The notes under the pieces were generated by a model. That model was not told the DNA's origin and searched no databases. It saw nothing but the letters and a program-made list of their open reading frames with translations. Made by a program: the position numbers and the translations under genes. A stretch of DNA of 64,000 nucleotides, taken from Salipiger sp. CCB-MM3. Its GTDB lineage: Bacteria; Pseudomonadota; Alphaproteobacteria; Rhodobacterales; Rhodobacteraceae. How positions within the stretch are numbered: the first letter of the stretch is position 1; each line of letters begins with the position of its first letter. Shown piece after piece: positions 1 to 64,000 of the stretch. Location of the stretch: contig NZ_CP014598.1 of NCBI RefSeq assembly GCF_001687105.1, positions 62,001-126,000 of the forward strand, written 5' to 3'.

Positions 1-1551
1 GCCCAGTTCCCACTGCTCGCCCTTGGTCGGCTCATAGGTGTTGCCGCTGTTGTCCGCCCCGATCTCGGGATCGAAAGAGGTGGCGTAGCTGACGTAGGGC
101 GCAACGCCATTGGCGAAGACATAGCTCAGACCCGCGCGGCCAGTGGTGGCCTCGTCGTCCTGGTCAATTTCGGTCGCGCCGCCGAAGTTGTTCCAGTTGG
201 TGCCTTCCTGGCTGGCCCAGTCGTGGCGCAGCGCCAGCGACGCGCGCCAGTTGCCAAAGGCCATCTCGTCCTGCGCGTAGATGCCGAATTGCTCGAGCGT
301 CAGGTCGTTGGTCTCGACGTACCACGCATCGGAAAGGTTCGCGCCATTATAGGACGGGTTCGAGAAGCTGATGTCGTCGGCATAGGCAAAGCCGGTGGAT
401 TCCTTGATGCCGTAGCGGCGCAGGTCCATGCCGAAGAGCAGCGTATGCGCCACCGGGCCGGTGTCGACGGTGCCGGTGATCCGCGCGTCGAGGTTCTGGG
501 TGAAGCTGTCCTCGGAGGTGATATTGGCGCCGCGGGTGATGGTGTCGCCGTCGGTCACGCCGTTGTTGACGTAAAAGCCCGTATAGTCCCAGTCGAACTT
601 CTGGTAGCGGAAATTGACGTCCAGCTCCCAGTTCGCGCTCAGTTCCTGATTGAGCTCGAAGCCGAGGTTAAGCGTCTCGCGCTCGCTTTCATCGTCGCTG
701 CTGTCGCCCGCGTAGAACTCGCGCAGGTCTTCATCGTCTGCATCGCCGATCAGATCATAGGGCACACCGGCCGGGGTGATCGGGCTGTCCTTCAGCCACG
801 AGCCGAGGAACTGCAGCGAGGTGCCTTCGGTCGGCTCCCAGCGGGTGGCAAGGCCGAGGTACTTGCGGGAATTTTCCAGGTCCTCGACGTCTTCCTCGCT
901 GTCGCGCGCCACGGCGGTGACGCGGGCGGCGAAGGTGTCGCTGAAGGCGTGGTTGTAGTCGATGAAGCCTTCGGTCGCCTTGGGATCACCGAGACCAACG
1001 CCGACCTCGCCGAAGCTGAGGAACTGCGCGCGCTTCTGGATCTGGTTGATCACGCCGCCGGGAATGCCAGCACCATAAAGCACCGAGGCCGGGCCCTTCA
1101 GCACTTCGACACGCTCCAGCGAATAGATCTCGAAGGCAGGCGCCCCGAAGTCGCGCAGCAGCCGCAGGCCGTTGAGATATTGCGCGTTGCTGCCATCAAA
1201 GCCGCGGATGGTCGGCGCATCGAAGCGCGGGTCGGTGCCATAGGGCTGCGCCAGCAGGCCCGAGGTATAGCCCAGCGTGTCGCCCAGAGTGGTGGCGCCC
1301 TGATCCTCGATCTGCTCGCCGGTGATCACCGAGATCGACTGCGGCGTCTCGAGGATCGGCGTACCGGTTTTGGTGGCGGTCTGCGCGGTGGTCGCGACAT
1401 AGCCCGGCACCGGATCCGAGGGATCATATTCGCCTTCAAGAACGATCTCGCCGAGATCGAAGAGGTCTGCGGTGGATTGCGCCTGCGCCGCGCCGGCAAT
1501 GGCGATCAGGCTGGCGCTGGCCATAAAGGACAGGCGGAGGGTGCTGGTCAT
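1..1551 (-). CDS. TonB-dependent siderophore receptor, partial (3' end beyond window)
   Basis: Outer-membrane ferric-siderophore receptor of the FpvA/FhuA type. It starts at the ATG complementary to 1549-1551 and stays open through base 1 (517 codons), so the last barrel strands and stop lie outside the window. Residues 1 to about 25 form a signal peptide ending AGAAQA. A TonB-box-like stretch (GEIVLEG) follows. The plug domain shows ETPQSISVITGEQIEDQGA, then IRGFDG, then VEVLKGPASVLYGAGIPGG, all typical of ligand-gated siderophore receptors. The rest alternates short polar loops with aromatic-rich strands, as expected for the 22-strand barrel. An AraC-type regulator gene lies just upstream on the same strand, the usual partner for such receptors. 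The ligand cannot be told from sequence. Confidence 0.93.
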   Translation of the reverse strand, partial: MTSTLRLSFMASASLIAIAGAAQAQSTADLFDLGEIVLEGEYDPSDPVPGYVATTAQTATKTGTPILETPQSISVITGEQIEDQGATTLGDTLGYTSGLLAQPYGTDPRFDAPTIRGFDGSNAQYLNGLRLLRDFGAPAFEIYSLERVEVLKGPASVLYGAGIPGGVINQIQKRAQFLSFGEVGVGLGDPKATEGFIDYNHAFSDTFAARVTAVARDSEEDVEDLENSRKYLGLATRWEPTEGTSLQFLGSWLKDSPITPAGVPYDLIGDADDEDLREFYAGDSSDDESERETLNLGFELNQELSANWELDVNFRYQKFDWDYTGFYVNNGVTDGDTITRGANITSEDSFTQNLDARITGTVDTGPVAHTLLFGMDLRRYGIKESTGFAYADDISFSNPSYNGANLSDAWYVETNDLTLEQFGIYAQDEMAFGNWRASLALRHDWASQEGTNWNNFGGATEIDQDDEATTGRAGLSYVFANGVAPYVSYATSFDPEIGADNSGNTYEPTKGEQWELG

Positions 1552-1595
1552 GTCACGTCCCACGATACGGATGTCTGTTTTGATTTTCCGAGCAT

Positions 1596-2531
1596 TTAAC
1601 TCGGGAAATCATCGCTCGCTTGAACCAGACCGTCGCGATTTGACGAAATCGCGCTCAAACGCGCCCGCCGCCATGCTCCGGGCGTCACGCCATGGGCGCT
1701 GCGGAAGGCTCGGGTGAGATGCGCCTGATCGGCAAAGCCCACTTCGGCGGCGATCTCGGCAAGCGGCATGGGGCTGTCGGTCATCAGCGCCATCGCCGCC
1801 TCCAGCCGCAATTGCGTCAGCCAGCGTTGCGGCGTGGTGCCGAGGCTTTGCTTGAAGGCGCGGGTCAGCCAGCTTTCCGACAGGCCCGCCAGTTCCGCCA
1901 GTTCCGCCACCTCGATCCGGCGGTGCAGCGCCGCGACGGCATGGCTGCGCAGATCGCGGATCACATGCGGCGCAAGGCCGCCGCGGCGCGGGGCCTGCTC
2001 GGTCACGCCAAGGTCGAGCACTTCGCAAAGCAGGGCCGACAGCAGCCCGTCGAGCATCATCTCGGGCCGGGCAGGGGCCTGCACCTCATCGGCCAGCATC
2101 GCCGCCAGCGCCGCAGCGCGGGTGCCGCCGGAGAGGAAATGCGCACGCTCCATCTGCGATCCGCCCCCGGGGGCGCGCAGCCGCTGCGCCAAGGGGCCCG
2201 CCTCCAGATGCAGATCGAGATGCGCATAGTCCCGACCCTCGGTCAGTTCGCTCCAGAGCGGCATCCCCGCTGGAATGTAGAAGGCGGCGATCCCTTCCAT
2301 CCACGCCGCATCCGGGCCGGTGCGCAAGCGCAGCGCGCTGTCCGGCGCGCCCAGAAATACCACCAGCCGCGGATCGGGAGAGCTGTAGAATCCGCCTCCG
2401 CCCGCCTCGCCCCGCACGTGCCAGACATCGGCGATCGCACCGCCCCAGCGCCGCCAGCGCAGGGGGCGCAGCGGGTGGATGGCTCGGGTCTGAGAGGTCA
2501 TGCGAGGCATGAAGGTCATGGCGGCCTGCAT
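1596..2531 (-). CDS. AraC family transcriptional regulator
   Basis: DNA-binding regulator of 311 codons. The last ~100 residues hold the double helix-turn-helix of the AraC family: first helix pair around VAELAELAGLSESWLTRAFK and second around PLAEIAAEVGFADQAHLTRAF, followed by HGVTPGAWRRA. The N-terminal half is a cupin-like sensing region with no clear ligand signature. The start is uncertain: ATGs at 2531, 2519, 2510 and 2501 are in frame and none has a strong ribosome site; 2501 (MTSQTRAIHPL) is equally plausible. It ends 44 bases before the TonB receptor on the same strand, so it probably controls that receptor in response to iron-siderophore, as PchR-like proteins do. The target is inferred from position only. 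Confidence 0.9.
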   Translation of the reverse strand: MQAAMTFMPRMTSQTRAIHPLRPLRWRRWGGAIADVWHVRGEAGGGGFYSSPDPRLVVFLGAPDSALRLRTGPDAAWMEGIAAFYIPAGMPLWSELTEGRDYAHLDLHLEAGPLAQRLRAPGGGSQMERAHFLSGGTRAAALAAMLADEVQAPARPEMMLDGLLSALLCEVLDLGVTEQAPRRGGLAPHVIRDLRSHAVAALHRRIEVAELAELAGLSESWLTRAFKQSLGTTPQRWLTQLRLEAAMALMTDSPMPLAEIAAEVGFADQAHLTRAFRSAHGVTPGAWRRARLSAISSNRDGLVQASDDFPS

Positions 2532-2924
2532 CGAAGAAGGGTGGTGGCCGGGCTGGGCCGGGACCCCGCGGAGCGTCGTGGAGAGGATCCCGCACGGGCC
2601 GACAGGTCCGTAGGGTCACCCCGCCATATCCTTTCCTGAGTAGTTTGGTCAAGCAACGGACCTTCGCGCTGCCCCATCCAGCCTTTTCGCGGCTCGATTC
2701 GGCTGATCCTGTCGCACCCCGCCCTGCGGAACCGCGCGACGCGCCCGCGTTTTGCACAATTTCAATGCATCTTTTGCCCGTGGCACAGCCAAGCTCCCGC
2801 TGCGCCGTTGCGGCAACCGGCATTTTCATACCAATTGGTTTGATCACTTGCTATGAGCCGACATAGAGCAGCGCAGGCAAGCACACTGGGCAATCAGAGT
2901 GGGCAGACAGATGAAGGGGCACGC
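2532..2924. other. Intergenic region between divergent AraC gene and catabolic operon
   Basis: This 393-base stretch separates the leftward AraC regulator from the rightward creatininase operon and must hold both promoters. The only clear element is the palindrome at 2830-2839. An in-frame GTG/ATG extension of the creatininase ORF to 2853 exists but lacks a ribosome site and family similarity. No RNA gene or coding potential is evident elsewhere in it. Confidence 0.5.
2830..2839. promoter_or_regulatory. RutR-like operator palindrome (ACCA-AT-TGGT)
   Basis: A perfect 10-base palindrome, ACCAATTGGT, lies about 85 bases before the first gene of the catabolic operon. Its halves match the central ACCA-N2-TGGT core of the E. 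coli RutR consensus (TTGACCANNTGGTCAA); the outer flanks do not match. The operon itself encodes a RutR-like TetR protein (9647-10258), so autoregulation is the simplest reading. This is inference from core similarity and gene content. Confidence 0.5.
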
Positions 2925-3725
2925 ATGAAACGATACTGGGCCGATTACAGCAGCCGCGAGTTTGCCGCGCTCGACCGCGAGAAGCTGGTTGCAGTGCTAC
3001 CTCTGGGCGCCATTGAACAGCACGGCCCGCATCTGCCCATGTCGGTCGACAGCTGCACGGTGAACGGCGTGGTCTCACGCCTTGCCGAGACGCTGCCGGA
3101 GACCAGCCCGGTCGTCTTCCTGCCCACGCAGACAATCACCAAGAGCAATGAGCACAGCGCCTTTCCCGGCAGCCTGACGCTTTCGGCCGAGACGTTGCTG
3201 CGCGCATGGACCGAGATCGGCGCCTGCGTCGCGCGCTCGGGCGTGCGCAAGATCGTCCTGCTCAACGGGCACGGCGGCAATATCCCCGCCATGGACATCG
3301 TCGCCCGCGAGCTGCGCGAGAAGCACCAGATGATGGCCTTTGCCCTGAGTTGGTTCGCCGCCGGGATGCCCGAGGGGGTCTATTCCGAGCGTGAGCGCCG
3401 CCACGGCATTCACGCGGGCGACATGGAAACCTCGGTGATGCTGACGCTGGACCCTGCGAACGTCGACATGTCGCAGGCCCGTGATTTCCCCTCTCAGGCA
3501 GAGGTCTGGGCGCAGGAGACCCCTTCGATCGCGCTGCCCGGACCGGCGAAACCGGCGTGGCTGACGCAGGATCTCAGTAGCGCAGGAGCCTGCGGCGAGG
3601 CACATCTCGCCAGCGCCGAAAAAGGCGAGGCGACGCTCGATCACGCGGTGACACAGCTCACACGGATCTTCGACGAGATCGACCGCGCGCCGCTGTCGCG
3701 CCTTGATGCGCATCCCGACTGGTAA
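2925..3725 (+). CDS. Creatininase-family amidohydrolase
   Basis: Metal-dependent amidohydrolase of the creatininase family (266 residues, close to the family norm of 240-270). It shows the metal-ligand motif LGAIEQHGPHLP around residues 27-38 with E31 and H33, an Asp in SVDS, and NGHGGN around residue 113. I chose ATG 2925 because AAGGGG sits a proper distance upstream and the protein then begins at MKRYWADYSS, as relatives do. It opens a rightward operon with a NitT-type ABC importer, a cytosine-deaminase-like enzyme and a RutR-like regulator. True creatininase activity is not established: the family also includes formamidopyrimidine deformylases and MftE, and no creatinase gene follows. A cyclic amide or N-heterocycle substrate is likely. 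Confidence 0.85.
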   Translation: MKRYWADYSSREFAALDREKLVAVLPLGAIEQHGPHLPMSVDSCTVNGVVSRLAETLPETSPVVFLPTQTITKSNEHSAFPGSLTLSAETLLRAWTEIGACVARSGVRKIVLLNGHGGNIPAMDIVARELREKHQMMAFALSWFAAGMPEGVYSERERRHGIHAGDMETSVMLTLDPANVDMSQARDFPSQAEVWAQETPSIALPGPAKPAWLTQDLSSAGACGEAHLASAEKGEATLDHAVTQLTRIFDEIDRAPLSRLDAHPDW

Positions 3726-3735
3726 GGAGCCCGCC

Positions 3736-4551
3736 ATGCCCCTCGACACCTCCGCCACCCCCTCTGTGCAGGCCGCCGCGCAGATCGAGATGTCCCACGT
3801 CTTCAAGCGTTTCGACAATGGCACGCTGGCGCTGCAGGACATGGACCTCACCATCCGGCAAGGCGAGTTCGTCAGTCTTCTCGGGCCCTCAGGCTGCGGC
3901 AAGTCGACGGCGCTGCGGATGATCTCGGGGCTGCTGGCACCGTCCTCGGGCCAGATCACCGTCAACGGCCACGCCCCCGGAGAGGGCGTGCAGGGCGGCG
4001 ATGTCAGCTTCGTCTTCCAAGAGCCGACGCTGATGCCTTGGGCCACGGTCTTCGACAATGTCTATCTGCCGCTAAAGCTGCGCGGGCTCAGCCGCCGCGA
4101 GGCTGCAGCGCAGGTGACCGAGGCGCTGGAGATGGTCGGGCTTGCGAAATTCGCCGAGAGCTACCCGCGCGAGCTGTCGGGCGGCATGAAGATGCGCGTC
4201 TCGATCGCCCGCGCCATGGTGACGAAGCCCAAGCTGCTGCTGATGGACGAGCCCTTTGCGGCGCTCGACGAGATGACCCGCTTCAAGCTCAACAACGACG
4301 TGCTGAACCTCTGGCGGCGCAACGGGCTGACGGTGATCTTCGTGACCCATTCGGTGTTCGAGAGCGTCTACCTGTCGAGCCGCGTCGTGGTGATGGCGCC
4401 GCGTCCGGGCCGCGTGGTGCACGACGTGGCGCTGCCCGATGCCTCTGCCCGCGACGCGCACTACCGCACCACGCCTGAATATGCCGAGACCTGCCGTCTC
4501 GTCTCCGATGCACTGGAAGGGACCATGGACGATGTCGACCTCAACCACTGA
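3736..4551 (+). CDS. ABC transporter ATP-binding protein, nitrate/sulfonate/taurine (NitT/TauT) type
   Basis: ATPase subunit (271 residues) of an importer. Walker A is GPSGCGKST, the Q-loop is FQEPTLMPWATV, the signature is LSGGMKMRVSIARA, Walker B is LLLMDEPF and the switch histidine is in VTHSV. The FQEP-LMPW form of the Q-loop is characteristic of the NitT/TauT/SsuB/ThiZ group. ATG 3736 follows AAGGAG at 3724-3729, only 10 bases after the creatininase stop. The coding end overlaps the start of the permease gene. The substrate is probably the compound degraded by the neighbouring hydrolases. Confidence 0.94.
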   Translation: MPLDTSATPSVQAAAQIEMSHVFKRFDNGTLALQDMDLTIRQGEFVSLLGPSGCGKSTALRMISGLLAPSSGQITVNGHAPGEGVQGGDVSFVFQEPTLMPWATVFDNVYLPLKLRGLSRREAAAQVTEALEMVGLAKFAESYPRELSGGMKMRVSIARAMVTKPKLLLMDEPFAALDEMTRFKLNNDVLNLWRRNGLTVIFVTHSVFESVYLSSRVVVMAPRPGRVVHDVALPDASARDAHYRTTPEYAETCRLVSDALEGTMDDVDLNH

Positions 4552-5407
4552 CCCCGTGACCATGGCCCCGCAGGCCACCCCCGCAAAAGACACCGCAGAA
4601 TACCCCGCGCTGCGCGCTGCGCGCCGCGAGCGGCACCTGCAAATCCTCATGCCCTGCGCCGCGCTGCTCTGCGCGCTTGGGCTGTGGGAATTCCTCGTGC
4701 GCTATAACGAGATCCCGCACTACCTGATCCCGGCGCCCAGCCTCATCGCCAAGACGCTCTGGACCGACGGGCCTTCGCTGCTGTCGAGCGCATGGTTCAC
4801 CGTGAAGCTGACGCTGCTGTCGCTAGGGCTCGCGATCATCGGGGGCGTGGCGCTGGGAATGATCTTTGCGCTCTCGCGCACCGTCGAGCGCAGCCTCTTT
4901 CCCTTCGCGGTGATCCTGCAGGTGACACCGGTGGTGGCCATCGCGCCGCTGATCCTGATCTATGTGGACAGCACCTTCGCGGCGCTGCTGATCTGCGCGT
5001 GGATCGTCGCCTTCTTTCCGATCCTGTCGAACACCGCCATCGGCATGCGCAGCGCCGACCACAACCTGCGCGACCTCTTTACCCTCTACGGTGCCAGCAA
5101 ATGGCAGCGCCTGCGCTACCTGCTGATCCCCTCGGCGCTGCCCTATTTCATGGCCGCGCTGAAGATCGCCGGGGGCCTCGCGCTGATCGGCGCCGTGGTG
5201 GCCGAGTTCGTCGCGGGCACCGCCGGGCAGAACACGGGGCTGGCCTCGCGCATCCTCGAAAGCAGCTTCCGGGGCGAGATCCCCCGCATGTTCGCGGCGC
5301 TTTTCTTGGTGTCGATGCTGGGCATTGTGATCTTCCTCGCCACCTCGTGGCTCTCGCGCGCCGTGCTGGGTCACTGGCACGAGAGCGAGATCAAGCGGCA
5401 GGGTTGA
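4532..5407 (+). CDS. ABC transporter permease, NitT/TauT type
   Basis: Integral membrane subunit of 291 residues with about six hydrophobic segments. The conserved permease-ATPase contact loop is NLRDLFTLYGASKWQRLRYLLIPSALPYF, in the EAA position. I placed the start at ATG 4532 (MSTSTTDPVTM), which overlaps the ATPase gene by 20 bases; ATG 4562 is an alternative, and neither has a strong ribosome site. The hydrophilic N-terminal ~35 residues precede the first membrane segment. It works with the ATPase at 3736 and the binding protein at 7999. Confidence 0.9.
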   Translation: MSTSTTDPVTMAPQATPAKDTAEYPALRAARRERHLQILMPCAALLCALGLWEFLVRYNEIPHYLIPAPSLIAKTLWTDGPSLLSSAWFTVKLTLLSLGLAIIGGVALGMIFALSRTVERSLFPFAVILQVTPVVAIAPLILIYVDSTFAALLICAWIVAFFPILSNTAIGMRSADHNLRDLFTLYGASKWQRLRYLLIPSALPYFMAALKIAGGLALIGAVVAEFVAGTAGQNTGLASRILESSFRGEIPRMFAALFLVSMLGIVIFLATSWLSRAVLGHWHESEIKRQG

Positions 5408-5408
5408 G

Positions 5409-6584
5409 ATGAGCGTGACCACGTTGAACGGCGTCGCGCTGCCCGGGCGCGAGGGGCAGTGGGACGTGACGCTGGAGGGCGCACGGATCACGGCGCTCGC
5501 CCCGTCCGAAGCGCAGGGGGGCGGGCTGCTGCTGCCCTGCTTTGCCGACGCGCATGTGCATCTCGACAAGACTTTCACCGTCGCCCGCGTGCCGAGCCGG
5601 CCGAAGTCGCTGCATGACGCCATCGAGCTGATGGCCGGGGACAAGCCAAACTGGACCGCCAGCGACCTGCGCCAGCGCGCCGCGCGCGGGCTGCGCCGCG
5701 CCTTCGCCAATGGCACCAAGGCAATGCGCAGCCACGTGGACTGGACCGAGGCGGAGATGCCCGAGGCGCTGCCGGTGCTGCGCGCACTGGCCGAGGAATG
5801 GCGCGGCAGCGTCGATCTGCAGCTTGCCACGCTGACCCCGCTGGATGCCTTTGCCGATCTTGGCGCGCGGATCGCGCAGGAGATCGCCGGGACCGGCGCC
5901 GTACTGGGTGCCTTCGTCTACCGCAACGACGACATCCCCGGAAAGCTGCGCGCGGTCTTCGATCTGGCCGAAAAGCACGACCTGCAGCTTGATTTCCACG
6001 TGGACGAGGGGCTGGACCCGGAAGCGCAGGGGCTCGACGCGATCCTGCACGAGACCGAAGCGCGGGGCATGGGGGGCCGGGTGCTGGTGGGCCATTGCTG
6101 TGCGCTTTCGGTTCGTTCCGAGGGCGAGGTCGCCGATCTACTGGGACGGGCAGGGCAGGCTGAGATGGCCCTTTGCACCCTGCCGACCACCAACGCCTTT
6201 TTGCAGGACGCCACCCCCGGTCGCACGCCGCGGCTGCGCGGGCTGGCGCCGGTGCATGAGGCGCGCGCTGCCGGGATGCCGGTGATGCTGGCTTCGGACA
6301 ATGTGTGCGATCCGTTCTACCCGCAGGGCGACTACGACCTCTTCGACGTCTATCGGATGGCCGTGCTCGCCGGGCACCTCGACCCGGCAGGCTGGCTGTC
6401 CAGCGTCACCGAGACCCCGGCGCAGTGGCTCGGGCATGACGTTCAGATCAAGGCCAGTGCCCCCGCCGATTTCATCCATATCGCCGCCAGCAGCCTTGAC
6501 GATGCGCTGAACCGCCCGCGCGCGGTCCGCACCGTCTGGCGCGATGGCGCCCCCATCCCCGAGACCTCCGGAGACCCCGCATGA
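5409..6584 (+). CDS. Cytosine deaminase-like metal-dependent amidohydrolase
   Basis: Amidohydrolase-superfamily enzyme (391 residues) resembling bacterial cytosine/isocytosine deaminases. The metal-binding HVHLDK motif is near residue 50. Further ligands are in DFHVDEGLDPEA and VGHCCALS, and the catalytic Asp is in LASDNVCDPFYPQGDYD, a signature close to that of CodA. The gene starts two bases after the permease stop and overlaps the next ORF by four bases (ATGA), so it is translationally coupled within the operon. Deamination or ring opening of a pyrimidine-like or other heterocyclic substrate is expected; which one is not visible. Confidence 0.85.
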   Translation: MSVTTLNGVALPGREGQWDVTLEGARITALAPSEAQGGGLLLPCFADAHVHLDKTFTVARVPSRPKSLHDAIELMAGDKPNWTASDLRQRAARGLRRAFANGTKAMRSHVDWTEAEMPEALPVLRALAEEWRGSVDLQLATLTPLDAFADLGARIAQEIAGTGAVLGAFVYRNDDIPGKLRAVFDLAEKHDLQLDFHVDEGLDPEAQGLDAILHETEARGMGGRVLVGHCCALSVRSEGEVADLLGRAGQAEMALCTLPTTNAFLQDATPGRTPRLRGLAPVHEARAAGMPVMLASDNVCDPFYPQGDYDLFDVYRMAVLAGHLDPAGWLSSVTETPAQWLGHDVQIKASAPADFIHIAASSLDDALNRPRAVRTVWRDGAPIPETSGDPA

Positions 6585-7972
6585 CCGATACGCAACTGGC
6601 CGAACCACAGGGCCGCCACGCCGAGGCGCTCGCCGCGCTGCGACAGGAACTCGACGGGCTGCGCTTTTATGACGACGAACGTGCGCTCGAAGCGAGGTCC
6701 AAGGATTACTTCTGGTACAGCCAGATCCTTGAAGCCGAACTGAAGGACAAGCGCGCCGAACTGGTGGTGATCCCGCAAACGCAGGACGAGGTGATCCGCG
6801 TCGCCGCTGCCGCCGCGCGCCACAAGGTGCCGGTCACCCTGCGCGGCGGCGGCACCGGCAACTACGGGCAATGCGTGCCGCTCGAAGGCGGGCTGGTTGT
6901 CGACCTCACGCGGCTGAACCGGATCCTTGAGATCACCCCCGGCCACGCCCATGTGGAGGCGGGCATCCGCATGTCCAAGCTCGACGATGCGGCGCGCGAG
7001 ACCGGGCAGGAGCTGACCATGTATCCCTCGACCCGCAGCCTCGCCACCATCGGCGGCTTCATCGCGGGCGGCTCGGGCGGCATTGGCTCGCTGCGCCACG
7101 GGATGCTGCGGGATGAGGGCAACCTCACCTATCTCAAGGTGCTGACGCTCGAAGAAGAGCCGCAGGTGATCGAATTGCGCGGTGCGGACGTGCAGAAGGT
7201 GCACCACGCCTATGGCACCAACGGCATCGTGCTGGAGGTCGGCCTTGCGCTCACCCCCTCGACCGACTGGCTGCACACCGCCGCGCTCTTTGATGGCTAC
7301 GACAAGGCATTGCGCTTTGCCACCGCTGCGCAGGAGGACGGGCTGGATTGCTACCTGCTGACCCCGGTGGAGCGCCGCTTTGCCCCCTACTATCGTAAGT
7401 TCGAGGGCTATTTCCCCGAAGATCGCGACGCCGTCTTCGCCATGGTCGCTCCCAGCGACATGGACCGTTTCCGCGCAAGGGCCGAGGCCGAGGGCGCCAC
7501 GATCTCCTTTGCCATGAGCATGGAAGAGATTCACGCCAACCGCCTGCAGCCCGCTTATGAATGCGGCTGGAACCACACCACGCTGCAGGCGCTGAAGGTG
7601 GACAAGGGCTGGACCTACCTGCAGGTCGCCTATCCGCGGCCCTTCGACATCGATCTGGTGATGCGCCAGATGGCGCGCTACGGCGACGAGATGTTCTGGC
7701 ACCACGAGATGGCGCGGCAGGACGGCGAGATCCAGATCTTCGCCCTGCCGCTGGTGCGCTTCCGCGGCAAGGACGCGATGTACGCGCTGATCGCAGAGCT
7801 GGAGGCCGACGGCTGCACGATCTTCGATCCGCATGTGGTCACCATCGAGGATGGCGGCATGAAAACCATCGACACGGCGCAGATCGACTTCAAGAAACGC
7901 GCCGATCCCTACGGGTTGATGAACCCGGGCAAGACCCGGGGCTGGCGCCCCGACATGGCGCGCAGCGCATAA
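6581..7972 (+). CDS. FAD-binding oxidase/dehydrogenase (FAD_binding_4, GlcD-like)
   Basis: Flavoprotein of 463 residues in the vanillyl-alcohol-oxidase/GlcD fold group. The FAD-binding half shows VTLRGGGTGNYGQCVPLEGG, LTRLNRILEI, and the stretch TMYPSTRSLATIGGFIAGGSGGIGS that wraps the cofactor. The C-terminal half ends DPYGLMNPGKTRGWRPD, the usual end of this family. The start ATG overlaps the stop of the upstream gene and is preceded by GGAG. A small flavodoxin-like reductase lies downstream, which fits redox chemistry on the imported substrate. The exact reaction is unknown. Confidence 0.85.
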   Translation: MTDTQLAEPQGRHAEALAALRQELDGLRFYDDERALEARSKDYFWYSQILEAELKDKRAELVVIPQTQDEVIRVAAAAARHKVPVTLRGGGTGNYGQCVPLEGGLVVDLTRLNRILEITPGHAHVEAGIRMSKLDDAARETGQELTMYPSTRSLATIGGFIAGGSGGIGSLRHGMLRDEGNLTYLKVLTLEEEPQVIELRGADVQKVHHAYGTNGIVLEVGLALTPSTDWLHTAALFDGYDKALRFATAAQEDGLDCYLLTPVERRFAPYYRKFEGYFPEDRDAVFAMVAPSDMDRFRARAEAEGATISFAMSMEEIHANRLQPAYECGWNHTTLQALKVDKGWTYLQVAYPRPFDIDLVMRQMARYGDEMFWHHEMARQDGEIQIFALPLVRFRGKDAMYALIAELEADGCTIFDPHVVTIEDGGMKTIDTAQIDFKKRADPYGLMNPGKTRGWRPDMARSA

Positions 7973-7998
7973 CAAGACCCACCAACAGGACCAAAACC

Positions 7999-9009
7999 AT
8001 GACCAAACTCGGAATTTCGCTGACGGCACTCGCCGCATCGCTGGCCGCCTCCGCCGCTTTCGCCGGTGACAAGATTGTCTTCGGCACCAACTGGCTGGCA
8101 CAGGGCGGCCACGGCGGTTTCTATCAGGCGCTGGCGGACGGCACCTACGAGAAATACGGCCTTGAGGTCGAGATCCGTCAGGGCGGCCCGCAGGTGAACA
8201 ACCGCCCCATGCTGATCGCGGGCAAACTCGATTTCCTGATGGCGGGCAACCTGCTGCTGTCGTTCGACAACGTGCGCAATGGCATCCCCACCACGGTCGT
8301 CGCCGCGATCTTCCAGAAGGACCCGCAGGCGCTGATCGCCCATGAAGGTGCCTATGAGAGCTGGGAAGACCTCGCCAGCGCGCCCGAGATCCTGCTCAGC
8401 AAGGACGGCCAGTTCTCCTACTGGAAGTGGATGGTGCAGGACTTTGGCTTCCGCGACGAGCAGGTGCGCCCCTATGGCTATAATCTCGCGCAGTTCCTCG
8501 GCGACGAGAAGATGGTGCAGCAGGCCTATGCCACCGCCGAGCCGCTCTACGCCGCCGCTGAGGGCGCGGATGTGGCGACCTATCTGATGGCGGACTATGG
8601 CTGGAACACCTACGCCACCACCATCGAGACCCGCCAGCAAATGATCGACGAGAACCCGGACGTGGTGCAGCGCTTTGTCGATGCCTCGATCGAAGGCTGG
8701 TACACCTTCCTCTACGGCGATCACACCGCCGGGTACGAGGCGATCATCGAGGCCAACCCCGATCTGACCGTCGAGAAACTGGACACCGAAATGGCGCAGA
8801 TGGCCAAGCTCGGCATCATCGACAGCGGCGACGCGCTGGATCTGGGCATTGGCGCGCTGACCGAGGCGCGGATCGCCAAATTCTACGAGACGGCGGTGAA
8901 CAGCGGCATCCTCGAAGAGGGCTCGGTTGATCTGACCAAAGTGGCCAACACCTCCTTCGTCAACCAGCGCCACGGCATGGACATCAAAGCCGCCGCCGAA
9001 GGCAACTGA
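7999..9009 (+). CDS. ABC transporter substrate-binding protein, NitT/TauT type
   Basis: Periplasmic binding protein of 336 residues. The signal peptide is residues 1 to about 22 (MTKLGISLTALAASLAASAAFA). The mature start KIVFGTNWLAQGGHGGFYQAL resembles ThiY/NMT1-type proteins that bind pyrimidine precursors and related small molecules. The same frame is open upstream to 7561, but that portion overlaps the FAD oxidase gene; the signal peptide fixes the start at 7999. It is the third component of the importer encoded at 3736-5407, unusually placed after the catabolic enzymes. Confidence 0.92.
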   Translation: MTKLGISLTALAASLAASAAFAGDKIVFGTNWLAQGGHGGFYQALADGTYEKYGLEVEIRQGGPQVNNRPMLIAGKLDFLMAGNLLLSFDNVRNGIPTTVVAAIFQKDPQALIAHEGAYESWEDLASAPEILLSKDGQFSYWKWMVQDFGFRDEQVRPYGYNLAQFLGDEKMVQQAYATAEPLYAAAEGADVATYLMADYGWNTYATTIETRQQMIDENPDVVQRFVDASIEGWYTFLYGDHTAGYEAIIEANPDLTVEKLDTEMAQMAKLGIIDSGDALDLGIGALTEARIAKFYETAVNSGILEEGSVDLTKVANTSFVNQRHGMDIKAAAEGN

Positions 9010-9027
9010 CCGGCAGAGGGCGGCGTC

Positions 9028-9672
9028 ATGCGTGTGCTGATCATTTTTGCCCATCCGGGCCGCGAAAGCTATGGCGCCGCCCTCTTTGCCACCGCGCGCG
9101 AGAGCCTGCTGCGCGCCGGGCATGAGGTCGAGGTGATCGACCTCTACGCCGAAGGCTTCGATCCGGTGCTCACCGCCGAGGATTGGGCCGACTACCTGAA
9201 CGATACCGACCGGCTGGTCGCCAAACTGGACCGCCATGTCTCGGCCCTGCGCCGGGCCGAGGCGCTGGTGATGGTCTATCCGACGTGGATGTACGGCCCG
9301 CCTGCCATCCTCAAGGGCTGGATGGAGCGGGTCTGGCTGCCCGGCGTCGCCTTCGATGTGGCCAGTGCCACCAAGAAGCGCGCCACCGGCAAGCTGCAGA
9401 ACATCCGCCATCTGGCGGTGATCACCACCTCGGGCTCTCCTTGGTGGTGGCTGCGGCTGATCCGCGATCCCGGACGCTCTATGCTGACGCGCGGCTACCG
9501 GGTGCTGTTTCATCCGCGTTGCCGGATCACGTGGTTGCAGCTACACGACATGAACCACCGCAAGCCCAAGGACCTGAAGGCCTTTCTGGCCAAGGTCGAC
9601 CGCCGCCTGTCGCGGCTTAGAGGCGAAAAGAACAGGGGTAGGGGCGATGAATGCCGCAAGTCTGAAGCGTAA
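9028..9672 (+). CDS. Flavodoxin-fold NAD(P)H dehydrogenase (quinone) family protein
   Basis: Cytosolic flavoprotein of 214 residues related to NQO1/MdaB/KefF. The N-terminus MRVLIIFAHPGRESYG is the phosphate-binding start of the fold; YPTWMYGPPAILKGWMERVWLPGVAFD is the family motif contacting the isoalloxazine ring; ITTSGSPWWW follows. It lies 18 bases after the binding-protein gene and overlaps the TetR gene by 26 bases, so it belongs to the same operon. It probably supplies reduced flavin or reduces a quinone or product of the pathway. Confidence 0.85.
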   Translation: MRVLIIFAHPGRESYGAALFATARESLLRAGHEVEVIDLYAEGFDPVLTAEDWADYLNDTDRLVAKLDRHVSALRRAEALVMVYPTWMYGPPAILKGWMERVWLPGVAFDVASATKKRATGKLQNIRHLAVITTSGSPWWWLRLIRDPGRSMLTRGYRVLFHPRCRITWLQLHDMNHRKPKDLKAFLAKVDRRLSRLRGEKNRGRGDECRKSEA

Positions 9673-10258
9673 GGAGATCCACGGCGCGATCCGTGAGGCC
9701 GCGCTGCGCGAGTTTGCCGCCACCGGGCTGGCGGGCACCTCGACGCAGCAATTGGCCAAGGCCGCCGGGATCACCAAGGCGCAGCTGCATTACTACATCA
9801 CCTCGAAAGAGGACCTCTACCGCGAGGTGCTCGAAGGGATCATCGCGCAGTGGCGCGACATCTTCTTCGTTGAGGGTGAGCAGGATGATCCCGCCGAGGT
9901 GATCACCGGCTATGTGCGCCGCAAGCTGAAGCTCTGCCTCGATCAGCCGGAGGGCTCGCGGCTCTTTGTGCAGGAACTGCTGCGCGGCGCGCCCGAAATG
10001 GAGGATCACTGGGCCGGGCTGCGCGCCTCGGTTGACGAAGCCTCGGGCGTGATTCGCCGCTGGATCGACGAGGGCCGGATGAAGCCGGTGGATCCGGTGC
10101 TTTTCATGATGAACATCTGGGCCGTCACCCAGCATTACGCCGACTATCAGTTGCAGAGCCGCCGCGTGCTCGACGTGCCCGATGAGGGCGCGCTGGAGTT
10201 CGAGCGCATCGCGGATGAGGCGGTGCAGCTGTTCCTGATGCGCGCCGGACTGGCCTGA
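9647..10258 (+). CDS. TetR family regulator, RutR-like
   Basis: 203-residue regulator with a TetR helix-turn-helix at residues ~15-60 (STQQLAKAAGITKAQLHYYITSKEDLYREVL). The C-terminal half (FVQELLRGAPEMEDHW, MNIWAVTQHYADYQLQ) is typical of the RutR subgroup, which senses uracil or related bases in E. coli. It overlaps the upstream flavoprotein gene by 26 bases. A RutR-core palindrome at 2830-2839 before the operon is its likely operator. It probably derepresses the operon when a pyrimidine-like ligand is present; the ligand is inferred, not seen. Confidence 0.85.
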   Translation: MNAASLKRKEIHGAIREAALREFAATGLAGTSTQQLAKAAGITKAQLHYYITSKEDLYREVLEGIIAQWRDIFFVEGEQDDPAEVITGYVRRKLKLCLDQPEGSRLFVQELLRGAPEMEDHWAGLRASVDEASGVIRRWIDEGRMKPVDPVLFMMNIWAVTQHYADYQLQSRRVLDVPDEGALEFERIADEAVQLFLMRAGLA

Positions 10259-10275
10259 GCGCCAAGGAGACCCCG

Positions 10276-10665
10276 ATGAAATCCCTGACCCCCGACACCA
10301 TCGCCGCACCCTTCGGCCACTACTCGCACGGCATCTCTGCCGGGCCCATCGCCGTCACCTCGGGCCAGCTTGCGCTGCGCCCCGATGGCTCGATCCCCGA
10401 AGGCGTCGAGGCGCAGGCCGACTATTGTTTTGACGCGTTGCGCGCGATCCTCGCCGAAGACGGGCTGAATTTCTCGGATGTGCTTAAGGTCTCGGCCTAT
10501 GTCACCCGGCGCGAAGACATGAAGGGCTATATGGCCGCCCGCGACCGCGCCTGTGCGGACCTGAAAGTGAAGCCTGCCTCGACTCTGATGATCGTCTCCG
10601 GCTTCACCCGTCCGGAATTCCTTGTCGAGATTGAGGCGATTGCTTTGCGCAGCCCTTCTTCTTAA
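10276..10665 (+). CDS. RidA (YjgF/UK114) family protein
   Basis: 129-residue RidA-fold protein, related to RidA deaminases and to RutC of the pyrimidine Rut pathway. It shows the conserved TSGQLALRPDGSIPEGVEAQA near the N-terminus, FSDVLKVSAYVT in the middle and the arginine-containing end RPEFLVEIEAIAL. AAGGAG lies upstream of the ATG. It is the last gene of the operon that starts at 2925. A role in hydrolysing an enamine/imine or aminoacrylate-type intermediate fits the presence of a RutR-like regulator and a deaminase. Confidence 0.87.
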   Translation: MKSLTPDTIAAPFGHYSHGISAGPIAVTSGQLALRPDGSIPEGVEAQADYCFDALRAILAEDGLNFSDVLKVSAYVTRREDMKGYMAARDRACADLKVKPASTLMIVSGFTRPEFLVEIEAIALRSPSS

Positions 10666-10844
10666 GGGCGAGTGCCGCCAGCATTTAAGGCAAAGTTAGA
10701 CACTTTCGTGCAACAACCCTCTCGCGCCGGTGACGCTGTGGGCGCCGTTTGGCTGCCTGACGTTGCGAAATCACAGGCTGCGTGCCAGTGCTGCCGCAAC
10801 GGTCGGGTACAGCGGCCGCGCTTCCGAATGAGAGGCAGTGTGTT

Positions 10845-13505
10845 GTGGCAAGTTACGAAATCAGCGCCTTTTCAGTAGGCGACTATTATTACCTTTCCGA
10901 AGATGGTGTGGCTGGTGCCGGCGTCACGCCCACTTGGGAACAGAGCCAGCGGGTCACCGTCGCGGTCACCGACGATGAGGATTACCTCAGCGGTGGCGGC
11001 GCCGCGCTCGACGGCAGCCAGCAGACCGCCACGGCCACCGACGCCGACGGCACGGTCCTCGCCACGGGCAAGCTCTACGTCAGCAGCGTCAACATCGTCT
11101 ACGCGCCCGATGGCACCGCCATCAACGTCTATGAGCTGGCGATCGAAGGCTACGGCGTTGTCGGCTATGCCACCGACCAGCCGATCACGCCCGGCGTCAC
11201 CTACACCTACGGCGGCGCGGGCACGCTGCCCGCCGAGGGTGTCGCCTATAGCGCGCTGGATCCGCAAGCCTACGAGCGCGACGACGCCAACACCATGGAA
11301 GGCGGGAATTTTTCGGAAACCCTCGATGGCGGGGCGGGCGACGACTCCATCGAAGGCGGCGGCGGCAACGACACGATCATCTATGGCGAGGGCGCCGACA
11401 CCGTCTACGGTGGGGATGGCAACGACTACATCGACGATATTTCCGGCTCGCAATATTACGGCGCGAACGAGTTGCACGGCGGCGCGGGCGACGACCTGAT
11501 CTACGGCGGCTACGGCAACGACACCATCTACGGCGACGCCGGCAACGATACGATCTACGCCGAGGGCGACAACGACTCGATCGAGGGCGGCGCGGGCGAC
11601 GACTATATCGATGGCGGCGACGGCAACGATACGATCGACGCGGGCAGTGGCTCGAACACCGTCTATGGCGGCGCGGGCAACGATCGTATCGACGACGAAA
11701 CCGGCCCGATCCTGACCGGCGGCAACGAGTTCCACGGCGGCGACGGCGACGACACGATCTTCTCGGGCGACAGCGCGGACACGGTCTATGGCGACGCCGG
11801 GGCCGACCAGCTCAACGCCGAGGGCGGCGACGACAGCATCTGGGGCGGCAGCGGCAACGACACGGTCACCGCCGGGTCGGGCAATGACACGGTCTATGGC
11901 GACGCCGACAACGACAGCATCTCCGGCGGCACGGGTGCTGACGAGCTCTGGGGCGGGACCGGCGACGACTCGCTCCAAGGCAACGGCGGCACCGATCTTA
12001 TCTACGGCGAAGATGGTGCCGACACACTCGATGGCGGCCTTGGCAGCGACACGCTCTGGGGTGGCACCGGGGCCGACACCATCTGGGGCGCGGACGGCAA
12101 CGACTACCTGCTCGGCGAGGACGGCAACGACTCGATGGACGGCGCCGCTGGCGACGACCTGCTCTGGGGCGGCGCCGGCGACGACTGGCTGTGGGGCAGC
12201 ACCGGCTCGGACCGTTTCTATTTCACCGACACCGAAGACTTCGACATGGTCTACGGCGGTGAGGACAGCGACGACAGCGATACAGACGCGCTCGACTTCA
12301 GCTATGCGACGGACCCGGTCTCGGTCACCTTCGACGGCTGGGAGTTCGGCAGCTACGAGGTGGGTGCCGCTGGCTCCACCGGCCAGTTCTGGGAAATCGA
12401 GCAGGTTGTCGGCGGGTCCGGCAGCGACACGATCGACGCCTCGGCCAGCGACGCCGACGCGGAGCTTTATGGTCTCGCGGGCGACGACAGCCTCACCGGT
12501 GGCAGCGGCGCGGATTCGATCAGCGGCGGAGATGGCAGCGACACGATCACCGGCGGCGAGGGCGATGACACGCTGACCGGCGGCGCGGGCAGCGACAGTT
12601 TCACCCTGACCACCGACGGCGGCGCCGACACGATCACCGACTTCGACATGACGCTGGACGGTGACAATCGCACCATCGACCAGCTCAACACCAGCGGGCT
12701 TCTCGACGACGCGGGCGAGACGGTCAACACATGGGATGTCGTGGTCAGCGACGACGGCTCGGGCAATGCCGTACTGACCTTCCCGACCGGCGAGAGCGTT
12801 GTGCTGATGGGGGTTTCCCCGGCAAGCGTCACCGCCGATCAGACGCTTTATGCCATGGGGGTGCCCTGTCTGGTGGCGGGCACACCGATTGCGACACCGG
12901 GCGGCTGGACCCCGGTCGAGGATCTGCAGTCCGGCGATCTGGTGATGACCGAAAGCGGCGCGCAACCGATCCTCTGGGCCGGGGCGCGCAGCGTGACCGG
13001 CGATGAGATCGAGGCCGACCCGATGCTTGCCCCGGTGGTGATCCAGCCCGGCGCGCTTGGCAATGCTGCCGAGCTGCGCCTGTCGCGCCAGCATTGCATC
13101 GCGGTCACCGACCCCGCCAGCGGCCAGCCCGCGCTGGCCCGCGCCGGGCATCTGGCGCAGCGCCGCGGCAGCCGCCTGCGGCTTGCGCGTGGGGTGCGCG
13201 GGGTCAGCTACCACCATCTGCTGCTGCCCAGCCACGCGCTGCTGAATGCAGGCGGTCTGCTGGTCGAAAGCCTCTGGCCCGGTCCCACGGCGCTGCGCGC
13301 GCTCGGCCCCAAGGCACAGCTTGAACTCGCCTCGGTCAAACCCGAGCTCGCGCCTGCCATCTGGGGCCTCGAGCCGGTGAGCGCCCTCTATGGTCCCGCC
13401 GTGCTGCCGGTGTTGCCCGGCGCCGATATGCGCAGCGGCGACGGCCCGCTGCTGCCGTTGCTGCCCGGGCCGGACTATGGCCTACCACGGCGCGCGAAGG
13501 CTTAA
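10845..13505 (+). CDS. RTX (hemolysin-type calcium-binding) protein with C-terminal Hint domain
   Basis: Large acidic protein of 886 residues. I chose GTG 10845 (MASYEISAFS), preceded by AGAGG, over an unsupported ATG at 10782. Residues 1 to ~150 form an undefined N-terminal domain. From about 150 to 590 there are many GGxGxDxxx nonapeptides of the RTX type, interrupted near residues 485-540 by a non-repeat block. Residues ~675 to 830 are a Hint-type domain starting CLVAGTPIATPGGWTPVEDLQSGD with LSRQHCIAV and LLLPSHALLNAGG. Such RTX-Hint proteins are common in Rhodobacteraceae and are expected to be exported by a type I system. There is no N-terminal signal peptide and no type I exporter gene nearby. 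The role is unknown. Confidence 0.9.
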   Translation: MASYEISAFSVGDYYYLSEDGVAGAGVTPTWEQSQRVTVAVTDDEDYLSGGGAALDGSQQTATATDADGTVLATGKLYVSSVNIVYAPDGTAINVYELAIEGYGVVGYATDQPITPGVTYTYGGAGTLPAEGVAYSALDPQAYERDDANTMEGGNFSETLDGGAGDDSIEGGGGNDTIIYGEGADTVYGGDGNDYIDDISGSQYYGANELHGGAGDDLIYGGYGNDTIYGDAGNDTIYAEGDNDSIEGGAGDDYIDGGDGNDTIDAGSGSNTVYGGAGNDRIDDETGPILTGGNEFHGGDGDDTIFSGDSADTVYGDAGADQLNAEGGDDSIWGGSGNDTVTAGSGNDTVYGDADNDSISGGTGADELWGGTGDDSLQGNGGTDLIYGEDGADTLDGGLGSDTLWGGTGADTIWGADGNDYLLGEDGNDSMDGAAGDDLLWGGAGDDWLWGSTGSDRFYFTDTEDFDMVYGGEDSDDSDTDALDFSYATDPVSVTFDGWEFGSYEVGAAGSTGQFWEIEQVVGGSGSDTIDASASDADAELYGLAGDDSLTGGSGADSISGGDGSDTITGGEGDDTLTGGAGSDSFTLTTDGGADTITDFDMTLDGDNRTIDQLNTSGLLDDAGETVNTWDVVVSDDGSGNAVLTFPTGESVVLMGVSPASVTADQTLYAMGVPCLVAGTPIATPGGWTPVEDLQSGDLVMTESGAQPILWAGARSVTGDEIEADPMLAPVVIQPGALGNAAELRLSRQHCIAVTDPASGQPALARAGHLAQRRGSRLRLARGVRGVSYHHLLLPSHALLNAGGLLVESLWPGPTALRALGPKAQLELASVKPELAPAIWGLEPVSALYGPAVLPVLPGADMRSGDGPLLPLLPGPDYGLPRRAKA

Positions 13506-13559
13506 AGAAAATTAACCATAAGACAGATTACACGGGTCGTCCCGCAGCCCAGGGCACGC

Positions 13560-14498
13560 TCACGCTGTGACAGGAGTTGCGTGCCAGCCTTCGGCCCGCT
13601 TGCGCCAGAAGCGCGTGCGCAGGCGCTCGGTGATCTCGCCCGGCGCATCATTGCCAAGAGCGCGCCCGTCTATGCGCCGCGCACCCCAGACCCCTCCCGC
13701 TGTCGTCGCGCAGAAGATCTCATCGGCGCCGCGGAACTCCTCGGCGGGGATATCGCGCACCTCGAAGGGCAGCCTCAGATCCTCGCACAGCTCGAGCACC
13801 GAGCGGCGGGTGATCCCTTCGAGCGCGCCGCTGCGCGGGCTCAGCACCTTGCCTTGGACAACGCAGAAGACGTTGAACCCCGGCCCCTCGGTCACATGAC
13901 CCGCGCCGTCGAGAAGGATCGGGAAATCGGCTCCCGCGGCTTCGGCCTCGAACAGGCCGTCGGTCAGGTCTCCCCAGTGGAAATTCTTCACCCGCGGATC
14001 GAAGCTCTCCGCCGGGATGCGCCGGACCTCGGGGATCATCAGGCTGACCCCCTTGCGCTGTTGCTCAAGGCTGGCGACCCAGACCCATGGCAGCGCCTGA
14101 CACAGCAGCCACGGGCGCGCCGACGAGGGAATGCGCGGCGCACCGGGCGCGGGCGTGCCGCGCAGGCAATCCATCGACACATAGGCCGATCGCAGGCCAG
14201 AGCGGCGCACGGTCTCGATCAGGATCTCGCGGATCTCAGCGTCGCTCTCCCGTGGCTGCATGCGCAGCCGGGTCATCGAGGCCCGGAACCGCGCGATATG
14301 ATCGTCGAGCCGGAAAAAGCAGCCATCCCAGACCCCAACCACGTCATAGGTGACATCCGAGCGCCGGTAGCCCCAGTCGCCCGCCGGGATCCGCGCCTCG
14401 GCAGCGGGCATGAAGGTGCCGTCGAGATAGGCGGCGCCCTTAGGCCACTGCGCGTCCTCGCGGGGCGGTGCAGGCTGCAGGTCGAGATGCGTGTCCAT
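13560..14498 (-). CDS. Class IV PLP-dependent aminotransferase (BCAT/D-AAT fold)
   Basis: 312-residue fold-type IV PLP enzyme. PAGDWGYRRSDVTYDVVGVWDG is the N-terminal family motif; the PLP lysine is probably in FDPRVKNFHWGD; VTEGPGFNVFCVVQGKVLSP and LEGITRRSVLELCEDL complete the signature of branched-chain/D-amino-acid aminotransferases. ATG 14498 is preceded by GGAG; a longer frame to 14663 would overlap the regulator. It is the last gene of a leftward operon with a GntR regulator, a class III PLP enzyme and an APH-type kinase. It may transaminate the product of that pathway (possibly 2-aminoadipate), which is inference. Confidence 0.85.
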   Translation of the reverse strand: MDTHLDLQPAPPREDAQWPKGAAYLDGTFMPAAEARIPAGDWGYRRSDVTYDVVGVWDGCFFRLDDHIARFRASMTRLRMQPRESDAEIREILIETVRRSGLRSAYVSMDCLRGTPAPGAPRIPSSARPWLLCQALPWVWVASLEQQRKGVSLMIPEVRRIPAESFDPRVKNFHWGDLTDGLFEAEAAGADFPILLDGAGHVTEGPGFNVFCVVQGKVLSPRSGALEGITRRSVLELCEDLRLPFEVRDIPAEEFRGADEIFCATTAGGVWGARRIDGRALGNDAPGEITERLRTRFWRKRAEGWHATPVTA

Positions 14499-14535
14499 GT
14501 TCGGTGTCTCCTTCGGCGCTTGGCCGGACTGGGGA

Positions 14536-15243
14536 TCAGCTGCCTTCGCTGAGCTGATCGAAATGCTGCAGGAAGCTGGAGGTGCCATTGGCGATGTCCG
14601 TCTGGATCTGCAGCTCGGCGGCGGCGCCGTCCCCCGCGGCCAATGCGGCCAGCACGGCTTCATGCACCTCGGCCCCGAAATAACGCCGCTCCGAGAGGTC
14701 GTAGAAAACGTTCAGCATCGGCCCCATGGCCACCCACAGCTGCTCGATATGGCCGATGAGCAGCGGCATCCGCGACAGCTTGTAGACACCGGCATGGAAG
14801 CGTCGGTTGAGCAATGCCGCCTCGGCGGCCTGACCGGGCGCATCCGAAGCGGCGTAGCGGTCCTGTATTTCGCGCAACTCCATCAGATCAGCGGCGGTGC
14901 AGGCGCTTGCCGCCATACGCGCGGCGAGCCCCTCAAGCTCGATGCGCATGGCGCGCACTTCGAGGTAGCGGTCCCGATCCATCCCCGGCACATGCAGGAA
15001 CCGCCCCGAGCGCAATTCCAGCCCGCCCTCGCTGACCAGCCGCATCGCCGCCTCGCGGGCCGGAGTGATCGACGTGCCGAAGTGATTGGCCAGATCCTGC
15101 AGGATGAGGCGCTGGCCCGGGTGAAACGCGCCGTCGATCAGCCCCTGCCGCATGGCCTCATAGGCGCGGGCCGAAAGGCTCCCCGAGGCAATGGGCTTCA
15201 TACCCGCCCCGCTGGCTGTGGAGAGGTCCCGCGTCTCAGACAT
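14536..15243 (-). CDS. GntR family transcriptional regulator (FCD/FadR subfamily)
   Basis: 235-residue regulator. The winged helix at residues ~20-85 contains AYEAMRQGLIDGAFHPGQRL and LANHFGTSITPAREAAMRLVSEG; the C-terminal all-helical FCD domain carries the metal-ligand pattern with NRRFHAGVY and HEAVLAALAAGD. The start overlaps the upstream class III enzyme stop by 8 bases (ATGTCTGA), so translation is coupled. It probably controls its own operon in response to the amino-acid substrate or an acid product. Confidence 0.9.
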   Translation of the reverse strand: MSETRDLSTASGAGMKPIASGSLSARAYEAMRQGLIDGAFHPGQRLILQDLANHFGTSITPAREAAMRLVSEGGLELRSGRFLHVPGMDRDRYLEVRAMRIELEGLAARMAASACTAADLMELREIQDRYAASDAPGQAAEAALLNRRFHAGVYKLSRMPLLIGHIEQLWVAMGPMLNVFYDLSERRYFGAEVHEAVLAALAAGDGAAAELQIQTDIANGTSSFLQHFDQLSEGS

Positions 15244-16516
15244 TCTGCGCGCTTTTGCCCAGCGTCTGCAGAAGCGCATCGTCGGACAGGGCGGCATCCA
15301 GCGCGGTCACCAGTTCCTCGACGTTCTGCGACGAGAACGGCAGCGGCGGACGGATTTTCAGCGCCTCGCTATGGGCACCGCAACTGCCAAGAAGGATGCC
15401 GCGACGGCGCATCTCATTGGTCAGCCACGTGATCCCCTGCCCCGCCGCCTCGGGCGTGCCGCGCAGTTCGAGCGCCGCGTAGAGCCCGGTGCCGCGGACG
15501 TCGGCGACAGCCTCGGGATGCCGGGCCGCCAGATCCCGCAGCCCGCTCAGCAGCCGCGCGCCAGTTTGGGCTGCGTTCTGCATCAGCGCCTCTTCCTCGA
15601 TCACGTCGAGCACCGCAAGACCCACCGCCGCAGAGACGGGATTGCCGCCGAATGTGTTGAAATACCGCGTCTTCTTGCCAAATTCTGCCAGCAGATCGGG
15701 GCGGGTGACCATGGCGGCGATCGGATGCCCCGCGCCCAGTGGTTTGCCCAGCGTGACGATATCGGGCCGCACGCCGTGGCGCTCGTAGGCCCACATGTGG
15801 CTGCCGATGCGGCCGAGCCCGGCCTGCACTTCGTCGGCGATCCACAGCCCGCCCGCGGCCCTGATCTCGGCAACCGCCCCGGCGATGCAGCCCGGCTGGT
15901 CGAGCCGCAGCCCATCCGACGCGAACGCCGTGTCGAACAGCAGAGCGCCCGCCTGAATGCCCGCCTCTTCGAGCGAGGCGATCGCCGCGCGCACATCCGC
16001 GGCAAAGCGCGTGCCCCCGTCTGCGCCGCTCGGCGGTGCGACGGTGCGCACATGCGCGCCAAGCGGGTTGTGCGCCCCCAGCGAGGGCGACATCTCGGCC
16101 AGCGCCAGCGTCACGCCGTGATAGGCGTTCGAGGTCACGATGATGCCGCTGCGCCCGGTCACCGCCCGCACCAGACGCAGCGCCAGATCGTTTGCCTCGC
16201 TGCCGGTGCAGGTGAACATGACCTGCGACAGCGCAGGATCGAAGAGCCCGGTGAGCCGCTCGCCATAGGTCACCACCGCCTCGTGCATGTAGCGCGTGTG
16301 GGTGTTGAGGATCTCTGCCTGCCGTGCCAGCGCCTCGGTCACGCGCGGGTGGCAATGGCCCACGGATGGCACGTTGTTGTAGGCGTCGAGATAGCGCCGC
16401 CCCTCGGCGTCCCAAAGCTCGACGCCCCGCCCCCGCACCGGATAGAGCGGCGCGTCATAGAAATGCCGGTAGGCGGGCCCCAGCGTGCGCGCGCGGCGGG
16501 TGGCGAGATCGGTCAT
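15236..16516 (-). CDS. Class III PLP enzyme, phospho-lyase-like (ETNPPL/PHYKPL-related)
   Basis: 426-residue class III aminotransferase-fold protein. The active-site lysine is in [16 protein letters not shown]; other motifs are [34 protein letters not shown] and [25 protein letters not shown]. The KPLGAGHP and [10 protein letters not shown] forms are close to human ethanolamine-phosphate and 5-phosphohydroxylysine phospho-lyases, which are PLP ammonia-phosphate lyases and not transaminases. The gene follows an APH-type kinase by one base on the same strand, and in the hydroxylysine pathway a kinase of that type makes the phosphorylated substrate. An ordinary omega-aminotransferase remains possible. 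Confidence 0.82.
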
Positions 16517-16517
16517 G

Positions 16518-17612
16518 TCAGACCCCTTTCAGATCGGAACGGGAGAAGCGCAGCGGCGGATGGATCGGCCCGGATCGCGGCGGCAACAGCGGCTCGGCCA
16601 GCGCCTGCGCCGCCTCGAAATGGCGTAGAAGATAGGCACGGTTGGCCGGGAAAAGCGTGCTGCGCCACAGCGGGATGACCAGCCGCAACAGCAGCCGCGA
16701 CAGCAGCGCATCCGGCAGCGCCGCCAGTTCGTCATCGCCGAGGCGGCGGTGCTCTTCATAGCCCGCGACAAAGCAGGCAAGCTGCGGCGCCAAGGGCGCT
16801 GCGGGGCGGATGAAATAGCTGGCGGCAATGGCGATATCGTTGATCAGCGGAGCCTCGACCAGATCGCCGAAGTCGAAGATCGCGGTCAGCCGCAGCGGGT
16901 CGGCGGGATCGACCAGCATGTTGCTTGGGCTCAGGTCATTGTGGATGATCGCGCTCGGCAGCGCCGCCAGCGCGTCCATCCGGCCTTCGAGGTGATCCAT
17001 GGCTCGCTGCACGCGCAGCCGCAGGTCCGCATCCGCGATCAGCGCCGAAAGCTCGCGCAGCCTCAGCACGTTCATCTGGTCCCACAGCAGGACGCGCCGC
17101 GCCGCCGGATGCCGCAGCCCTGAAAGACCCGATTGCAGCGCCCCGATGCTGCGCCCGATCATCCGCATCTGCGCCTCGCTGCCATCCGGCTGCGGCGCGG
17201 TGCCCGTCATCATGTCGATCAGCGCGGCAAAGAGCGGGGTGCCTCCAACATGCTGAACCGGATGTTCCTGCGCACCCGCCAAGGTCGGGTGCAGCGCAGG
17301 GGTCGGCACCGGGCTGTGCTGGGTCAGATGCCGCATGGCGCAATGCTGCAGCTGCCGGATGTCCTCGCCGTCTTCGGGGCTGAAGACCTTGAGCACATAG
17401 CGCGCGCCCTGCTCTGTCTCGACCAACGTGTTGCTGTCCCGCTCTCCCCCAAGGTCGGTGAGCCGCCCGTCGAGGCCCCAGCCCTCAAAGAGGATGCCCG
17501 CAAGCTGTGTGAGGGGGAGCGAGGGCTTCGGCGTCGAGAATCCGACAGCGGCCGCACGCAGGAGCGGATTCTCAAACTCAAAGAGAGCGGTCTGCAGCGC
17601 GTCGATCGCCAT
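16518..17612 (-). CDS. APH-family small-molecule kinase, hydroxylysine kinase-like
   Basis: 364-residue aminoglycoside-phosphotransferase-fold kinase. The catalytic loop is IIHNDLSPSNMLVD and the metal-binding Asp follows in AIFDFGDLVEAP; the N-lobe ATP lysine is probably in ARYVLKVFSPED. Hydroxylysine kinase (AGPHD1) and type II homoserine kinases share this layout. Pairing with a phospho-lyase-like class III enzyme one base downstream matches the kinase/phospho-lyase pair described for hydroxylysine breakdown. GAGG precedes the ATG at 17612. Substrate assignment is from context; ethanolamine or another amino alcohol is possible. Confidence 0.82.
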   Translation of the reverse strand: MAIDALQTALFEFENPLLRAAAVGFSTPKPSLPLTQLAGILFEGWGLDGRLTDLGGERDSNTLVETEQGARYVLKVFSPEDGEDIRQLQHCAMRHLTQHSPVPTPALHPTLAGAQEHPVQHVGGTPLFAALIDMMTGTAPQPDGSEAQMRMIGRSIGALQSGLSGLRHPAARRVLLWDQMNVLRLRELSALIADADLRLRVQRAMDHLEGRMDALAALPSAIIHNDLSPSNMLVDPADPLRLTAIFDFGDLVEAPLINDIAIAASYFIRPAAPLAPQLACFVAGYEEHRRLGDDELAALPDALLSRLLLRLVIPLWRSTLFPANRAYLLRHFEAAQALAEPLLPPRSGPIHPPLRFSRSDLKGV

Positions 17613-17975
17613 GTAAGCCTCGCTTTTCCCGAAATTTATATTTTATAAATTGAGAGTGCGCAAGGCGGCGATATAGGCCGGAATGGCCGCGCCGCGCAGC
17701 GAAGAATGCGACTGCACAAAAGGCATGCACGCAAGCACACGCTTCGCGAAGCGATTGATTTCTAAGGGGCATCTGGAGGAGTGAGTGTGGCGGCGACCCT
17801 AGGGAGGAGGAGAAGGGTCGCCGCCGATTTCCGAGGCTCAGGGAGGAGGAGAGAGCCTCTAGAAAACTCTATCGTCGCAGCGTGGCGTCGATGGATCAAA
17901 GATGCCATTCGAAGCGCTTCGGAACAACTTCCGAAAGGGAAGACCCGCCCTGCCTCCAGCGCATAGCTTGCTATG
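17613..17975. other. Intergenic region with cuckoo-type RNA
   Basis: This 363-base gap separates the leftward LysR gene from the leftward kinase operon. It holds the two CCUCCUCCC-loop hairpins annotated separately, a 14-base palindrome at 17742-17755 (CGCTTCGCGAAGCG), and a hairpin CATAGC-TT-GCTATG at 17962-17975 directly after the LysR stop. The stretch 17613-17700 contains an AT-rich run that may serve as the kinase operon promoter. I found no DUF1127 small ORF, the usual companion of CcsR RNAs. Confidence 0.55.
17789..17859 (-). ncRNA. Cuckoo/CcsR-type small RNA (two CCUCCUCCC-loop hairpins)
   Basis: Read on the minus strand there are two consecutive hairpins. The first has a 7-base-pair stem (17853-17859 with 17833-17839); the second has a perfect 12-base-pair stem (17814-17825 with 17789-17800). 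Stem sequences are unrelated, yet both loops are the identical 13-mer UCUCCUCCUCCCU (17840-17852 and 17801-17813), which contains CCUCCUCCC, an anti-Shine-Dalgarno motif. This is the defining architecture of alphaproteobacterial cuckoo RNAs, such as CcsR1-4 of Rhodobacter sphaeroides. The true 5' end, promoter and 3' end are not visible; another CUCCUCC without a stem occurs at about 17774-17780. Confidence 0.75.
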
Positions 17976-18896
17976 TCACCCCTCCAAGGGCCGGAACGAC
18001 ACCTGCCCGAGCAGCCACTCGGAAAACGCTGCGGCCTTGTCGGCCCGCCCCTCAGGCGTGACGATATACCAAGCCAGATCAGTGCCATGCGGCACATCGA
18101 GCGCCACGGTCAGCTCGCCGCGCGCAAGCTCTGCCTCGATCAGGTAGCGCGGCAGCAGCGCAAAGCCCAGACCGGCCTTCACTGCCTCGATGCTCAGCGC
18201 GAATTCGTCGAACCAATGCCCGCCTTGGGCATCGGGCAGCGCCATGCCCTGCCGGGCGAACCAATCGCCCCACATGGTGGCGCGCGGCGTGATGTGCAGC
18301 CGGGGCTGCGCCAGCAGATCCTCCGGTGCCGTGATCGCCACCTCGCGCAGCGCCCCGCCAGCCACCGGCAGGACGATTTCGCTGCAGAGATAGCGACATT
18401 GCCCGCCGGGCCAGAGCGGTTGCCCGAAATGCAGCGCAAGATCACATTGCCGGCTGTCGAGGTCGAAAACACCGGTGCTGGTGCCCACGTCCATGCGCAG
18501 CTGCGGATGCGCCGCCAGAAACTCCGGCAGCCGCGGCATCAGCCAGCGCGTCGCGAAGGTCGGCGGGGCGTTGACCGCCAGCAGGCTCTCGCCCTGCGCC
18601 CCGGCGGTGGCATGGCGCATGGTGCTTTCGGCCATGCGCAAAAGCCGCTGCACCTCTGGCAGCAATTCGCTGCCCGCCCGCGTCAGCACCACCCGGCCCC
18701 GCAGCCGCTCGAACAGCGGCTTGCCGATCTGCTCTTCTAGCTCGCGCACATGGCGGCTCACCGCGCTCTGGGTCAGCGCCAGTTCCTCGCCAGCGCGGGT
18801 GAAATTGCCGTGCCGCGCGGCAAGCTCGAAGGTCTGCAGCACCTTCATGTCTGGAAGCAGGCGTCTTTGCAGGGGCACGGTGGGTCCTCTTGTCAT
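17976..18896 (-). CDS. LysR family regulator (GcvA-like)
   Basis: LysR-type regulator of about 306 residues. The helix-turn-helix is near the N-terminus (TFELAARHGNFTRAGEELALTQSAVSRHVRELEEQIG) and the effector domain contains the GcvA-like ATPEDLLAQPRLH-type region, FDEFALSIEAVKAGLGFALLPRYLIE. The start is uncertain: ATG 18896 (MTRGPTVPLQ) or ATG 18848 (MKVLQTFEL) fit; the longer frame to 18941 is not needed. It is divergent from the ALDH7-type dehydrogenase at 19062 with about 165 bases between them, so it probably activates or represses that gene. Confidence 0.9.
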   Translation of the reverse strand: MTRGPTVPLQRRLLPDMKVLQTFELAARHGNFTRAGEELALTQSAVSRHVRELEEQIGKPLFERLRGRVVLTRAGSELLPEVQRLLRMAESTMRHATAGAQGESLLAVNAPPTFATRWLMPRLPEFLAAHPQLRMDVGTSTGVFDLDSRQCDLALHFGQPLWPGGQCRYLCSEIVLPVAGGALREVAITAPEDLLAQPRLHITPRATMWGDWFARQGMALPDAQGGHWFDEFALSIEAVKAGLGFALLPRYLIEAELARGELTVALDVPHGTDLAWYIVTPEGRADKAAAFSEWLLGQVSFRPLEG

Positions 18897-19061
18897 GCTG
18901 CGGCGCACGATAGGCCCCGCCCCGGCCAAGGACCATGCCAAACCCGCATGAGGTCAGCCGGACTTGGCGTTATGGGTGCATGGCCCTGCGCTGATATCCT
19001 GCCCGCAAGCAACGACCGCAGATAACCCAAGCGTCCGATACCCAAGCGAAGGAGCCCCCCG

Positions 19062-20582
19062 ATGCTGAGCAAACCGCTTCCCGTCCTCACCGCCGAAACC
19101 CTTGAGCGCTGCGGCGTCACCGCCGCGCTGGATGCCGCAGATGGACTGCAGATCGTCTCTCCGGTGACCGGCGAGAGCGTCGCGCAGCTCGCGCCTCAGT
19201 CCGCCGAGGACGCCGCCGCCGCGATCGACACCGCGCGCGCCGCCTTCCGCAGCTGGCGCATGGTGCCCGCGCCGCGCCGGGGCGAGCTGGTGCGCCTCTT
19301 CGCCGAGGAACTGCGCAAATCAAAGGACGAGCTTGCCCGCATGGTCTCGATCGAGGCCGGCAAATCGCCCTCCGAAGGGCTTGGCGAGGTGCAGGAGATG
19401 ATCGACATCTGCGATTTCGCCGTCGGCCTCTCCCGCCAGCTTTACGGGCTGACCATCGCCACCGAGCGCCCCGGCCACCGGATGATGGAAACATGGCACC
19501 CGCTGGGCGTGGTGGGCATCATCACCGCCTTCAACTTCCCCTGTGCGCCGTGGTGCTGGAACGCCGCGCTGGCGCTGGTCTGCGGCGATCCGGTGATCTG
19601 GAAACCCTCCGAGAAGACCCCGCTCACCGCGCTCGCCTGCCAAGCGGTGCTCGACCGCGCCATCGCCCGTTTCGGCGACGCCCCCGAAGGGCTGAGCCAA
19701 GTGCTGGTCGGCGGCCCCGAACTGGGCGAGACGCTGGTGGAGAGCGAGAAAGTCGCGCTGATCTCGGCCACCGGATCGACTCGCATGGGCCGCATCGTCG
19801 GCCCGAAAGTGGCGGCGCGTTTCGGCAAATGCATCCTCGAATTGGGCGGCAACAACGCCGGAATCGTCTGCCCCTCCGCCGATATGGATATGGCCCTGCG
19901 CGCCATCGCCTTCGGCGCCATGGGCACGGCGGGCCAGCGCTGCACCACCATGCGCCGCCTTTTCGTGCATGAGAGCGTCTACGATCAACTGGTGCCCGCG
20001 CTGCGCCGCGCCTATGCCAGCGTCACCGTCGGCAACCCGCTGCAGACCGACGCGCTGGTCGGCCCGCTGATCGACGGCGCCGCCTTCGACGGCATGCAGA
20101 CGGCCCTGATAGAAGCGGCAGACCTCGGCGGCACCGTCCATGGCGGCCAACGCGAGGCGGTCGAGGGCGAGGCGGCTTATTACGTCAAACCCGCGCTGGT
20201 GGAGATGCCCGCGCAAACCGGCCCGGTGCTGCGCGAGACCTTCGCCCCGATCCTCTACGTGATGAAATACAGCGACTTCGACGAGGTGCTGGAACTGCAC
20301 AACGACGTCGGCGGCGGGCTCAGCTCGTCGATCTTCACCACCGACCTGCGCGAGATGGAGAGCTTCCTGTCGGCGCGCGGTTCCGACTGCGGCATCGCGA
20401 ATGTCAACATCGGCACCTCGGGGGCTGAAATCGGCGGAGCTTTCGGCGGTGAAAAAGAGACCGGCGGCGGACGCGAGAGCGGCTCTGACGCATGGCGCGC
20501 CTATATGCGGCGGGCGACCAACACCATCAACTACTCCAGCGAGCTGCCGCTGGCGCAGGGCGTGGTGTTCGACATCGAGTGA
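19062..20582 (+). CDS. ALDH7-type aldehyde dehydrogenase (2-aminoadipate semialdehyde dehydrogenase, AmaB-like)
   Basis: 506-residue NAD(P)-dependent aldehyde dehydrogenase. Catalytic Glu is in LELGGNNAGIV and catalytic Cys in GTAGQRCTTMRRLFVHE. The C-terminal signature SGAEIGGAFGGEKETGGGRE followed by SGSDAWRAYMRRATNTINY is specific to the ALDH7/antiquitin group, whose bacterial members (AmaB) oxidise L-2-aminoadipate 6-semialdehyde in lysine catabolism. AAGGAG precedes the ATG. Its neighbours, a divergent LysR, a converging AmaA-like oxidase and the kinase/phospho-lyase pair, all point to pathways that meet at this semialdehyde. Confidence 0.88.
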   Translation: MLSKPLPVLTAETLERCGVTAALDAADGLQIVSPVTGESVAQLAPQSAEDAAAAIDTARAAFRSWRMVPAPRRGELVRLFAEELRKSKDELARMVSIEAGKSPSEGLGEVQEMIDICDFAVGLSRQLYGLTIATERPGHRMMETWHPLGVVGIITAFNFPCAPWCWNAALALVCGDPVIWKPSEKTPLTALACQAVLDRAIARFGDAPEGLSQVLVGGPELGETLVESEKVALISATGSTRMGRIVGPKVAARFGKCILELGGNNAGIVCPSADMDMALRAIAFGAMGTAGQRCTTMRRLFVHESVYDQLVPALRRAYASVTVGNPLQTDALVGPLIDGAAFDGMQTALIEAADLGGTVHGGQREAVEGEAAYYVKPALVEMPAQTGPVLRETFAPILYVMKYSDFDEVLELHNDVGGGLSSSIFTTDLREMESFLSARGSDCGIANVNIGTSGAEIGGAFGGEKETGGGRESGSDAWRAYMRRATNTINYSSELPLAQGVVFDIE

Positions 20583-20617
20583 CAGAAGGGCGGGTGGCCG
20601 GAACTGGTCACCCGCCC

Positions 20618-21901
20618 CTACCCCAGAAGCCCCGGCTTCAGCGCATGGGTCAGCGCCGCGCCCGCCTCGTAATAGCCGCCCATGACGCGGGTGAACCGCT
20701 CCGAATAGCCCTCGACGGGCGCGATGGGCAGCGCCGCCTCAGACCCTTCCAGAAGCGCCTCGGCGGCGGCGGTGCCAAAGACCGTTCCCGGCGCGATCCC
20801 CCGCCCGGAATAGCCGAAGATCGACAGCGCCGACGACCCAAGGCGCACAATCTTCGGAACATGGTCGCGGGTCATGGCGATCTGCCCCCGCCACGCATGT
20901 TCAAAGCCGATATCCGCAAGCTCGGGGAACACCCGGCGCAGCTTGCGCCGCGCCCAATCGCCATGCAGCGCGCGCGCCGGGCCCTCGGCGTCTCCCATGC
21001 CGCCCAGGATCAGCCGCCCGGCGCGGTCGATGCGGAAGGAGGACATGACCAGCGCCGTATCCCAGCACCCCTCGCCCCCCGGAAGCACCTTCTCGCGCAG
21101 CGCCTCCGGCAGCGGCGCGGTGGCAAACTGGCTGTAGCTGACGGTGACGAAGCTGGGGCGATAGGCGGCGGGCAGCCCCTCATGATAGGCGTTGGTGGCA
21201 ATCAGCAACCGCGCGCCGCGCAGGCGGTGGCCATTGCAGCGCAGCTGCCAGCCCGAACCATCCCGGCTGATCTCGCTGACCTGCGCACCCTCGAAAATGC
21301 GCGCCCCAGCCGCCGCGGCCGCGCGGGCAAGCCCCCGGCAATAGGACAGCGGCTGCACCGTGCCCGCCCGCGGGTCGAGAAGCGCGCCGTGAAATTCGCC
21401 CGAGCCGCTGCGCCGCTGCGTCTCTTCGGCGTCCAGCAGCTGCACCGGCGCACCGATGCGGTTGCCCTGCCGGAAGCGGCTCTCCAGATCGGCCACGCCG
21501 GAAGGCGCATGTGCCAGATGCAGGGTCCCGGCCCGCGTCGCCTCGCAGGCGATGTCCTCACGGTCGATCAGCGCAAAGACCCGTTCAGGCCCCTGCCCCA
21601 ACTCCTCGATCAGCCGCCCGCCCGCCGCTTCGCCCATCTGCGCGATGATCTGATCCGGCGGCAGCCAGAGGCCTGCGTTCACCAGCCCCACGTTGCGCCC
21701 CGAGCCGCCGTGCCCGATCACATGCGCCTCAAGCAGCACCACGCTGGCCCCGCGCCGCGCTGCCTCCAGCGCCGCCGCGCAGCCGGTGAAGCCGCCGCCG
21801 ACGATGATCAGCTCGGCACTCAAATCCTCCGCCAGAGCCGCGCCGGAAAACTGCTCCTGCGCGCTGGCGTGCCAAAGATTGCTGCGGGGAAAATCTGCCA
21901 T
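20618..21901 (-). CDS. FAD-dependent amino-acid oxidase, AmaA/PuuB-like (DAO family)
   Basis: 427-residue DAO-fold flavoenzyme. The dinucleotide-binding motif is LIIVGGGFTGCAAALEAARRGASVVLLEA; SGRNVGLVNAGLWLPP follows, and the C-terminal FSGRG-type loop is IFGYSGRGIAPGTVFG. This family includes gamma-glutamylputrescine oxidase and the L-pipecolate oxidase AmaA, which in Pseudomonas putida is encoded beside amaB. Here the gene converges on the AmaB-like dehydrogenase with 35 bases between stops. Oxidation of L-pipecolate to piperideine-6-carboxylate is therefore a reasonable but unproven role; another secondary amine is possible. Confidence 0.8.
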   Translation of the reverse strand: MADFPRSNLWHASAQEQFSGAALAEDLSAELIIVGGGFTGCAAALEAARRGASVVLLEAHVIGHGGSGRNVGLVNAGLWLPPDQIIAQMGEAAGGRLIEELGQGPERVFALIDREDIACEATRAGTLHLAHAPSGVADLESRFRQGNRIGAPVQLLDAEETQRRSGSGEFHGALLDPRAGTVQPLSYCRGLARAAAAAGARIFEGAQVSEISRDGSGWQLRCNGHRLRGARLLIATNAYHEGLPAAYRPSFVTVSYSQFATAPLPEALREKVLPGGEGCWDTALVMSSFRIDRAGRLILGGMGDAEGPARALHGDWARRKLRRVFPELADIGFEHAWRGQIAMTRDHVPKIVRLGSSALSIFGYSGRGIAPGTVFGTAAAEALLEGSEAALPIAPVEGYSERFTRVMGGYYEAGAALTHALKPGLLG

Positions 21902-22020
21902 GGCTTCCGTCCGTTAACTGCCGCCTCGGCGGGCCTGCCAAATCTTGCGACCCGCTCACGGCAACGTCCAGTGCAGATTGCGCATGAGGCAAGACCGGAT
22001 GCGCATGACGGCACATCTCC

Positions 22021-22098
22021 CCCGGGATATTTGAGCCAAGAGGAGCGGCGGGGTGGGGCGCGGGTCCGCGCCTTCCTCTTGGCAGAAATATCCCCGCC
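22021..22098. repeat. Palindromic intergenic element / bidirectional terminator-like hairpin
   Basis: An imperfect inverted repeat: CCCGGGATATTTGAGCCAAG plus AGGAG at 22021-22045 pairs with the complementary run at about 22072-22098, which contains TTGGCAGAAATATCCCCG. Between the arms lies a second perfect hairpin GGCGCGG-GT-CCGCGCC at 22058-22073. A further GGCGGGGATATC copy follows near 22123. It sits after purU and before the amine oxidase, both leftward, and looks like a dispersed intergenic hairpin that may end purU transcription. Confidence 0.55.
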
Positions 22099-22153
22099 GG
22101 AGGCAGGCCGGAGCGTGCCGCGGGCGGGGATATCGGGCAAATAGCGCCGCGTC

Positions 22154-23038
22154 TCAGCCCATGCGTTCCGAGCTGTAGCTGCCCGGCGAGGCGGGGAAGA
22201 CCACGGTCTTGTCGCCGTTGATGAAGACCCGGCGGTGGGCATGCGCGTGGATGGCGCGGGCGAGCACCTGCGCCTCGACGTCGCGGCCCAGCGAGACGTA
22301 ATCCTCGGGCGATTGCGCATGGGTGACACGCACGATGTCCTGCTCGATGATCGGGCCCTCGTCGAGGTCGGCGGTGACGTAATGCGAGGTCGCGCCGATC
22401 AGCTTCACGCCACGCTGATAGGCCTGCTTGTAGGGGTTGGCGCCCTTGAAGCTGGGCAGGAAGCTGTGGTGGATGTTGATGATCCGCCCCGACATCTTGC
22501 GGCACATCTCGTCGCTGAGGATCTGCATGTAGCGCGCCAGCACGATGAGCTCGGCGCCTGCGTCCTCGACCACCTGCATGATTGCCGCCTCGGCCTGCGG
22601 CTTGTTCTCCTTGGTGACCTTGATGCAGTGGAAGGGGATGTCGGCGTTCACCACCACCTTTTGGTAATCCATGTGATTGGAGATCACCGCAACGATCTCC
22701 ACCGGCAGCGCGCCGATGCGGCAGCGGTAAAGCAAATCGTTGAGGCAATGGCCGAAGCGGCTGACCATCACCACCACTTTCATTTTCGCCGCCTCGTCGT
22801 GGAAGGCGAAATTCATGCCAAAGCTCTCGGCCACGGCGGCGAAAGCCTCTTCCAGCGCGGCGATCTCGGCGCCGGTCTCGCTGCGGAAGCTGACCCGCAT
22901 GAAGAAATTCCCGGTGGCCAGATCGTCGAACTGGGCGCTGTCGGTGATATTGCAGCCCTGCTCGGCCAGAAAGCCGGAGATGGCGGCGACGATGCCGCGG
23001 GTCGAGGGGCATTGCACGGTGAGGGCGTAGGAGGACAT
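22154..23038 (-). CDS. purU: Formyltetrahydrofolate deformylase PurU
   Basis: 294-residue enzyme that hydrolyses 10-formyl-THF to formate and THF. Residues ~1-85 form an ACT-like regulatory domain (MSSYALTVQCPSTRGIVAAISGFL). Residues ~90-290 form the formyltransferase-fold catalytic domain with ISNHMDYQKVV, ARYMQILSDEMC, INIHHSFLPSFKGANPYKQAY (catalytic Asn/His region) and HYVTADLDEGPIIEQD with the catalytic Asp. GGAG precedes the ATG. It closes the sarcosine oxidase operon, a known arrangement that recycles the one-carbon unit released from sarcosine. Confidence 0.95.
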   Translation of the reverse strand: MSSYALTVQCPSTRGIVAAISGFLAEQGCNITDSAQFDDLATGNFFMRVSFRSETGAEIAALEEAFAAVAESFGMNFAFHDEAAKMKVVVMVSRFGHCLNDLLYRCRIGALPVEIVAVISNHMDYQKVVVNADIPFHCIKVTKENKPQAEAAIMQVVEDAGAELIVLARYMQILSDEMCRKMSGRIINIHHSFLPSFKGANPYKQAYQRGVKLIGATSHYVTADLDEGPIIEQDIVRVTHAQSPEDYVSLGRDVEAQVLARAIHAHAHRRVFINGDKTVVFPASPGSYSSERMG

Positions 23039-23092
23039 GGGGGTCTCCGGTCGATCGGATCGGCCGCCTTGCAGCGGTATTCTGGTTTCGGC

Positions 23093-23650
23093 TCAGTCAG
23101 CTGTGAGGCGGGCGGCGGCACTTTCGAGCGCATGCCAAAGGCTGTCGGCGGCGGAGCGCATGCCCCAGATCAGCAGCCGTGTCTCGGAGTGCCGCAGCAT
23201 ATAAACCGCCATATGGTGCAACATGCTGCGCGTGGCCCGGCCCGGCGCCAATGCCTCTGGCGGCAGGTTCACGAGCCGCTCTAGAAACCGCTCGGCAGCG
23301 ATGGGCGTGCGGCAGTCCATCTCGATGGCGACCCAGCCGTCGGTCTGTTCGGTGACCGAGCAGCCGGGCGCGGCGGCACAAAGCGCTGCGGCGAAATCCT
23401 CCTCTGCGCGCTCGTCCGCCATAACCATCCACTGACCCGGCCCGGTCCAGAAGGCGGCGGTTCCGCCCGAGGTCACCATGCCGCCCGGTCCCGGCAGCGC
23501 GAGGCCGAAGACCTGCGGAGCGGTGCCGCCCTTGCGCAGCGCAAGCGACGCGAGGGCAATGTCGGGGCGTTCGGTGAGGGTGAGCGCCGCAAAGCTCGCG
23601 CGGCGCGGCGCCTCGGCACCAAGCGCCGTGAGGGGGATGAGATCAGCCAC
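23093..23650 (-). CDS. soxG: Sarcosine oxidase gamma subunit
   Basis: Small subunit (185 residues) of heterotetrameric sarcosine oxidase. Motifs are LALPGPGGMVTSG, AFWTGPGQWMVMADE and the C-terminal MLHHMAVYMLRHSETRLLIWGMRSAADSLWHAL typical of SoxG. I chose GTG 23650 (MADLIPLTAL), which has AAGGAG ten bases upstream and overlaps the soxA end by eight bases. The longer ATG frame to 23734 lies inside soxA and has no family similarity. Confidence 0.9.
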   Translation of the reverse strand: MADLIPLTALGAEAPRRASFAALTLTERPDIALASLALRKGGTAPQVFGLALPGPGGMVTSGGTAAFWTGPGQWMVMADERAEEDFAAALCAAAPGCSVTEQTDGWVAIEMDCRTPIAAERFLERLVNLPPEALAPGRATRSMLHHMAVYMLRHSETRLLIWGMRSAADSLWHALESAAARLTAD

Positions 23651-26588
23651 GCAGACGCTCTCCTTCGGGATCAATGAAATGCGCAGGGACGACGCGCAAC
23701 TCGGCGCTGTTGCCCTCGAGCGGGTTGGCGGCAAGGATCACCTCGCCGGTGCGGCTGTCCCCATCTTCGAGGAACCCCAGACCGATCGAACTGCCCACAT
23801 GCGGCGAGAAACAGGCCGAGGTGACCCAGCCCTGATCATGTGCCATGTCCTGCGCCGCGCCCTTGGTGAACAGATGCGCGCCCGGCACGACCTTGGCCTC
23901 TGGGTCCACCGGCTGCAGTCCGACCAGCCGCCGTGTGTCGCCCGCGAGCCCCTTGCGCCGCGACATGACGGCACCGATGGAGTCCTTCTTCTTCGACACC
24001 ATCATCCCCAGCCCGATCATCGCCGCCGTGGTCTGCCCGTTGAGTTCAGCGCCCGCCGCGTGGCCCTTCTCGATGCGCAGCACGCCGAGCGCCTCGGTGC
24101 CATAGGGGGTGACGCCCAGATCGGCGCCCTGCTCCATCAGCCGCTGCATCAGCGCATGGCCATAGCGGGCGGGCACGGCGATCTCATAGGCCAGCTCGCC
24201 GGAGAAGGAGATGCGAAAGAGCCGCGCGCGCAATCCTCCGCAGACGGTGAGGGAGGCGCAGGCCATGAAGGGGAAGGCCTCGTTCGACAGATCGAAATCA
24301 TCCACGATCCGCGACAGCAGCTCGCGCGAGCGCGGCCCCGCCACGGCGATCTGCGCCCAGGCATCGGTGGTCGAGATGATCTGCACGTCGAGCTCCGGCC
24401 AGAGACACTGCCGTGCGAATTCCATGTTGCGGAAGACCAGCCCGGCGTTGCCGGTGGTCGTGGTGACCACATAGTGATCCTCGGCCATCCGTGCGCAGGT
24501 GCCGTCGTCGTAGAGATGCCCGTCCTCGCGCAGCATCAGCCCGTAGCGGACGCGGCCGACCTTCAGCGTGCCCATCATGTTGGAATAGACGCGATTGAGG
24601 AATTCCCCGGCATCGCGGCCCTGCACGTCGATCTTGCCCAGCGTGGTCACGTCGCAGAGGCCGACGGCGCTGCGCACCGCCTTCGCCTCGCGATCGACGC
24701 TTTCGCGCCAATGGGTTTCGCCGGGGCGCGGGAAATACTGCGCCCGCAGCCACGGCCCGACCTCGACGAAGGCCGCGCCCTGCGCCTCGGCCCAACGGTG
24801 GGTCGGGGTCAGGCGTGTCGGGCGGAAGTCCTTGCCCGTGTCGCCGCCGCCGAGGACCGAGAGCGAGACGCCGGTATAGGGCGGGCGGTAGATGGTGGTT
24901 CCGGTTTCGGCGACGCTCTTCCCGGTCAGCTCGGCCATCACCGCGAGCGCGGTGACATTGGCGGTCTTGCCCTGATCCGTGGCCATGCCGAGCGTGGTCC
25001 AGCGCTTCAGGTGCTCGACGGGGCGCATGTTCTCCTTGTGGGCCAGCGCGATGTCCTTGACCGTCACGTCGTTCTGGAAATCCACCCAGGCGCGCGCCTT
25101 GCCCGGCACGTGCCAAAGGGCGGTCTGGCGCAGGGGCCTGTCTTCGGCTTTGGGCAGGCGGGGGAGCGCCGCGCTGATCCCAAGCTCCGACAGGGCCGCC
25201 TGCGCCGCCCGCGCGCCATCCCCGAGCGCGGCAGAGGTCGAGCCGCGCCCGGCACAGGCACCGGCGGGAATGACGCCCTGCGGCCCGCCCTCGCCCGGCA
25301 CGAAGGCCAGCAGCTGCTCGTTCCAGACCGGGCGTCCGCGGTGGTGCGAGGCAAGATGCACGTTGGGGTTCCAGCCGCCCGAGACGCCAAGTGCATGGCA
25401 TTCGAGCCAGTCGGCGCGGCCGTCGCGGGTGATCTCGATCGAGCTCAATCCCAGCCGCCCGTGCGTGCCGGTGACCTGCGCCCCGGCAAAGAGCTGGTAG
25501 TCGCCGAAGCGCGGGGCATCCGCACGCGGGTCGATCACACCAAGGACGTTGGCCCCCTTCGCAATGAGGTCGAGCGCGGTGCGGTGGCCGTCGTCAGTGC
25601 TGGTGAAAATGGCAATCCGGTCCTGCGGCTTGGTCACTGGCAGCGCCGCCCAGCGGTTGGCATAGGCGCGCATGGCGCCCGCGAGCATGATGCCCGGACG
25701 GTCGTTGCTGGCGAAGGGGATATGCCGCTCGGTCGCGCCCGCCGCCAGCACGCTGCGCTTTGCAGTGATCCGCCAGAGCGTCTGGCGCACGCGCGCGCCG
25801 GGCTCGGGCAGATGGTCGGCGACCCGCTCGACCGCGCCGAAAATACCGTGGTCATAGGTGCCGAAGACGGTGGTCCGCGTCAGGATGCGCACGTTCGGCA
25901 GCGCGCGCAACTCGGCCTCGACCTCAGCCACCCAATCGCTTGCGGGTCCGCCGTCCAGCGGATCGCTCTCGGCCAGAAGGCGCCCCCCGAGGCGGAAGTC
26001 CTCATCGGCCAGCACCACCTGCGCGCCTGCCCGCCCGGCGGTCAGCGCCGCGGCAAGACCCGCCGCGCCGCCGCCGATGACCAGCAGGTCGCAATGCAGA
26101 TTGGCGCGGTCGTAGGCGTCGGGATCGGCCTCGCCCGAGAGCGCGCCAAGGCCCGCGGCGCGGCGGATCATCGGCTCGTAGAGCTTCTCCCAGAAGGCGC
26201 GAGGCCACATGAAGGTCTTGTAGTAAAAGCCCGCCGCGAAGAAGGGCGACAGCAGATCGTTCACCGCCAGCGCATCGAAACCGAGCGGACCGATGTGGTT
26301 CTGGCTGCGCGCTGTCAGCCCGTCATACAGCTCGGCCACGGTGGCGCGGGTATTGGGCTCGGCGCGGGCGCCGGTCCGCAGGGTGACAAGGGCGTTGGGC
26401 TCTTCGGACCCTGCGGAGACCACGCCGCGCGGACGGTGATACTTGAAGCTGCGGCCCATGAGGCGCACGCCATTGGCCAACAGCGCCGAGGCAAGCGTGT
26501 CGCCGGGGTGGCCGGTGTAGCTTTTGCCGTTGAAGGTGAAGGTCAGTGTCTGGCTGCGGTCGATCAGGCCGCCGGGGATGCGGGTCAT
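23643..26588 (-). CDS. soxA: Sarcosine oxidase alpha subunit
   Basis: 981-residue large subunit that carries NAD and passes formaldehyde equivalents to THF. Residues ~10-95 are a ferredoxin-like domain (LTFTFNGKSYTGHPGDTLASALLANG, FKYHRPRGVVSAGSEEPNA). A Rossmann FAD/NAD motif is near residue 168 (LLVIGGGAAGLAAALTAGRAGAQVVLADE). Residues ~600-970 resemble the aminomethyltransferase GcvT, with YLYDDGTCARMAEDHYVVTTTTGN-type folate-binding features and RISFSGELAYEIAVP. The length matches the family. It overlaps soxD by four bases (ATGA). Confidence 0.97.
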   Translation of the reverse strand: MTRIPGGLIDRSQTLTFTFNGKSYTGHPGDTLASALLANGVRLMGRSFKYHRPRGVVSAGSEEPNALVTLRTGARAEPNTRATVAELYDGLTARSQNHIGPLGFDALAVNDLLSPFFAAGFYYKTFMWPRAFWEKLYEPMIRRAAGLGALSGEADPDAYDRANLHCDLLVIGGGAAGLAAALTAGRAGAQVVLADEDFRLGGRLLAESDPLDGGPASDWVAEVEAELRALPNVRILTRTTVFGTYDHGIFGAVERVADHLPEPGARVRQTLWRITAKRSVLAAGATERHIPFASNDRPGIMLAGAMRAYANRWAALPVTKPQDRIAIFTSTDDGHRTALDLIAKGANVLGVIDPRADAPRFGDYQLFAGAQVTGTHGRLGLSSIEITRDGRADWLECHALGVSGGWNPNVHLASHHRGRPVWNEQLLAFVPGEGGPQGVIPAGACAGRGSTSAALGDGARAAQAALSELGISAALPRLPKAEDRPLRQTALWHVPGKARAWVDFQNDVTVKDIALAHKENMRPVEHLKRWTTLGMATDQGKTANVTALAVMAELTGKSVAETGTTIYRPPYTGVSLSVLGGGDTGKDFRPTRLTPTHRWAEAQGAAFVEVGPWLRAQYFPRPGETHWRESVDREAKAVRSAVGLCDVTTLGKIDVQGRDAGEFLNRVYSNMMGTLKVGRVRYGLMLREDGHLYDDGTCARMAEDHYVVTTTTGNAGLVFRNMEFARQCLWPELDVQIISTTDAWAQIAVAGPRSRELLSRIVDDFDLSNEAFPFMACASLTVCGGLRARLFRISFSGELAYEIAVPARYGHALMQRLMEQGADLGVTPYGTEALGVLRIEKGHAAGAELNGQTTAAMIGLGMMVSKKKDSIGAVMSRRKGLAGDTRRLVGLQPVDPEAKVVPGAHLFTKGAAQDMAHDQGWVTSACFSPHVGSSIGLGFLEDGDSRTGEVILAANPLEGNSAELRVVPAHFIDPEGERLRG

Positions 26589-26875
26589 TCTTGGGCTCCC
26601 TTGCGCGCCAGCGCCACGTCCGAGGCCAGTTCGGCCTTGATGATTTCATGGGTCAGCGTGTTGCGGGTCACCACCAGCCAAGAGCGGTCGCCCTGCTCGT
26701 GGAACCACAGCTCGCGATGGACCCCCGCCGGGTTACCGCGCAGGAAGACATAGTCGCAAAAGGCAGCCTCCGCGCCCTCTCCGTCGGGCGAGGGGCGATC
26801 CAGCAGCGCGGCGTCGCCAAGATAGGTGAACTCCTGCGCGTCGCGCGGACCAAGAAGCGGGTGCGGGATCAGCAT
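26585..26875 (-). CDS. soxD: Sarcosine oxidase delta subunit
   Basis: 96-residue subunit with the SoxD pattern MLIPHPLLGPRDAQEFTYLGDA, then DYVFLRGNPAGVHRELWFHEQGDRSWLVVTRNT. The usual zinc-binding Cys set of SoxD (CPxCG form) is replaced: the N-terminal motif reads IPHPLLGPRD and contains no cysteine pair, and the protein has no CxxC. It lies 9 bases after soxB and overlaps soxA by four bases. GAGG precedes the ATG. Confidence 0.92.
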   Translation of the reverse strand: MLIPHPLLGPRDAQEFTYLGDAALLDRPSPDGEGAEAAFCDYVFLRGNPAGVHRELWFHEQGDRSWLVVTRNTLTHEIIKAELASDVALARKGAQE

Positions 26876-26884
26876 CGTGTCACC

Positions 26885-28165
26885 TCAATGCAGGTTCGGC
26901 TGGGCGCCTGCGCCCTTTTCGTCAATCAGATGGCCGCGCGCGAAACGGTCGAGGCGGAAGGCCCCGGCGGTCTCATGCGGGCGGCCCGTCGCCAGCAGAT
27001 GCGCGAAGGCGTAGCCCGACGCCGGGGTCGCCTTGAAACCGCCGTAGCACCAGCCTGCGTTGAGATAGAGCCCGTCCACAGGCGTCGCGTCGATGATCGG
27101 CGAGCCGTCCATCGACATGTCCATGATGCCGCCCCAGCTGCGCAGCAGCCGCGCCCGTCCGATCATCGGCATCAGCGCCATGCCGCCCTCGGCCACATCC
27201 TCGACCACCGGCAGATTGCCGCGCTGCGCATAGGAGTTATACCCGTCGATGTCGCCGCCGAAGACCAGCCCGCCCTTGTCGGACTGGCTGATGTAGAAAT
27301 GCCCGGCACCGAAGGTGATCACCGTGTCGATCAGCGGCTTCAGCCCCTCCGACACGAAGGCCTGCAGCACGTGGCTTTCGATCGGCAGGCGCATCCCGGC
27401 CATTTGCATCACCCGGCTGGACGAGCCCGCCACTGCCACGCCGACCTTGCCCGCGCCGATGTAGCCGCGGGATGTCTCGACGCCCATGACCGCGCCGCCC
27501 TCGATGCGGAACCCGGTGACCTCGCAGTTCTGGATGATGTCGACGCCGCGCATATCCGCGCCGCGCGCATAGCCCCAAGCCACGCCATCATGCCGCGCGG
27601 TCCCGGCGCGGGCCTGCAGCAGCCCACCCTTGATCGGGAAGCGCGCGTTGTCGAAGTTCAGATACGGCAGCCGCGCGCGCAGATCCTCCGGCCCCAGAAG
27701 CTCGGCGTCCGCTCCGGCCAGCCGCATAGCGTTGCCGCGCCGCCGGTAAGCATCGCGCTGCGCGTCGGAATGAAAGAGGTTGATGATCCCGCGCTGGCTG
27801 ACCATCGAGTTGAAATTGGTCTCCTGCTCGAGATTTTCCCAGAGCTTCATCGAGAACTCGTAGAAGGGCTCATTGCCCGGCAGCAGGTAGTTGGAGCGGA
27901 TGATCGTCGTGTTCCGCCCGATGTTGCCAGAGCCAAGCCAGCCCTTTTCCAGCACCGCCACTTTCGCCTGCCCAAAGGTCTTGGCGAGGTAGAAGGCCGT
28001 GGCCAGACCATGACCGCCGCCCCCCACGATAACGAAATCATAGGCCGCTTTCGGCTCGGGATCGCGCCAGAGCGGTTTCCAGCCTCTGTGGCCGGTGAGG
28101 GCTTCCTTGATGACGCGAAGGCCAGAGAATTTAGGGCCGGACGATCTAGAGCCGGAGAATCTCAT
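26885..28165 (-). CDS. soxB: Sarcosine oxidase beta subunit
   Basis: 426-residue catalytic subunit carrying FAD and the covalent FMN. FVIVGGGGHGLATAFYLAKTFG is the FAD-binding motif, followed by VLEKGWLGSGNIGRNTTIIRSNY and the C-terminal GSPIIDATPVDGLYLNAGWCYGGFKATPASG with the substrate-site lysine. AAGGAG precedes ATG 28165. The extreme N-terminus MRFSGSRSSGPKFSGLRVIK has about ten extra residues relative to the usual MxxSxLRVxxEALTGHxGW start; FSG appears twice, which suggests a small in-frame duplication. First gene of soxBDAG-purU. Confidence 0.96.
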   Translation of the reverse strand: MRFSGSRSSGPKFSGLRVIKEALTGHRGWKPLWRDPEPKAAYDFVIVGGGGHGLATAFYLAKTFGQAKVAVLEKGWLGSGNIGRNTTIIRSNYLLPGNEPFYEFSMKLWENLEQETNFNSMVSQRGIINLFHSDAQRDAYRRRGNAMRLAGADAELLGPEDLRARLPYLNFDNARFPIKGGLLQARAGTARHDGVAWGYARGADMRGVDIIQNCEVTGFRIEGGAVMGVETSRGYIGAGKVGVAVAGSSSRVMQMAGMRLPIESHVLQAFVSEGLKPLIDTVITFGAGHFYISQSDKGGLVFGGDIDGYNSYAQRGNLPVVEDVAEGGMALMPMIGRARLLRSWGGIMDMSMDGSPIIDATPVDGLYLNAGWCYGGFKATPASGYAFAHLLATGRPHETAGAFRLDRFARGHLIDEKGAGAQPNLH

Positions 28166-28277
28166 GCGCGTACTCCTTGTTGCGTTGCAAAATGACAGGA
28201 GTGCTGCCGAAATCCGGTTCCATAGCAGCCGAATTTGTGACATTTCAGGACATACCACGACAGAAATTGGCGCCATC

Positions 28278-29240
28278 GTGTCCCGCAGATCCCCCGCCCG
28301 CCGCATCGGCTTTCTCTTCACCCCCGATTTTGCGCTGATGTCGGCGGCCTCGGCGGTCGAGCCGCTGCGCGCCGCCAACCTGCTGAGCGGACGGGATCTT
28401 TACGAGCTAATCTTTCTCTCGTCCGAAGGCGGATGGCTGCGCAGTTCGGTGCTGGGCGGTTTCGAGACGCGCGCCCTCAGCGAGATGCCGGGCCAGCTTG
28501 ATCTGCTGTTCGTGGTCTCGGGCGGCGATCCGATGCAGGCGACCGATCCCGCCACGCTTGCCGCGCTGCGCCGTCTCGCCCGGCAAGGCGTGCCGCTGGG
28601 AGGCATCTCGGGCGGTGCCACGCTGCTTGCCGCCGCCGGGGTGATGCAGGACCGGCGCTATACCATCCACTGGATGCATGTGGACGAGATGCGCAGCCTC
28701 TATCCCGAGGCGATGATCGAGCGCCGCCTCTTCGTCATAGACCGCGACCGCTATACCTGCGCGGGCGGCATGGCGCCGCTCGACATGATGCACGCCCTGA
28801 TCACCGCCGAGCATGGCGCCGAACTGGCGCGCGCGGTCAGCGACTGGTTCATCCATACCGGCATTCGCAGCGCCGAGGCCCCGCAGCAGCAAAGCCCCGC
28901 GCGGAGCCTTGGGGTCACCCACCCGGCGCTGGAGGCAATGCTCGACCTCATGAGCAGCCATATCGCCGACCCGCTGACGCTGGAGGACCTCGCCAAGCTC
29001 AGCGGGGTCAGCACACGGCAACTCGAACGGCTGTGCCGGGCGCAACTGGGGCAAAGCGTGATGGCCTTCTACCGCGGGCTGCGGCTGGACAAGGCAGATG
29101 AGATCCTGCGCCGCTCGAGCCTAGGCATCGACGCCATCGCGCAGGCCACCGGCTTTGGCGAGCGCAGCCCGTTCAGCCGCGCCTTCCGCCGCCGTTTTGG
29201 CAGCAGCCCCGCCGCGCGGCGCAAGGCTACCCGCGGTTAG
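28278..29240 (+). CDS. AraC family regulator with DJ-1/GATase-like domain (GbdR/GlxA type)
   Basis: Regulator of ~320 residues, divergent from soxB. Residues ~1-180 form a class I glutamine amidotransferase-like sensing domain (RIGFLFTPDFALMSAASAVEPLRAAN, GGISGGATLLAAAGVM), and residues ~215-315 the AraC helix-turn-helix (LTLEDLAKLSGVSTRQLERLCRAQLGQS, IDAIAQATGFGERSPFSRAFRRRFG). This architecture is shared with GbdR, CdhR and SouR, which respond to betaine/dimethylglycine, carnitine and sarcosine in Pseudomonas. A role in switching on soxBDAG-purU is likely. The start GTG 28278 is a best guess; a frame open to 28095 overlaps soxB. Confidence 0.9.
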   Translation: MSRRSPARRIGFLFTPDFALMSAASAVEPLRAANLLSGRDLYELIFLSSEGGWLRSSVLGGFETRALSEMPGQLDLLFVVSGGDPMQATDPATLAALRRLARQGVPLGGISGGATLLAAAGVMQDRRYTIHWMHVDEMRSLYPEAMIERRLFVIDRDRYTCAGGMAPLDMMHALITAEHGAELARAVSDWFIHTGIRSAEAPQQQSPARSLGVTHPALEAMLDLMSSHIADPLTLEDLAKLSGVSTRQLERLCRAQLGQSVMAFYRGLRLDKADEILRRSSLGIDAIAQATGFGERSPFSRAFRRRFGSSPAARRKATRG

Positions 29241-30112
29241 CCGCCGTGCAACAGGTCGAGGAAAGCGCCGGTCACTCCCGTCCCTGCCTGCGCCTCGGGC
29301 CAGATCACCGACACGTCCAGCACCTCCGCCGCGCCCACCAGCGGCACGAAGTCGACCCCCTGCCCCGGCAGCGCGAGGCTTTCCGGCACCACGGTGAGCC
29401 CAAAGCCCGCCGCCACCAATCCGATCGCCATGGACGGCGACGAGCTGGTGCAGGCGAGCCGCGGCATGAAGCCCAGCACTTGCGCCGTAAGCCCCATGCC
29501 GTCCACATCGCCGCTGCCCGAATATCCGATGAAGGCTTCGGCGCGCAGCGCTTCGGGCGCGACCGGCCCCCGCGCCGCCAAGTCGTTGCCCTTTGGCGCT
29601 ACGAGCCGCGGCGCAAACGTTGCCAGCTTTCGCGAACGCAAGCCGTCGCGCACCGGCCCCGAGAGCACCGTACTGACCGCTGCGTCCAGCTCGCCGCGCA
29701 GCAGCGCCTCGGTCAGCTCCGTCGGATGGCCCTCCACCGGCGTGATCTCGACCCTCGGGTGCGCCTCGCGCATCCGCGCCACCACATCGGACAGCACCCC
29801 CGAAAACACCGCATTCGCCGAAAACCCGAGCCGCAAGTGTCCGATTACCCCGCGCGCCGCGTCACGCGCGACCTGCGCGGCGAACTCTGCCTGCGACAGC
29901 ACCCGCCGGGCCTCTGGCAGAAACTGCGCGCCTGCCGGGCTGAGCGACACCTGCCGCCGCTCGCGCAGAAAGAGCGTCGCGCCCAATTCTGCCTCCAGCG
30001 CGCGGATCTGCATCGAGAGGGCCGGCTGCACGATATTGAGCCGCGCCGCCGCGCGACCAAAATGCAGCTCTTCGGCGAGCACGGTGAAATAGCGCAGGTG
30101 ACGCAGCTCCAT
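29237..30112 (-). CDS. LysR family transcriptional regulator
   Basis: 291-residue LysR protein with the N-terminal winged helix MELRHLRYFTVLAEELHFGRAAARLNIVQPALSMQIRALEAELG and a CbnR/AlsR-like effector domain (GHLRLGFSANAVFSGVLSDVV, VAAGFGLTVVPESLAL). It ends tail to tail with the GbdR-like gene, sharing four bases, and is divergent from the bicupin gene at 30210. Three TGATCA palindromes in the 97-base gap are candidate operator sequence. It most likely controls the bicupin. Confidence 0.93.
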   Translation of the reverse strand: MELRHLRYFTVLAEELHFGRAAARLNIVQPALSMQIRALEAELGATLFLRERRQVSLSPAGAQFLPEARRVLSQAEFAAQVARDAARGVIGHLRLGFSANAVFSGVLSDVVARMREAHPRVEITPVEGHPTELTEALLRGELDAAVSTVLSGPVRDGLRSRKLATFAPRLVAPKGNDLAARGPVAPEALRAEAFIGYSGSGDVDGMGLTAQVLGFMPRLACTSSSPSMAIGLVAAGFGLTVVPESLALPGQGVDFVPLVGAAEVLDVSVIWPEAQAGTGVTGAFLDLLHGG

Positions 30113-30162
30113 TGATCACTCCAACTGATCATAGGGTAAAAACTCGATATTAGAACTGATCA
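30113..30162. promoter_or_regulatory. Candidate LysR operator: three TGATCA palindromes
   Basis: TGATCA occurs at 30113-30118, 30126-30131 and 30157-30162 in the short divergent gap. The last two sit in a direct repeat AACTGATCA spaced 31 bases (about three helical turns). Such spacing suits a LysR tetramer covering an upstream recognition site and an activation site. Assignment is inference from position and symmetry. Confidence 0.4.
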
Positions 30163-30209
30163 ACGGCGCGCGGTAGGTGCAACCCATAGAGAATTGATGA
30201 GGTATCGAT

Positions 30210-31331
30210 ATGGGTTTTTCACGCAGAGCCTTCTTGGGCCGCGCCGCACTTGGCGGGGCCGCCGCCGCGCTGACCGGAGACATGGTGCTTGCCGACCAGC
30301 CGCTGGGGATGCTGCCGCAGCCGGTGGCCACCGGCACGCTGCCGGGCAAGCATGAGCTTTACGCGCTGCGCGACGGCGAGGGCGAGTTCCATCTGATCGG
30401 CGGCCATGTCGCCACGCTGATCATGCGCCCCGAGGAATCCGCGGGCGATTGCACCGCCGCCATTCTCACCGGCGGCGTCGGCGCAGAGCTGCCCATGCAT
30501 CGCCACGCCAAGACCGACGAGGCGATCTACGTCATGTCCGGGCGGCTGGAGCTTTACATGGATGGCAAGGCGCATCTGCTGACACAGGGTGATTACGCCT
30601 ATGTCCCCGCGGGGACAGCGCATGGCTACCGCATGGCGGGATGGCGCACGCGGGTGCTGACGTGGTCGATCGGGGATGGGCTGGGTCAATTCTACCAAAG
30701 CCTCGGCACCCCCTTCAGCCGCCCGGTGCAGCCCGACCTCCCCGACCACACGATCGCTCAGGAGCGGCTCGATGCGGCCGCCGCAAGCGCCGATGTGGAA
30801 TGGCTCGGCGCCCTGCCCGAGATGACGCCGGTTCTGGTCACCGCCACCGGCGTGCCGTCCGAGCGGGTGCCCTATGTGCTGCAAGACGGTGAAGGCGAGC
30901 GGCTGGTCGCCGCCGATCAGCTTTTCAGCTTCACCCAGACCGCCGCCTCGACCGATGGCGCATTTTTCGCGGTGCTCGATGAGGGCCCCGCGGGGCAGCC
31001 GATCCCATGGCACTACCACGAGCATCACACCGAGAATTTCTTCTGTCTCGAAGGGCAGATGACGCTCTGGGTGAACGGCACCGAACTGACGTTGCACCCG
31101 GGCGATTTCTGTCAGGTGACGGCGCGCACGGTACATAGCTACCGCCTAGACTCGCCCTATACCCGCTTCTACGGCTGGCTTGTGCCCGCGGTGTTCGAGC
31201 CGTTCTTCCGCACCATCGGCGATCCGACCGAGGCGCATGTCTTCCCCGTCGAGCCGCCCGCCTTCCGCTTTGATCGGGTGATGGCAAAGCTCGATGAGCT
31301 TGACCTGAACGTGCTGACCGTCAGGGACTGA
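30210..31331 (+). CDS. Tat-exported bicupin, quercetin 2,3-dioxygenase-like
   Basis: 373-residue protein. The N-terminus MGFSRRAFLGRAALGGAAAALTG is a twin-arginine signal. Two cupin domains follow: ELPMHRHAKTDEAIYVMSGRLELYMDG with GDYAYVPAGTAHGYRM (residues ~90-145) and PWHYHEHHTENFFCLEGQMTLWVNG with GDFCQVTARTVHSYRL (residues ~265-320). Both keep the histidine/glutamate metal ligands. This resembles metal-dependent quercetin dioxygenases and other flavonoid- or aromatic-cleaving bicupins. Export to the periplasm is unusual for bacterial quercetinases. Divergent LysR gene upstream; terminator-like hairpin downstream. Confidence 0.82.
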   Translation: MGFSRRAFLGRAALGGAAAALTGDMVLADQPLGMLPQPVATGTLPGKHELYALRDGEGEFHLIGGHVATLIMRPEESAGDCTAAILTGGVGAELPMHRHAKTDEAIYVMSGRLELYMDGKAHLLTQGDYAYVPAGTAHGYRMAGWRTRVLTWSIGDGLGQFYQSLGTPFSRPVQPDLPDHTIAQERLDAAAASADVEWLGALPEMTPVLVTATGVPSERVPYVLQDGEGERLVAADQLFSFTQTAASTDGAFFAVLDEGPAGQPIPWHYHEHHTENFFCLEGQMTLWVNGTELTLHPGDFCQVTARTVHSYRLDSPYTRFYGWLVPAVFEPFFRTIGDPTEAHVFPVEPPAFRFDRVMAKLDELDLNVLTVRD

Positions 31332-31357
31332 GCTGCCAACTGACCGGCCAGCAGCGC

Positions 31358-31379
31358 GATCCCGCCTTCGGGCGGGATC
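31358..31379. terminator. Hairpin between converging genes
   Basis: GATCCCGCC and GGCGGGATC form a perfect 9-base-pair stem closed by a TTCG tetraloop, between the end of the bicupin gene and the end of the leftward glycosidase-like gene. There is no U-tract, as is common in GC-rich genomes. It can serve both directions. Confidence 0.65.
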
Positions 31380-31392
31380 GGACCTCTGGCGC

Positions 31393-33105
31393 TCAGAACC
31401 CCAAAAGCCCGGCCAGCGGCAGCAGCGCGAGCATCATGCCAAAGCTGCCCCAGCCGCCCGCATCGCCCTCCTCTTCCTCCGGCTCAGGTGCGTCCTCCTC
31501 CACCAGCGTCTCCGGCAGCAACATGTCGAGGGAGACCGCCGCTTCGATCTCCTCCGCCGCGCTCCCGTCGATCTCGGCCAGCACGGGCGCGAAGGCCTCG
31601 CTCGGTTGCAGGTCGCGGATCACCACCTGCATGATCTCGCGCGGGTCCAGATCGACCTCCAGCACGCCGTCCGCATAGACCTCTTCGGCATTGAGGCTCT
31701 GCACATCGGGCACAGAGCCGGTGTCTCCAACAGCCTCCCCCTCGGCCACGCCAAGCACGGTAATTTCCATCGCGCCGAAACCGCTCACCAGCCCCGACAG
31801 ATCGAGATCCGACACGCTTGCCGCATCGCTTTGCGACATCAGATAGAGCACCATCTCGCCCGATCCGGCAAAGGCATGCACTGTCACCGCCCCAGCTTCG
31901 GCGTCGGTGTCGTCATCGCCGGCGACAAAATCCAACAAGGTCTTACCGGGCAGCGCGCTGGCCATCATTGCAAACATCTCGCCGGGCACCGTGGCGGCCT
32001 CGAAGGTAAACCCGGTCGACAGGGCGTTCGCGGTGTTCTGGATCAGCGGCCAGACATGCGCCTGATCGACCCCGGCGAGGATGAACTCCTCGACGATCTG
32101 CAGCATCTCCTGCGCCTGAAACAGCCCGTAGTCGCTTGCACGGTCGAGACCCTGTGTCGACTTGAAGTTCCACTCTGTGACATGGATCTCGAGGTGCTCG
32201 AACCCCGCGTGCTCGAGCCAAGTGTTCTGGATGGTCTCGAGCGCATAGGATCGGCTGGCCTCTGTCCCTCGGGCGTAGACATGGGTGACGATCCCGTCGA
32301 GCGCATCGCGCTCTGCCTCGGTCTCGAACCCCATCTGCACCAAGGCGTTGGTCACCTCGGACCAATTGACCTCGCCGCTGCCGCGGATATTGGCCTCGCT
32401 CAGCCCGGCATTGGGGTAGAGCGCTGTCAGATCGGCGATGACCTCCTCGGCGTCCCATCCCTCGTAGCTTTCGGAAAGGTTCGAGAACCCGTAGTTCTGC
32501 CCCATCTGCGCCAAGACGCGGATGCCCGAAGTGTCGATCCCCTGCACCTCGGCCACCAGCGCCAGTTCGTCGGCGATGATCTCGGCCATGTCCGTGGCGA
32601 GGCGACCGTATTCCACCGCCGTCATCTCGCCCGAGCCCCAGTATTCGTTGCCGATCTCCAGCGCCGCGATCTCTGCCGCGCCGTAGCCACCCGACGCGAG
32701 ATCATGCACGAAGTCGCGCAGCACCTCCTCGTCGATATCCGGCAGGCGGTTGCCGGTCTCGTCGCGCACATCCGAAAGCTGGTCGCGTGTCGGCAGCACG
32801 ATGGTCACCGCGTGGCCGGTCTGGGCGGCGTAGCCCATGAACTCCGACAGCGGAATGAAGGTGGTTTCCGCGCCGGTCATCGCATGGCTTGCCAGCGTCG
32901 CATCGGGATCGGCCAGATCGAAATAATACTCGGTCAGCGACCCGCCGGGATAGCGCAGGCCCGTGACCCCAAGCTGCGAGACCGCTTCGGCATAAGACCC
33001 CGTGCCGGTCATCTCGCCGCGCGGCGCGAGGATATTGCCTCCGAACAGCGCTGCGCCGACGGGCGCGCCGGTGGCCGCAAGGGCAAGGGGCAGACTATCG
33101 ACCAT
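31393..33105 (-). CDS. GH-A clan glycoside hydrolase-like protein with C-terminal membrane anchor
   Basis: 570-residue protein. A TIM-barrel glycosidase region is suggested by LEIGNEYWGSGEMTAVEYG (acid/base Glu near 154 after Asn) and LEIHVTEWNFKSTQ (nucleophile Glu near 311), the two-glutamate pattern of clan GH-A families such as arabinofuranosidases. The C-terminus is acidic (EEDAPEPEEEEGDAGG) and then hydrophobic (MMLALLPLAGLLGF), as in a tail anchor. No N-terminal signal peptide is seen at ATG 33105, which has GGAG upstream. Similar modules occur in large RTX proteins of Rhodobacteraceae, so this may be an RTX-less relative. Substrate and export route are unknown. Confidence 0.7.
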   Translation of the reverse strand: MVDSLPLALAATGAPVGAALFGGNILAPRGEMTGTGSYAEAVSQLGVTGLRYPGGSLTEYYFDLADPDATLASHAMTGAETTFIPLSEFMGYAAQTGHAVTIVLPTRDQLSDVRDETGNRLPDIDEEVLRDFVHDLASGGYGAAEIAALEIGNEYWGSGEMTAVEYGRLATDMAEIIADELALVAEVQGIDTSGIRVLAQMGQNYGFSNLSESYEGWDAEEVIADLTALYPNAGLSEANIRGSGEVNWSEVTNALVQMGFETEAERDALDGIVTHVYARGTEASRSYALETIQNTWLEHAGFEHLEIHVTEWNFKSTQGLDRASDYGLFQAQEMLQIVEEFILAGVDQAHVWPLIQNTANALSTGFTFEAATVPGEMFAMMASALPGKTLLDFVAGDDDTDAEAGAVTVHAFAGSGEMVLYLMSQSDAASVSDLDLSGLVSGFGAMEITVLGVAEGEAVGDTGSVPDVQSLNAEEVYADGVLEVDLDPREIMQVVIRDLQPSEAFAPVLAEIDGSAAEEIEAAVSLDMLLPETLVEEDAPEPEEEEGDAGGWGSFGMMLALLPLAGLLGF

Positions 33106-33558
33106 GGCATTCTCCGGGCAAGTCGCCACGCAGGCAGGCCCGCAGCGGCACCAAGGTGCCGCAGGCCGCGCACGCTCAGCGAAGATCAGGAAAACCGGGG
33201 AAAACTCGCTCGAACCGATCAGCCAGCGAGGCCGCGGATCGGACACAGGCCCGGCAGGCGGGCAAAAAGACGGGCGGGTACGCCGAAAGCGCCGGTCCCC
33301 GCGTCAGAGGGAGGCCGAATGGTCGCTCGTTTTGCGTGTATGCGTAGAGAGGCCGCAAAATCTGCGGCACCGTCGTGATTTGGAAAAGCTATTTTCTACT
33401 AGGCTGAAAGGCGCAAAACCCCACGGCGCCCTGCAATCTAGGGTAGTGTGTCCGATGCGGTCCTGCAAGCGCGATTGTGCCAGGATCACCGCATGCGCAG
33501 GTCTCTGCCAGCCCGCGCCTATGGCACGGGCTGCCGTCCGAGTTTGCAGCGGGTGGCG
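33106..33558. other. 453-base intergenic region, no gene recognised
   Basis: The gap lies between the starts/ends of two leftward genes (glycosidase-like and isochorismatase). It contains only short reading frames with no recognisable motifs, a small hairpin GCCGCA-AAATC-TGCGGC at 33352-33368, and an AT-richer patch at 33376-33420 that may include the promoter of the glycosidase-like gene. I see no RNA gene signature. Confidence 0.5.
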
Positions 33559-34206
33559 TCAGGCCGCGGCACTGACCCCAATGGCATCGAGCATCTGCCC
33601 GGTCGAGGTGACGCCGCCGCAGGTGGCGGCGATCCACTGCATGGCCATGTCGTGTTTCGCGCGGTCGAAATCGGCCTGCGCGTCGGCCACGGCAAAAGGT
33701 TCGATATCGCGCTGGAAGGCCTCGGTCGCGGTGCACAGACAGCCGATATGGGCGTAGATCCCAGTGATCATCAGCTGGTCTCGGCCCCGCGCGCGCAGCA
33801 GCGTCTCGAGGTTGGAGCGCTGGAAGGCGCTGTAGCGGTGCTTGACCAGAACGTTGTCTTCCGGCGCGGGCGCAAGATCGGGAAGGATCGCTTCATGCTC
33901 GGGTTTTGCCGCCATGCCCGGCCCCCAGAGATCGGCTTGCAGACCCCGGTCGGGCCGGAACTGATTGCCCTTTTGCGCGGTGTAGAACACCGGGATACCC
34001 GCCGCGCGCGCCCCCGCGATCAGCCGGGCGATATTGGCCACCGCCGGCCGCAGCGGCGCATCGTCGGGGTATGGCGCGCAGAAATACCGCTGCATGTCGT
34101 GTACCAGCAGGGCGAGGCGATCACGCTCCGGCGCAAAAGGCGCGCGGGCCGCGGGCAGTTCGGCGGCGGTGGGAAGCGGATAGGGAGCAATTCCGGGCAG
34201 GGCCAT
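33559..34206 (-). CDS. Isochorismatase
   Basis: 215-residue cysteine-hydrolase-fold enzyme equivalent to the N-terminal domain of EntB/DhbB/VibB, converting isochorismate to 2,3-dihydro-2,3-dihydroxybenzoate and pyruvate. It shows LALLVHDMQRYFCAPYP (catalytic Asp region), FYTAQKGNQFRPDRGLQADLWGPG, LVKHRYSAFQRSNLETLLR and GIYAHIGCLCTATEAFQRDI. There is no aryl carrier domain. It lies 19 bases after the isochorismate synthase gene on the same strand. PhzD, which acts on the amino analogue, is a close alternative. Confidence 0.9.
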   Translation of the reverse strand: MALPGIAPYPLPTAAELPAARAPFAPERDRLALLVHDMQRYFCAPYPDDAPLRPAVANIARLIAGARAAGIPVFYTAQKGNQFRPDRGLQADLWGPGMAAKPEHEAILPDLAPAPEDNVLVKHRYSAFQRSNLETLLRARGRDQLMITGIYAHIGCLCTATEAFQRDIEPFAVADAQADFDRAKHDMAMQWIAATCGGVTSTGQMLDAIGVSAAA

Positions 34207-34225
34207 CGTGGTCAGTCTTTCAGTG

Positions 34226-35365
34226 TCAGGTCAGGTTGAGGGCGGCATCCGGCGCGAGGCCGAAAGCGCTCAGCATGGCGCCGAACTTGGCGCCGGTCTC
34301 ACGGGTTTCGCTGTCGGGGTCCGAGCCGGGCACGATGCCGGCCCCGGCGTAGAGCCGCGCGTGCGTCCCCTGCAGTTCGGCGCAGCGGATTGCCACATGC
34401 CACGCCCCATCGCCGCGGGCGTCGCACCAGCCCACAGCCCCGGCGTAGAAGTCACGCTGCACCGGCTCAAGCTGGCGGATCAGCTCGGCCGCGGGATCGC
34501 GCGGCAAGCCGCAGACCGCGGGGGTCGGATGCAGACAGGCGGCCAGCACGGGGGCGGGCTGATCCTTTTCGCGCAGCTGTCCCGCGATGCGCGTACCAAG
34601 ATGCCACATGCTGCCCGTCGAGGTGATGCAAGTGCCCTCGGGCGCGCCAAGGGTGCGGCAGAGCGGTGCCAGCGTGTCGAGGATGAACTCGACCACCAGC
34701 GCATGTTCGCGCTGGTCCTTCTCGGATCCTGCGAGCGCCTCGGCGGCGGCACGGTCCTCGCGGGCATCGGTGCTGCGGCGCGCCGACCCTGCCAGCGGAT
34801 GCGAGAGGATCTCCGCGCCGCGCTTGTCCAGCAGCAGCTCGGGCGTGCCCCCCACGAGGTGCCGCCCGCCGGGCAGCGCCACGTCAAAGGCGGTGACCGC
34901 GGGGTCAGCGGCGAGCCGGGCGAGCAATCCGGCGCGGTCGATGGGACGCGTGCTTTCAAGCCTCAGGGTCCGGGCCAGCACCACTTTTTCGAGCGCGGGG
35001 TTGGCCTGCATCTCGGCCAGCGCGGCGGCGACCGCCGCAGCATAGTCCCGCGCCTGCGGCTCCGGAGTCAGGCGCAGCTGGCCCGTTGGCGCGGGCGCGC
35101 CCACAGGCAGGTGCCCGCCCTGCGCCTCGGCGCTCCAGAGGCAATCCTCCGCCGCCCGGTCGAACGGCAGGGCGCCGCCGATCATCCCGCCCTGCGGCAG
35201 AGCCGCCAGCGCCGGTGCCAGCCGCGCGCCGAGACTCGCCGCATCGCCGCGCGGCACGGGCTGCAGGGGGCCGCGCGCGATGCGTGTGTCGCGACCGTTC
35301 AGAAAGGCAAGGCCCGGGCCGGGCAACTCGGGACGGGTGTCGAAATGCGTGAGAGGGCGCGTCAT
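34226..35365 (-). CDS. Isochorismate synthase (EntC/DhbC-like)
   Basis: 379-residue chorismate-using enzyme that makes isochorismate. Family motifs in order: VVLARTLRLEST, GGTPELLLDKRG, SHPLAGSARRSTD, EKDQREHALVVEFI, LHPTPAVCGLPRDPA, RDFYAGAVGWCD, AIRCAELQG and YAGAGIVPGSDPDSE. GGAGGA precedes ATG 35365; the frame further upstream to 35515 lacks similarity. With the isochorismatase it makes half of a 2,3-dihydroxybenzoate pathway; no entA- or entE-like gene is present in the window. Confidence 0.92.
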   Translation of the reverse strand: MTRPLTHFDTRPELPGPGLAFLNGRDTRIARGPLQPVPRGDAASLGARLAPALAALPQGGMIGGALPFDRAAEDCLWSAEAQGGHLPVGAPAPTGQLRLTPEPQARDYAAAVAAALAEMQANPALEKVVLARTLRLESTRPIDRAGLLARLAADPAVTAFDVALPGGRHLVGGTPELLLDKRGAEILSHPLAGSARRSTDAREDRAAAEALAGSEKDQREHALVVEFILDTLAPLCRTLGAPEGTCITSTGSMWHLGTRIAGQLREKDQPAPVLAACLHPTPAVCGLPRDPAAELIRQLEPVQRDFYAGAVGWCDARGDGAWHVAIRCAELQGTHARLYAGAGIVPGSDPDSETRETGAKFGAMLSAFGLAPDAALNLT

Positions 35366-35620
35366 CAGTCCTCCTCCATCATGACCGTTACGGATCTGGG
35401 TGGCTTGGAGGCTGACCGACTCGAAGAGAGCCGCTTGGCTGCCGGGGGCGTGGTACGCAATCAGGAGGGGAGTAGGCAAGTAAATAAGTCGGGAATTACC
35501 GTGCCTGCGCGACATTCCGCAATCCGGTCTTACGCCCGCCCCATTCGGGACACGCCGCGCGACATGAAAAGGCCCCCCGCGATCACGCGCGAGGCCTTTG
35601 GTTCGGCACTGAACGCGGGG

Positions 35621-36718
35621 TCAGGCGATACGCTCGCCGGTGCCCGGATTGAAGTAGGAGACCTTGCCCAGATCGAAGGCGAAGGTATGGGCGCTGCCCG
35701 GCTTGGCCTCGGTCTCGGCATGCAGGCGTGCGGTCACCTGTTTGCCGCCCAGCGTGGTCATCACGTAGGTGTCGGCGCCCGCGGGCTCGACGATTTCGAC
35801 TTGGCATTCGGCCTGCTGCACCGCCGTGCCGCTGCGGAAGCCCGGCTCCGAAATGTCCTCGGGGCGCAGGCCGAGGATCACATCCTCGGGCAGACCCGCC
35901 GCGCCGGGATCGGTCAGCACGATGGGCGCCGCGCCGTCGCGGGCGATCTCGATCTGCGTGCCATTGCCGCCCGCCTGCGCCTTGGCCGGGATCAGGTTCA
36001 TCGCGGGCGAGCCCATAAAATCGGCGACAAACAGGTTGGCGGGCTGGTTGTAGATCTCCGCCGGGGTGCCGATCTGCTGAATGATGCCGCCCTTCATGAC
36101 GACGATCTTGGTGGCCAGCGTCATCGCCTCGATCTGGTCGTGCGTCACATAGACCATCGACGCGCCGAGACGCTGGTGCAGCGATTTGATCTCGGTGCGC
36201 ATCTCGACCCGCAGCTTGGCGTCGAGGTTCGACAGCGGCTCGTCGAAGAGGAACAGCTTGGGATCGCGCACCAGCGCCCGGCCCATGGCCACACGCTGTC
36301 GCTGGCCGCCCGAAAGCTGGCCGGGACGGCGCTTGAGCAGCGGCTCGATCTGCAGCTGGCGGGCCACCTCGGCGAGCTTCTTCTCTTGCGTGGCCTGATC
36401 GACGCCGCGCACCTTCATGCCGAAGGTGATGTTCTTGGCGACGCTCATCGTCGGGTAAAGCGCGTAGGACTGGAACACCATGGCGATGTCGCGGTCCTTG
36501 GGCGAGACATGGGTCATGTCCTCGCCGCCGATCTTCAGCGTGCCGCCCGAGATCGGCTCGAGCCCGGCGATGCAGTTCAGCAGCGTGGACTTGCCGCAGC
36601 CCGAGGGGCCGACGAGCACGAGGAAATCGCCCGGTTCGATCGACACGTTGATGTCCTTGAGGACCTCGGTCGCGCCGTAGTTCTTATAGAGGTTCTGGAT
36701 GTCGAGAATGGGAGCCAT
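35621..36718 (-). CDS. Sugar ABC transporter ATP-binding protein (UgpC/MalK type)
   Basis: 365-residue ATPase. Walker A GPSGCGKSTLLNCIAG, Q-loop FQSYALYPTMSV, signature LSGGQRQRVAMGRALVR, Walker B LFLFDEPLSNLDAKLR and switch His in YVTHDQIEAM; then a C-terminal TOBE/OB domain (residues ~240-360) typical of carbohydrate importers. I prefer ATG 36718 (MAPILDIQNLYKNYG), which has AAAGGA at good spacing, to ATG 36727, which overlaps the permease stop. It energises the permeases at 36724-38494. Confidence 0.95.
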   Translation of the reverse strand: MAPILDIQNLYKNYGATEVLKDINVSIEPGDFLVLVGPSGCGKSTLLNCIAGLEPISGGTLKIGGEDMTHVSPKDRDIAMVFQSYALYPTMSVAKNITFGMKVRGVDQATQEKKLAEVARQLQIEPLLKRRPGQLSGGQRQRVAMGRALVRDPKLFLFDEPLSNLDAKLRVEMRTEIKSLHQRLGASMVYVTHDQIEAMTLATKIVVMKGGIIQQIGTPAEIYNQPANLFVADFMGSPAMNLIPAKAQAGGNGTQIEIARDGAAPIVLTDPGAAGLPEDVILGLRPEDISEPGFRSGTAVQQAECQVEIVEPAGADTYVMTTLGGKQVTARLHAETEAKPGSAHTFAFDLGKVSYFNPGTGERIA

Positions 36719-36723
36719 GGGGA

Positions 36724-37629
36724 TCATCCTTTGACGGATCCGGCGGTCAGGCCGCGGATGAAATATTTGCCGGCAACGACATAGACGAGGAGCGTCGGCA
36801 GCGCGGCGATGATCGCGGCAGCCATGTCGACGTTGTATTCCTTCACGCCGGTGGTCGAATTGACGATGTTGTTGAGCGCCACGGTCACCGGCTGGGTGCC
36901 GGCCGAGCTAAAGGACACACCGAACAGGAAGTCATTCCAGATCTGGGTGAACTGCCAGATCACACTGACCACGACGATGGGCACGCTGAGCGGCAGGAAG
37001 ATCGACCAGAAGATGCGCAGGAAGCCCGCGCCATCGACCTTGGCCGCCTTCACCAGCTCTTGCGGGATCGTGACGTAGTAGTTGCGGAAGAACAGCGTGG
37101 TGAACCCGAGCCCGTAGATCACGTGCACGAAGATCAGCCCCGGAATGGTGCCGGCGATGCCGAGCAGACCCAGCAGCCGCGCCATGGGCAGCAGCACCAC
37201 CTGGAACGGGATAAAGCAGCCAAAGAGCATCAGCGCAAAGATGATGTTGGCGCCCTTGAAGCGCCATTGCGCGATCACATAGCCGTTCACCGCCCCCAGC
37301 AGGGTCGAGATCAGCACGCCCGGCACCGCGATCAGCACCGAGTTCCAGAAGTAGGGCCGCACGCCTTCGCATTGGATGCCGGTGCAGGCGCCGGACCATG
37401 CCTTGGCCCATGCGTCAAAGGTGACCTCCCGCGGTAGCGCCACGAGATCGCCGGTGCGGATCTCCTCGAGGCTTTTGAGCGAGGTGGTCAGCATCACGAA
37501 GAGCGGCATCAGGTAGTAGATCGCGAAGAGCCCGAGGATGACATAGAGGCCCCAGCGCAGCGCGGTCTTCATGCCCGCGCCCTGTCGGCGGGCCGCGCCT
37601 GCGGCGGGCGTTGTCGAGACATCAGTCAT
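36724..37629 (-). CDS. Sugar ABC transporter permease (second, MalG type)
   Basis: 301-residue membrane protein with about six helices. The ATPase-contact loop is QELVKAAKVDGAGFLRIFWSIFLPLSVPIVV (EAA motif). The first 20 residues are cytoplasmic. It overlaps the first permease gene by eight bases (ATGACTGA). It matches GtsC-like glucose permeases in order and form. Confidence 0.94.
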   Translation of the reverse strand: MTDVSTTPAAGAARRQGAGMKTALRWGLYVILGLFAIYYLMPLFVMLTTSLKSLEEIRTGDLVALPREVTFDAWAKAWSGACTGIQCEGVRPYFWNSVLIAVPGVLISTLLGAVNGYVIAQWRFKGANIIFALMLFGCFIPFQVVLLPMARLLGLLGIAGTIPGLIFVHVIYGLGFTTLFFRNYYVTIPQELVKAAKVDGAGFLRIFWSIFLPLSVPIVVVSVIWQFTQIWNDFLFGVSFSSAGTQPVTVALNNIVNSTTGVKEYNVDMAAAIIAALPTLLVYVVAGKYFIRGLTAGSVKG

Positions 37630-38494
37630 TTTTCGCCCTCAGTTCGGAGTAGAGATAGGGCACCACGATGATGAAGATCACCATCATCATGATCATCGCC
37701 GAGCTTGCCGCCTGCCCCACGTCGCCGCGCGAGAACGCCATGGCGTACATGTAGGTGGCCGGAAGATCGGTGGCATAGCCGGGGCCGCCGCCGGTCAGTG
37801 CGATGACGAGGTCAAAGCTCTTGATGGCGAGGTGCGCCAGCACGATGAAGGCCGACAGAAAGATCGGCGCCATCGAGGGAATGATAATCGCGGTATAGAC
37901 GCGCCACGTCGGGATGCCGTCGATCTGCGCGGCGCGGATGATCTCGGTGTCGACCGAGCGCAGCCCCGCGAGGAAGAGCGCCATGACGAAGCCCGAGCTT
38001 TGCCAGATCGCCGCCATCACCACCGTGTAGATGGCCATGTCGGGGTTCACCAGCCAGTCGAACTTGAAGTTCTCGAAGCCCCAGCCCTGCACCATGGCCT
38101 GCACCCCGAGACCGGGGTTGAGGATCCATTTCCACGCGGTACCGGTGACGATCATCGAAAGCGCCATCGGGTAGAGGTAGATAGTGCGGATCGCGCCCTC
38201 GACGCGGATCTGCTGGTCGAGCAGGATCGCGAGGATCAGCCCCAGCAGCATCGAGATCACGATGAACATGCCCCCGAAGATGTAGAGGTTGTCCATCGCC
38301 GTATCCCAGCGCGGCGAGGCGAAAAGCCGTTCGTATTGGATGAAGCCGTCGATTTCGTATTTGGGCAGCAGCTTGGAGCGGGTGAGCGACACCCATGCGG
38401 TCCAGCCGATAAAACCGTAGACGAAAATCAGGACCGCGATGAAGCTGGGCGCCAGCACGATCTTCGGCAAATGGGTTTCGAACCATTTGGCCAT
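37622..38494 (-). CDS. Sugar ABC transporter permease (first, MalF type)
   Basis: 290-residue membrane protein with about six helices. The EAA-type loop is TEIIRAAQIDGIPTWRVYTAIIIPSMAPIFL. GGAG precedes the ATG. It follows the binding-protein gene after a stem-loop at 38510-38539, a common way to keep the binding protein in excess over the membrane subunits. Confidence 0.94.
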   Translation of the reverse strand: MAKWFETHLPKIVLAPSFIAVLIFVYGFIGWTAWVSLTRSKLLPKYEIDGFIQYERLFASPRWDTAMDNLYIFGGMFIVISMLLGLILAILLDQQIRVEGAIRTIYLYPMALSMIVTGTAWKWILNPGLGVQAMVQGWGFENFKFDWLVNPDMAIYTVVMAAIWQSSGFVMALFLAGLRSVDTEIIRAAQIDGIPTWRVYTAIIIPSMAPIFLSAFIVLAHLAIKSFDLVIALTGGGPGYATDLPATYMYAMAFSRGDVGQAASSAMIMMMVIFIIVVPYLYSELRAKND

Positions 38495-38509
38495 GGTGTT
38501 CTCCTATGA

Positions 38510-38539
38510 CGGGCCCGCCCCGGATCGGAGACGGGCCCG
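38510..38539 (-). terminator. Intercistronic stem-loop in sugar ABC operon
   Basis: CGGGCCCG at 38510-38517 and again at 38532-38539 can pair around a 14-base loop; both copies are self-complementary. It lies between the binding-protein and permease genes, where it probably attenuates transcription or protects the upstream mRNA. Confidence 0.5.
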
Positions 38540-38581
38540 CGTGAGTTTGGTCAGAGACGTTAAGCCCGAGACCGGGGACGG

Positions 38582-39826
38582 TTACATGGAGTTCGCGACA
38601 GCGTCGGAGAGCATCTGCACCGCGTCCTCGGAGCTCATGTCCGAGTTGAAATGCGCCGTCACCACATCGGTGATCGCGCCGGACTGCGCACCGCGCAGCG
38701 CCATGCCATGGGCGTAGGACGGCAGCAGCGCGCCATTTTCAGCAGCGGCGTTCATGTCCTCGGAGGATTTCACCGCGCATTCGTCGAACTCGTCGAGCGA
38801 CACGTCGGTGCGCACCGGGATCGAGCCTTTGTTGAGGTTGAACACCTTCTGGAAGTTGGGGCCGACGATCAGCTCTGCCAGCAGGTTCTGACCGGCTTTC
38901 TTGGCGTCGCCGTCCACTTCGAACATGGCGAAGCTGTCGACGTTGTAGAGGAAGCCATCGCCCGGCGTGGAGGCGCAGAGGAAGTCCTCGCCCGGCACTT
39001 TGCCCGCGGCCAGGAACTCGCCCTTGGCCCAGTCACCCATGATCTGGAAGGCGGCTTCGCCGTTCATCACCATGGCAGTGGCGAGGTTCCAGTCACGGCC
39101 CGAGAAGTTGTCATCCACAAAGCCGCGCAGGGTGCGCATCTGGTCAAACACCTGCACCATCGTGTCCGAGGTCAGCGCGTCCTGATCGAGATCGACCAGC
39201 GCCTTCTGGAAGAACTCGGGGCCGCCAAGGCCAAGAACGACGGTCTCGAACACGGTCGCGTCCTGCCAGGACTGGCCGCCGTGCGCCAGCGGGATCACGC
39301 CCGCCGCCTGCAGCTTCTCGGCCGCGGCGTTGAACTCGTCCCAGGTGGTCGGCATCTCGATGCCATTGTCTTCGAGCACGGATTTATTGGCCCAGATCCA
39401 GTCGACGCGGTGCACGTTGACCGGCGCCGCGCACCAGCTGCCTTCGCACTTCATATGCTCGGCGATCTGCGCGGGCAGCACGTCGGCCCAGCCCTGTTCT
39501 TCGGCCACCGACGAGATATCCGCCAGCACACCTTCTTCGTACCATTCCTGGATCGCCGGGCCTTTCAGCTGCACGGCGGTGGGCGCATTGCCCGACAGCA
39601 CGCGGGCGCGCAGCGCGGTCATCGCGGCATCGCCGCCGCCGCCCGCGACCGGCATGTCGGTCCAGGTGCCGCCCTGGTCCGAGAATTCCTGCTGCAGCAC
39701 GGCCACGGCCTTGGCCTCGCCGCCCGCGGTCCACCAGTGCAGAACTTCGGCCTGCGGCTCGGCATAGGCTGCGCCCGCAATCGACAGGGCAGCGGCAGAG
39801 ATTGCCGCCTTAGCGGTGAATTTCAT
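38582..39826 (-). CDS. Sugar ABC transporter substrate-binding protein, glucose/mannose type (GtsA-like)
   Basis: 414-residue periplasmic protein. Signal peptide MKFTAKAAISAAALSIAGAAYA. The mature start EVLHWWTAGGEAKAV, then VAGGGGDAAMTALRARVLSGNAPTAVQLKGPAIQEW and NVHRVDWIWANK closely resemble the glucose-binding proteins of Pseudomonas (GtsA) and Thermus. GGAGG lies upstream of ATG 39826. The divergent two-component genes resemble the GltR/GtrS pair that regulates glucose uptake in pseudomonads. Confidence 0.93.
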   Translation of the reverse strand: MKFTAKAAISAAALSIAGAAYAEPQAEVLHWWTAGGEAKAVAVLQQEFSDQGGTWTDMPVAGGGGDAAMTALRARVLSGNAPTAVQLKGPAIQEWYEEGVLADISSVAEEQGWADVLPAQIAEHMKCEGSWCAAPVNVHRVDWIWANKSVLEDNGIEMPTTWDEFNAAAEKLQAAGVIPLAHGGQSWQDATVFETVVLGLGGPEFFQKALVDLDQDALTSDTMVQVFDQMRTLRGFVDDNFSGRDWNLATAMVMNGEAAFQIMGDWAKGEFLAAGKVPGEDFLCASTPGDGFLYNVDSFAMFEVDGDAKKAGQNLLAELIVGPNFQKVFNLNKGSIPVRTDVSLDEFDECAVKSSEDMNAAAENGALLPSYAHGMALRGAQSGAITDVVTAHFNSDMSSEDAVQMLSDAVANSM

Positions 39827-39956
39827 CAGGTAGTCCTCCCGTTGGTCTTGCCCCTCCCCGGGGCAGATGTGGCATAAATCCTGCGCTGCTGGCCGCCGCC
39901 TTCGCAAGGGTGTAGACCCACCGCCAGAACGCTGGTGGCGCTAAAATAGCGGCGAT

Positions 39957-39976
39957 CTGTTACAGGCTGTTACAGG
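39957..39976. promoter_or_regulatory. Perfect tandem 10-mer repeat, likely OmpR-family binding site
   Basis: CTGTTACAGG is repeated exactly twice, back to back, in the 216-base gap between the sugar-binding-protein gene and the response-regulator gene. OmpR-type regulators bind direct repeats with about 10-11 base periodicity, so this is a good candidate for the site of the regulator encoded at 40043. Each copy also contains the odd palindrome CTGT-T-ACAG. Confidence 0.6.
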
Positions 39977-40042
39977 GCGGCGGAAATCGCTGCGCTGCGG
40001 CGAAAAATCCGGTCTGGCCGGGCACTTGCGACGGAGGGTCAA

Positions 40043-40774
40043 GTGAGCATCTTCAGACTACTGGTCGTCGACGACGATTCCGAGATGCGCATGATGATGA
40101 CCCAGTTCCTGCAAAAGCAGGGCTTCATCGCGCTTGGCGCGCAGTCCATGGCCGAGATCGCCACCGCGATGGACGCGGGCCGGATCGATCTCATCTTGCT
40201 CGACGTGATGCTCGGCGACGAAAGCGGCATCGAGATCTGCGCGCGCCTGCGCCGCGAGCAGGATGTGCCGATCATCATGGTCTCGGCGCTGTCGGCGGAT
40301 CACCAGCGCATGGCAGGCTATGAGGTCGGCGCCGACGATTATATCGCCAAACCGTTCAACCCCGAGCTGCTGGTCGCCCGCGTGCGCGCCGTGCTGGCGC
40401 GCGCCCGGCGCTCGGCCTCGCTGGTGCACCGGCGGCGCACCCAGACCTTCCGCTTTGCGGGTTGGCGCTATGACGCAAAGCGGGACGAGGTGATCTCGCC
40501 CGAGGGGTTCCAAGTGGCGCTGTCGCGGCGCGAGACGATGCTGCTGCAGGCGCTTCTGGCCAATCCCTTCATCCCGCTCACCCGCGACGAGATCGCCGCC
40601 GCGCTCGACGTCACCGGCGAGGGGGCCGAAGAGACGCAGGGCCGCGCCATCGACGTTCTGGTGGGGCGCCTGCGTTCGAAGATCGAGAAGTCGCCCAAAG
40701 ACCCGCAGATGCTGCGCACCGAACGCGGTGTCGGCTATGTCTTCGCGGTCGACGTGACGACGGAAGAGACGTGA
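40043..40774 (+). CDS. OmpR/PhoB family response regulator
   Basis: 243-residue regulator starting at GTG 40043 with GGAGG upstream. The receiver domain (residues 1-120) has LLVVDDDSEM, phosphoacceptor Asp in LILLDVMLGDESG and the lysine in DYIAKPFNPELL. The C-terminal winged helix (residues ~140-238) shows LSRRETMLLQALLANPFIPLTRDEIAAAL and RTERGVGYVFAVD. It overlaps the kinase gene by four bases (GTGA). It probably controls the divergent glucose-type importer. Confidence 0.95.
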   Translation: MSIFRLLVVDDDSEMRMMMTQFLQKQGFIALGAQSMAEIATAMDAGRIDLILLDVMLGDESGIEICARLRREQDVPIIMVSALSADHQRMAGYEVGADDYIAKPFNPELLVARVRAVLARARRSASLVHRRRTQTFRFAGWRYDAKRDEVISPEGFQVALSRRETMLLQALLANPFIPLTRDEIAAALDVTGEGAEETQGRAIDVLVGRLRSKIEKSPKDPQMLRTERGVGYVFAVDVTTEET

Positions 40775-42213
40775 GCCGCCGCAGCCTCTCTCTGCGCGTC
40801 TCGGGCCTCGTCTTGATGATCGGCGCGGCGCTGGCGGGCATGGTGATCACCGGCATGTGGAGCCTGTCGCAGACCCGCTGGACCAGCCATCTCGACCACG
40901 CCGAGCGGGCCGGGATCCTGCTCCACCACACGCTGACCCGCGGCGCGGCCCCGCCCGAGGGCGTTACCGTCACGCCGCTGGCCGAGATCGACGCCAATGC
41001 CGCCGCGGTCGGTAATTTCTCACTGGTCTCGGGCCTGCCCAAACCGCGCTATGTGACGCTCGCCCCGATCCTGCCCGACGGCACTGGCGGCGAGGGGATC
41101 GAACTGGCGGTGATTTCGGACGGGCTGCAATACCGCGTCGCCGATCTGCCCTCGCGTCCCGGCCAGCGCCCCGAAGAGACGCTGGGCCAGCTCACCCGGT
41201 TGATGGCGCGTTACTGCTCGCACCCGCAGATCATCGCCCGCTCGGGCGAAAGCGGCTGGCAGCGCGTCGAGGCGCCCGGCGTCTGGGGCTGCGAGGCGGC
41301 GCCGCGCGATTTGCGTCTGCCCGCCATCGCGCTGGCACTGATCACCCTTGGCGTGTTCTTCACCCGCGTTACCGGCACCGCTGCGCAATTCTCGGACTTC
41401 GCGCAGGCGCTGGCCACGCGGCGGCGGCTCGGCGGGCCGGAAAGCTATGAGACCGAAGGCCCCGCCGAACTGCGCGCCATCGTCGACGCGGTGAACGCCT
41501 ATCTCGAAGACGAGCGCGAGCAACTGGCGAAACGCGCCGTGGTGCTGTCGGGGGTGAGCCATGACCTCGGCACCCCGGCCACTCGCCTGCGGCTGCGCAG
41601 CGCGCTGATCGAGGACGAGGCGCTGCGCGGCAAATTCGAGGCCGACATCGATAAGATGACCGCGATCATCGAAAGCGCGCTGACCTACACCCGCGCCGAG
41701 CTCAGCGTCGAAGACCCGCGCCAGCTGTCGCTTTCGGCGCTCGTCGAGGCGCTGGTCGACGACTATCAGGACATGGGCCATCCGGTGACCCTCGCCCGTG
41801 TCGAACCGATGGTGCTGCGCGGCGGGCGCTCGCTGTTCTCGGCGCGGCGCGGCGCACAGGTGATCGAGGGCGCGCATCGCATCCTCGTCACCGCCCGGCC
41901 CGTGTCGATCCAGCGCGCGATTTCGAACCTCGTGGACAATGCGCTGAAATACGGGCGCCGGGCAGAGCTGCACCTCGAGGCCACCGCCGACACCGCGACG
42001 ATCATCGTCGAGGATGAAAGCGGCCTGCGCTCCACCGAACAGATCGAGGCGCTCATGGCCCCCTTCCGGCGCGGTGCCAATGCGCGCTCCAGCGACGGCA
42101 CCGGGCTCGGCCTCAGCATCGTGTCGACCATCGCCATGCTGCACGGGGGCACGCTGCGTTTCGAAACCGCGCCCAAAGGGCTGCGCGCGGTGCTGACCAT
42201 CCAGCGCGCCTGA
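40771..42213 (+). CDS. Sensor histidine kinase
   Basis: 480-residue membrane kinase starting at GTG 40771. Membrane segments at ~10-30 and ~183-200 flank a ~150-residue periplasmic sensor with no recognised fold. The H-box is VLSGVSHDLGTPATRLRLR with His 264; the usual RTPL of EnvZ-like kinases reads GTPA here. The N-box is RAISNLVDNALKYG and the G-box GTGLGLSIVSTIA. Partner of the upstream response regulator. Sugar or a periplasmic sugar acid is the likely signal, by analogy with GtrS. Confidence 0.94.
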   Translation: MSRRSLSLRVSGLVLMIGAALAGMVITGMWSLSQTRWTSHLDHAERAGILLHHTLTRGAAPPEGVTVTPLAEIDANAAAVGNFSLVSGLPKPRYVTLAPILPDGTGGEGIELAVISDGLQYRVADLPSRPGQRPEETLGQLTRLMARYCSHPQIIARSGESGWQRVEAPGVWGCEAAPRDLRLPAIALALITLGVFFTRVTGTAAQFSDFAQALATRRRLGGPESYETEGPAELRAIVDAVNAYLEDEREQLAKRAVVLSGVSHDLGTPATRLRLRSALIEDEALRGKFEADIDKMTAIIESALTYTRAELSVEDPRQLSLSALVEALVDDYQDMGHPVTLARVEPMVLRGGRSLFSARRGAQVIEGAHRILVTARPVSIQRAISNLVDNALKYGRRAELHLEATADTATIIVEDESGLRSTEQIEALMAPFRRGANARSSDGTGLGLSIVSTIAMLHGGTLRFETAPKGLRAVLTIQRA

Positions 42214-42448
42214 GCCGCGAAGGCGGGCACCGACGCCGCTCATATGCGCATTCCCGCAGGCAAAGCCGCGATACTTCTGGCTTGCTGCCTCAGTCTTGCC
42301 TAACCTGATTGTGCGGAATCAGCGGTTTATTGCCCGCCCGCCCCGGAATTTTCTCTCCGGAGTATACGATAAGTATTTGAATGCATTTGTTTTACGGTTG
42401 GCCGCAGCATGTCGGGCAACCTTGTGAGGTTTAGAAAGGATATTTTAC

Positions 42449-44350
42449 ATGTCAATTTCCCTCACCCTGCGCCGGCTTGCGATCCTTGGGATTCCGGCGC
42501 TCGTGATCGCCTTTTCGTTCCTGCTCTTCGAGGGAAAGACCCAACAGATCGTGCTGGGCATGATGTCCGGCGCGCAGAGCCTTGCGGGGCTGTCCGCCCT
42601 CATCGTGGGGGCACTGGCGCTTGATGTGGCGCTGCCGGTCCCCTCGAGCGTGGTCAATGTCACCGCTGGCACCGTTCTGGGGGTTGCGGGCGGCACGCTG
42701 ACCTGCTGGCTTGGCATGACGCTGAGCTGTCTGCTGGGCTATTGGATCGGCGCCACCGGCGGCACCAGCGCGCTGCGCAGGCTGCTCGGCGCCGAGGAAC
42801 TGGCCCGCTCGACCCGCATGTCGAACCGCTTCGCCTTTGGCTCGCTGCTGCTGCTGCGCGCGGTGCCGGTGCTGGCCGAGACCTCGACCATCGCCGCCGG
42901 GATCGCCCGGCTGCCGCTGCGCCGTTTCCTTGGTGTGGTGGCGCTGGCCAACCTCGGCATCGCCGCCGCCTACGCCACGTTGGGCGCCATGGCCGTCGAG
43001 GCCGACTCCTTCCTGCTCGCGTTCTGCGCCGCGCTGGCCCTGCCGGTGGCGGGCCTCGGCGGGCGGTTGATCTACGCGCAGATGCGCCCCGAGAGCCAGC
43101 CGCTCAGCGGCACGCTCGCCATGGCCGAAGCACCCGATCCCACGCCGATCACCCGTCCGGCGCTGCGCCCCACCGCGCCGCCTCAGGGCACCTCGGTGCT
43201 GCAGCGCTTCAGCGTCGATTACAGCTATCGCGTGGTCTTCACCCGCGGCCTCTTTGCGCCGGGCAACGACACGCTGGGCGAGGTCTTTCGCGAGGCCTCC
43301 GATGGCCGGGCGCAACGCTGCCTCGTCTTCGTCGATGCCGACATGCTGCGCCAGCGCCCCGCGCTGGCAGATGAGATCACCGCCTGTTTCGACCGTCTCG
43401 GCACAGAGGCCACGCTGGCCACCGCGCCGCGTCCGATTACCGGCGGCGAGGATATCAAGGCGGGCTTCGAACAGGTCTTCGAGATCTACCGCCTGATCCT
43501 GCGCCACCGCATCGACCGGCACTGCTACGTGATGGCGATCGGCGGCGGCGCAGTGCTCGACGCGGTGGGCATGGCCACCGCCACCGCTCACCGGGGCATC
43601 CGCCACATCCGCGTGCCCACCACCGTGCTGTCGCAGAACGACAGCGGCGTGGGGGTGAAGAACGCGGTGAACTTCGAGGGCTCGAAGAATTTCGCCGGCA
43701 GCTTCGCGCCGCCTTGGGCGGTGCTCAACGATTTCGACATGCTCGAAACTCTCCCGCCCGCCATCCGCCGCGCCGGTATCTCCGAGGCGGTGAAAGTGGC
43801 GCTGATCCGCGATCCCGAGTTCTTCCTATGGCTGGAGACGAACGCCGAGGCGCTGCGCCGCTTCGAGCCCGCCGCCGAAGAGTATATGATCCGGCGCTCG
43901 GCAGAGCTGCACATGCATCAGATCGCCCATGGCGGCGATCCGTTCGAGCGCGGCTCGGCCCGGCCCTTGGACTTCGGTCACTGGTCGGCGCACAAGCTCG
44001 AGGGGCTGACGCACTACGCGGTCAGTCACGGCGACGCGGTGGCCATGGGCATCGCCCTCGACACCCGCTACTCGGTTCTGGCCGGGCTGCTGCCCGAAGG
44101 CGGAGAAGAGCGCGTGCTGGCGCTGCTGCAGGCGCTTGATCTGCCGGTCTGGCATCCGGCACTGGAACAGCGTGATGCGGGCGGCCAGTTGGAGATTCTC
44201 AACGGCCTTGAGGAATTCCGCGAGCATCTGGGCGGCGAGCTGACCGTCACGCTGCTGCTCGGGCTCGGCACGGGCGTCGAGATGCACGAGATGAAGCCGG
44301 AACTGGTGGCCGAAGCGCTCGGCTGGCTGGCGGCGCAGGGACAGGACTGA
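42449..44350 (+). CDS. eboD: EboD, 3-dehydroquinate-synthase-like, fused to N-terminal DedA/VTT-type membrane domain
   Basis: 633-residue two-domain protein. Residues 1 to ~212 contain about five to six membrane segments with DedA/VTT-like features: LDVALPVPSSVVNVTAGTVLG near 58-78 and LLLLRAVPVLAETSTIAAG near 133-151. After a proline-rich linker (~215-250) residues ~255-633 form an AroB-like domain: NAD site GGGAVLDAVG (365-374), then VPTTVLSQNDSGVGVKNAVN, and metal ligands E446 (SEAVKVALI), H511 (DFGHW) and H527 (SHGDAVAMG). EboD proteins I know of are only the ~390-residue enzyme part, so the fusion is unusual. AAAGGA precedes the ATG; the stop overlaps eboE. Not the housekeeping aroB, given the ebo context. 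Confidence 0.9.
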   Translation: MSISLTLRRLAILGIPALVIAFSFLLFEGKTQQIVLGMMSGAQSLAGLSALIVGALALDVALPVPSSVVNVTAGTVLGVAGGTLTCWLGMTLSCLLGYWIGATGGTSALRRLLGAEELARSTRMSNRFAFGSLLLLRAVPVLAETSTIAAGIARLPLRRFLGVVALANLGIAAAYATLGAMAVEADSFLLAFCAALALPVAGLGGRLIYAQMRPESQPLSGTLAMAEAPDPTPITRPALRPTAPPQGTSVLQRFSVDYSYRVVFTRGLFAPGNDTLGEVFREASDGRAQRCLVFVDADMLRQRPALADEITACFDRLGTEATLATAPRPITGGEDIKAGFEQVFEIYRLILRHRIDRHCYVMAIGGGAVLDAVGMATATAHRGIRHIRVPTTVLSQNDSGVGVKNAVNFEGSKNFAGSFAPPWAVLNDFDMLETLPPAIRRAGISEAVKVALIRDPEFFLWLETNAEALRRFEPAAEEYMIRRSAELHMHQIAHGGDPFERGSARPLDFGHWSAHKLEGLTHYAVSHGDAVAMGIALDTRYSVLAGLLPEGGEERVLALLQALDLPVWHPALEQRDAGGQLEILNGLEEFREHLGGELTVTLLLGLGTGVEMHEMKPELVAEALGWLAAQGQD

Positions 44351-45540
44351 TGCAGCTCGGCAACGGGCTGGGCAGCCTGACGTACTGCCTCAACATCCAT
44401 CCCACAGAGACTTGGGAGGAATGTTCCGCCGCGCTCACCGGTCCGCTGCTGGCGGTAAAGGAAGAGCTGAGCCCCGACGCGCCCTTCGCCGTGGGTCTGC
44501 GCCTTTCGGCCAAGGCCTTGGAAGGGTTGGACAAGGGCGGACGGCGTGCCGCGCTGCGCGAGTTTCTGACCCGCCACGACCTGATCCCGCTGACGATGAA
44601 CGGCTTTCCCTATGGCCCCTTCCACGGCACCCGCGTGAAGGAGCAGGTCTATCAGCCCGACTGGCGGACCGAAGAGCGGCTGGCCTACACCAACCGGCTG
44701 ACCGAACTGATGGCCGAACTGGCCGAGCCGGGTGCCAACGTCAGCCTCAGCACCGTGCCGGGCACCTTCCGTACCCTCGCTGGCGGTGCTGAGGCCGAGA
44801 TGGCCGAGCACTATCTGCGCGCCGCGGCGCATTGCCTCTCGGTGCGCGAACACACCGGGGTGGCGGTCGCGCTGGCGATCGAGCCCGAGCCTTTCTGCTT
44901 TCTGGAGACCATCGCCGGCAGCGTCGATTTCTTTGAAAACTGGCTCTACTCCTCCGCCGCTGTCGCCCGCTTTGCAGAGCTTACCGGGCTGAAGGGCGAG
45001 ACCGCCGAAGAGGCACTGCGCCGCCATCTGGGCCTGTGCTACGACGTCTGCCACGCGGCGGTGGAATATGAGGATGCGGCAGGCAGCCTCGATGCGCTGA
45101 AAACCGCGGGCATTCCGATCCATAAGTTGCAGCTCAGCTCGGCGCTGCGGGCAGCCGAGGTCTCGCCCAAGGTGCGCGAGGCGTTGCAACCCTTCTCGGA
45201 ACCCACCTACCTGCATCAGGTGCTGACACGGCGCGGCGACGGGCCGATCACCGCCTATTCCGATCTGCCAGAGGCACTGGCGCGCGGCGCCGAGGCGGAT
45301 GGCGAGGAGTGGCGCATCCACTTCCATGTACCGGTGTTTCTGGCCTCGCTTGGGCTCTTCGACAGCACACAGGAGTTTCTGAAGGAAATCCTCGACCTGC
45401 ACCGCGCCGCGCCGATCTCGCCGCATCTCGAGGTCGAGACCTACACTTGGGACGTTCTGCCGCCCGAGTTGCGCACCTCCAGCGTCGATGCCGCCATTGC
45501 GCGAGAGTTGCGCTGGGTTCTGGAAAGGCTGGGCCAATGA
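44350..45540 (+). CDS. eboE: EboE, TIM-barrel sugar-phosphate-isomerase-like protein
   Basis: 396-residue protein with the xylose-isomerase/AP-endonuclease-like barrel. Characteristic stretches are LGSLTYCLNIHPTETWEEC at the N-terminus, MNGFPYGPFHGTRVKEQVYQPDW, VALAIEPEPFCFLET, LGLCYDVCHAAVEYED with possible metal ligands, IHFHVPVFL and the C-terminal LEVETYTWDVLPPEL. These fit the 'metabolite traffic protein' EboE family. It starts in the TGATG overlap with eboD and ends in an ATGA overlap with eboC. The reaction is unknown. Confidence 0.9.
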   Translation: MQLGNGLGSLTYCLNIHPTETWEECSAALTGPLLAVKEELSPDAPFAVGLRLSAKALEGLDKGGRRAALREFLTRHDLIPLTMNGFPYGPFHGTRVKEQVYQPDWRTEERLAYTNRLTELMAELAEPGANVSLSTVPGTFRTLAGGAEAEMAEHYLRAAAHCLSVREHTGVAVALAIEPEPFCFLETIAGSVDFFENWLYSSAAVARFAELTGLKGETAEEALRRHLGLCYDVCHAAVEYEDAAGSLDALKTAGIPIHKLQLSSALRAAEVSPKVREALQPFSEPTYLHQVLTRRGDGPITAYSDLPEALARGAEADGEEWRIHFHVPVFLASLGLFDSTQEFLKEILDLHRAAPISPHLEVETYTWDVLPPELRTSSVDAAIARELRWVLERLGQ

Positions 45541-46394
45541 TCCGCACCGCTCTGGAACTGGGCCGCGTGTCCAACCTGCCGACGGTCTGGACAAATGCCA
45601 TGGCGGGGGCGCTGCTGGCGCTCTCGGCGGCCCCGGGCACGGCGTTCTGGCCAATCGTGCTGAGCGCACTGGCGCTGACCCTCTTTTACGTGGGCGGCAT
45701 GTGGCTCAACGATGCTTTCGACGCCGAGCATGACCGCACGCAAAAGGCCGACCGCCCCATCCCCCGCGGCGACATCCGTCAGGGCGATGTTTTCGTCGGC
45801 GGTTTCGTCATGCTGGGCACCGGCATTTTGCTGACCCTGCTGCTCGGAGGCTGGGCGCTGGTCTCGGCGGTGCTGCTGAGCATCAGCATCTTCCTCTACG
45901 ACTGGCTGCACAAACGCACTGCGCTGGCGCCGGTGATCATGGGGGTCACCCGGTTCTTTTGCTATGCGCTGGCTGCCTTCGGCGCGACGGGCAGCTTTCC
46001 GGGCGTGGCGATCTGGGGCGCGCTGGGGCTGCTGGCCTATGTGGTCGGCCTCACCTACGCCGCCAAACAAGAGGCCTACGACCGGATCGAGCGCGCGTGG
46101 CCGCTGGCGGTGATGGCTTTTCCCTGCCTGCTGGTGCTGATCTTCAGCTGGGGCAGCGCGCTGGCGCTGCTGATTGCGCTGGGGTTCTTCGCCGCCACCG
46201 GGCTGGCGCTGCACTATCTCTTTCGCCGGGCAAAGGGCGACGTGCCGAAGGCCGTCACCCTGCTGATTGCCGCCATCTCGCTCTATGACGCCGCGCTGAT
46301 CGCCGGGGTCCACGGAGGATGGATCCCGGCGCTGCTGACGGTTCTCGGCTTTGGCCTCACCCGCGCGCTGCAGCGGGTCATTGCGGGGACTTAG
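45537..46394 (+). CDS. eboC: EboC, UbiA-family prenyltransferase-like membrane protein
   Basis: 285-residue integral membrane protein with about eight or nine helices. The first aspartate-rich motif, NDAFDAEHDRTQKADRPIPRG (N58, D59, D62, D66), binds Mg-diphosphate in UbiA enzymes; a second conserved area is GLTYAAKQEAYDRIERAWPL. ATG 45537 overlaps the eboE stop (ATGA); the same frame is open further upstream inside eboE but that is out of context. It shares its last four bases with the converging eboF. In the ebo cluster it is thought to modify or help move a metabolite across the membrane. Confidence 0.9.
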   Translation: MIRTALELGRVSNLPTVWTNAMAGALLALSAAPGTAFWPIVLSALALTLFYVGGMWLNDAFDAEHDRTQKADRPIPRGDIRQGDVFVGGFVMLGTGILLTLLLGGWALVSAVLLSISIFLYDWLHKRTALAPVIMGVTRFFCYALAAFGATGSFPGVAIWGALGLLAYVVGLTYAAKQEAYDRIERAWPLAVMAFPCLLVLIFSWGSALALLIALGFFAATGLALHYLFRRAKGDVPKAVTLLIAAISLYDAALIAGVHGGWIPALLTVLGFGLTRALQRVIAGT

Positions 46395-47776
46395 TCGAAG
46401 ATATGGCTCAGCGTCAGCGCCTTGAAATCCACCGCCCGGACCGATCCTTCCGGCAGCAGGCCCGCCTCGGAGGAGATCACCAGCGGCCCGTCGCCGGGAT
46501 CATCGGTGAGCCGCCCGTGGCTGCCCTTCACCAGATCGGTCCGCGAGGGAGAGATCACGTCGAGAAGCTGCCGAAAGCCCATCTTGCGCTTGGCCAGTTT
46601 CCAGCCCGCCGCCAGCTTGGGAAACCGCAGGTTGGGATCGAGGAACAGCTCGACCGGGTCATAGCCGGGCTTGCGGTGAATATCGACGGTGGGGGCAAAG
46701 TCCGGGGCCTTGTCGTCGTCCAGCCAGTAGTAATAGCTGAACCAGCGGTCGGGCTTCGAGACGGCCACAAGCTCGCCCGAGCGCGGATGGTCGAGGCCAT
46801 TCTGGCGCTTGCCGTCCTCGTCCCAGACCGTCTCGACCCCATCGAGCCCCTCGACCAGCGCCTTCACCTCGGCCAGACGCGCAGCGTCATTGACGTAGAT
46901 ATGCGCAAGCTGGTGGTCCGACAGAGCAAAGGCCGCCGAAGCGCCTGCGTCGAGAATCTCGCGCCCATGTTCCTCGGGGCGCACGGCGATCAGCCCGGCT
47001 TTGCGCAGGGCGCGGTTGATGTGGATCGCCTCGCTGACCGGGGTGATGCCGTACTCCGACACGACCAGCACCCGGCGTCCCTCGGCATCCGCCGCGGCGA
47101 CCAGTTTGCCGACCAGCGCATCGATGTCCTTGAGGGAGCTCTGCACCTCGGGATGCGCCAGATCGGGGCCGAACTTCTGCAGGTCGTAATCCAGATGCGG
47201 CAGATAGGTCAGGGTCAGCGTGGGCTGCCGCGTCTGCATCACATGCAGCGTCGCCTCGGTGATCCACGCCGAGGAGGTGATATCCGCCGTCGGCCCCCAG
47301 AAGGTGAAAAGCGGGAAGCGCCCCAGTTTGGCATCCAACTCGTCATGCAGCTCGGGCGGATAGGCGTAATGGTCGGGGATCTTGCGCCCGTCCGCCGGAT
47401 ACATCGGGCGCGGCGTCGCCGAGTAATCGGCGGTGGCGTACATGTTGTACCACCAGAACATCTTGGCGCAGGTAAAACCCGGATCGCGCGCCTTCCCCGC
47501 GTCCCAGATTTTCTCTCCCTCGATCAGCGAGTTGGGCTGCCGCCACAGCAGCACCTCCTTGAGATCACGGAACAGCCAGCCATTGGCCACGGCTCCATGG
47601 CCCGAGGGCGGCAAGCCGGTCGCCAGCGTTGCCTGCACGGTGCAGGTGACCGCCGGTGTGACCGTCTCCAGCGGGCGCATTCCGCCGCGTTCGGCAAGGG
47701 CTGCAAGGTGGGGGGTATGAGCTCCGACAAGTTTGGGTGTCAGGCCGACGACAAGAATAACAAGGGTCGGTTTCAT
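46391..47776 (-). CDS. eboF: EboF, alkaline phosphatase-superfamily nucleotide pyrophosphatase/phosphodiesterase-like
   Basis: 461-residue protein of the alkaline phosphatase superfamily (phosphodiesterase branch). The nucleophile region is ETVTPAVTCTVQATLATGLPPSGHG with the Thr after PAV; metal ligands are expected in YLPHLDYDLQKFGP, VVSEYGITPVSEAIHINR and the C-terminal KGSHGRLTDDP. ATG 47776 lacks a strong ribosome site. It is the only ebo gene on the minus strand here, converging on eboC and divergent from eboA. No signal peptide is obvious beyond the short hydrophobic VILVVGL start. Confidence 0.87.
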   Translation of the reverse strand: MKPTLVILVVGLTPKLVGAHTPHLAALAERGGMRPLETVTPAVTCTVQATLATGLPPSGHGAVANGWLFRDLKEVLLWRQPNSLIEGEKIWDAGKARDPGFTCAKMFWWYNMYATADYSATPRPMYPADGRKIPDHYAYPPELHDELDAKLGRFPLFTFWGPTADITSSAWITEATLHVMQTRQPTLTLTYLPHLDYDLQKFGPDLAHPEVQSSLKDIDALVGKLVAAADAEGRRVLVVSEYGITPVSEAIHINRALRKAGLIAVRPEEHGREILDAGASAAFALSDHQLAHIYVNDAARLAEVKALVEGLDGVETVWDEDGKRQNGLDHPRSGELVAVSKPDRWFSYYYWLDDDKAPDFAPTVDIHRKPGYDPVELFLDPNLRFPKLAAGWKLAKRKMGFRQLLDVISPSRTDLVKGSHGRLTDDPGDGPLVISSEAGLLPEGSVRAVDFKALTLSHIFD

Positions 47777-47884
47777 GCTGTGAACCAAAATCCATTCGAA
47801 AAAACAAGAAGAATATGGGCGCAACTATGACGCGCCGCCATCCCCTCAGTCCAGTGTTTCATTGATTATTCGGGAGAGAGTTTG

Positions 47885-48628
47885 ATGACCGATCCGAAAG
47901 ACCTTTTGTATGGATGGATACGTGAGCGCGCCGGGGACGAAAGGCCTTGGCTCGACGCGCAATTGGCGCAGCTCGCCGCGCCGGACGCGACCGAGCGCGA
48001 CCTGCATATGTACCTCGGCTTTGCGCCGCGCAGGCTCGGCAAGGCCGATCTCGCGCTGACGCCGGACGATCTGGCGCAGGCCGATGCCGCGCGCTCTGGC
48101 TGGGACCCCTCGGGCTGGAGCATCGACGGTGCCGCGCGCATTCTGGGGCTGCTGACCTACAGCGGCACCCGTCCCTTCGCCGAGACCTTCAAGGACCTGC
48201 GCCGCACGTCGGACGCTGCCGAGATGATCGCGCTCTATCGCGGCCTGCCGCTCTACCCCGCGCCCGAGAGCCTGCATTTCGAGGTTGGCGAGGGGCTGCG
48301 CTCGAACCTCAAGCCGGTGTTCGAGGCGATCGCCCACAACAACCCCTACCCGCGAGATCATTTCGACGAGCACCGCTGGAACCACATGGTCCTGAAGGCG
48401 CTGTTCATCGGGGCCGAGCTTGGCCCGATCACCGGGCTTGCGGCCCGCGCCAACCCCGAACTGGCGCGCATCCTCGTGCAATATGCGCGCGAACGCTGGG
48501 CCGCCGGACGGCCCGTCATGCCCGAGCTCTGGCCGCTCGTGGCGCCCTTTGCCGAAACCCCTGAAATCCGTGCCGAGCTCGACCGGGCCCGCGCCGAAGG
48601 CCGTACATTTGAGGATCTTGTATCATGA
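47885..48628 (+). CDS. eboA: EboA domain protein
   Basis: 247-residue soluble, mostly helical protein with no enzyme motif. The EboA family pattern is visible: LHMYLGFAPRRLGKADLALT, then YRGLPLYPAPESLHFEVGEGLRSN, FEAIAHNNPYPRDHFDEHRWNHMVLKALFIG and ARILVQYARERWAAGRPVMPELW. GGGAGAG precedes ATG 47885. Its stop overlaps the eboB start (ATGA). The function is unknown; in cyanobacterial clusters it accompanies EboB-F. Confidence 0.88.
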   Translation: MTDPKDLLYGWIRERAGDERPWLDAQLAQLAAPDATERDLHMYLGFAPRRLGKADLALTPDDLAQADAARSGWDPSGWSIDGAARILGLLTYSGTRPFAETFKDLRRTSDAAEMIALYRGLPLYPAPESLHFEVGEGLRSNLKPVFEAIAHNNPYPRDHFDEHRWNHMVLKALFIGAELGPITGLAARANPELARILVQYARERWAAGRPVMPELWPLVAPFAETPEIRAELDRARAEGRTFEDLVS

Positions 48629-49548
48629 TGCTGATTGACCCCCACGCCCATATGATCTCGCGCACCACCGACGACTATCAGGCGATGGCCGCCGCCGGTG
48701 TCGTGGCGCTCATCGAGCCCGCCTTCTGGGTTGGCCAGCCGCGCACTTTCGTGGGCACCTACGTAGATTACCTCTCGACCATCGTCGGCTGGGAGCGGTT
48801 CCGCGCCGGGCAGTTCGGCATCCGCCACTATTGCACCATCGGGCTCAACTCGAAGGAGGCCAACAACGAGGAACTGGCCGAGGGCGTGATGGAATGGCTG
48901 CCGCGCTTCGCCCTCAAGGAAGGCGTCGTGGCGATCGGCGAGATCGGCTATGACGAGCAGACCGAGCTCGAGGACAAATACTTCCGCCTGCAACTGTCGC
49001 TGGCCAAGGAACTGGACCTGCCGGTGATGGTGCACACGCCGCACCGCGACAAGAAGCAGGGCACCACCCGCTCCATGGATGTCTGCGAAGAGATGGGGCT
49101 CGACCCGTCGATGGTGATCATCGACCACAACAACGAGGAAACCGTCGGCGAGGTGCTGCAGCGCGGCTATTGGGCGGGCTTCTCGATCTACCCCTCGACC
49201 AAGATGGGCAACGCGCGGATGGTCGAACTGCTCAAGCAATACGGGTCCGAACGCATCATCGTCGACAGCGCCTGCGACTGGGGCATTTCCGACTGCCTCG
49301 GCGTCGCCAAAACCGCGCAGCTTGCGCTGCAGAGCGGCGTTCCCGAAAGCACCGTGCGCGCGGTCTGCTATGGCAATGCGCTGGCGGCCTATGGCCAAAG
49401 CGGGCAGATGAAGGAAAGCGACTGGCTCGAACCTCCGGCGATCGACCAGCGCACGCTTTACGAAGGCAATTCGATCCTGCGCGGCGGTCGCGAGCCGGTG
49501 ATCGAAGAGCCGGGCGCGCAGCGCCGTGCCGGACTGACCATCGAGTAA
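48625..49548 (+). CDS. eboB: EboB, TatD-like metal-dependent hydrolase
   Basis: 307-residue amidohydrolase-superfamily TIM barrel. Metal ligands: DPHAHM (H7, H9), Glu in VAIGEIGYDEQ, His in LPVMVHTPHRDKK, His in VIIDHNNEETVG and Asp in IVDSACDWGISDC. This is the EboB branch of TatD-related enzymes. ATG 48625 or 48628 (MLIDPHAHM) overlaps the eboA stop. A hairpin terminator follows at 49557. Confidence 0.9.
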   Translation: MMLIDPHAHMISRTTDDYQAMAAAGVVALIEPAFWVGQPRTFVGTYVDYLSTIVGWERFRAGQFGIRHYCTIGLNSKEANNEELAEGVMEWLPRFALKEGVVAIGEIGYDEQTELEDKYFRLQLSLAKELDLPVMVHTPHRDKKQGTTRSMDVCEEMGLDPSMVIIDHNNEETVGEVLQRGYWAGFSIYPSTKMGNARMVELLKQYGSERIIVDSACDWGISDCLGVAKTAQLALQSGVPESTVRAVCYGNALAAYGQSGQMKESDWLEPPAIDQRTLYEGNSILRGGREPVIEEPGAQRRAGLTIE

Positions 49549-49556
49549 CGCCCCTC

Positions 49557-49582
49557 CTGCGCCTGCCCTCGGGCGGGCGCAG
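49557..49582 (+). terminator. Terminator-like hairpin after eboB
   Basis: CTGCGCCTGCC pairs with GGCGGGCGCAG (one G-U pair) around a CTCG loop, nine bases after the eboB stop. No U-tract follows. Confidence 0.65.
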
Positions 49583-49700
49583 ACCTCACAAATTCCACAC
49601 GAAAATTTGCCCGTTCGCTCGCGCGCACTACTCCTTGTTGTGACGCGGTCGCGAGCTTCCCGCAGCGCGGCCCGCCGCGAAATTGAACGGGAACACTCTC

Positions 49701-50045
49701 ATGCCCTATCGAACCGGCCTGACCGTCATAATGGTCTCGGCACTGGTCGCCATCGGATGCGGCCTTTACGCCTATTTCGTCCCGCTCACCGGTGTCACCG
49801 GTGTCTGGGGTCCCCTCGCCGCCGCCTTCGGTGCGCTCTGCCTGCTGATCGGCGGTGCGCTGATGGTCAAGGCGCGCAGCCGCGGCGCACGGGTCATTCT
49901 GATGCTGCTGCTGGCCATCGGAATCGTGCTGACCGCCTTCGCCGCCTTCCTGATGCACCAGTGGGTGATGCTGGCCGCGCTCGGCGTCTGCGCCTTGGGC
50001 TGGATCGCGGCACTCTCCGGTCCCGAAGAAGGAGCTTACGCATGA
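49701..50045 (+). CDS. Small membrane subunit resembling the N-terminal domain of membrane glucose dehydrogenase
   Basis: 114-residue protein with four or five hydrophobic segments (LTVIMVSALVAIGCGLYAYF; WGPLAAAFGALCLLIGGALM; VILMLLLAIGIVLTAFAAFL; WVMLAALGVCALGWIAAL). This matches in size and layout the quinone-reactive membrane part of membrane-bound PQQ glucose dehydrogenase (Gcd), normally fused to the enzyme. ATG 49701 has GGGA upstream. Its end overlaps the PQQ dehydrogenase start by four bases, so the two are coupled and likely form one complex. Confidence 0.78.
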   Translation: MPYRTGLTVIMVSALVAIGCGLYAYFVPLTGVTGVWGPLAAAFGALCLLIGGALMVKARSRGARVILMLLLAIGIVLTAFAAFLMHQWVMLAALGVCALGWIAALSGPEEGAYA

Positions 50046-52189
50046 CCCATCTGCTCCGCAGCACCGCCCTTCTTGCCCTGCTTGCCGGGCCTGCCCTCGC
50101 GCAGCAGGCCGACACGCCGACCCCGCCTGCCGCGCCCGAAAGCGCTGCGCCGGAGACCGACGCCCCTGAAACCCCGCCCCCCGGCGCAACCGCCACTGAG
50201 GGCGGCGAAACACCCGCCGAAGTCGAAGAGCCGGAAAGCTCTGAAGACACCGCCTCGCAGGACGACAGCGAGCCCGAACCCAACGCCGAAACGGCGGTGG
50301 TCGAAGTGCCCGCCGCGCGCCCCTCGTCGGATGCCAAAGTGCCTAGCCCCGGCACCGGCTGGCCCAGCTTCCACGGTCAGGTCTCTGGCGCGAAATATTC
50401 GCCGCTGACCCAGATCACCCCCGAGAACGTCGGCGACATGGAACTGGCATGGCGGGTCGAGACCGGCGACGTCTCGGACGGCTCGGGCGATCTGCCTGCC
50501 ACCGTCTGGTCGGCCACGCCGATCTACGCCAACGACATGCTCTACATCGGCACGCCCTTTTATCGCGTGCTGGCGCTCGACCCGGCGACCGGCGAAGAGA
50601 TCTGGTCCTACGACACCCAATCCACGCTCGAGGCGCTCACCCAGCCCGCCCTGAAAAACCGCGGCGTGGCCTATTGGGAAGCCGCGAACCCCACCGAGGG
50701 CGAGGCGTGCCAAAAGATCGTCTATCTCGGCACGATGGACGCGCGGCTCTTTGCCATGGACGCCGACACCGGCGCGCTCTGCGAGGATTTCGCCGATGGC
50801 GGCGTGCTCGACGTCAACCAGTGGAACACGGTCAACGACCGCTGGCCGCTGTCGCTGCTGCAGCCGCCGACCATCGTCGGCGATCACGTGATCATCGGCT
50901 GGGCCGGCAACGACTGGGACTGGGCCGAAGCGCCTCCGGGCTCGGTCTTCTCGGTGAACGCGCAGACCGGCGAGCTTGAGTGGACCTTCGACACCATCCC
51001 CGAGGAGATCCGCGAAAAGACCGGCACCGCCAACGTCTGGACCGCGATGAGCGCCGACGAGGAACGCGGCATCGTCTATCTGCCCGTGGCCTCGCCCTCG
51101 CCCAACTACTGGGGCGGCAACCGCACCGAGGACATCCCCTATGCCACCTCGACCACCGCGCTCGACGTGGACACCGGCGAGGTGATCTGGTCGCGGCAAT
51201 GGGTGCATCACGACATCTGGGACTATGACATCAACTCCGCCCCCACCCTGATGGACATCACGGTGAACGGGCAAGAAATCCCGGCGCTGATGCAGGCCAC
51301 CAAGATGGGCTTTCTCTTCGTGGTGAACCGCGAGACCGGCGAGGACATCTGGCCGATCGAAGAACGCCCTGTCCCCGCGGGGACAATCGAGAGCGAGCGT
51401 TACGCGCCGACCCAGCCCTTCCCCACGACGCCCGCGCCGCTGCTCGACCAGTCGAAGATGCCCGACGTGTGGAACATCGCCGACATCGCCTCTTTCGGGG
51501 AATGCTCGGACCTGTGGAGCAAGCTGATCTACGACGGCATGTATACCGCGCCCACCACCGAGGGCGAAGGCGCAGGCGCCTATCCGAACTCGGCGGGCGT
51601 CGTGCAATGGGGCGGCGTCGGCTATGACCCCGAAAATCAGATCGCCGTGGTGAACCTGTCGCATGTGGTGCAGTACATTCAGCTCTACGAGCGCGAGGAA
51701 TACGACGAGATCAACGGCGAGGCCGGGGTCGGCGAAAGCGGCTTCCACCCGCAGACCGGCGCGCCCTACGGCATGTCGCTGAAGACCGCGATGAACCGCT
51801 GGGGCATGCCCTGCTGGGAGCCTCCGTTCGGCGAGATCATGGCGATCGACATGACCACCGGCGAGCCGCTCTGGCGCAAACCCTTCGGCATGTCGCAGCG
51901 CTACGGCTTCTACATGCCCGAAGCATGGGGCTCGCCCACCATCGGCGGCCCGGCGATCACCGCGGGCGGGCTGATCTTCATCGGCGCCACGATGGACGGC
52001 ATGGTCCGCGCCTATGACCTCAAAAGCGGCGAAGAGCTGTGGAGCGACCTGACAGAGGCGCCCTCGGTGTCGAACCCGGCGATCTACGAGCATGACGGCG
52101 CCGAATATGTGGCCTTTGTCTCGGGCGGCAACTCGATCCTGAAGCCCTCGGTCGGCGACATGGTCTCGGTCTACCGCCTGCCGCGCTGA
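50042..52189 (+). CDS. PQQ-dependent dehydrogenase, membrane-bound glucose/quinate dehydrogenase type
   Basis: 715-residue periplasmic quinoprotein. Signal peptide MTHLLRSTALLALLAGPALA, then a Pro/Glu/Ala-rich linker (~22-100), then the eight-bladed propeller beginning GTGWPSFHGQVSGAKYSPLTQITPENV. PQQ features include LGTMDARLFAMDADTGALC, WVHHDIWDYDINSAPTLMDI (typical of glucose/quinate dehydrogenases), QATKMGFLFVVNRETGE and GGLIFIGATMDGMVRAYDLKSGEELW. The enzyme would oxidise a sugar or cyclic polyol in the periplasm and pass electrons to ubiquinone through the small upstream membrane protein. No pqq biosynthesis gene is in the window. Confidence 0.9.
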   Translation: MTHLLRSTALLALLAGPALAQQADTPTPPAAPESAAPETDAPETPPPGATATEGGETPAEVEEPESSEDTASQDDSEPEPNAETAVVEVPAARPSSDAKVPSPGTGWPSFHGQVSGAKYSPLTQITPENVGDMELAWRVETGDVSDGSGDLPATVWSATPIYANDMLYIGTPFYRVLALDPATGEEIWSYDTQSTLEALTQPALKNRGVAYWEAANPTEGEACQKIVYLGTMDARLFAMDADTGALCEDFADGGVLDVNQWNTVNDRWPLSLLQPPTIVGDHVIIGWAGNDWDWAEAPPGSVFSVNAQTGELEWTFDTIPEEIREKTGTANVWTAMSADEERGIVYLPVASPSPNYWGGNRTEDIPYATSTTALDVDTGEVIWSRQWVHHDIWDYDINSAPTLMDITVNGQEIPALMQATKMGFLFVVNRETGEDIWPIEERPVPAGTIESERYAPTQPFPTTPAPLLDQSKMPDVWNIADIASFGECSDLWSKLIYDGMYTAPTTEGEGAGAYPNSAGVVQWGGVGYDPENQIAVVNLSHVVQYIQLYEREEYDEINGEAGVGESGFHPQTGAPYGMSLKTAMNRWGMPCWEPPFGEIMAIDMTTGEPLWRKPFGMSQRYGFYMPEAWGSPTIGGPAITAGGLIFIGATMDGMVRAYDLKSGEELWSDLTEAPSVSNPAIYEHDGAEYVAFVSGGNSILKPSVGDMVSVYRLPR

Positions 52190-52205
52190 TCCAAGCCCCG
52201 TTCAA

Positions 52206-52235
52206 GCCCCGCCCGGAGCCACATCCGGGCGGGGC
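52206..52235 (+). terminator. Terminator-like hairpin after PQQ dehydrogenase
   Basis: A perfect 12-base-pair stem, GCCCCGCCCGGA with TCCGGGCGGGGC, and a GCCACA loop, 16 bases after the stop codon. It lacks a U-run. Confidence 0.7.
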
Positions 52236-52272
52236 GCATCCTGCGACGACACCCCGAGGGACACGCGCCCCG

Positions 52273-52635
52273 ATGCCCCAGCCCTTCGCGATCTCCTGCC
52301 ATTGCGGCCGCTTCCGCGCCGAGGTGCATGCCGAGCCCGATGATATCCTCGAGTGCAATTGCTCGACCTGCGCCCGCACCGGCTTCCTGCGCTGGCTTCT
52401 GCCTCTCGAGGCCGTGACACTGAAAACCGAAAGCATACGGCTGAGCACCTACCTCTGGCGCGATGCCCATGGCGGCTACCACTTCTGCCCCGATTGCGGC
52501 GTCGCCGTGCTGCGCACCGGCTGGGGAGACCGGATCGCGGTCAACGCCCGCTGCATCGAGGGGATCGATGTGTTCACGCTGAGATCGCGGCGCTACGACG
52601 GGCGCTGCGACATGCCGCCCGGCCCCACCCGCTGA
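52273..52635 (+). CDS. GFA family protein (glutathione-dependent formaldehyde-activating enzyme-like)
   Basis: 120-residue zinc-binding protein. It keeps the GFA cysteine pattern: ISCHCGRFRAEV, LECNCSTCARTG and HFCPDCGVAVLRTG. The start ATG 52273 lacks a clear ribosome site. Most members have no defined activity; the name reflects similarity to Gfa, which speeds formation of S-hydroxymethylglutathione. Confidence 0.87.
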   Translation: MPQPFAISCHCGRFRAEVHAEPDDILECNCSTCARTGFLRWLLPLEAVTLKTESIRLSTYLWRDAHGGYHFCPDCGVAVLRTGWGDRIAVNARCIEGIDVFTLRSRRYDGRCDMPPGPTR

Positions 52636-52747
52636 GCCTTCGGCATGGTGCCGCCGACCACCGGATCCGCCCGCTGGATGCGAATCCCCCACCGCGATAT
52701 GCTGCAGCGCAGAATTTCTCCTCAACCGGGAGGCTTTTTGCATTTCG

Positions 52748-53809
52748 ATGACCAATTCCTCTGACAAGATCATCCTCGACGTGGCGCTGCAGGGCGGCGG
52801 CGCGCATGGGGCCTTCACCTGGGGCGTGCTCGACGCGCTTTTGGAAGACGACCGGCTGCACATCGGCGCTCTGTCGGGGGCCAGCGCCGGGGCGATGAAC
52901 GCCATCGTCGTCGCCTCCGGTCTCGCCACCGGCGGCTCGGAAGGCGGGCGCGATGCGCTGCGGCGGTTCTGGACCGCGGTGAACGCCGCCGCGCGCGAGG
53001 CCACCCCGGCCTTCCATATGCTCGAGAGCTTTCCCGGCCTCTTCATCGCCTCCTCGGCATGGTGGCAGTTGGTGAGCGCCGGGCAGGTGACCATCTCGGC
53101 GCGGCCATGGCAGGGGCGGCGCGCACAGATGATGCTGCGCGACATCCTTGCCGAACAGGTGGATTTCGAGGCGCTGCAACGGCCCGGCGCGCCGGAACTC
53201 TTCATCTCGGCCACCGATGCGCGCACCGGCGGGAGCCGCATCTTCCGCAACCATGAGATGAGCCCAGATGTGGCCATTGCCTCGGCCTGTCTGCCGATGA
53301 GCTTCCCGCCGGTGAACATCGACGGGGTCGACTATTGGGACGGCGGCTACAGCGCCAACCCTCCGATCACCTCGCTGGTGCGCTTCACGCCGCACGCCGA
53401 TCTGCTGCTGGTCACGATCAACCCGGCGAAACGCAGCTTCACCGCCCGCGCCCCCGAAGAGATCACCGAGCGGGTCAGCGAGATGGTGTTCAACCAAGCT
53501 CTGGTGACCGAATTGCGGGGGCTGTCGATCATCCACGAGGCGCTGTCGGAGCAGGATCTGTCCGACGCCCCGGCCTTGCTGAAACAGCTGCGCGATCTGC
53601 GCATCCACGAGATTCACGATCAGGCCTCCATGTCCGAGCTCGATCCCAGTTCCAAGATGTACCCGGCGTGGGAGATGCTGGTTGATCTGCACGAAACCGG
53701 GCGCGGTGCGGCGCTGAGCTGGCTTGAGGAGAATTACGCGCAACTGGGCAAGAGCAGCACCGCCAAGCTGATGGAGCGCTATCTCGAAGGGATGCTGCCG
53801 AGCCAGTGA
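52748..53809 (+). CDS. Patatin-like phospholipase
   Basis: 353-residue patatin-fold serine hydrolase. Oxyanion loop LQGGGAHGAFTWGVLDAL, nucleophile GALSGASAGAMNA (GxSxG) and the catalytic Asp in DGGYSANPPI. The N-terminus begins directly with the fold, so it is cytosolic or exported without a Sec signal. GGGAGG lies about 14 bases before the ATG. It probably hydrolyses phospholipid or acyl esters. Confidence 0.9.
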   Translation: MTNSSDKIILDVALQGGGAHGAFTWGVLDALLEDDRLHIGALSGASAGAMNAIVVASGLATGGSEGGRDALRRFWTAVNAAAREATPAFHMLESFPGLFIASSAWWQLVSAGQVTISARPWQGRRAQMMLRDILAEQVDFEALQRPGAPELFISATDARTGGSRIFRNHEMSPDVAIASACLPMSFPPVNIDGVDYWDGGYSANPPITSLVRFTPHADLLLVTINPAKRSFTARAPEEITERVSEMVFNQALVTELRGLSIIHEALSEQDLSDAPALLKQLRDLRIHEIHDQASMSELDPSSKMYPAWEMLVDLHETGRGAALSWLEENYAQLGKSSTAKLMERYLEGMLPSQ

Positions 53810-53876
53810 TAGGCGCGTGCGGCCTCCCAAGGTAAGTCTCGACGCAGGCGGTTCGTTTCGGCTAGGCTGAGGGAAA

Positions 53877-53897
53877 GCGACGGCAAATCCCCGTCGC
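53877..53897. terminator. Hairpin between patatin and PLD genes
   Basis: GCGACGG and CCGTCGC form a 7-base-pair stem around CAAATCC, 68 bases after the patatin stop. It may terminate transcription; no U-tract is present. Confidence 0.35.
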
Positions 53898-53981
53898 GGA
53901 AGGGAAGTCTTCGGCCCGCCCCATTACGGGGGCATTCTGCAGATCCCGGACGCGCGGGGCCGAATTTTGTAGGTGCGTCCA

Positions 53982-55547
53982 ATGCGGTTTCTGCAAGGCC
54001 TTCTGGTCCTCGTCCTTCTGCTGGTGTGTTTCGTCTTCGGCATGAAGCTGGCCTTCCCCCTGCCGCAAAGCAACTACGCCGAGAAACAGCAAAGTCTCGC
54101 GCCCGATTGGGAAGGGCCGCTCGGGCTCACGGTCCGCGCCGCGCTTGAGGAGCATGACGGGCAGAGCGGCGTGCGCCCGCTGTCCGATGGGCGCGACGCG
54201 CTTGCCGCGCGGGTGCTGCTGGCGCGGCTCGCCAAGACCAGCATCGACGCGCAATATTACATCTGGCAGGATGACACGACCGGGATGATCCTGCTCGACG
54301 AGCTGCGCGCTGCCGCCGAGCGTGGCGTGCGTGTGCGGCTCTTGGTGGATGACAACGGCATCCCCGGCCTCGACGCCCTGCTGGCCGAGCTTGACGCCAT
54401 GCCGACCGCCGATGTGCGCATCTTCAACCCGTTCACCCTGCGCGAACCGAAGCTGGCCTCTTATCTCTTCGACTTCAGCCGTCTGAACCGGCGGATGCAC
54501 AACAAATCCATGACCGTGGACGGTGTCGCCACCGTGGTCGGCGGGCGCAACATCGGTGACATCTATTTCGCATACGGCGAGGGCACGCATTATTTCGACG
54601 TTGATGCGCTGGCGCTTGGCCCCATCGTGAGCGACGTCTCAGGCGCGTTCGACCGCTACTGGAACAGCGCCTCGTCCTATGATGCCGATCTGATCCTCGA
54701 CCCGTTGCCAGAGGGCGAAACAGAGCCCGCCGCCCCGTTGATCGCCGCGGCGGGCAAGACGGCGCGCGGCTCGTCGATCGGCACCGGTTACATGAAGGAA
54801 ATCGCCGAAGGACAGCTGGTCAAGGCGCTGCAAGAAGGTCGCCCGCTTGGTCTGGAATGGGGCGAGGCCGAACTGATCGTCGACGACCCGGCCAAGGGGC
54901 TCGGCAATGTGGCGCCCGAGCATAAGATCGTCGAGCGGCTGTTCGATCTGGTGGCGGGCGCGGAAACCTCGGCGGACCTCGTCTCGGCCTATTTCATTCC
55001 CGGTGATCGCGGCACCGAGTTGCTGACCGATCTGGCCGAAAAAGGCGTCCGGGTGCGCGTTCTGACCAATGCGCTGGAATCGACCGACGTGATGCCGGTC
55101 AACGCCGCATATATGAAGTACCGCCCTGCCCTGCTGGAAAGCGGCGTCACGCTCTATGAACTGCGCGCCATGCGCGAAGAGCATGTGAAACGCTCGCTGC
55201 CCGAGGTGCTGTCGGGCTCGGCCTCGGGTCTGCACGCCAAAGTCTTCGGCCTCGACGGCACGCGCGCCTTCATCGGCTCGTTCAACCTCGATCCACGTTC
55301 GGCGCAGATCAACACCGAGATGGGCCTGCTGATCGACAGCCCGACCATCGCCGCCACGCTCTCGGAGCAGCTCGACAAGCCAAGCTATGCCTATCACGTC
55401 ACCCTGGACGAGAGCGGCGATCTGCAATGGGTCTCGGACCCGGCGGACGGCCCTGCCGAGACCTTCCACAGCGAGCCCAACACCGGCCTGCTGAAACGCG
55501 CGCTGGTCCGGGTGATCAGCTGGCTGCCGGTGGAATGGATGCTCTGA
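53982..55547 (+). CDS. Phospholipase D-like protein (cardiolipin synthase C type)
   Basis: 521-residue PLD-superfamily protein with an N-terminal membrane anchor (FLQGLLVLVLLLVCFVFGMKLAF). Two HKD motifs are present: MHNKSMTVDGVATVVGGRNIGD (residues ~170-190) and LHAKVFGLDGTRAFIGSFNLDPRS (residues ~420-445). The order and spacing match ClsC/YmdC-like cardiolipin synthases. ATG 53982 is preceded by AGG at suitable spacing. It sits after a patatin gene, suggesting shared lipid work, though they may be separate units. Confidence 0.88.
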   Translation: MRFLQGLLVLVLLLVCFVFGMKLAFPLPQSNYAEKQQSLAPDWEGPLGLTVRAALEEHDGQSGVRPLSDGRDALAARVLLARLAKTSIDAQYYIWQDDTTGMILLDELRAAAERGVRVRLLVDDNGIPGLDALLAELDAMPTADVRIFNPFTLREPKLASYLFDFSRLNRRMHNKSMTVDGVATVVGGRNIGDIYFAYGEGTHYFDVDALALGPIVSDVSGAFDRYWNSASSYDADLILDPLPEGETEPAAPLIAAAGKTARGSSIGTGYMKEIAEGQLVKALQEGRPLGLEWGEAELIVDDPAKGLGNVAPEHKIVERLFDLVAGAETSADLVSAYFIPGDRGTELLTDLAEKGVRVRVLTNALESTDVMPVNAAYMKYRPALLESGVTLYELRAMREEHVKRSLPEVLSGSASGLHAKVFGLDGTRAFIGSFNLDPRSAQINTEMGLLIDSPTIAATLSEQLDKPSYAYHVTLDESGDLQWVSDPADGPAETFHSEPNTGLLKRALVRVISWLPVEWML

Positions 55548-55639
55548 GCGCGGCCTTTGGTTGCGGCGCGCGCGGGGTTGCGACATCCTCTTGCCATTCG
55601 CCGCGCCACGCGTGGCCCTGACGACACGGAGCTTCCGCC

Positions 55640-56473
55640 ATGACCCAGCCCTGCATCATCTGCGTTGCCATCACCGGCTCGCTGCCCACCAAGGCCGACA
55701 ATCCAGCCGTGCCGATCACCGTGGCCGAGCAGGTCGAGTCCACGCAGGAAGCCTTTGAGGCCGGGGCCACCATCGCCCACTGCCACGTGCGCGACGACGA
55801 GGGCAAACCCACCTCGGACCCCGAGCGCTTTGCCGCGCTGAAGGAGGGGATCGAGACCCATTGCCCCGGCATGATCGTGCAGCTTTCGACCGGCGGCCGC
55901 TCTGGCGCAGGTCAGGCGCGCGGCGGGATGCTGCCGCTGAAGCCGGATATGGCCTCGCTTTCGGTGGGCTCGAACAACTTCCCCACCCGCGTCTACGAGA
56001 ACCCGCCGCAACTGGTGGAATGGCTCGCCTCCGAGATGAAGACCTACGGCGTGAAGCCCGAGATCGAGGCCTTTGACCTCTCGCACATCTATCAAGCCAA
56101 GGCGATGGCCGACCGCGGCGAGCTTGTGGGCACACCCTATGTGCAATTCGTCATGGGGGTGCAGAACGCGATGCCCGCGGTGAAACGGGTGTTCGACTAC
56201 TATGTGGAGACGGTGAAAATGCTGTTCGGCGAAGACGCGCCGTGGTGCGCCGCCGGGATCGGGCGGCACCAGCTGGAGCTGAACGAATGGGCCGCCGCCG
56301 CGGGCGGGCACCTGCGCACCGGGCTCGAGGACAACATCCGCCTCGACAAAAGCACGCTGGCCCCCTCGAACGCCGCGCTGGTGCAGCGCGCCGCAGAGGT
56401 GGCGCAAAAGCACGGGCGCAGCATCGCCACGCCCGCCGAGGCCCGCGCGCTGCTGGGTCTGCGCGCGGCCTGA
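55640..56473 (+). CDS. BKACE family enzyme (beta-keto acid cleavage, DUF849)
   Basis: 277-residue zinc-dependent TIM barrel of the BKACE/Kce family. Typical segments: CIICVAITGSLPTKADNPAVPIT, AGATIAHCHVRDDEGKPTSDPERF with zinc-binding histidines, MIVQLSTGGRSGAG, GSNNFPTRVYENPP and GLEDNIRLDKSTLAPSNAALV. Members react a beta-keto acid with acetyl-CoA; one subgroup cleaves dehydrocarnitine. The converging BCCT carrier gene makes a quaternary-amine substrate plausible, but the exact keto acid is unknown. Confidence 0.88.
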   Translation: MTQPCIICVAITGSLPTKADNPAVPITVAEQVESTQEAFEAGATIAHCHVRDDEGKPTSDPERFAALKEGIETHCPGMIVQLSTGGRSGAGQARGGMLPLKPDMASLSVGSNNFPTRVYENPPQLVEWLASEMKTYGVKPEIEAFDLSHIYQAKAMADRGELVGTPYVQFVMGVQNAMPAVKRVFDYYVETVKMLFGEDAPWCAAGIGRHQLELNEWAAAAGGHLRTGLEDNIRLDKSTLAPSNAALVQRAAEVAQKHGRSIATPAEARALLGLRAA

Positions 56474-56484
56474 TTTTTCCGGGC

Positions 56485-58161
56485 TTACTCGGCCGGGCTG
56501 CCCTCGGGCCGTAGCCCGCCCGAGGTGCTTTCCTCGCTCGCCGGGCCGTGACCGAACTCTTCGAGCGCGGGCCTTGTGCCGATGTTGATGTGCTCGATAT
56601 CCTCGGCGGCAAAGCCCCGGATGATCGAGGGGATCATCATGCTCACGAGGATGAAGATCGGCAGGCCGACCACGGTGATCACCTGCTGCAGCGCGGTGAG
56701 GCCCGCCTCGCCCGCCAGCACGATCAACATGGCGGCCACCACGCCCTCGGCAGCGCCCCAGAACACCCGCTGGTGCACCGGGCCGGGCGTCGCCGTGCCG
56801 GTGCAGAGCATGTCCACCACCAGCGAGGCCGAGTCCGAGGAGGTGGCGAAGAAGATCGCCACGATGATCACCGCAAAGCCTTGGATGAATGTGGTGAAGG
56901 GGAAGTGCTCGAAGAAGGCGAACATCGCCAGCGGCACGCTGTCCGCCACGGCGCGGCTGATCTCGCCGGCGCTGTCGCCCATCGCTTCGCGTGCGGCAAG
57001 GCCCAGCCCGTCGAAATCCATCGCCTGCCAGCCGAAGATGGCGAACCAGATCAGCGTGAAGAGCGACGGTGCCAGCAGCACGCCAAAGACGAACTCACGC
57101 ACCGTGCGCCCGCGCGAGATGCGCGCCACGAAAAGCCCGATGAAGGGCGACCACGTCACGGTCCACGCCCAGTAAAACACCGTCCAGCTGCCCTGCCAGC
57201 CCCAGCCATCGGTGTTGGGGTTCTCATTGGCCAGCATGTCGTTCCAGAACGCCAGCCGCGGCAGGTTCGAGAAATAGAGCCCGAAGGTCTCGACGATGCC
57301 GCGCAGCAGGAACAGCGTCGAGCCGCAGACCAGCACGAAGATCATCAGCGCCACGGCCATGCCGATGTTGAGGTTCGAGAGCATTTTCACGCCCTTGTCG
57401 AGCCCGGCGACGATCGAGCCCACGGCGACCACCGTCAGCACCACAAGGATCATCACCTTGACGAAAGCGCCGGTCCCGGTACCGAAGAGCGCATCGAGCC
57501 CCGCCGCGATCTGGCTGGAGCCGAGACCGAGCGACACGGCAACGCCGAACAGCGTGCCGAGGATCGAGGCGATGTCGATCGCCTTGCCGATGGGGCCGTG
57601 GATGCCCTCGCCCAGAAGCGGATAGAACACCGAGCTGACGCGCACCGGCAGATCATAGCGGTTGATGAAATAGGCAAAGGCCAGACCCGGCAGCGTGAAG
57701 ATCGTCCAAGTGTGCAGGCCAAGGTGATAAATGGCGATGGAAATGGCGTCCTTGGCCGCCTCATCGGTATAAGGCTCGACCCCCGGCAAAGGCGGGTTCG
57801 AGAAGTGGCTGATCGGCTCGGCCACACCCCAGAACATCAGCACCGTGCCGATACCGCCCGCGAACAGCATGGTGAACCACGACAGGTTCGAATAGACCGG
57901 CCGCTCTCCCTTACGCCCGAGCCTAATATGACCGTGGCGCGACATGGCGGCCCAGATCAGAAAGCCCAGCCAGACGTTCACGCCGAGGACAAAGAACCAT
58001 CCGAGGTTGGTGACGATCCAATTTCGTCCCACCGCGAAGGCGTCTCCAATGGCTTCGGGGAAAAGGACCAGAGCCAGCACGAAAATGATCGTGAAGGCGG
58101 CCGAAATGAAGAAAATCGTCGGATCGGTTCGTAGGCCGAGGCGGCGTGCAAGCTGTTCCAA
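56485..58161 (-). CDS. BCCT family betaine/carnitine/choline transporter
   Basis: 558-residue membrane carrier with about twelve helices. The BCCT substrate motif is seen in GWGWQGSWTVFYWAWTVTWSPFIGLFVARISRGRTVREF, preceded by MLFAGGIGTVLMFWGVAEPISHF and followed by FATSSDSASLVVDML. The C-terminal tail is short and acidic. The start appears to be TTG 58161, since an in-frame TGA lies two codons upstream and the conserved TDPTIFFISA segment begins soon after; no ribosome site is close, so the start is weakly supported. It imports a compatible solute or quaternary amine. The aldehyde dehydrogenase gene lies upstream on the same strand. Confidence 0.92.
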   Translation of the reverse strand: MEQLARRLGLRTDPTIFFISAAFTIIFVLALVLFPEAIGDAFAVGRNWIVTNLGWFFVLGVNVWLGFLIWAAMSRHGHIRLGRKGERPVYSNLSWFTMLFAGGIGTVLMFWGVAEPISHFSNPPLPGVEPYTDEAAKDAISIAIYHLGLHTWTIFTLPGLAFAYFINRYDLPVRVSSVFYPLLGEGIHGPIGKAIDIASILGTLFGVAVSLGLGSSQIAAGLDALFGTGTGAFVKVMILVVLTVVAVGSIVAGLDKGVKMLSNLNIGMAVALMIFVLVCGSTLFLLRGIVETFGLYFSNLPRLAFWNDMLANENPNTDGWGWQGSWTVFYWAWTVTWSPFIGLFVARISRGRTVREFVFGVLLAPSLFTLIWFAIFGWQAMDFDGLGLAAREAMGDSAGEISRAVADSVPLAMFAFFEHFPFTTFIQGFAVIIVAIFFATSSDSASLVVDMLCTGTATPGPVHQRVFWGAAEGVVAAMLIVLAGEAGLTALQQVITVVGLPIFILVSMMIPSIIRGFAAEDIEHINIGTRPALEEFGHGPASEESTSGGLRPEGSPAE

Positions 58162-58333
58162 GGATCAAATCCGTGTTTTGGGGCAAATCTCCTGACCCAA
58201 CGGACCCACCCCCGGCAGGGTTCCACACAATCTTCACGGGAATTGATATTTTCGGCACACCCCCTTTTCGCGGGCACGCCAAGCGACAGCCAGACCCGCG
58301 TCCAGAGAGGCGGGCCTACCTTTCAGTGTGACC

Positions 58334-59797
58334 TCACAGGTCGATCAGCACCGACTTGGTCCGGCGGTTGGCGAGATAGGCCTCGCGGCCCAGATCCTTG
58401 CCCAGCCCCGAGGCCTTCCAGCCCCCGGTCGGCAGGATGTGGTCGCGGGTGCGGCCATAGCGGTTGACCCAGACCGTGCCCGCTTCGAGATCGCGGGTCA
58501 GGCGCATGGCGCGCGACAGGTCACGGGTGAAGAGACCAGCTGCCAGCCCATAGGTCGGGTGGCTGGCAAGCGCCATGGCCTGCTCTTCGGTCTCGAAGGT
58601 CTGGAAGGTGGCGACCGGGCCAAAGATCTCTTCGCGCACGGCGGGGTTGGTCTCGTCGACGCCGCCGATCAGCGTCGGGCGATAGAAGGCCCCGGCGTGA
58701 TCGAACCGCCCGCCGCCGCAGATCAGCTCGGCACCCTCGTCCTGCGCGGCGCGGACGATGCTGTCGATCCGCGCCAGTTGCTTTTCGGAAATGATCGGCG
58801 AGAACCCGGCCTCGGCGCTATGGGTCTCCGACGGGGTGATCTTGGCAAAGCGCTCCGACAGTTTCGCCGCCAGCTCATCCGCGACGCTCGCCTCGACGAT
58901 CATCCGCGAGCCCGCGACGCAGAATTGCCCGGCGTTCGGGATGATGCCGGTGGTCAGCGCGTCGGCGGTGACGTCGAGGTCGGCATCGGCGAAAACCACC
59001 ATCGGGCTCTTGCCGCCAAGCTCCAGCGTCATCGGCTTGATGCCGCAGCGGGCGATGTTTTCCATGATCGCCGCCCCGGCGCGGGTGGAGCCGGTGAAAG
59101 ACACTTTGTCGATGCCCGGATGGCCGGTGATCGCGGCGCCGGTGGTCGGCCCGTCGCCCAGCACGATGTTGATGAGCCCGGCGGGAATGCCCGCTTTCAC
59201 CGACAGTTCGGCAAGGTAGAGCGTGGTGTAGGGGGTCATCTCCGAAGGCTTCAGCACCACCGCATTGCCTGCCGCGAGCGCCGGGCCCAGCTTCCACGCG
59301 GCCATGGAGATCGGGAAGTTCCACGGGGTGATCGCCCCGATGACACCGTAAGGATGATCCGAGATGAAACCGAACTGGGCGTCCGAGGTCGGCACCAGCG
59401 TGCCCGCCTCCTTGTCGGCGAACTCAGCGAAAAAGCGGATCTGCTCGGCGGTCACCATGACGTCACCCGCCAGCGCCCCGGCATAGGGGCGCGAAGAGCA
59501 GACCGCTTCGAGCATCGCCAGCGTTTCGGCCTCCTGCTCGATGAGATCGGCCCATGCGTGCAGGGCGCGCAGACGGGCGCGCGGCTGCAGCCCGGCCCAG
59601 CCCGAGGTGCGCAGCGCGTTGCGCGCGCTCATCACGGCGCGGTCCACAAGCGCGGCGTCGGCGCAGGGAATGGCCCCAAGGCGCTGACCGGTCGAGGGCG
59701 AGACAAGCTCGATCGCCTCATCGCCGGACACATATTCGCCTCCGATAAAATGCCGGTTCGGCAGTGGCAGCCGGGCGGGATCGAAAGCGAACGTCAT
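58334..59797 (-). CDS. NAD(P)-dependent aldehyde dehydrogenase
   Basis: 487-residue aldehyde dehydrogenase. Motifs: [39 protein letters not shown], catalytic Glu in [14 protein letters not shown], catalytic Cys in [12 protein letters not shown], and [16 protein letters not shown] 59797 ([11 protein letters not shown]) is preceded by GAGG. It lies upstream of the BCCT carrier on the same strand (172 bases apart), so a betaine-aldehyde or gamma-trimethylaminobutyraldehyde type substrate is possible; family alone does not decide it. Confidence 0.9.
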
Positions 59798-60226
59798 GGG
59801 GTACCTCATTCAGGTCTTGGGGCCAGCCTGCCGCAACAGGCGCAGTGAACGCTGCCGAATGCCCAGAAAGCGCAGTATATTTCGCTGCGTCCTCCGGACA
59901 TGGACGACAGATTGTGCGCTAGTCTTAGCGAGCGGATTTTCGGCTGGCCAGAGCCGCCAAGTCCGGCGGGACGAAACTGAGCCATGTTGGCCGGGGATTG
60001 TTCTTTTGCGGGCAGCGCGAAATCGGGCGGCTTCGCGAATTGTCCGACGGCCGGGAGAGCGATGCCGTCCCTTCCAGCTGGGTCCCGTCGCGCATAGGCC
60101 AGCCCAATCCTTCGGCATCGCTGTCGGAAAAGGCGAGTGCCAGCACGGATTTTCTAGCCGCGTCGTCGCGCCCTTCCTAGCCTGAATCAGGCGGGTGCGC
60201 ATCCCGCCGAAACGGAGGCTGGGAAG
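59798..60226. other. 429-base intergenic region, possible gene remnant
   Basis: Between the leftward aldehyde dehydrogenase and the rightward acyltransferase. A leftward frame of 73 codons at 59925-60146 (including PTWLSFVPPDLAALASRKSA) reads somewhat like protein but has no family motif and no convincing ribosome site; it may be a remnant or chance frame. Overlapping frames on the other strand look worse. No RNA or repeat signature seen. GGAGG before the acyltransferase is at about 60212. Confidence 0.4.
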
Positions 60227-61303
60227 ATGATGATCTACAATCTTCAGGTTCTGCGTGCGGTAGCAGCGGCGATGGTCGTCCTGCACCACTTACGGGAAGC
60301 GTTGGCAGAAGCTTTTCCTTCAGTGGTCGAGATCGAAGTCGGCGCGGCAGGTGTGGACATTTTCTTCGTCCTCTCCGGCGTGGTCATCACCTTAACAGAG
60401 GAGGGGCGCAACGACGGTGCATTCGCTTTTCTAAAACGACGGGCTCTTCGCATCGTACCTATGTATTGGCTAACGCTCTGGCTCATCGGGCTGGCGCTGT
60501 TCGCAGGCCTTTCGCCGATTGGCGTTCAACCTGAGGATGGCACCGTCGGCAAAATGCTCCTTTCTATGTTCTTCATCCCGTTCGAGCGGGAGCATGGAGC
60601 CATCATGCCATTGCTCGGGGTTGGCTGGACACTCAACTATGAGGCATTTTTCTACGTGGTCGTCGCCATCCTGTTGGTCTTGCCGGGGCGTTTCCGATCC
60701 GGCGCGTTGGTGGTGGTAATGCTCTTGCTGTCTCTGGCCGGCGTGCTGCTGCAACCCGATAGCGTCGCCGGACAGTTCTATCTCAATCCAATTTTGCTAG
60801 AATTCGCGGCGGGCGTCGTGCTCGCGCAGCTCTGGCTGAATTGGACGGGCGTGGTGCAAAGCGGAGCAGTGGTCGGCACTGCGCTTCTCTGTGTCGGGAT
60901 CGCTCTGTTCGCCTTCGCAGCGCGACCCGAGGAGTTTACCTTCCTGATGCGAGACCGCGTGCTTTGGTTCGGCATACCGGCAGTCTGCTGCGTGGCGGGA
61001 GCGCTCCTCCTCGAGCGCTCGGGTCATTCTCTGCGCACCGGGTGGCTGCAATGGCTGGGCGCTGCGAGCTACGTCCTCTATCTCAGCCACGCCATAGTTA
61101 TCCAAGTGGCGGAGAAAGCGTTCGCAAGACTGAACTTGGCGCTGGATGAGACCATCGCTGCGCTAAGCTTCGCCGCAACCGTCTTTGTGGCAGCACATCT
61201 CGTCGGGGTCGCCCTACATCTGTATCTTGAAAGACCGATCACACTTAAACTGAAATCCAAACGAGCCCCGGCGCAACGCGAACGCGCGGCAGCCGGGCGC
61301 TAG
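60227..61303 (+). CDS. Acyltransferase 3 family membrane protein (OafA/ExoZ-like)
   Basis: 358-residue membrane O-acyltransferase with about ten helices. It has the N-terminal family pattern LQVLRAVAAAMVVLHHLREAL with the catalytic His and VDIFFVLSGVVITLT, followed by FLKRRALRIVPMYWLTL. It probably acetylates or succinylates a cell-surface polysaccharide. Codon use is less GC-biased than neighbours (for example ttaaca, ctaaaa). GGAGG precedes the ATG. It shares its last four bases with the converging sulfotransferase gene. Confidence 0.92.
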   Translation: MMIYNLQVLRAVAAAMVVLHHLREALAEAFPSVVEIEVGAAGVDIFFVLSGVVITLTEEGRNDGAFAFLKRRALRIVPMYWLTLWLIGLALFAGLSPIGVQPEDGTVGKMLLSMFFIPFEREHGAIMPLLGVGWTLNYEAFFYVVVAILLVLPGRFRSGALVVVMLLLSLAGVLLQPDSVAGQFYLNPILLEFAAGVVLAQLWLNWTGVVQSGAVVGTALLCVGIALFAFAARPEEFTFLMRDRVLWFGIPAVCCVAGALLLERSGHSLRTGWLQWLGAASYVLYLSHAIVIQVAEKAFARLNLALDETIAALSFAATVFVAAHLVGVALHLYLERPITLKLKSKRAPAQRERAAAGR

Positions 61304-62193
61304 CGCCAGATCGCTTCGAGGCCCTTGCCGACAGAGCGGATCAGAAAGCGCTCTCCGGTACCAAAGCGCGATCGGTCAGACGCATGTTGAGGGCGTATCT
61401 CGATGTCATCGCGGTTGAACCGATCCGGGTTTCCCAGCACCGAATGATAGGTCGCCGCAGGCCGCACTCGCGCCTCGCCTTGCCAGTCGAGACTGTCGAC
61501 AAGCCCCGGAAGAACTTCATCCAGCGCGGCGTGCAGGGTCGCGCGAGGTGCCGAAGAGAACGCGTGATAGTCTATCCGCCGCAGCATCGCGACGCGCGAC
61601 AGGGCATGAGCCGCCTGTTCGACCTTGACCCAATCCAAAGCCGCCTCGCGGATAGGCGGTTTCTTCATCGGACTGCCGGTAGAGGGTTCGAATTTCGGCC
61701 GCCGCCATGAGGAAATCACGTCTTCTGCACCGCGATAGGCGTGTAAAAAGATCGGGTCGAGGCCAGCAGCTAGCACGTAAGCGCGAGGCCCGGCTTTGGA
61801 GCTGTCGAGCACGATGTCGGCCCCGGAAGCCATCCGCGCGCCCTCAAAGAGCCGCTTCTGCAGCTCGATAAACTCGGCCAATCGGTCGTCGTTGCGGATG
61901 CGCGAAAGATCGTAGCGCAGCTTTAGCAGGTATTTGTTGCGCACGACGCTGTTCTCGAGAACGGCTAGGCGTGCTAGATCGTCGGGGCCGATCTTTGCAT
62001 GTTCCATTGCCTCGCTCCAGAAGGAGCAGTCTGGCACCCGTTGCCCGCAGGAACACAATAGCTCTGCAGCATTAAGACGCCAGAGCGCGTGAACCTCGCC
62101 GACCCCGCAGACTCTTGGCGCGGAGTTCAGAACCCGCTCAATGACGGTGGAACCGCTACGGCCGGAACCGATGATGTAAATGAGATTGCTCAC
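61300..62193 (-). CDS. Sulfotransferase family protein
   Basis: 297-residue PAPS-dependent sulfotransferase-like enzyme. The 5'-phosphosulfate loop is YIIGSGRSGSTVIERVLN (residues ~6-23); a second PAPS contact is expected in DIVLDSSKAGPRAY. GTG 62193 with AGGGAG upstream is the start. A cysteine cluster LLCSCGQRVPDCSFW resembles the zinc-like insert of some carbohydrate sulfotransferases. With the acyltransferase it forms a small surface-glycan-decoration pair whose base composition differs from the flanks. Confidence 0.87.
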   Translation of the reverse strand: MSNLIYIIGSGRSGSTVIERVLNSAPRVCGVGEVHALWRLNAAELLCSCGQRVPDCSFWSEAMEHAKIGPDDLARLAVLENSVVRNKYLLKLRYDLSRIRNDDRLAEFIELQKRLFEGARMASGADIVLDSSKAGPRAYVLAAGLDPIFLHAYRGAEDVISSWRRPKFEPSTGSPMKKPPIREAALDWVKVEQAAHALSRVAMLRRIDYHAFSSAPRATLHAALDEVLPGLVDSLDWQGEARVRPAATYHSVLGNPDRFNRDDIEIRPQHASDRSRFGTGERFLIRSVGKGLEAIWR

Positions 62194-62445
62194 TTAACGC
62201 TCCCTGCCGATTGAATTGGTAGAAAGCAGAGCAAGTCGCAATCCGTTCCGCAACCCAAATCCGGCCTGAGAGTGCGCTGCCGCGCGCCACCCGCGATGTT
62301 CTTTCACACCTGCGGCAATATCGGGCAAATACAGCATAGACCGCACACCCGAAGCGCCACGGATGTGTTTTTCGGCATCGCTCTACTTAACAGTGAGCAC
62401 GCTTATCGGACTCTCTAATCCTACCCAGTCACCCCAGCCGCCGCC

Positions 62446-63516
62446 TCACTTTGCCTCGGGCATCCCAATGCGGTCGATCTTGCTCACCAACGCGGTCGCC
62501 GTGGCCAGTGCGGAAGCGGTGGCCTGCGCCATCTGCGGCAGGATCATCCACTCCAGCGCCCAAGCCGCGCCCGAGCGTTCCTGTTCGTGGATCATCGCCT
62601 GATGCATCCCCGACAGCTGCACCGCGTTGAACCGCGCCAGCGTCACCAGCAGTTCGGCGCTCACCGGGTTCTGCTTGTGCGGCATCGCGGAAGAGCCGCC
62701 GCCGCCCGAGAGTTTGATCTCGTCCAGCCCCTGCTGCGCCATCAGGCAGATGTCCTGCCCGATCTTGCCCAAGCTTCCGGTGATCAGCGACAGAAGCCCG
62801 GCATATTCCGCAACGCCGCCGCGCATCGCGTGCCACGCGCTGTCCGCGCTGGCCAGATCGAGCGCTGCGGCGACGTGATCCACCACCGCCTGCGCGTCGG
62901 TGCCAAGCGCCTTGCGGTCGCCCGAGGCACCGCCGATCTGCACCCGCTCGACCCGCGGCGCCAGCTGCGCCAGCCGGTCCAGATGCGCCGCAAGCGGCTG
63001 ATGCCAGGGGCGCAGCCGATCCGAGACGGTGATCTCGGTCGCCGCCTGCATCCGCGTGCGCCCCATCAGCGGCGTCGTGCCGCGGCGCGCGTCAAGCTCG
63101 ATCAGCGCCGCTTCCAGCGTGGCCAACCGCTCTGCCAGCAGCGCGCTGCTCTCCTTGAGGGTCAGCGCCAGCGCGCTGTCCACCACATCCTGCGAGGTCG
63201 CCCCCTTGTGCACCGCCACCGCCAGATCGCAGCCGACGATCTCCTTCAGCTGCGCCACCAGCCGCGGCACCGGCACGCCGTCGCGCGCCATGCCCGCGCG
63301 GATGTCAGACAGATCGATCTTCGCCGCCGCGATCTTTGCCGCCGCCGCCTCGGCCAGCGCCGCATCGGCCCGCCCGCAGGCGCCAAGCGCCCGGCTCCAC
63401 GCCGCCTCGAAGGCCAGCATATGCGCCATCTGCCGGTCCGCAGACCAGATCGCCGCCATCTCGGGGTCGGCAAAGAGCCCGCCCAGCCAAGGGTGATCGA
63501 AAACGCTCGCGCTCAT
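62446..63516 (-). CDS. pcaB: 3-carboxy-cis,cis-muconate cycloisomerase
   Basis: 356-residue fumarase/aspartase-superfamily enzyme that converts 3-carboxymuconate to 4-carboxymuconolactone in the protocatechuate pathway. Signature GSSAMPHKQNPVSAELL and the substrate motif HKGATSQDVVDSALALTLK are present, plus MGRTRMQAATEITVSDRL. It is shorter than the ~450-residue Pseudomonas PcaB, lacking the C-terminal ADSL-like domain, as is usual in Rhodobacteraceae. ATG 63516 chosen; the longer frame to 63615 runs into the pcaG end. Downstream of pcaG on the same strand. Confidence 0.93.
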   Translation of the reverse strand: MSASVFDHPWLGGLFADPEMAAIWSADRQMAHMLAFEAAWSRALGACGRADAALAEAAAAKIAAAKIDLSDIRAGMARDGVPVPRLVAQLKEIVGCDLAVAVHKGATSQDVVDSALALTLKESSALLAERLATLEAALIELDARRGTTPLMGRTRMQAATEITVSDRLRPWHQPLAAHLDRLAQLAPRVERVQIGGASGDRKALGTDAQAVVDHVAAALDLASADSAWHAMRGGVAEYAGLLSLITGSLGKIGQDICLMAQQGLDEIKLSGGGGSSAMPHKQNPVSAELLVTLARFNAVQLSGMHQAMIHEQERSGAAWALEWMILPQMAQATASALATATALVSKIDRIGMPEAK

Positions 63517-63589
63517 AGGTCCTGTCCCTTCACATGCCGAAGGGGCGGCCCGCACAGCCGCCCCGTCGCATCGTTCTAATCTCCGCGCC

Positions 63590-64000
63590 TCAGATGTCGA
63601 GGAAGACCGTCTCACCCTCGCCCTGCAGGCGGATGTCGAAACGGTATTTACCCTCGCCGGTCTTCTTGGCGATCAGCGTCTCGACGCGCGGGCGCTGCTC
63701 GATGCGCGCCAAGAGCGGGTCCGAGGCATTGTCTTCGTCTTCGAAGTAGATGCGCGTCTGAAGGCCCATATTGATGCCGCGCGCCACGACCCAGAGCGAG
63801 ATATGCGGCGCGCTCTCCACGCCGCCCCGGCCCTTCACCTTGCCCGGTTTGACCGTGCGCAGGGTGAACTCGCCGGTCTCGGCGTCGGCGGCAAAGCGGC
63901 AATGACCCGAAACCTTGGGGTCCGCACCCTCTTGCCCGGCAAAGACGCCCTTGGCGTCGGGCTGCCAGCTTTCGATCAGCGCGTCGCGCATCGCCCAGCC
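63590..64000 (-). CDS. pcaG: Protocatechuate 3,4-dioxygenase alpha subunit, partial (5' end beyond window)
   Basis: C-terminal 136 residues of PcaG; the frame stays open through base 64000, so the ATG at 63991 is internal (it is preceded by GWA). Family features are ESWQPDAKGVFAGQ, FTLRTVKPGKVKGRGG, APHISLWVVARGINMGLQTRIYFEDE and the C-terminal KYRFDIRLQGEGETVFLDI. It forms the intradiol ring-cleaving enzyme with PcaH, expected just beyond the window edge. Confidence 0.93.
   Translation of the reverse strand, partial: GWAMRDALIESWQPDAKGVFAGQEGADPKVSGHCRFAADAETGEFTLRTVKPGKVKGRGGVESAPHISLWVVARGINMGLQTRIYFEDEDNASDPLLARIEQRPRVETLIAKKTGEGKYRFDIRLQGEGETVFLDI

What the first reader, a model, noticed from the sequence alone, without database searches (positions are those of the whole stretch)
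42449..49548. Complete ebo cluster in an alphaproteobacterium, with eboF inverted
All six ebo genes (D, E, C rightward; F leftward; A, B rightward) are present within 7.1 kb with tight stop/start overlaps. Established knowledge: in Nostoc punctiforme the ebo cluster is required for a scytonemin precursor to reach the periplasm, and a related cluster in Pseudomonas fluorescens is linked to repelling nematodes; the metabolite moved in heterotrophs is unknown. No scytonemin-type biosynthesis genes are seen here, so this copy must act on something else.
Basis: partly seen in the sequence, partly recalled or inferred. Interest (0 to 1): 0.85.

Follow-up and report, generated by a model that had tools for sequence, protein, structure and literature searches.

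The report
Ebo cluster with DedA-fused EboD
This bacterium carries a known but poorly understood six-gene "ebo" cluster, and one of its enzymes is fused to a membrane domain from a family that moves lipids across membranes, which gives a concrete candidate for how the cluster's product crosses the cell membrane.

Summary
In detail: all six ebo genes lie at 42449-49548, order D-E-C-(F inverted)-A-B. The cluster as such is not new, and the inverted eboF is common: 19 of 70 ebo loci examined share this exact order, and eboF opposes eboE in 41 of 69.

(1) The 633-aa eboD product is a fusion of a VTT/DedA membrane domain and the sugar-phosphate-cyclase domain. The fusion recurs in 5 of 20 genomes of the genus and in 22 of 24 EboD-bearing genomes of a Pseudomonas-like genus. 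In six relatives a separate VTT gene follows eboB by 5-32 bp. (2) The genome has a second complete ebo cluster with unfused EboD; from inside eboE to eboB the copies are nearly identical. (3) Other ebo loci often carry dehydrogenase plus cytochrome c, or IPP isomerase-like genes.

Best reading: ebo makes a prenylated polar molecule, and here a DedA-type domain helps move it across the membrane (inferred, about 0.45). Against it: 56 of 70 loci have no VTT nearby, 7 of 11 EboE-positive alphaproteobacterial genomes show no close ebo-type VTT, and two Pseudomonas-like genomes lack the domain.

The parts
42449..44350 (+). eboD: fusion of an N-terminal VTT/DedA membrane domain (res ~1-211), a low-confidence linker (~212-258) and a sugar phosphate cyclase (DHQ-synthase-like) domain (~259-633)
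   Evidence: PF09335 64-180 (67.9 bits), PF01761 330-437, PF24621 443-572; model; fusion in the 16 proteins, the window's own included
42449..43081 (+). VTT/DedA-family membrane domain of EboD (part of the eboD ORF)
   Evidence: D59..LPVP and R137..P140...E144 shared with VTT genes next to eboB
44350..45540 (+). eboE: xylose-isomerase-like TIM barrel, metabolite traffic protein EboE
   Evidence: NF035939 432.8 bits, cut-off 250
45537..46394 (+). eboC: UbiA-type prenyltransferase with N58-D59-x2-D62-x3-D66
   Evidence: PF01040 62.7 bits; NF035940 92.7, below cut-off 250; conserved sites
46391..47776 (-). eboF: PF01663 (alkaline-phosphatase superfamily) protein with a non-canonical metal site, convergent with eboC
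   Evidence: PF01663 211.2 bits; V10-G11-L12 and S240-E241-Y242-G243 each at >=90% of 71 aligned EboF
47777..47884 (.). 108-bp gap between the divergent eboF and eboA starts, a likely shared regulatory region (inferred; no sigma-70 consensus found)
47885..48628 (+). eboA: EboA-domain protein
   Evidence: NF035938 154.4 bits, cut-off 50; NF035937 214.9, cut-off 320
48625..49548 (+). eboB: TatD-type metal-dependent hydrolase, putative metal ligands present
   Evidence: PF01026 61.0 bits; H7 H9 E106 H137 H168 D218 at >=90% of 66 aligned EboB (ligand roles recalled)
45250..49480 (.). tract about 93-100% identical (100-bp blocks) to the second ebo cluster of the same genome (L012); the eboD cyclase part and 5' eboE upstream only about 53-83%
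   Evidence: sliding identity

Best explanation
This is an ebo cassette of the DEC-F(inv)-AB type in a Salipiger/Alloyangia-like bacterium. Most likely mechanism: the EboD cyclase domain makes a polyhydroxylated ring (cyclitol) from a sugar phosphate in the cytoplasm. EboE and EboB act on it (order unknown). EboC attaches a prenyl chain to a polar or aromatic acceptor. The resulting amphiphile is moved to the outer leaflet with help from a dedicated DedA-type translocase, which is fused to EboD here and is a separate gene beside eboB in some relatives. In relatives with a GSDH/cytochrome c pair the exposed head group may then be oxidised in the periplasm. Shown: gene content, fusion, linkage, partial co-occurrence, conserved catalytic positions of D, C, E and B. 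Inferred: every substrate, the translocation step and its direction.
For: Fusion found in 16 proteins of a capped search, the window's own included, in 5 of 20 same-genus genomes and in 22 of 24 EboD-bearing genomes of a Pseudomonas-like genus. Six loci have a separate VTT gene 5-32 bp after eboB; 14 of 70 ebo loci hold a VTT within 3 kb, against 1.27 expected from the density of all VTTs in this genome. Fused and eboB-linked VTTs share D..[LI]P[VI]P and R..P...E, absent from the five own-genome VTTs that could be aligned (the genome has eight, one of them the window's). In the 385-genome class sample the only VTTs at >=150 bits to the ebo-type profile lie in 4 genomes, all EboE-positive (11 of 385 are); in two of them the gene is away from ebo. 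D59, R137, E144 and N168 are invariant in 15 fused proteins that differ down to 45% identity. IPP isomerase-like genes at 10 of 70 loci and GSDH-like at 24 of 70, with cytochrome c at 21 of those 24, fit prenyl supply and periplasmic oxidation. EboC homologue Ubi-297 farnesylates quinolines (PMC9235831). Nostoc ebo mutants keep the scytonemin monomer in the cytoplasm (PMC6282210; eboD was not analysed there).
Against: No product is known. 56 of 70 loci have no VTT within 3 kb; clusters of the same order in Halomonas, Salinicola, Roseivivax and Ketogulonicigenium are among them. 7 of the 11 EboE-positive genomes of the class sample have no VTT at >=150 bits. In 12 further ebo-positive genomes, which I picked because no VTT lay near ebo, none reaches 150 bits (best 102, Hyphomicrobium). 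Two Pseudomonas-like genomes lack the VTT part of EboD, one also most of eboC, without a replacement. The second cluster in this genome has an unfused EboD. Apart from the window's own genome, whose VTT was in the query, the co-occurrence rests on three genomes of one family (f131), and that search scored at most 7 candidates a genome. Fused and eboB-linked VTTs are different sub-lineages, joined only at 81/67 support. The VTT part of the model is of low to medium confidence. The window has no GSDH/cytochrome c pair; its neighbouring PQQ dehydrogenase is not conserved beside ebo in the genus.
Confidence: 0.45

Rival explanations
1. The VTT domain is a membrane anchor that holds the cyclase next to EboC; it moves nothing.
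For: Fusion would look the same; the linker (~212-258) is long and low in confidence; many clusters do without VTT.
Against: An anchor need not keep charged residues of both hairpin regions, yet D59, R137, E144 and N168 are invariant across the 15 fused proteins aligned. Linked but unfused VTT genes next to eboB cannot anchor EboD covalently. In two genomes an ebo-type VTT is present but not near ebo.
Confidence: 0.25
2. The VTT domain is an ordinary undecaprenyl-phosphate flippase that helps carrier recycling when ebo competes for prenyl lipids.
For: The UptA model matches weakly (32.8 bits, cut-off 250). Klicki et al. suggested a tie between ebo and capsule export.
Against: Known UndP flippases have two conserved basic residues in the second hairpin, shown to be essential (PMC10127716). 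Ebo-type VTTs keep one Arg, lack the second and have a Glu one position later.
Confidence: 0.12
3. Ebo makes a diffusible secondary metabolite or cofactor rather than a carrier lipid; export uses other systems, and the VTT association is a lineage-specific side matter.
For: Yurchenko 2016 favoured synthesis of an isoprenoid-cyclitol compound. Most ebo loci lack a nearby VTT (56 of 70). Accessory genes differ by lineage.
Against: Fusion or linkage in several branches (5 changes on the EboD tree), and Nostoc mutants with a transport phenotype.
Confidence: 0.18

Closest known systems
ebo operon of eustigmatophyte plastids, Bacteroidota and Cyanobacteria (Yurchenko 2016, PMC5133447; Klicki 2018, PMC6282210)
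   Same: All six gene families; catalytic positions of EboB, C, D and E conserved at >=90% across the aligned rows
   Different: Order DEC-F(inv)-AB instead of ABCDEF; EboD fused to a VTT domain; second cluster in the genome. The 2016 paper mentions another fusion (EboA to a xylose-isomerase-like protein in Actinobacteria)
Pseudomonas-type ebo clusters; EDB cluster of P. fluorescens NZI7 (Burlinson 2013, known here only through Klicki's text)
   Same: Full ebo set; in the Pseudomonas-like genus sampled, 22 of 24 EboD are also VTT fusions, and one listed fused protein is named 'Pseudomonas fluorescens group'
   Different: Gene order D-C-A-B-E-F in the fused loci mapped (L145, L190, L191), another EboD branch; NZI7 itself was not examined
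DedA family, UndP flippases (UptA, YqjA/YghB; COG0586; PMC10127716)
   Same: PF09335 core; an acidic residue at the first hairpin and the first Arg of the second hairpin retained
   Different: Second Arg missing, Glu one position later; fused to a sugar phosphate cyclase. That paper names fusions to rhodanese and PAP2 domains
Ubi-297 prenyltransferase (EboC homologue; PMC9235831)
   Same: UbiA family with Asp-rich motif, ebo context
   Different: From Flavobacteria; substrate of the window's EboC unknown; window EboC is below the NF035940 cut-off

Membership tests
ebo cluster | EboE above its curated cut-off | tested here: met
   432.8 bits against 250
ebo cluster | all six gene families A-F physically clustered | tested here: met
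ebo cluster | EboC above NF035940 and EboA above NF035937 cut-offs | tested here: not met
   92.7/250 and 214.9/320; the EboA_domain cut-off is met (154.4/50). The models may be tuned to other lineages (inference); both proteins align with ebo-locus homologues
ebo cluster | role in moving a metabolite out of the cytoplasm | not testable with these tools
   needs mutants and mass spectrometry
EboD / sugar phosphate cyclase | zinc ligands and main active-site residues | tested here: met
   E446, H511, H527, K404, K449, R505, H515 at >=90% of 73 rows; roles of the residues recalled from DHQ synthase; alignments
EboD / sugar phosphate cyclase | substrate sedoheptulose 7-phosphate rather than the DHQS substrate | tested here: inconclusive
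   EboD has D-F-G-H as the cyclase 4p53 does (a valiolone-type synthase, recalled), while the DHQS shown have N-L-G-H; no assay
VTT/DedA family (PF09335) | profile above the gathering score | tested here: met
   67.9 bits against 33.9
UndP flippases (COG0586/UptA) | two basic residues in the second re-entrant hairpin | tested here: not met
   R137 kept, second Arg absent, E144 one position on
UndP flippases (COG0586/UptA) | lipid-flipping activity | not testable with these tools
   needs a complementation or flipping assay
PF01663 two-metal phosphodiesterases (EboF) | canonical Asp in the first strand and Asp-His pair | tested here: not met
   V10 and E241-Y242 at >=90% of 71 EboF; phosphonoacetate hydrolase shows D-H where EboF shows E-Y. 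The full ligand set is recalled, not computed

The most novel reading that the evidence does not exclude
A dedicated DedA lineage, with the second phosphate-binding Arg lost and a Glu beside it, is the lipid translocase of the ebo system. It was recruited more than once, as a gene beside eboB and as a fusion to EboD, and it carries a prenylated polyol rather than undecaprenyl phosphate across the membrane. That would be the missing transporter of ebo metabolite traffic in part of the proteobacteria, including Pseudomonas clusters of the kind linked to nematode repellence.
Probability: 0.3. Interest if true: 0.8.

Novelty: new variant of a known kind. Interest (0 to 1): 0.52.

Why it matters
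The ebo genes tested in Nostoc are needed to get the scytonemin monomer into the periplasm, but no transporter is recognised among them; the published proposal borrows a capsule ABC permease (PMC6282210). A physically fused or adjacent DedA-type domain gives a direct, deletable candidate. Database names hide it: the fused proteins that carry a name are called '3-dehydroquinate synthase'. A library search for papers holding both 'DedA' and 'dehydroquinate synthase' listed 2 papers, unrelated by title and abstract. The words DedA, flippase, SNARE and fusion do not occur in the main texts of Yurchenko 2016 and Klicki 2018; supplements were not looked at.

Tried and rejected
PQQ dehydrogenase just downstream (50042-52189, same strand) as a functional partner: rejected as unsupported. 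None of nine flanking window proteins has a homologue (E <= 1e-10) in the 16-20 kb read at the four same-genus ebo loci, L012, L036 and L115; one ABC permease matched at 1e-5.

The eboF inversion as a special feature: rejected.

A single origin of the fusion: not shown. Five changes on the EboD tree when all rows are scored; gain and loss cannot be told apart.

VTT as a universal ebo component: rejected.

The AlphaFold model is good for the cyclase domain only; no fold search was run. PDB holds no sequence relative of the ebo-type VTT at E <= 1.

The promoter scan found nothing; 2 terminator-like sites against 4.8 in shuffles. A RepC (PF03428) was found on contig C5 only, so C3 and C4 (316 and 274 kb) are not shown to be plasmids. 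No search for scy genes in the genome was made.

Rows dropped and limits: of 101 loci mapped, 31 with fewer than four ebo genes were left out of the counts (some are contig ends or lone EboE homologues). L014, L140 and L141 were left out as duplicates of L042, L055 and L071. 80 of the 101 came from one scan that kept the best 80 of 578 relatives of an alphaproteobacterial EboE alignment, so the sample is biased. L038 (VTT just beyond 3 kb), L066 (about 5 kb away) and L143 (three ebo genes) are not in the 14. P0008 of the 16 fused proteins was left out of alignment A3. Two of the seven other own-genome VTTs (L018, L023) gave no row. The first VTT model used rows that looked wrongly extracted (L018, L020, L022); it was replaced. 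Neighbour families were named from ORF clusters, and only some members were checked by Pfam: GSDH three, cytochrome c two, TMEM220 one, ferritin-like one. IDI is my reading of a NUDIX protein (L053 gave PF00293). F10B gave no Pfam family. Signal peptides were judged by eye.
Full report
OBSERVATION. The six ORFs reported at 42449-49548 are real and open. Junctions are tight: D/E, E/C and A/B overlap by 1-4 nt, eboC and eboF converge with a 4-nt overlap, and eboF and eboA diverge from a 108-bp gap. Pfam and NCBIfam place them as a DHQ-synthase-like protein, EboE (432.8 bits, cut-off 250), UbiA, PF01663, EboA domain (154.4, cut-off 50) and TatD. The EboC and EboA_family models are not met at their cut-offs; alignment with other ebo loci and the shared gene order decide the case. 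The host is a 5.52-Mb genome in 7 contigs.

HOW RARE AND HOW ORDINARY. EboE occurs in 4 of 149 genomes sampled from the family, 11 of 385 from the class and 3 of 398 from the phylum, the window's genome counted each time. Of 101 loci mapped, 70 had at least four ebo genes; 19 of these have exactly the order D-E-C-F(inv)-A-B, including the two clusters of this genome and four same-genus ones, and eboF lies opposite to eboE in 41 of the 69 that hold eboF. Most of these loci were drawn by similarity to alphaproteobacterial EboE, so the shares are not those of bacteria at large. The inversion is ordinary in this group. Yurchenko 2016 (PMC5133447; sections 12 and 16 and searched passages seen) already reports variant orders and reversed genes, and Yurchenko 2018 (PMC6092422; searched passages seen) reports ebo in the alphaproteobacterium Phycorickettsia.

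The 633-aa eboD product has a VTT/DedA domain at 64-180 (PF09335, 67.9 bits) ahead of the cyclase domains. A database search limited to residues 1-245, which scored 7997 candidates, found 16 proteins at E <= 0.01, the window's own included, all with PF09335 plus PF01761 (15 also with PF24621); six bear names of Rhodobacterales, one of Pseudomonas tohonis, the rest no name. In the genus, 5 of 20 genomes carry the fused form. In the Pseudomonas-like genus of G659, 24 of 199 genomes have a match at E <= 1e-60, 22 of them over the full fused length and two over the cyclase part only. A search with that protein's first 225 residues gave 251 proteins; of the 120 listed, 119 carry all three domains, one named for the Pseudomonas fluorescens group. 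The model shows a helical N-part to about 211, a linker with low pLDDT to about 258 and a confident cyclase domain; the membrane part is of low to medium confidence.

LINKAGE AND SIGNATURE. In L013, L015, L034, L035, L037 and L045 a separate VTT ORF follows eboB by 5-32 bp on the same strand. In all, 14 of 70 loci have a VTT (>=100 bits) within 3 kb of the cluster, 7 fused and 7 separate. The density of all VTTs in this genome (8 in 5.52 Mb) predicts 1.27 in the 879 kb examined; relatedness of the loci makes the nominal probability meaningless, but the excess is large. Fused and linked VTTs share an Asp before [LI]P[VI]P and the pattern R-x-x-P-x-x-x-E; the five own-genome VTTs that could be aligned lack the pair. 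In UndP flippases two basic residues of the second hairpin are conserved and essential (PMC10127716; outline and section 4 part 1 seen); here the first is kept, the second is missing and a Glu stands one position on. Five non-ebo VTTs of lower score (77-107 bits) have the Glu but not the [LI]P[VI]P, so the Glu alone is not diagnostic. In the 385-genome class sample, matches at >=150 bits occur in 4 genomes, all among the 11 EboE-positive ones; the next genome scores 107.6 and is not among the 11. Limits: one of the four is the window's genome, whose VTT was in the query; the other three belong to one family; at most 7 candidates were scored per genome; and 7 of the 11 EboE-positive genomes have no such VTT. 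In two of the four the VTT is away from ebo (358 kb off, or on another contig).

TREES. On the EboD tree the fused proteins fall into several places, 5 changes in all, with the Pseudomonas pair on a long branch of its own. The unfused second copy of this genome (L012) groups with six fused Salipiger-type EboD at 100/100; the six fused alone have 97/78. On the VTT tree the fused ones and two VTTs of L043 form one group (100/100), the eboB-linked and f131 ones another (98/98), and both join only at 81/67 together with the five lower-scoring VTTs and that of L066. So two related DedA sub-lineages are tied to ebo; one recruitment is not excluded and not shown.

SECOND CLUSTER. Contig C3 carries a complete ebo cluster (L012 8544-15029) in the same order with an unfused EboD. 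In 100-bp blocks DNA identity is about 53-83% through the eboD cyclase part and 5' eboE (one block at the D/E junction is mostly gap), 93-100% from about window 45265 inside eboE, and ends near 49480 at the end of eboB. EboC, F, A and B are 98-99.6% identical between the copies, but 81-97% to other species of the genus. A recent conversion or exchange between the two clusters explains this best (inferred); the genome keeps two different EboD proteins over a nearly identical C-F-A-B set.

CATALYTIC SITES. Conserved at 90% or more across the aligned ebo loci are the putative TatD ligands of EboB (66 rows), the Asp-rich motif of EboC (72), the zinc and lysine/histidine/arginine positions of EboD (73) and acidic/histidine positions of EboE (101) (roles recalled). 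EboD shares D-F-G-H with the cyclase 4p53, where the DHQ synthases shown have N-L-G-H. EboF is different: Val stands where this superfamily usually has a metal-binding Asp, and Glu-Tyr where it has Asp-His, each at >=90% of 71 rows (ligand roles recalled). A standard two-metal phosphodiesterase role for EboF is doubtful.

NEIGHBOURS OF OTHER CLUSTERS. Within 3 kb of the 70 clusters, GSDH-like proteins (PF07995 in the three tested; N-termini look like signal peptides by eye) occur at 24, with a cytochrome c at 21 of those 24; IPP-isomerase-like NUDIX proteins at 10; TMEM220-like small membrane proteins at 14; ferritin-like PF12902-type proteins at 5. These suggest prenyl supply and periplasmic oxidation as recurrent partners. 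None was found beside the window's cluster, and its flanking genes are not found at the same-genus loci read, so the six-gene cassette with the fused EboD appears to move as a unit (inference).

MECHANISM. I favour synthesis of a prenylated polar compound and its movement across the inner membrane with a dedicated DedA-type domain. Shown: the parts, their conservation, their linkage. Inferred: substrates, order and translocation. The strongest points against it: 56 of 70 loci have no VTT nearby, among them same-order clusters in Halomonas, Salinicola, Roseivivax and Ketogulonicigenium; 12 ebo-positive genomes that I picked for having no VTT near ebo have none at >=150 bits anywhere (best 102); and two Pseudomonas-like genomes have an EboD that keeps the N-terminal stub of the fused form but not the VTT part, one of them with eboC reduced to its two ends, without a replacement VTT (best 34-39 bits). 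The domain may thus be an optional aid, or those clusters may be decaying. In the Nostoc study eboD itself was not analysed.

LITERATURE. Seen: PMC5133447 (passages, sections 12 and 16), PMC6282210 (outline, discussion part 1, passages), PMC6092422 (passages), PMC9235831 (part 1 of 4, passages), PMC10127716 (outline, section 4 part 1). Burlinson 2013 is not held and is known here only through Klicki's text. The listings (30 of 37; 30 of 64; 2 of 2; 10 of 10; 10 of 33) show no paper that by title or abstract ties DedA/VTT to ebo; most subscription papers and all preprints are outside that library.

VERDICT. A correct observation of a known kind of cluster, with a testable variant that I did not find described in the texts searched: a DedA-EboD fusion. 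Membership in the ebo family about 0.97; mechanism about 0.45; interest 0.52.

Noticed in passing
L012 8544-15029 (second cluster, contig C3 of the same genome): A second complete ebo cluster with unfused EboD; a near-identical tract from inside eboE to the end of eboB, divergent upstream, unrelated downstream.
   Followed up: yes
L188 7568-8806; L189 7320-8758: Two Pseudomonas-like genomes whose EboD keeps the fused N-terminal stub but lacks the VTT part; in L189 eboC is reduced to its two ends.
   Followed up: partly
window 46391-47776 and EboF family: EboF has Val for the usual first metal-binding Asp and Glu-Tyr for Asp-His at >=90% of 71 rows; it may not be a normal phosphodiesterase.
   Followed up: partly
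L013 1256-3408 and 5840-7162; L034; L053; L138 and others: GSDH-like dehydrogenase with cytochrome c beside ebo at 21 of 70 loci (GSDH at 24).
   Followed up: partly
L052, L053, L060, L063, L068, L071, L075, L138, L139, L142: IPP-isomerase-like NUDIX gene beside ebo at 10 of 70 loci, hinting at dedicated prenyl supply.
   Followed up: partly
L036 5191-8090; L043; L058; L076; L092; L145: Ferritin-like PF12902-type protein and/or a large protein without Pfam match (F10B) near eboD or eboF in several proteobacteria; resemblance to violacein-type enzymes is a recollection only.
   Followed up: partly
window 49683-52189: Small hydrophobic ORF and a 715-aa PQQ dehydrogenase just downstream of eboB on the same strand; not found beside ebo in the genus.
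   Followed up: yes
L116 9009-9856 (Ketogulonicigenium vulgare plasmid): eboC is annotated as two overlapping CDS, possibly a frameshifted gene; the ebo order matches the window.
   Followed up: no
window 40043-42213: Response regulator and histidine kinase directly upstream of eboD; no homologue of either in the stretches read at the same-genus ebo loci.
   Followed up: partly
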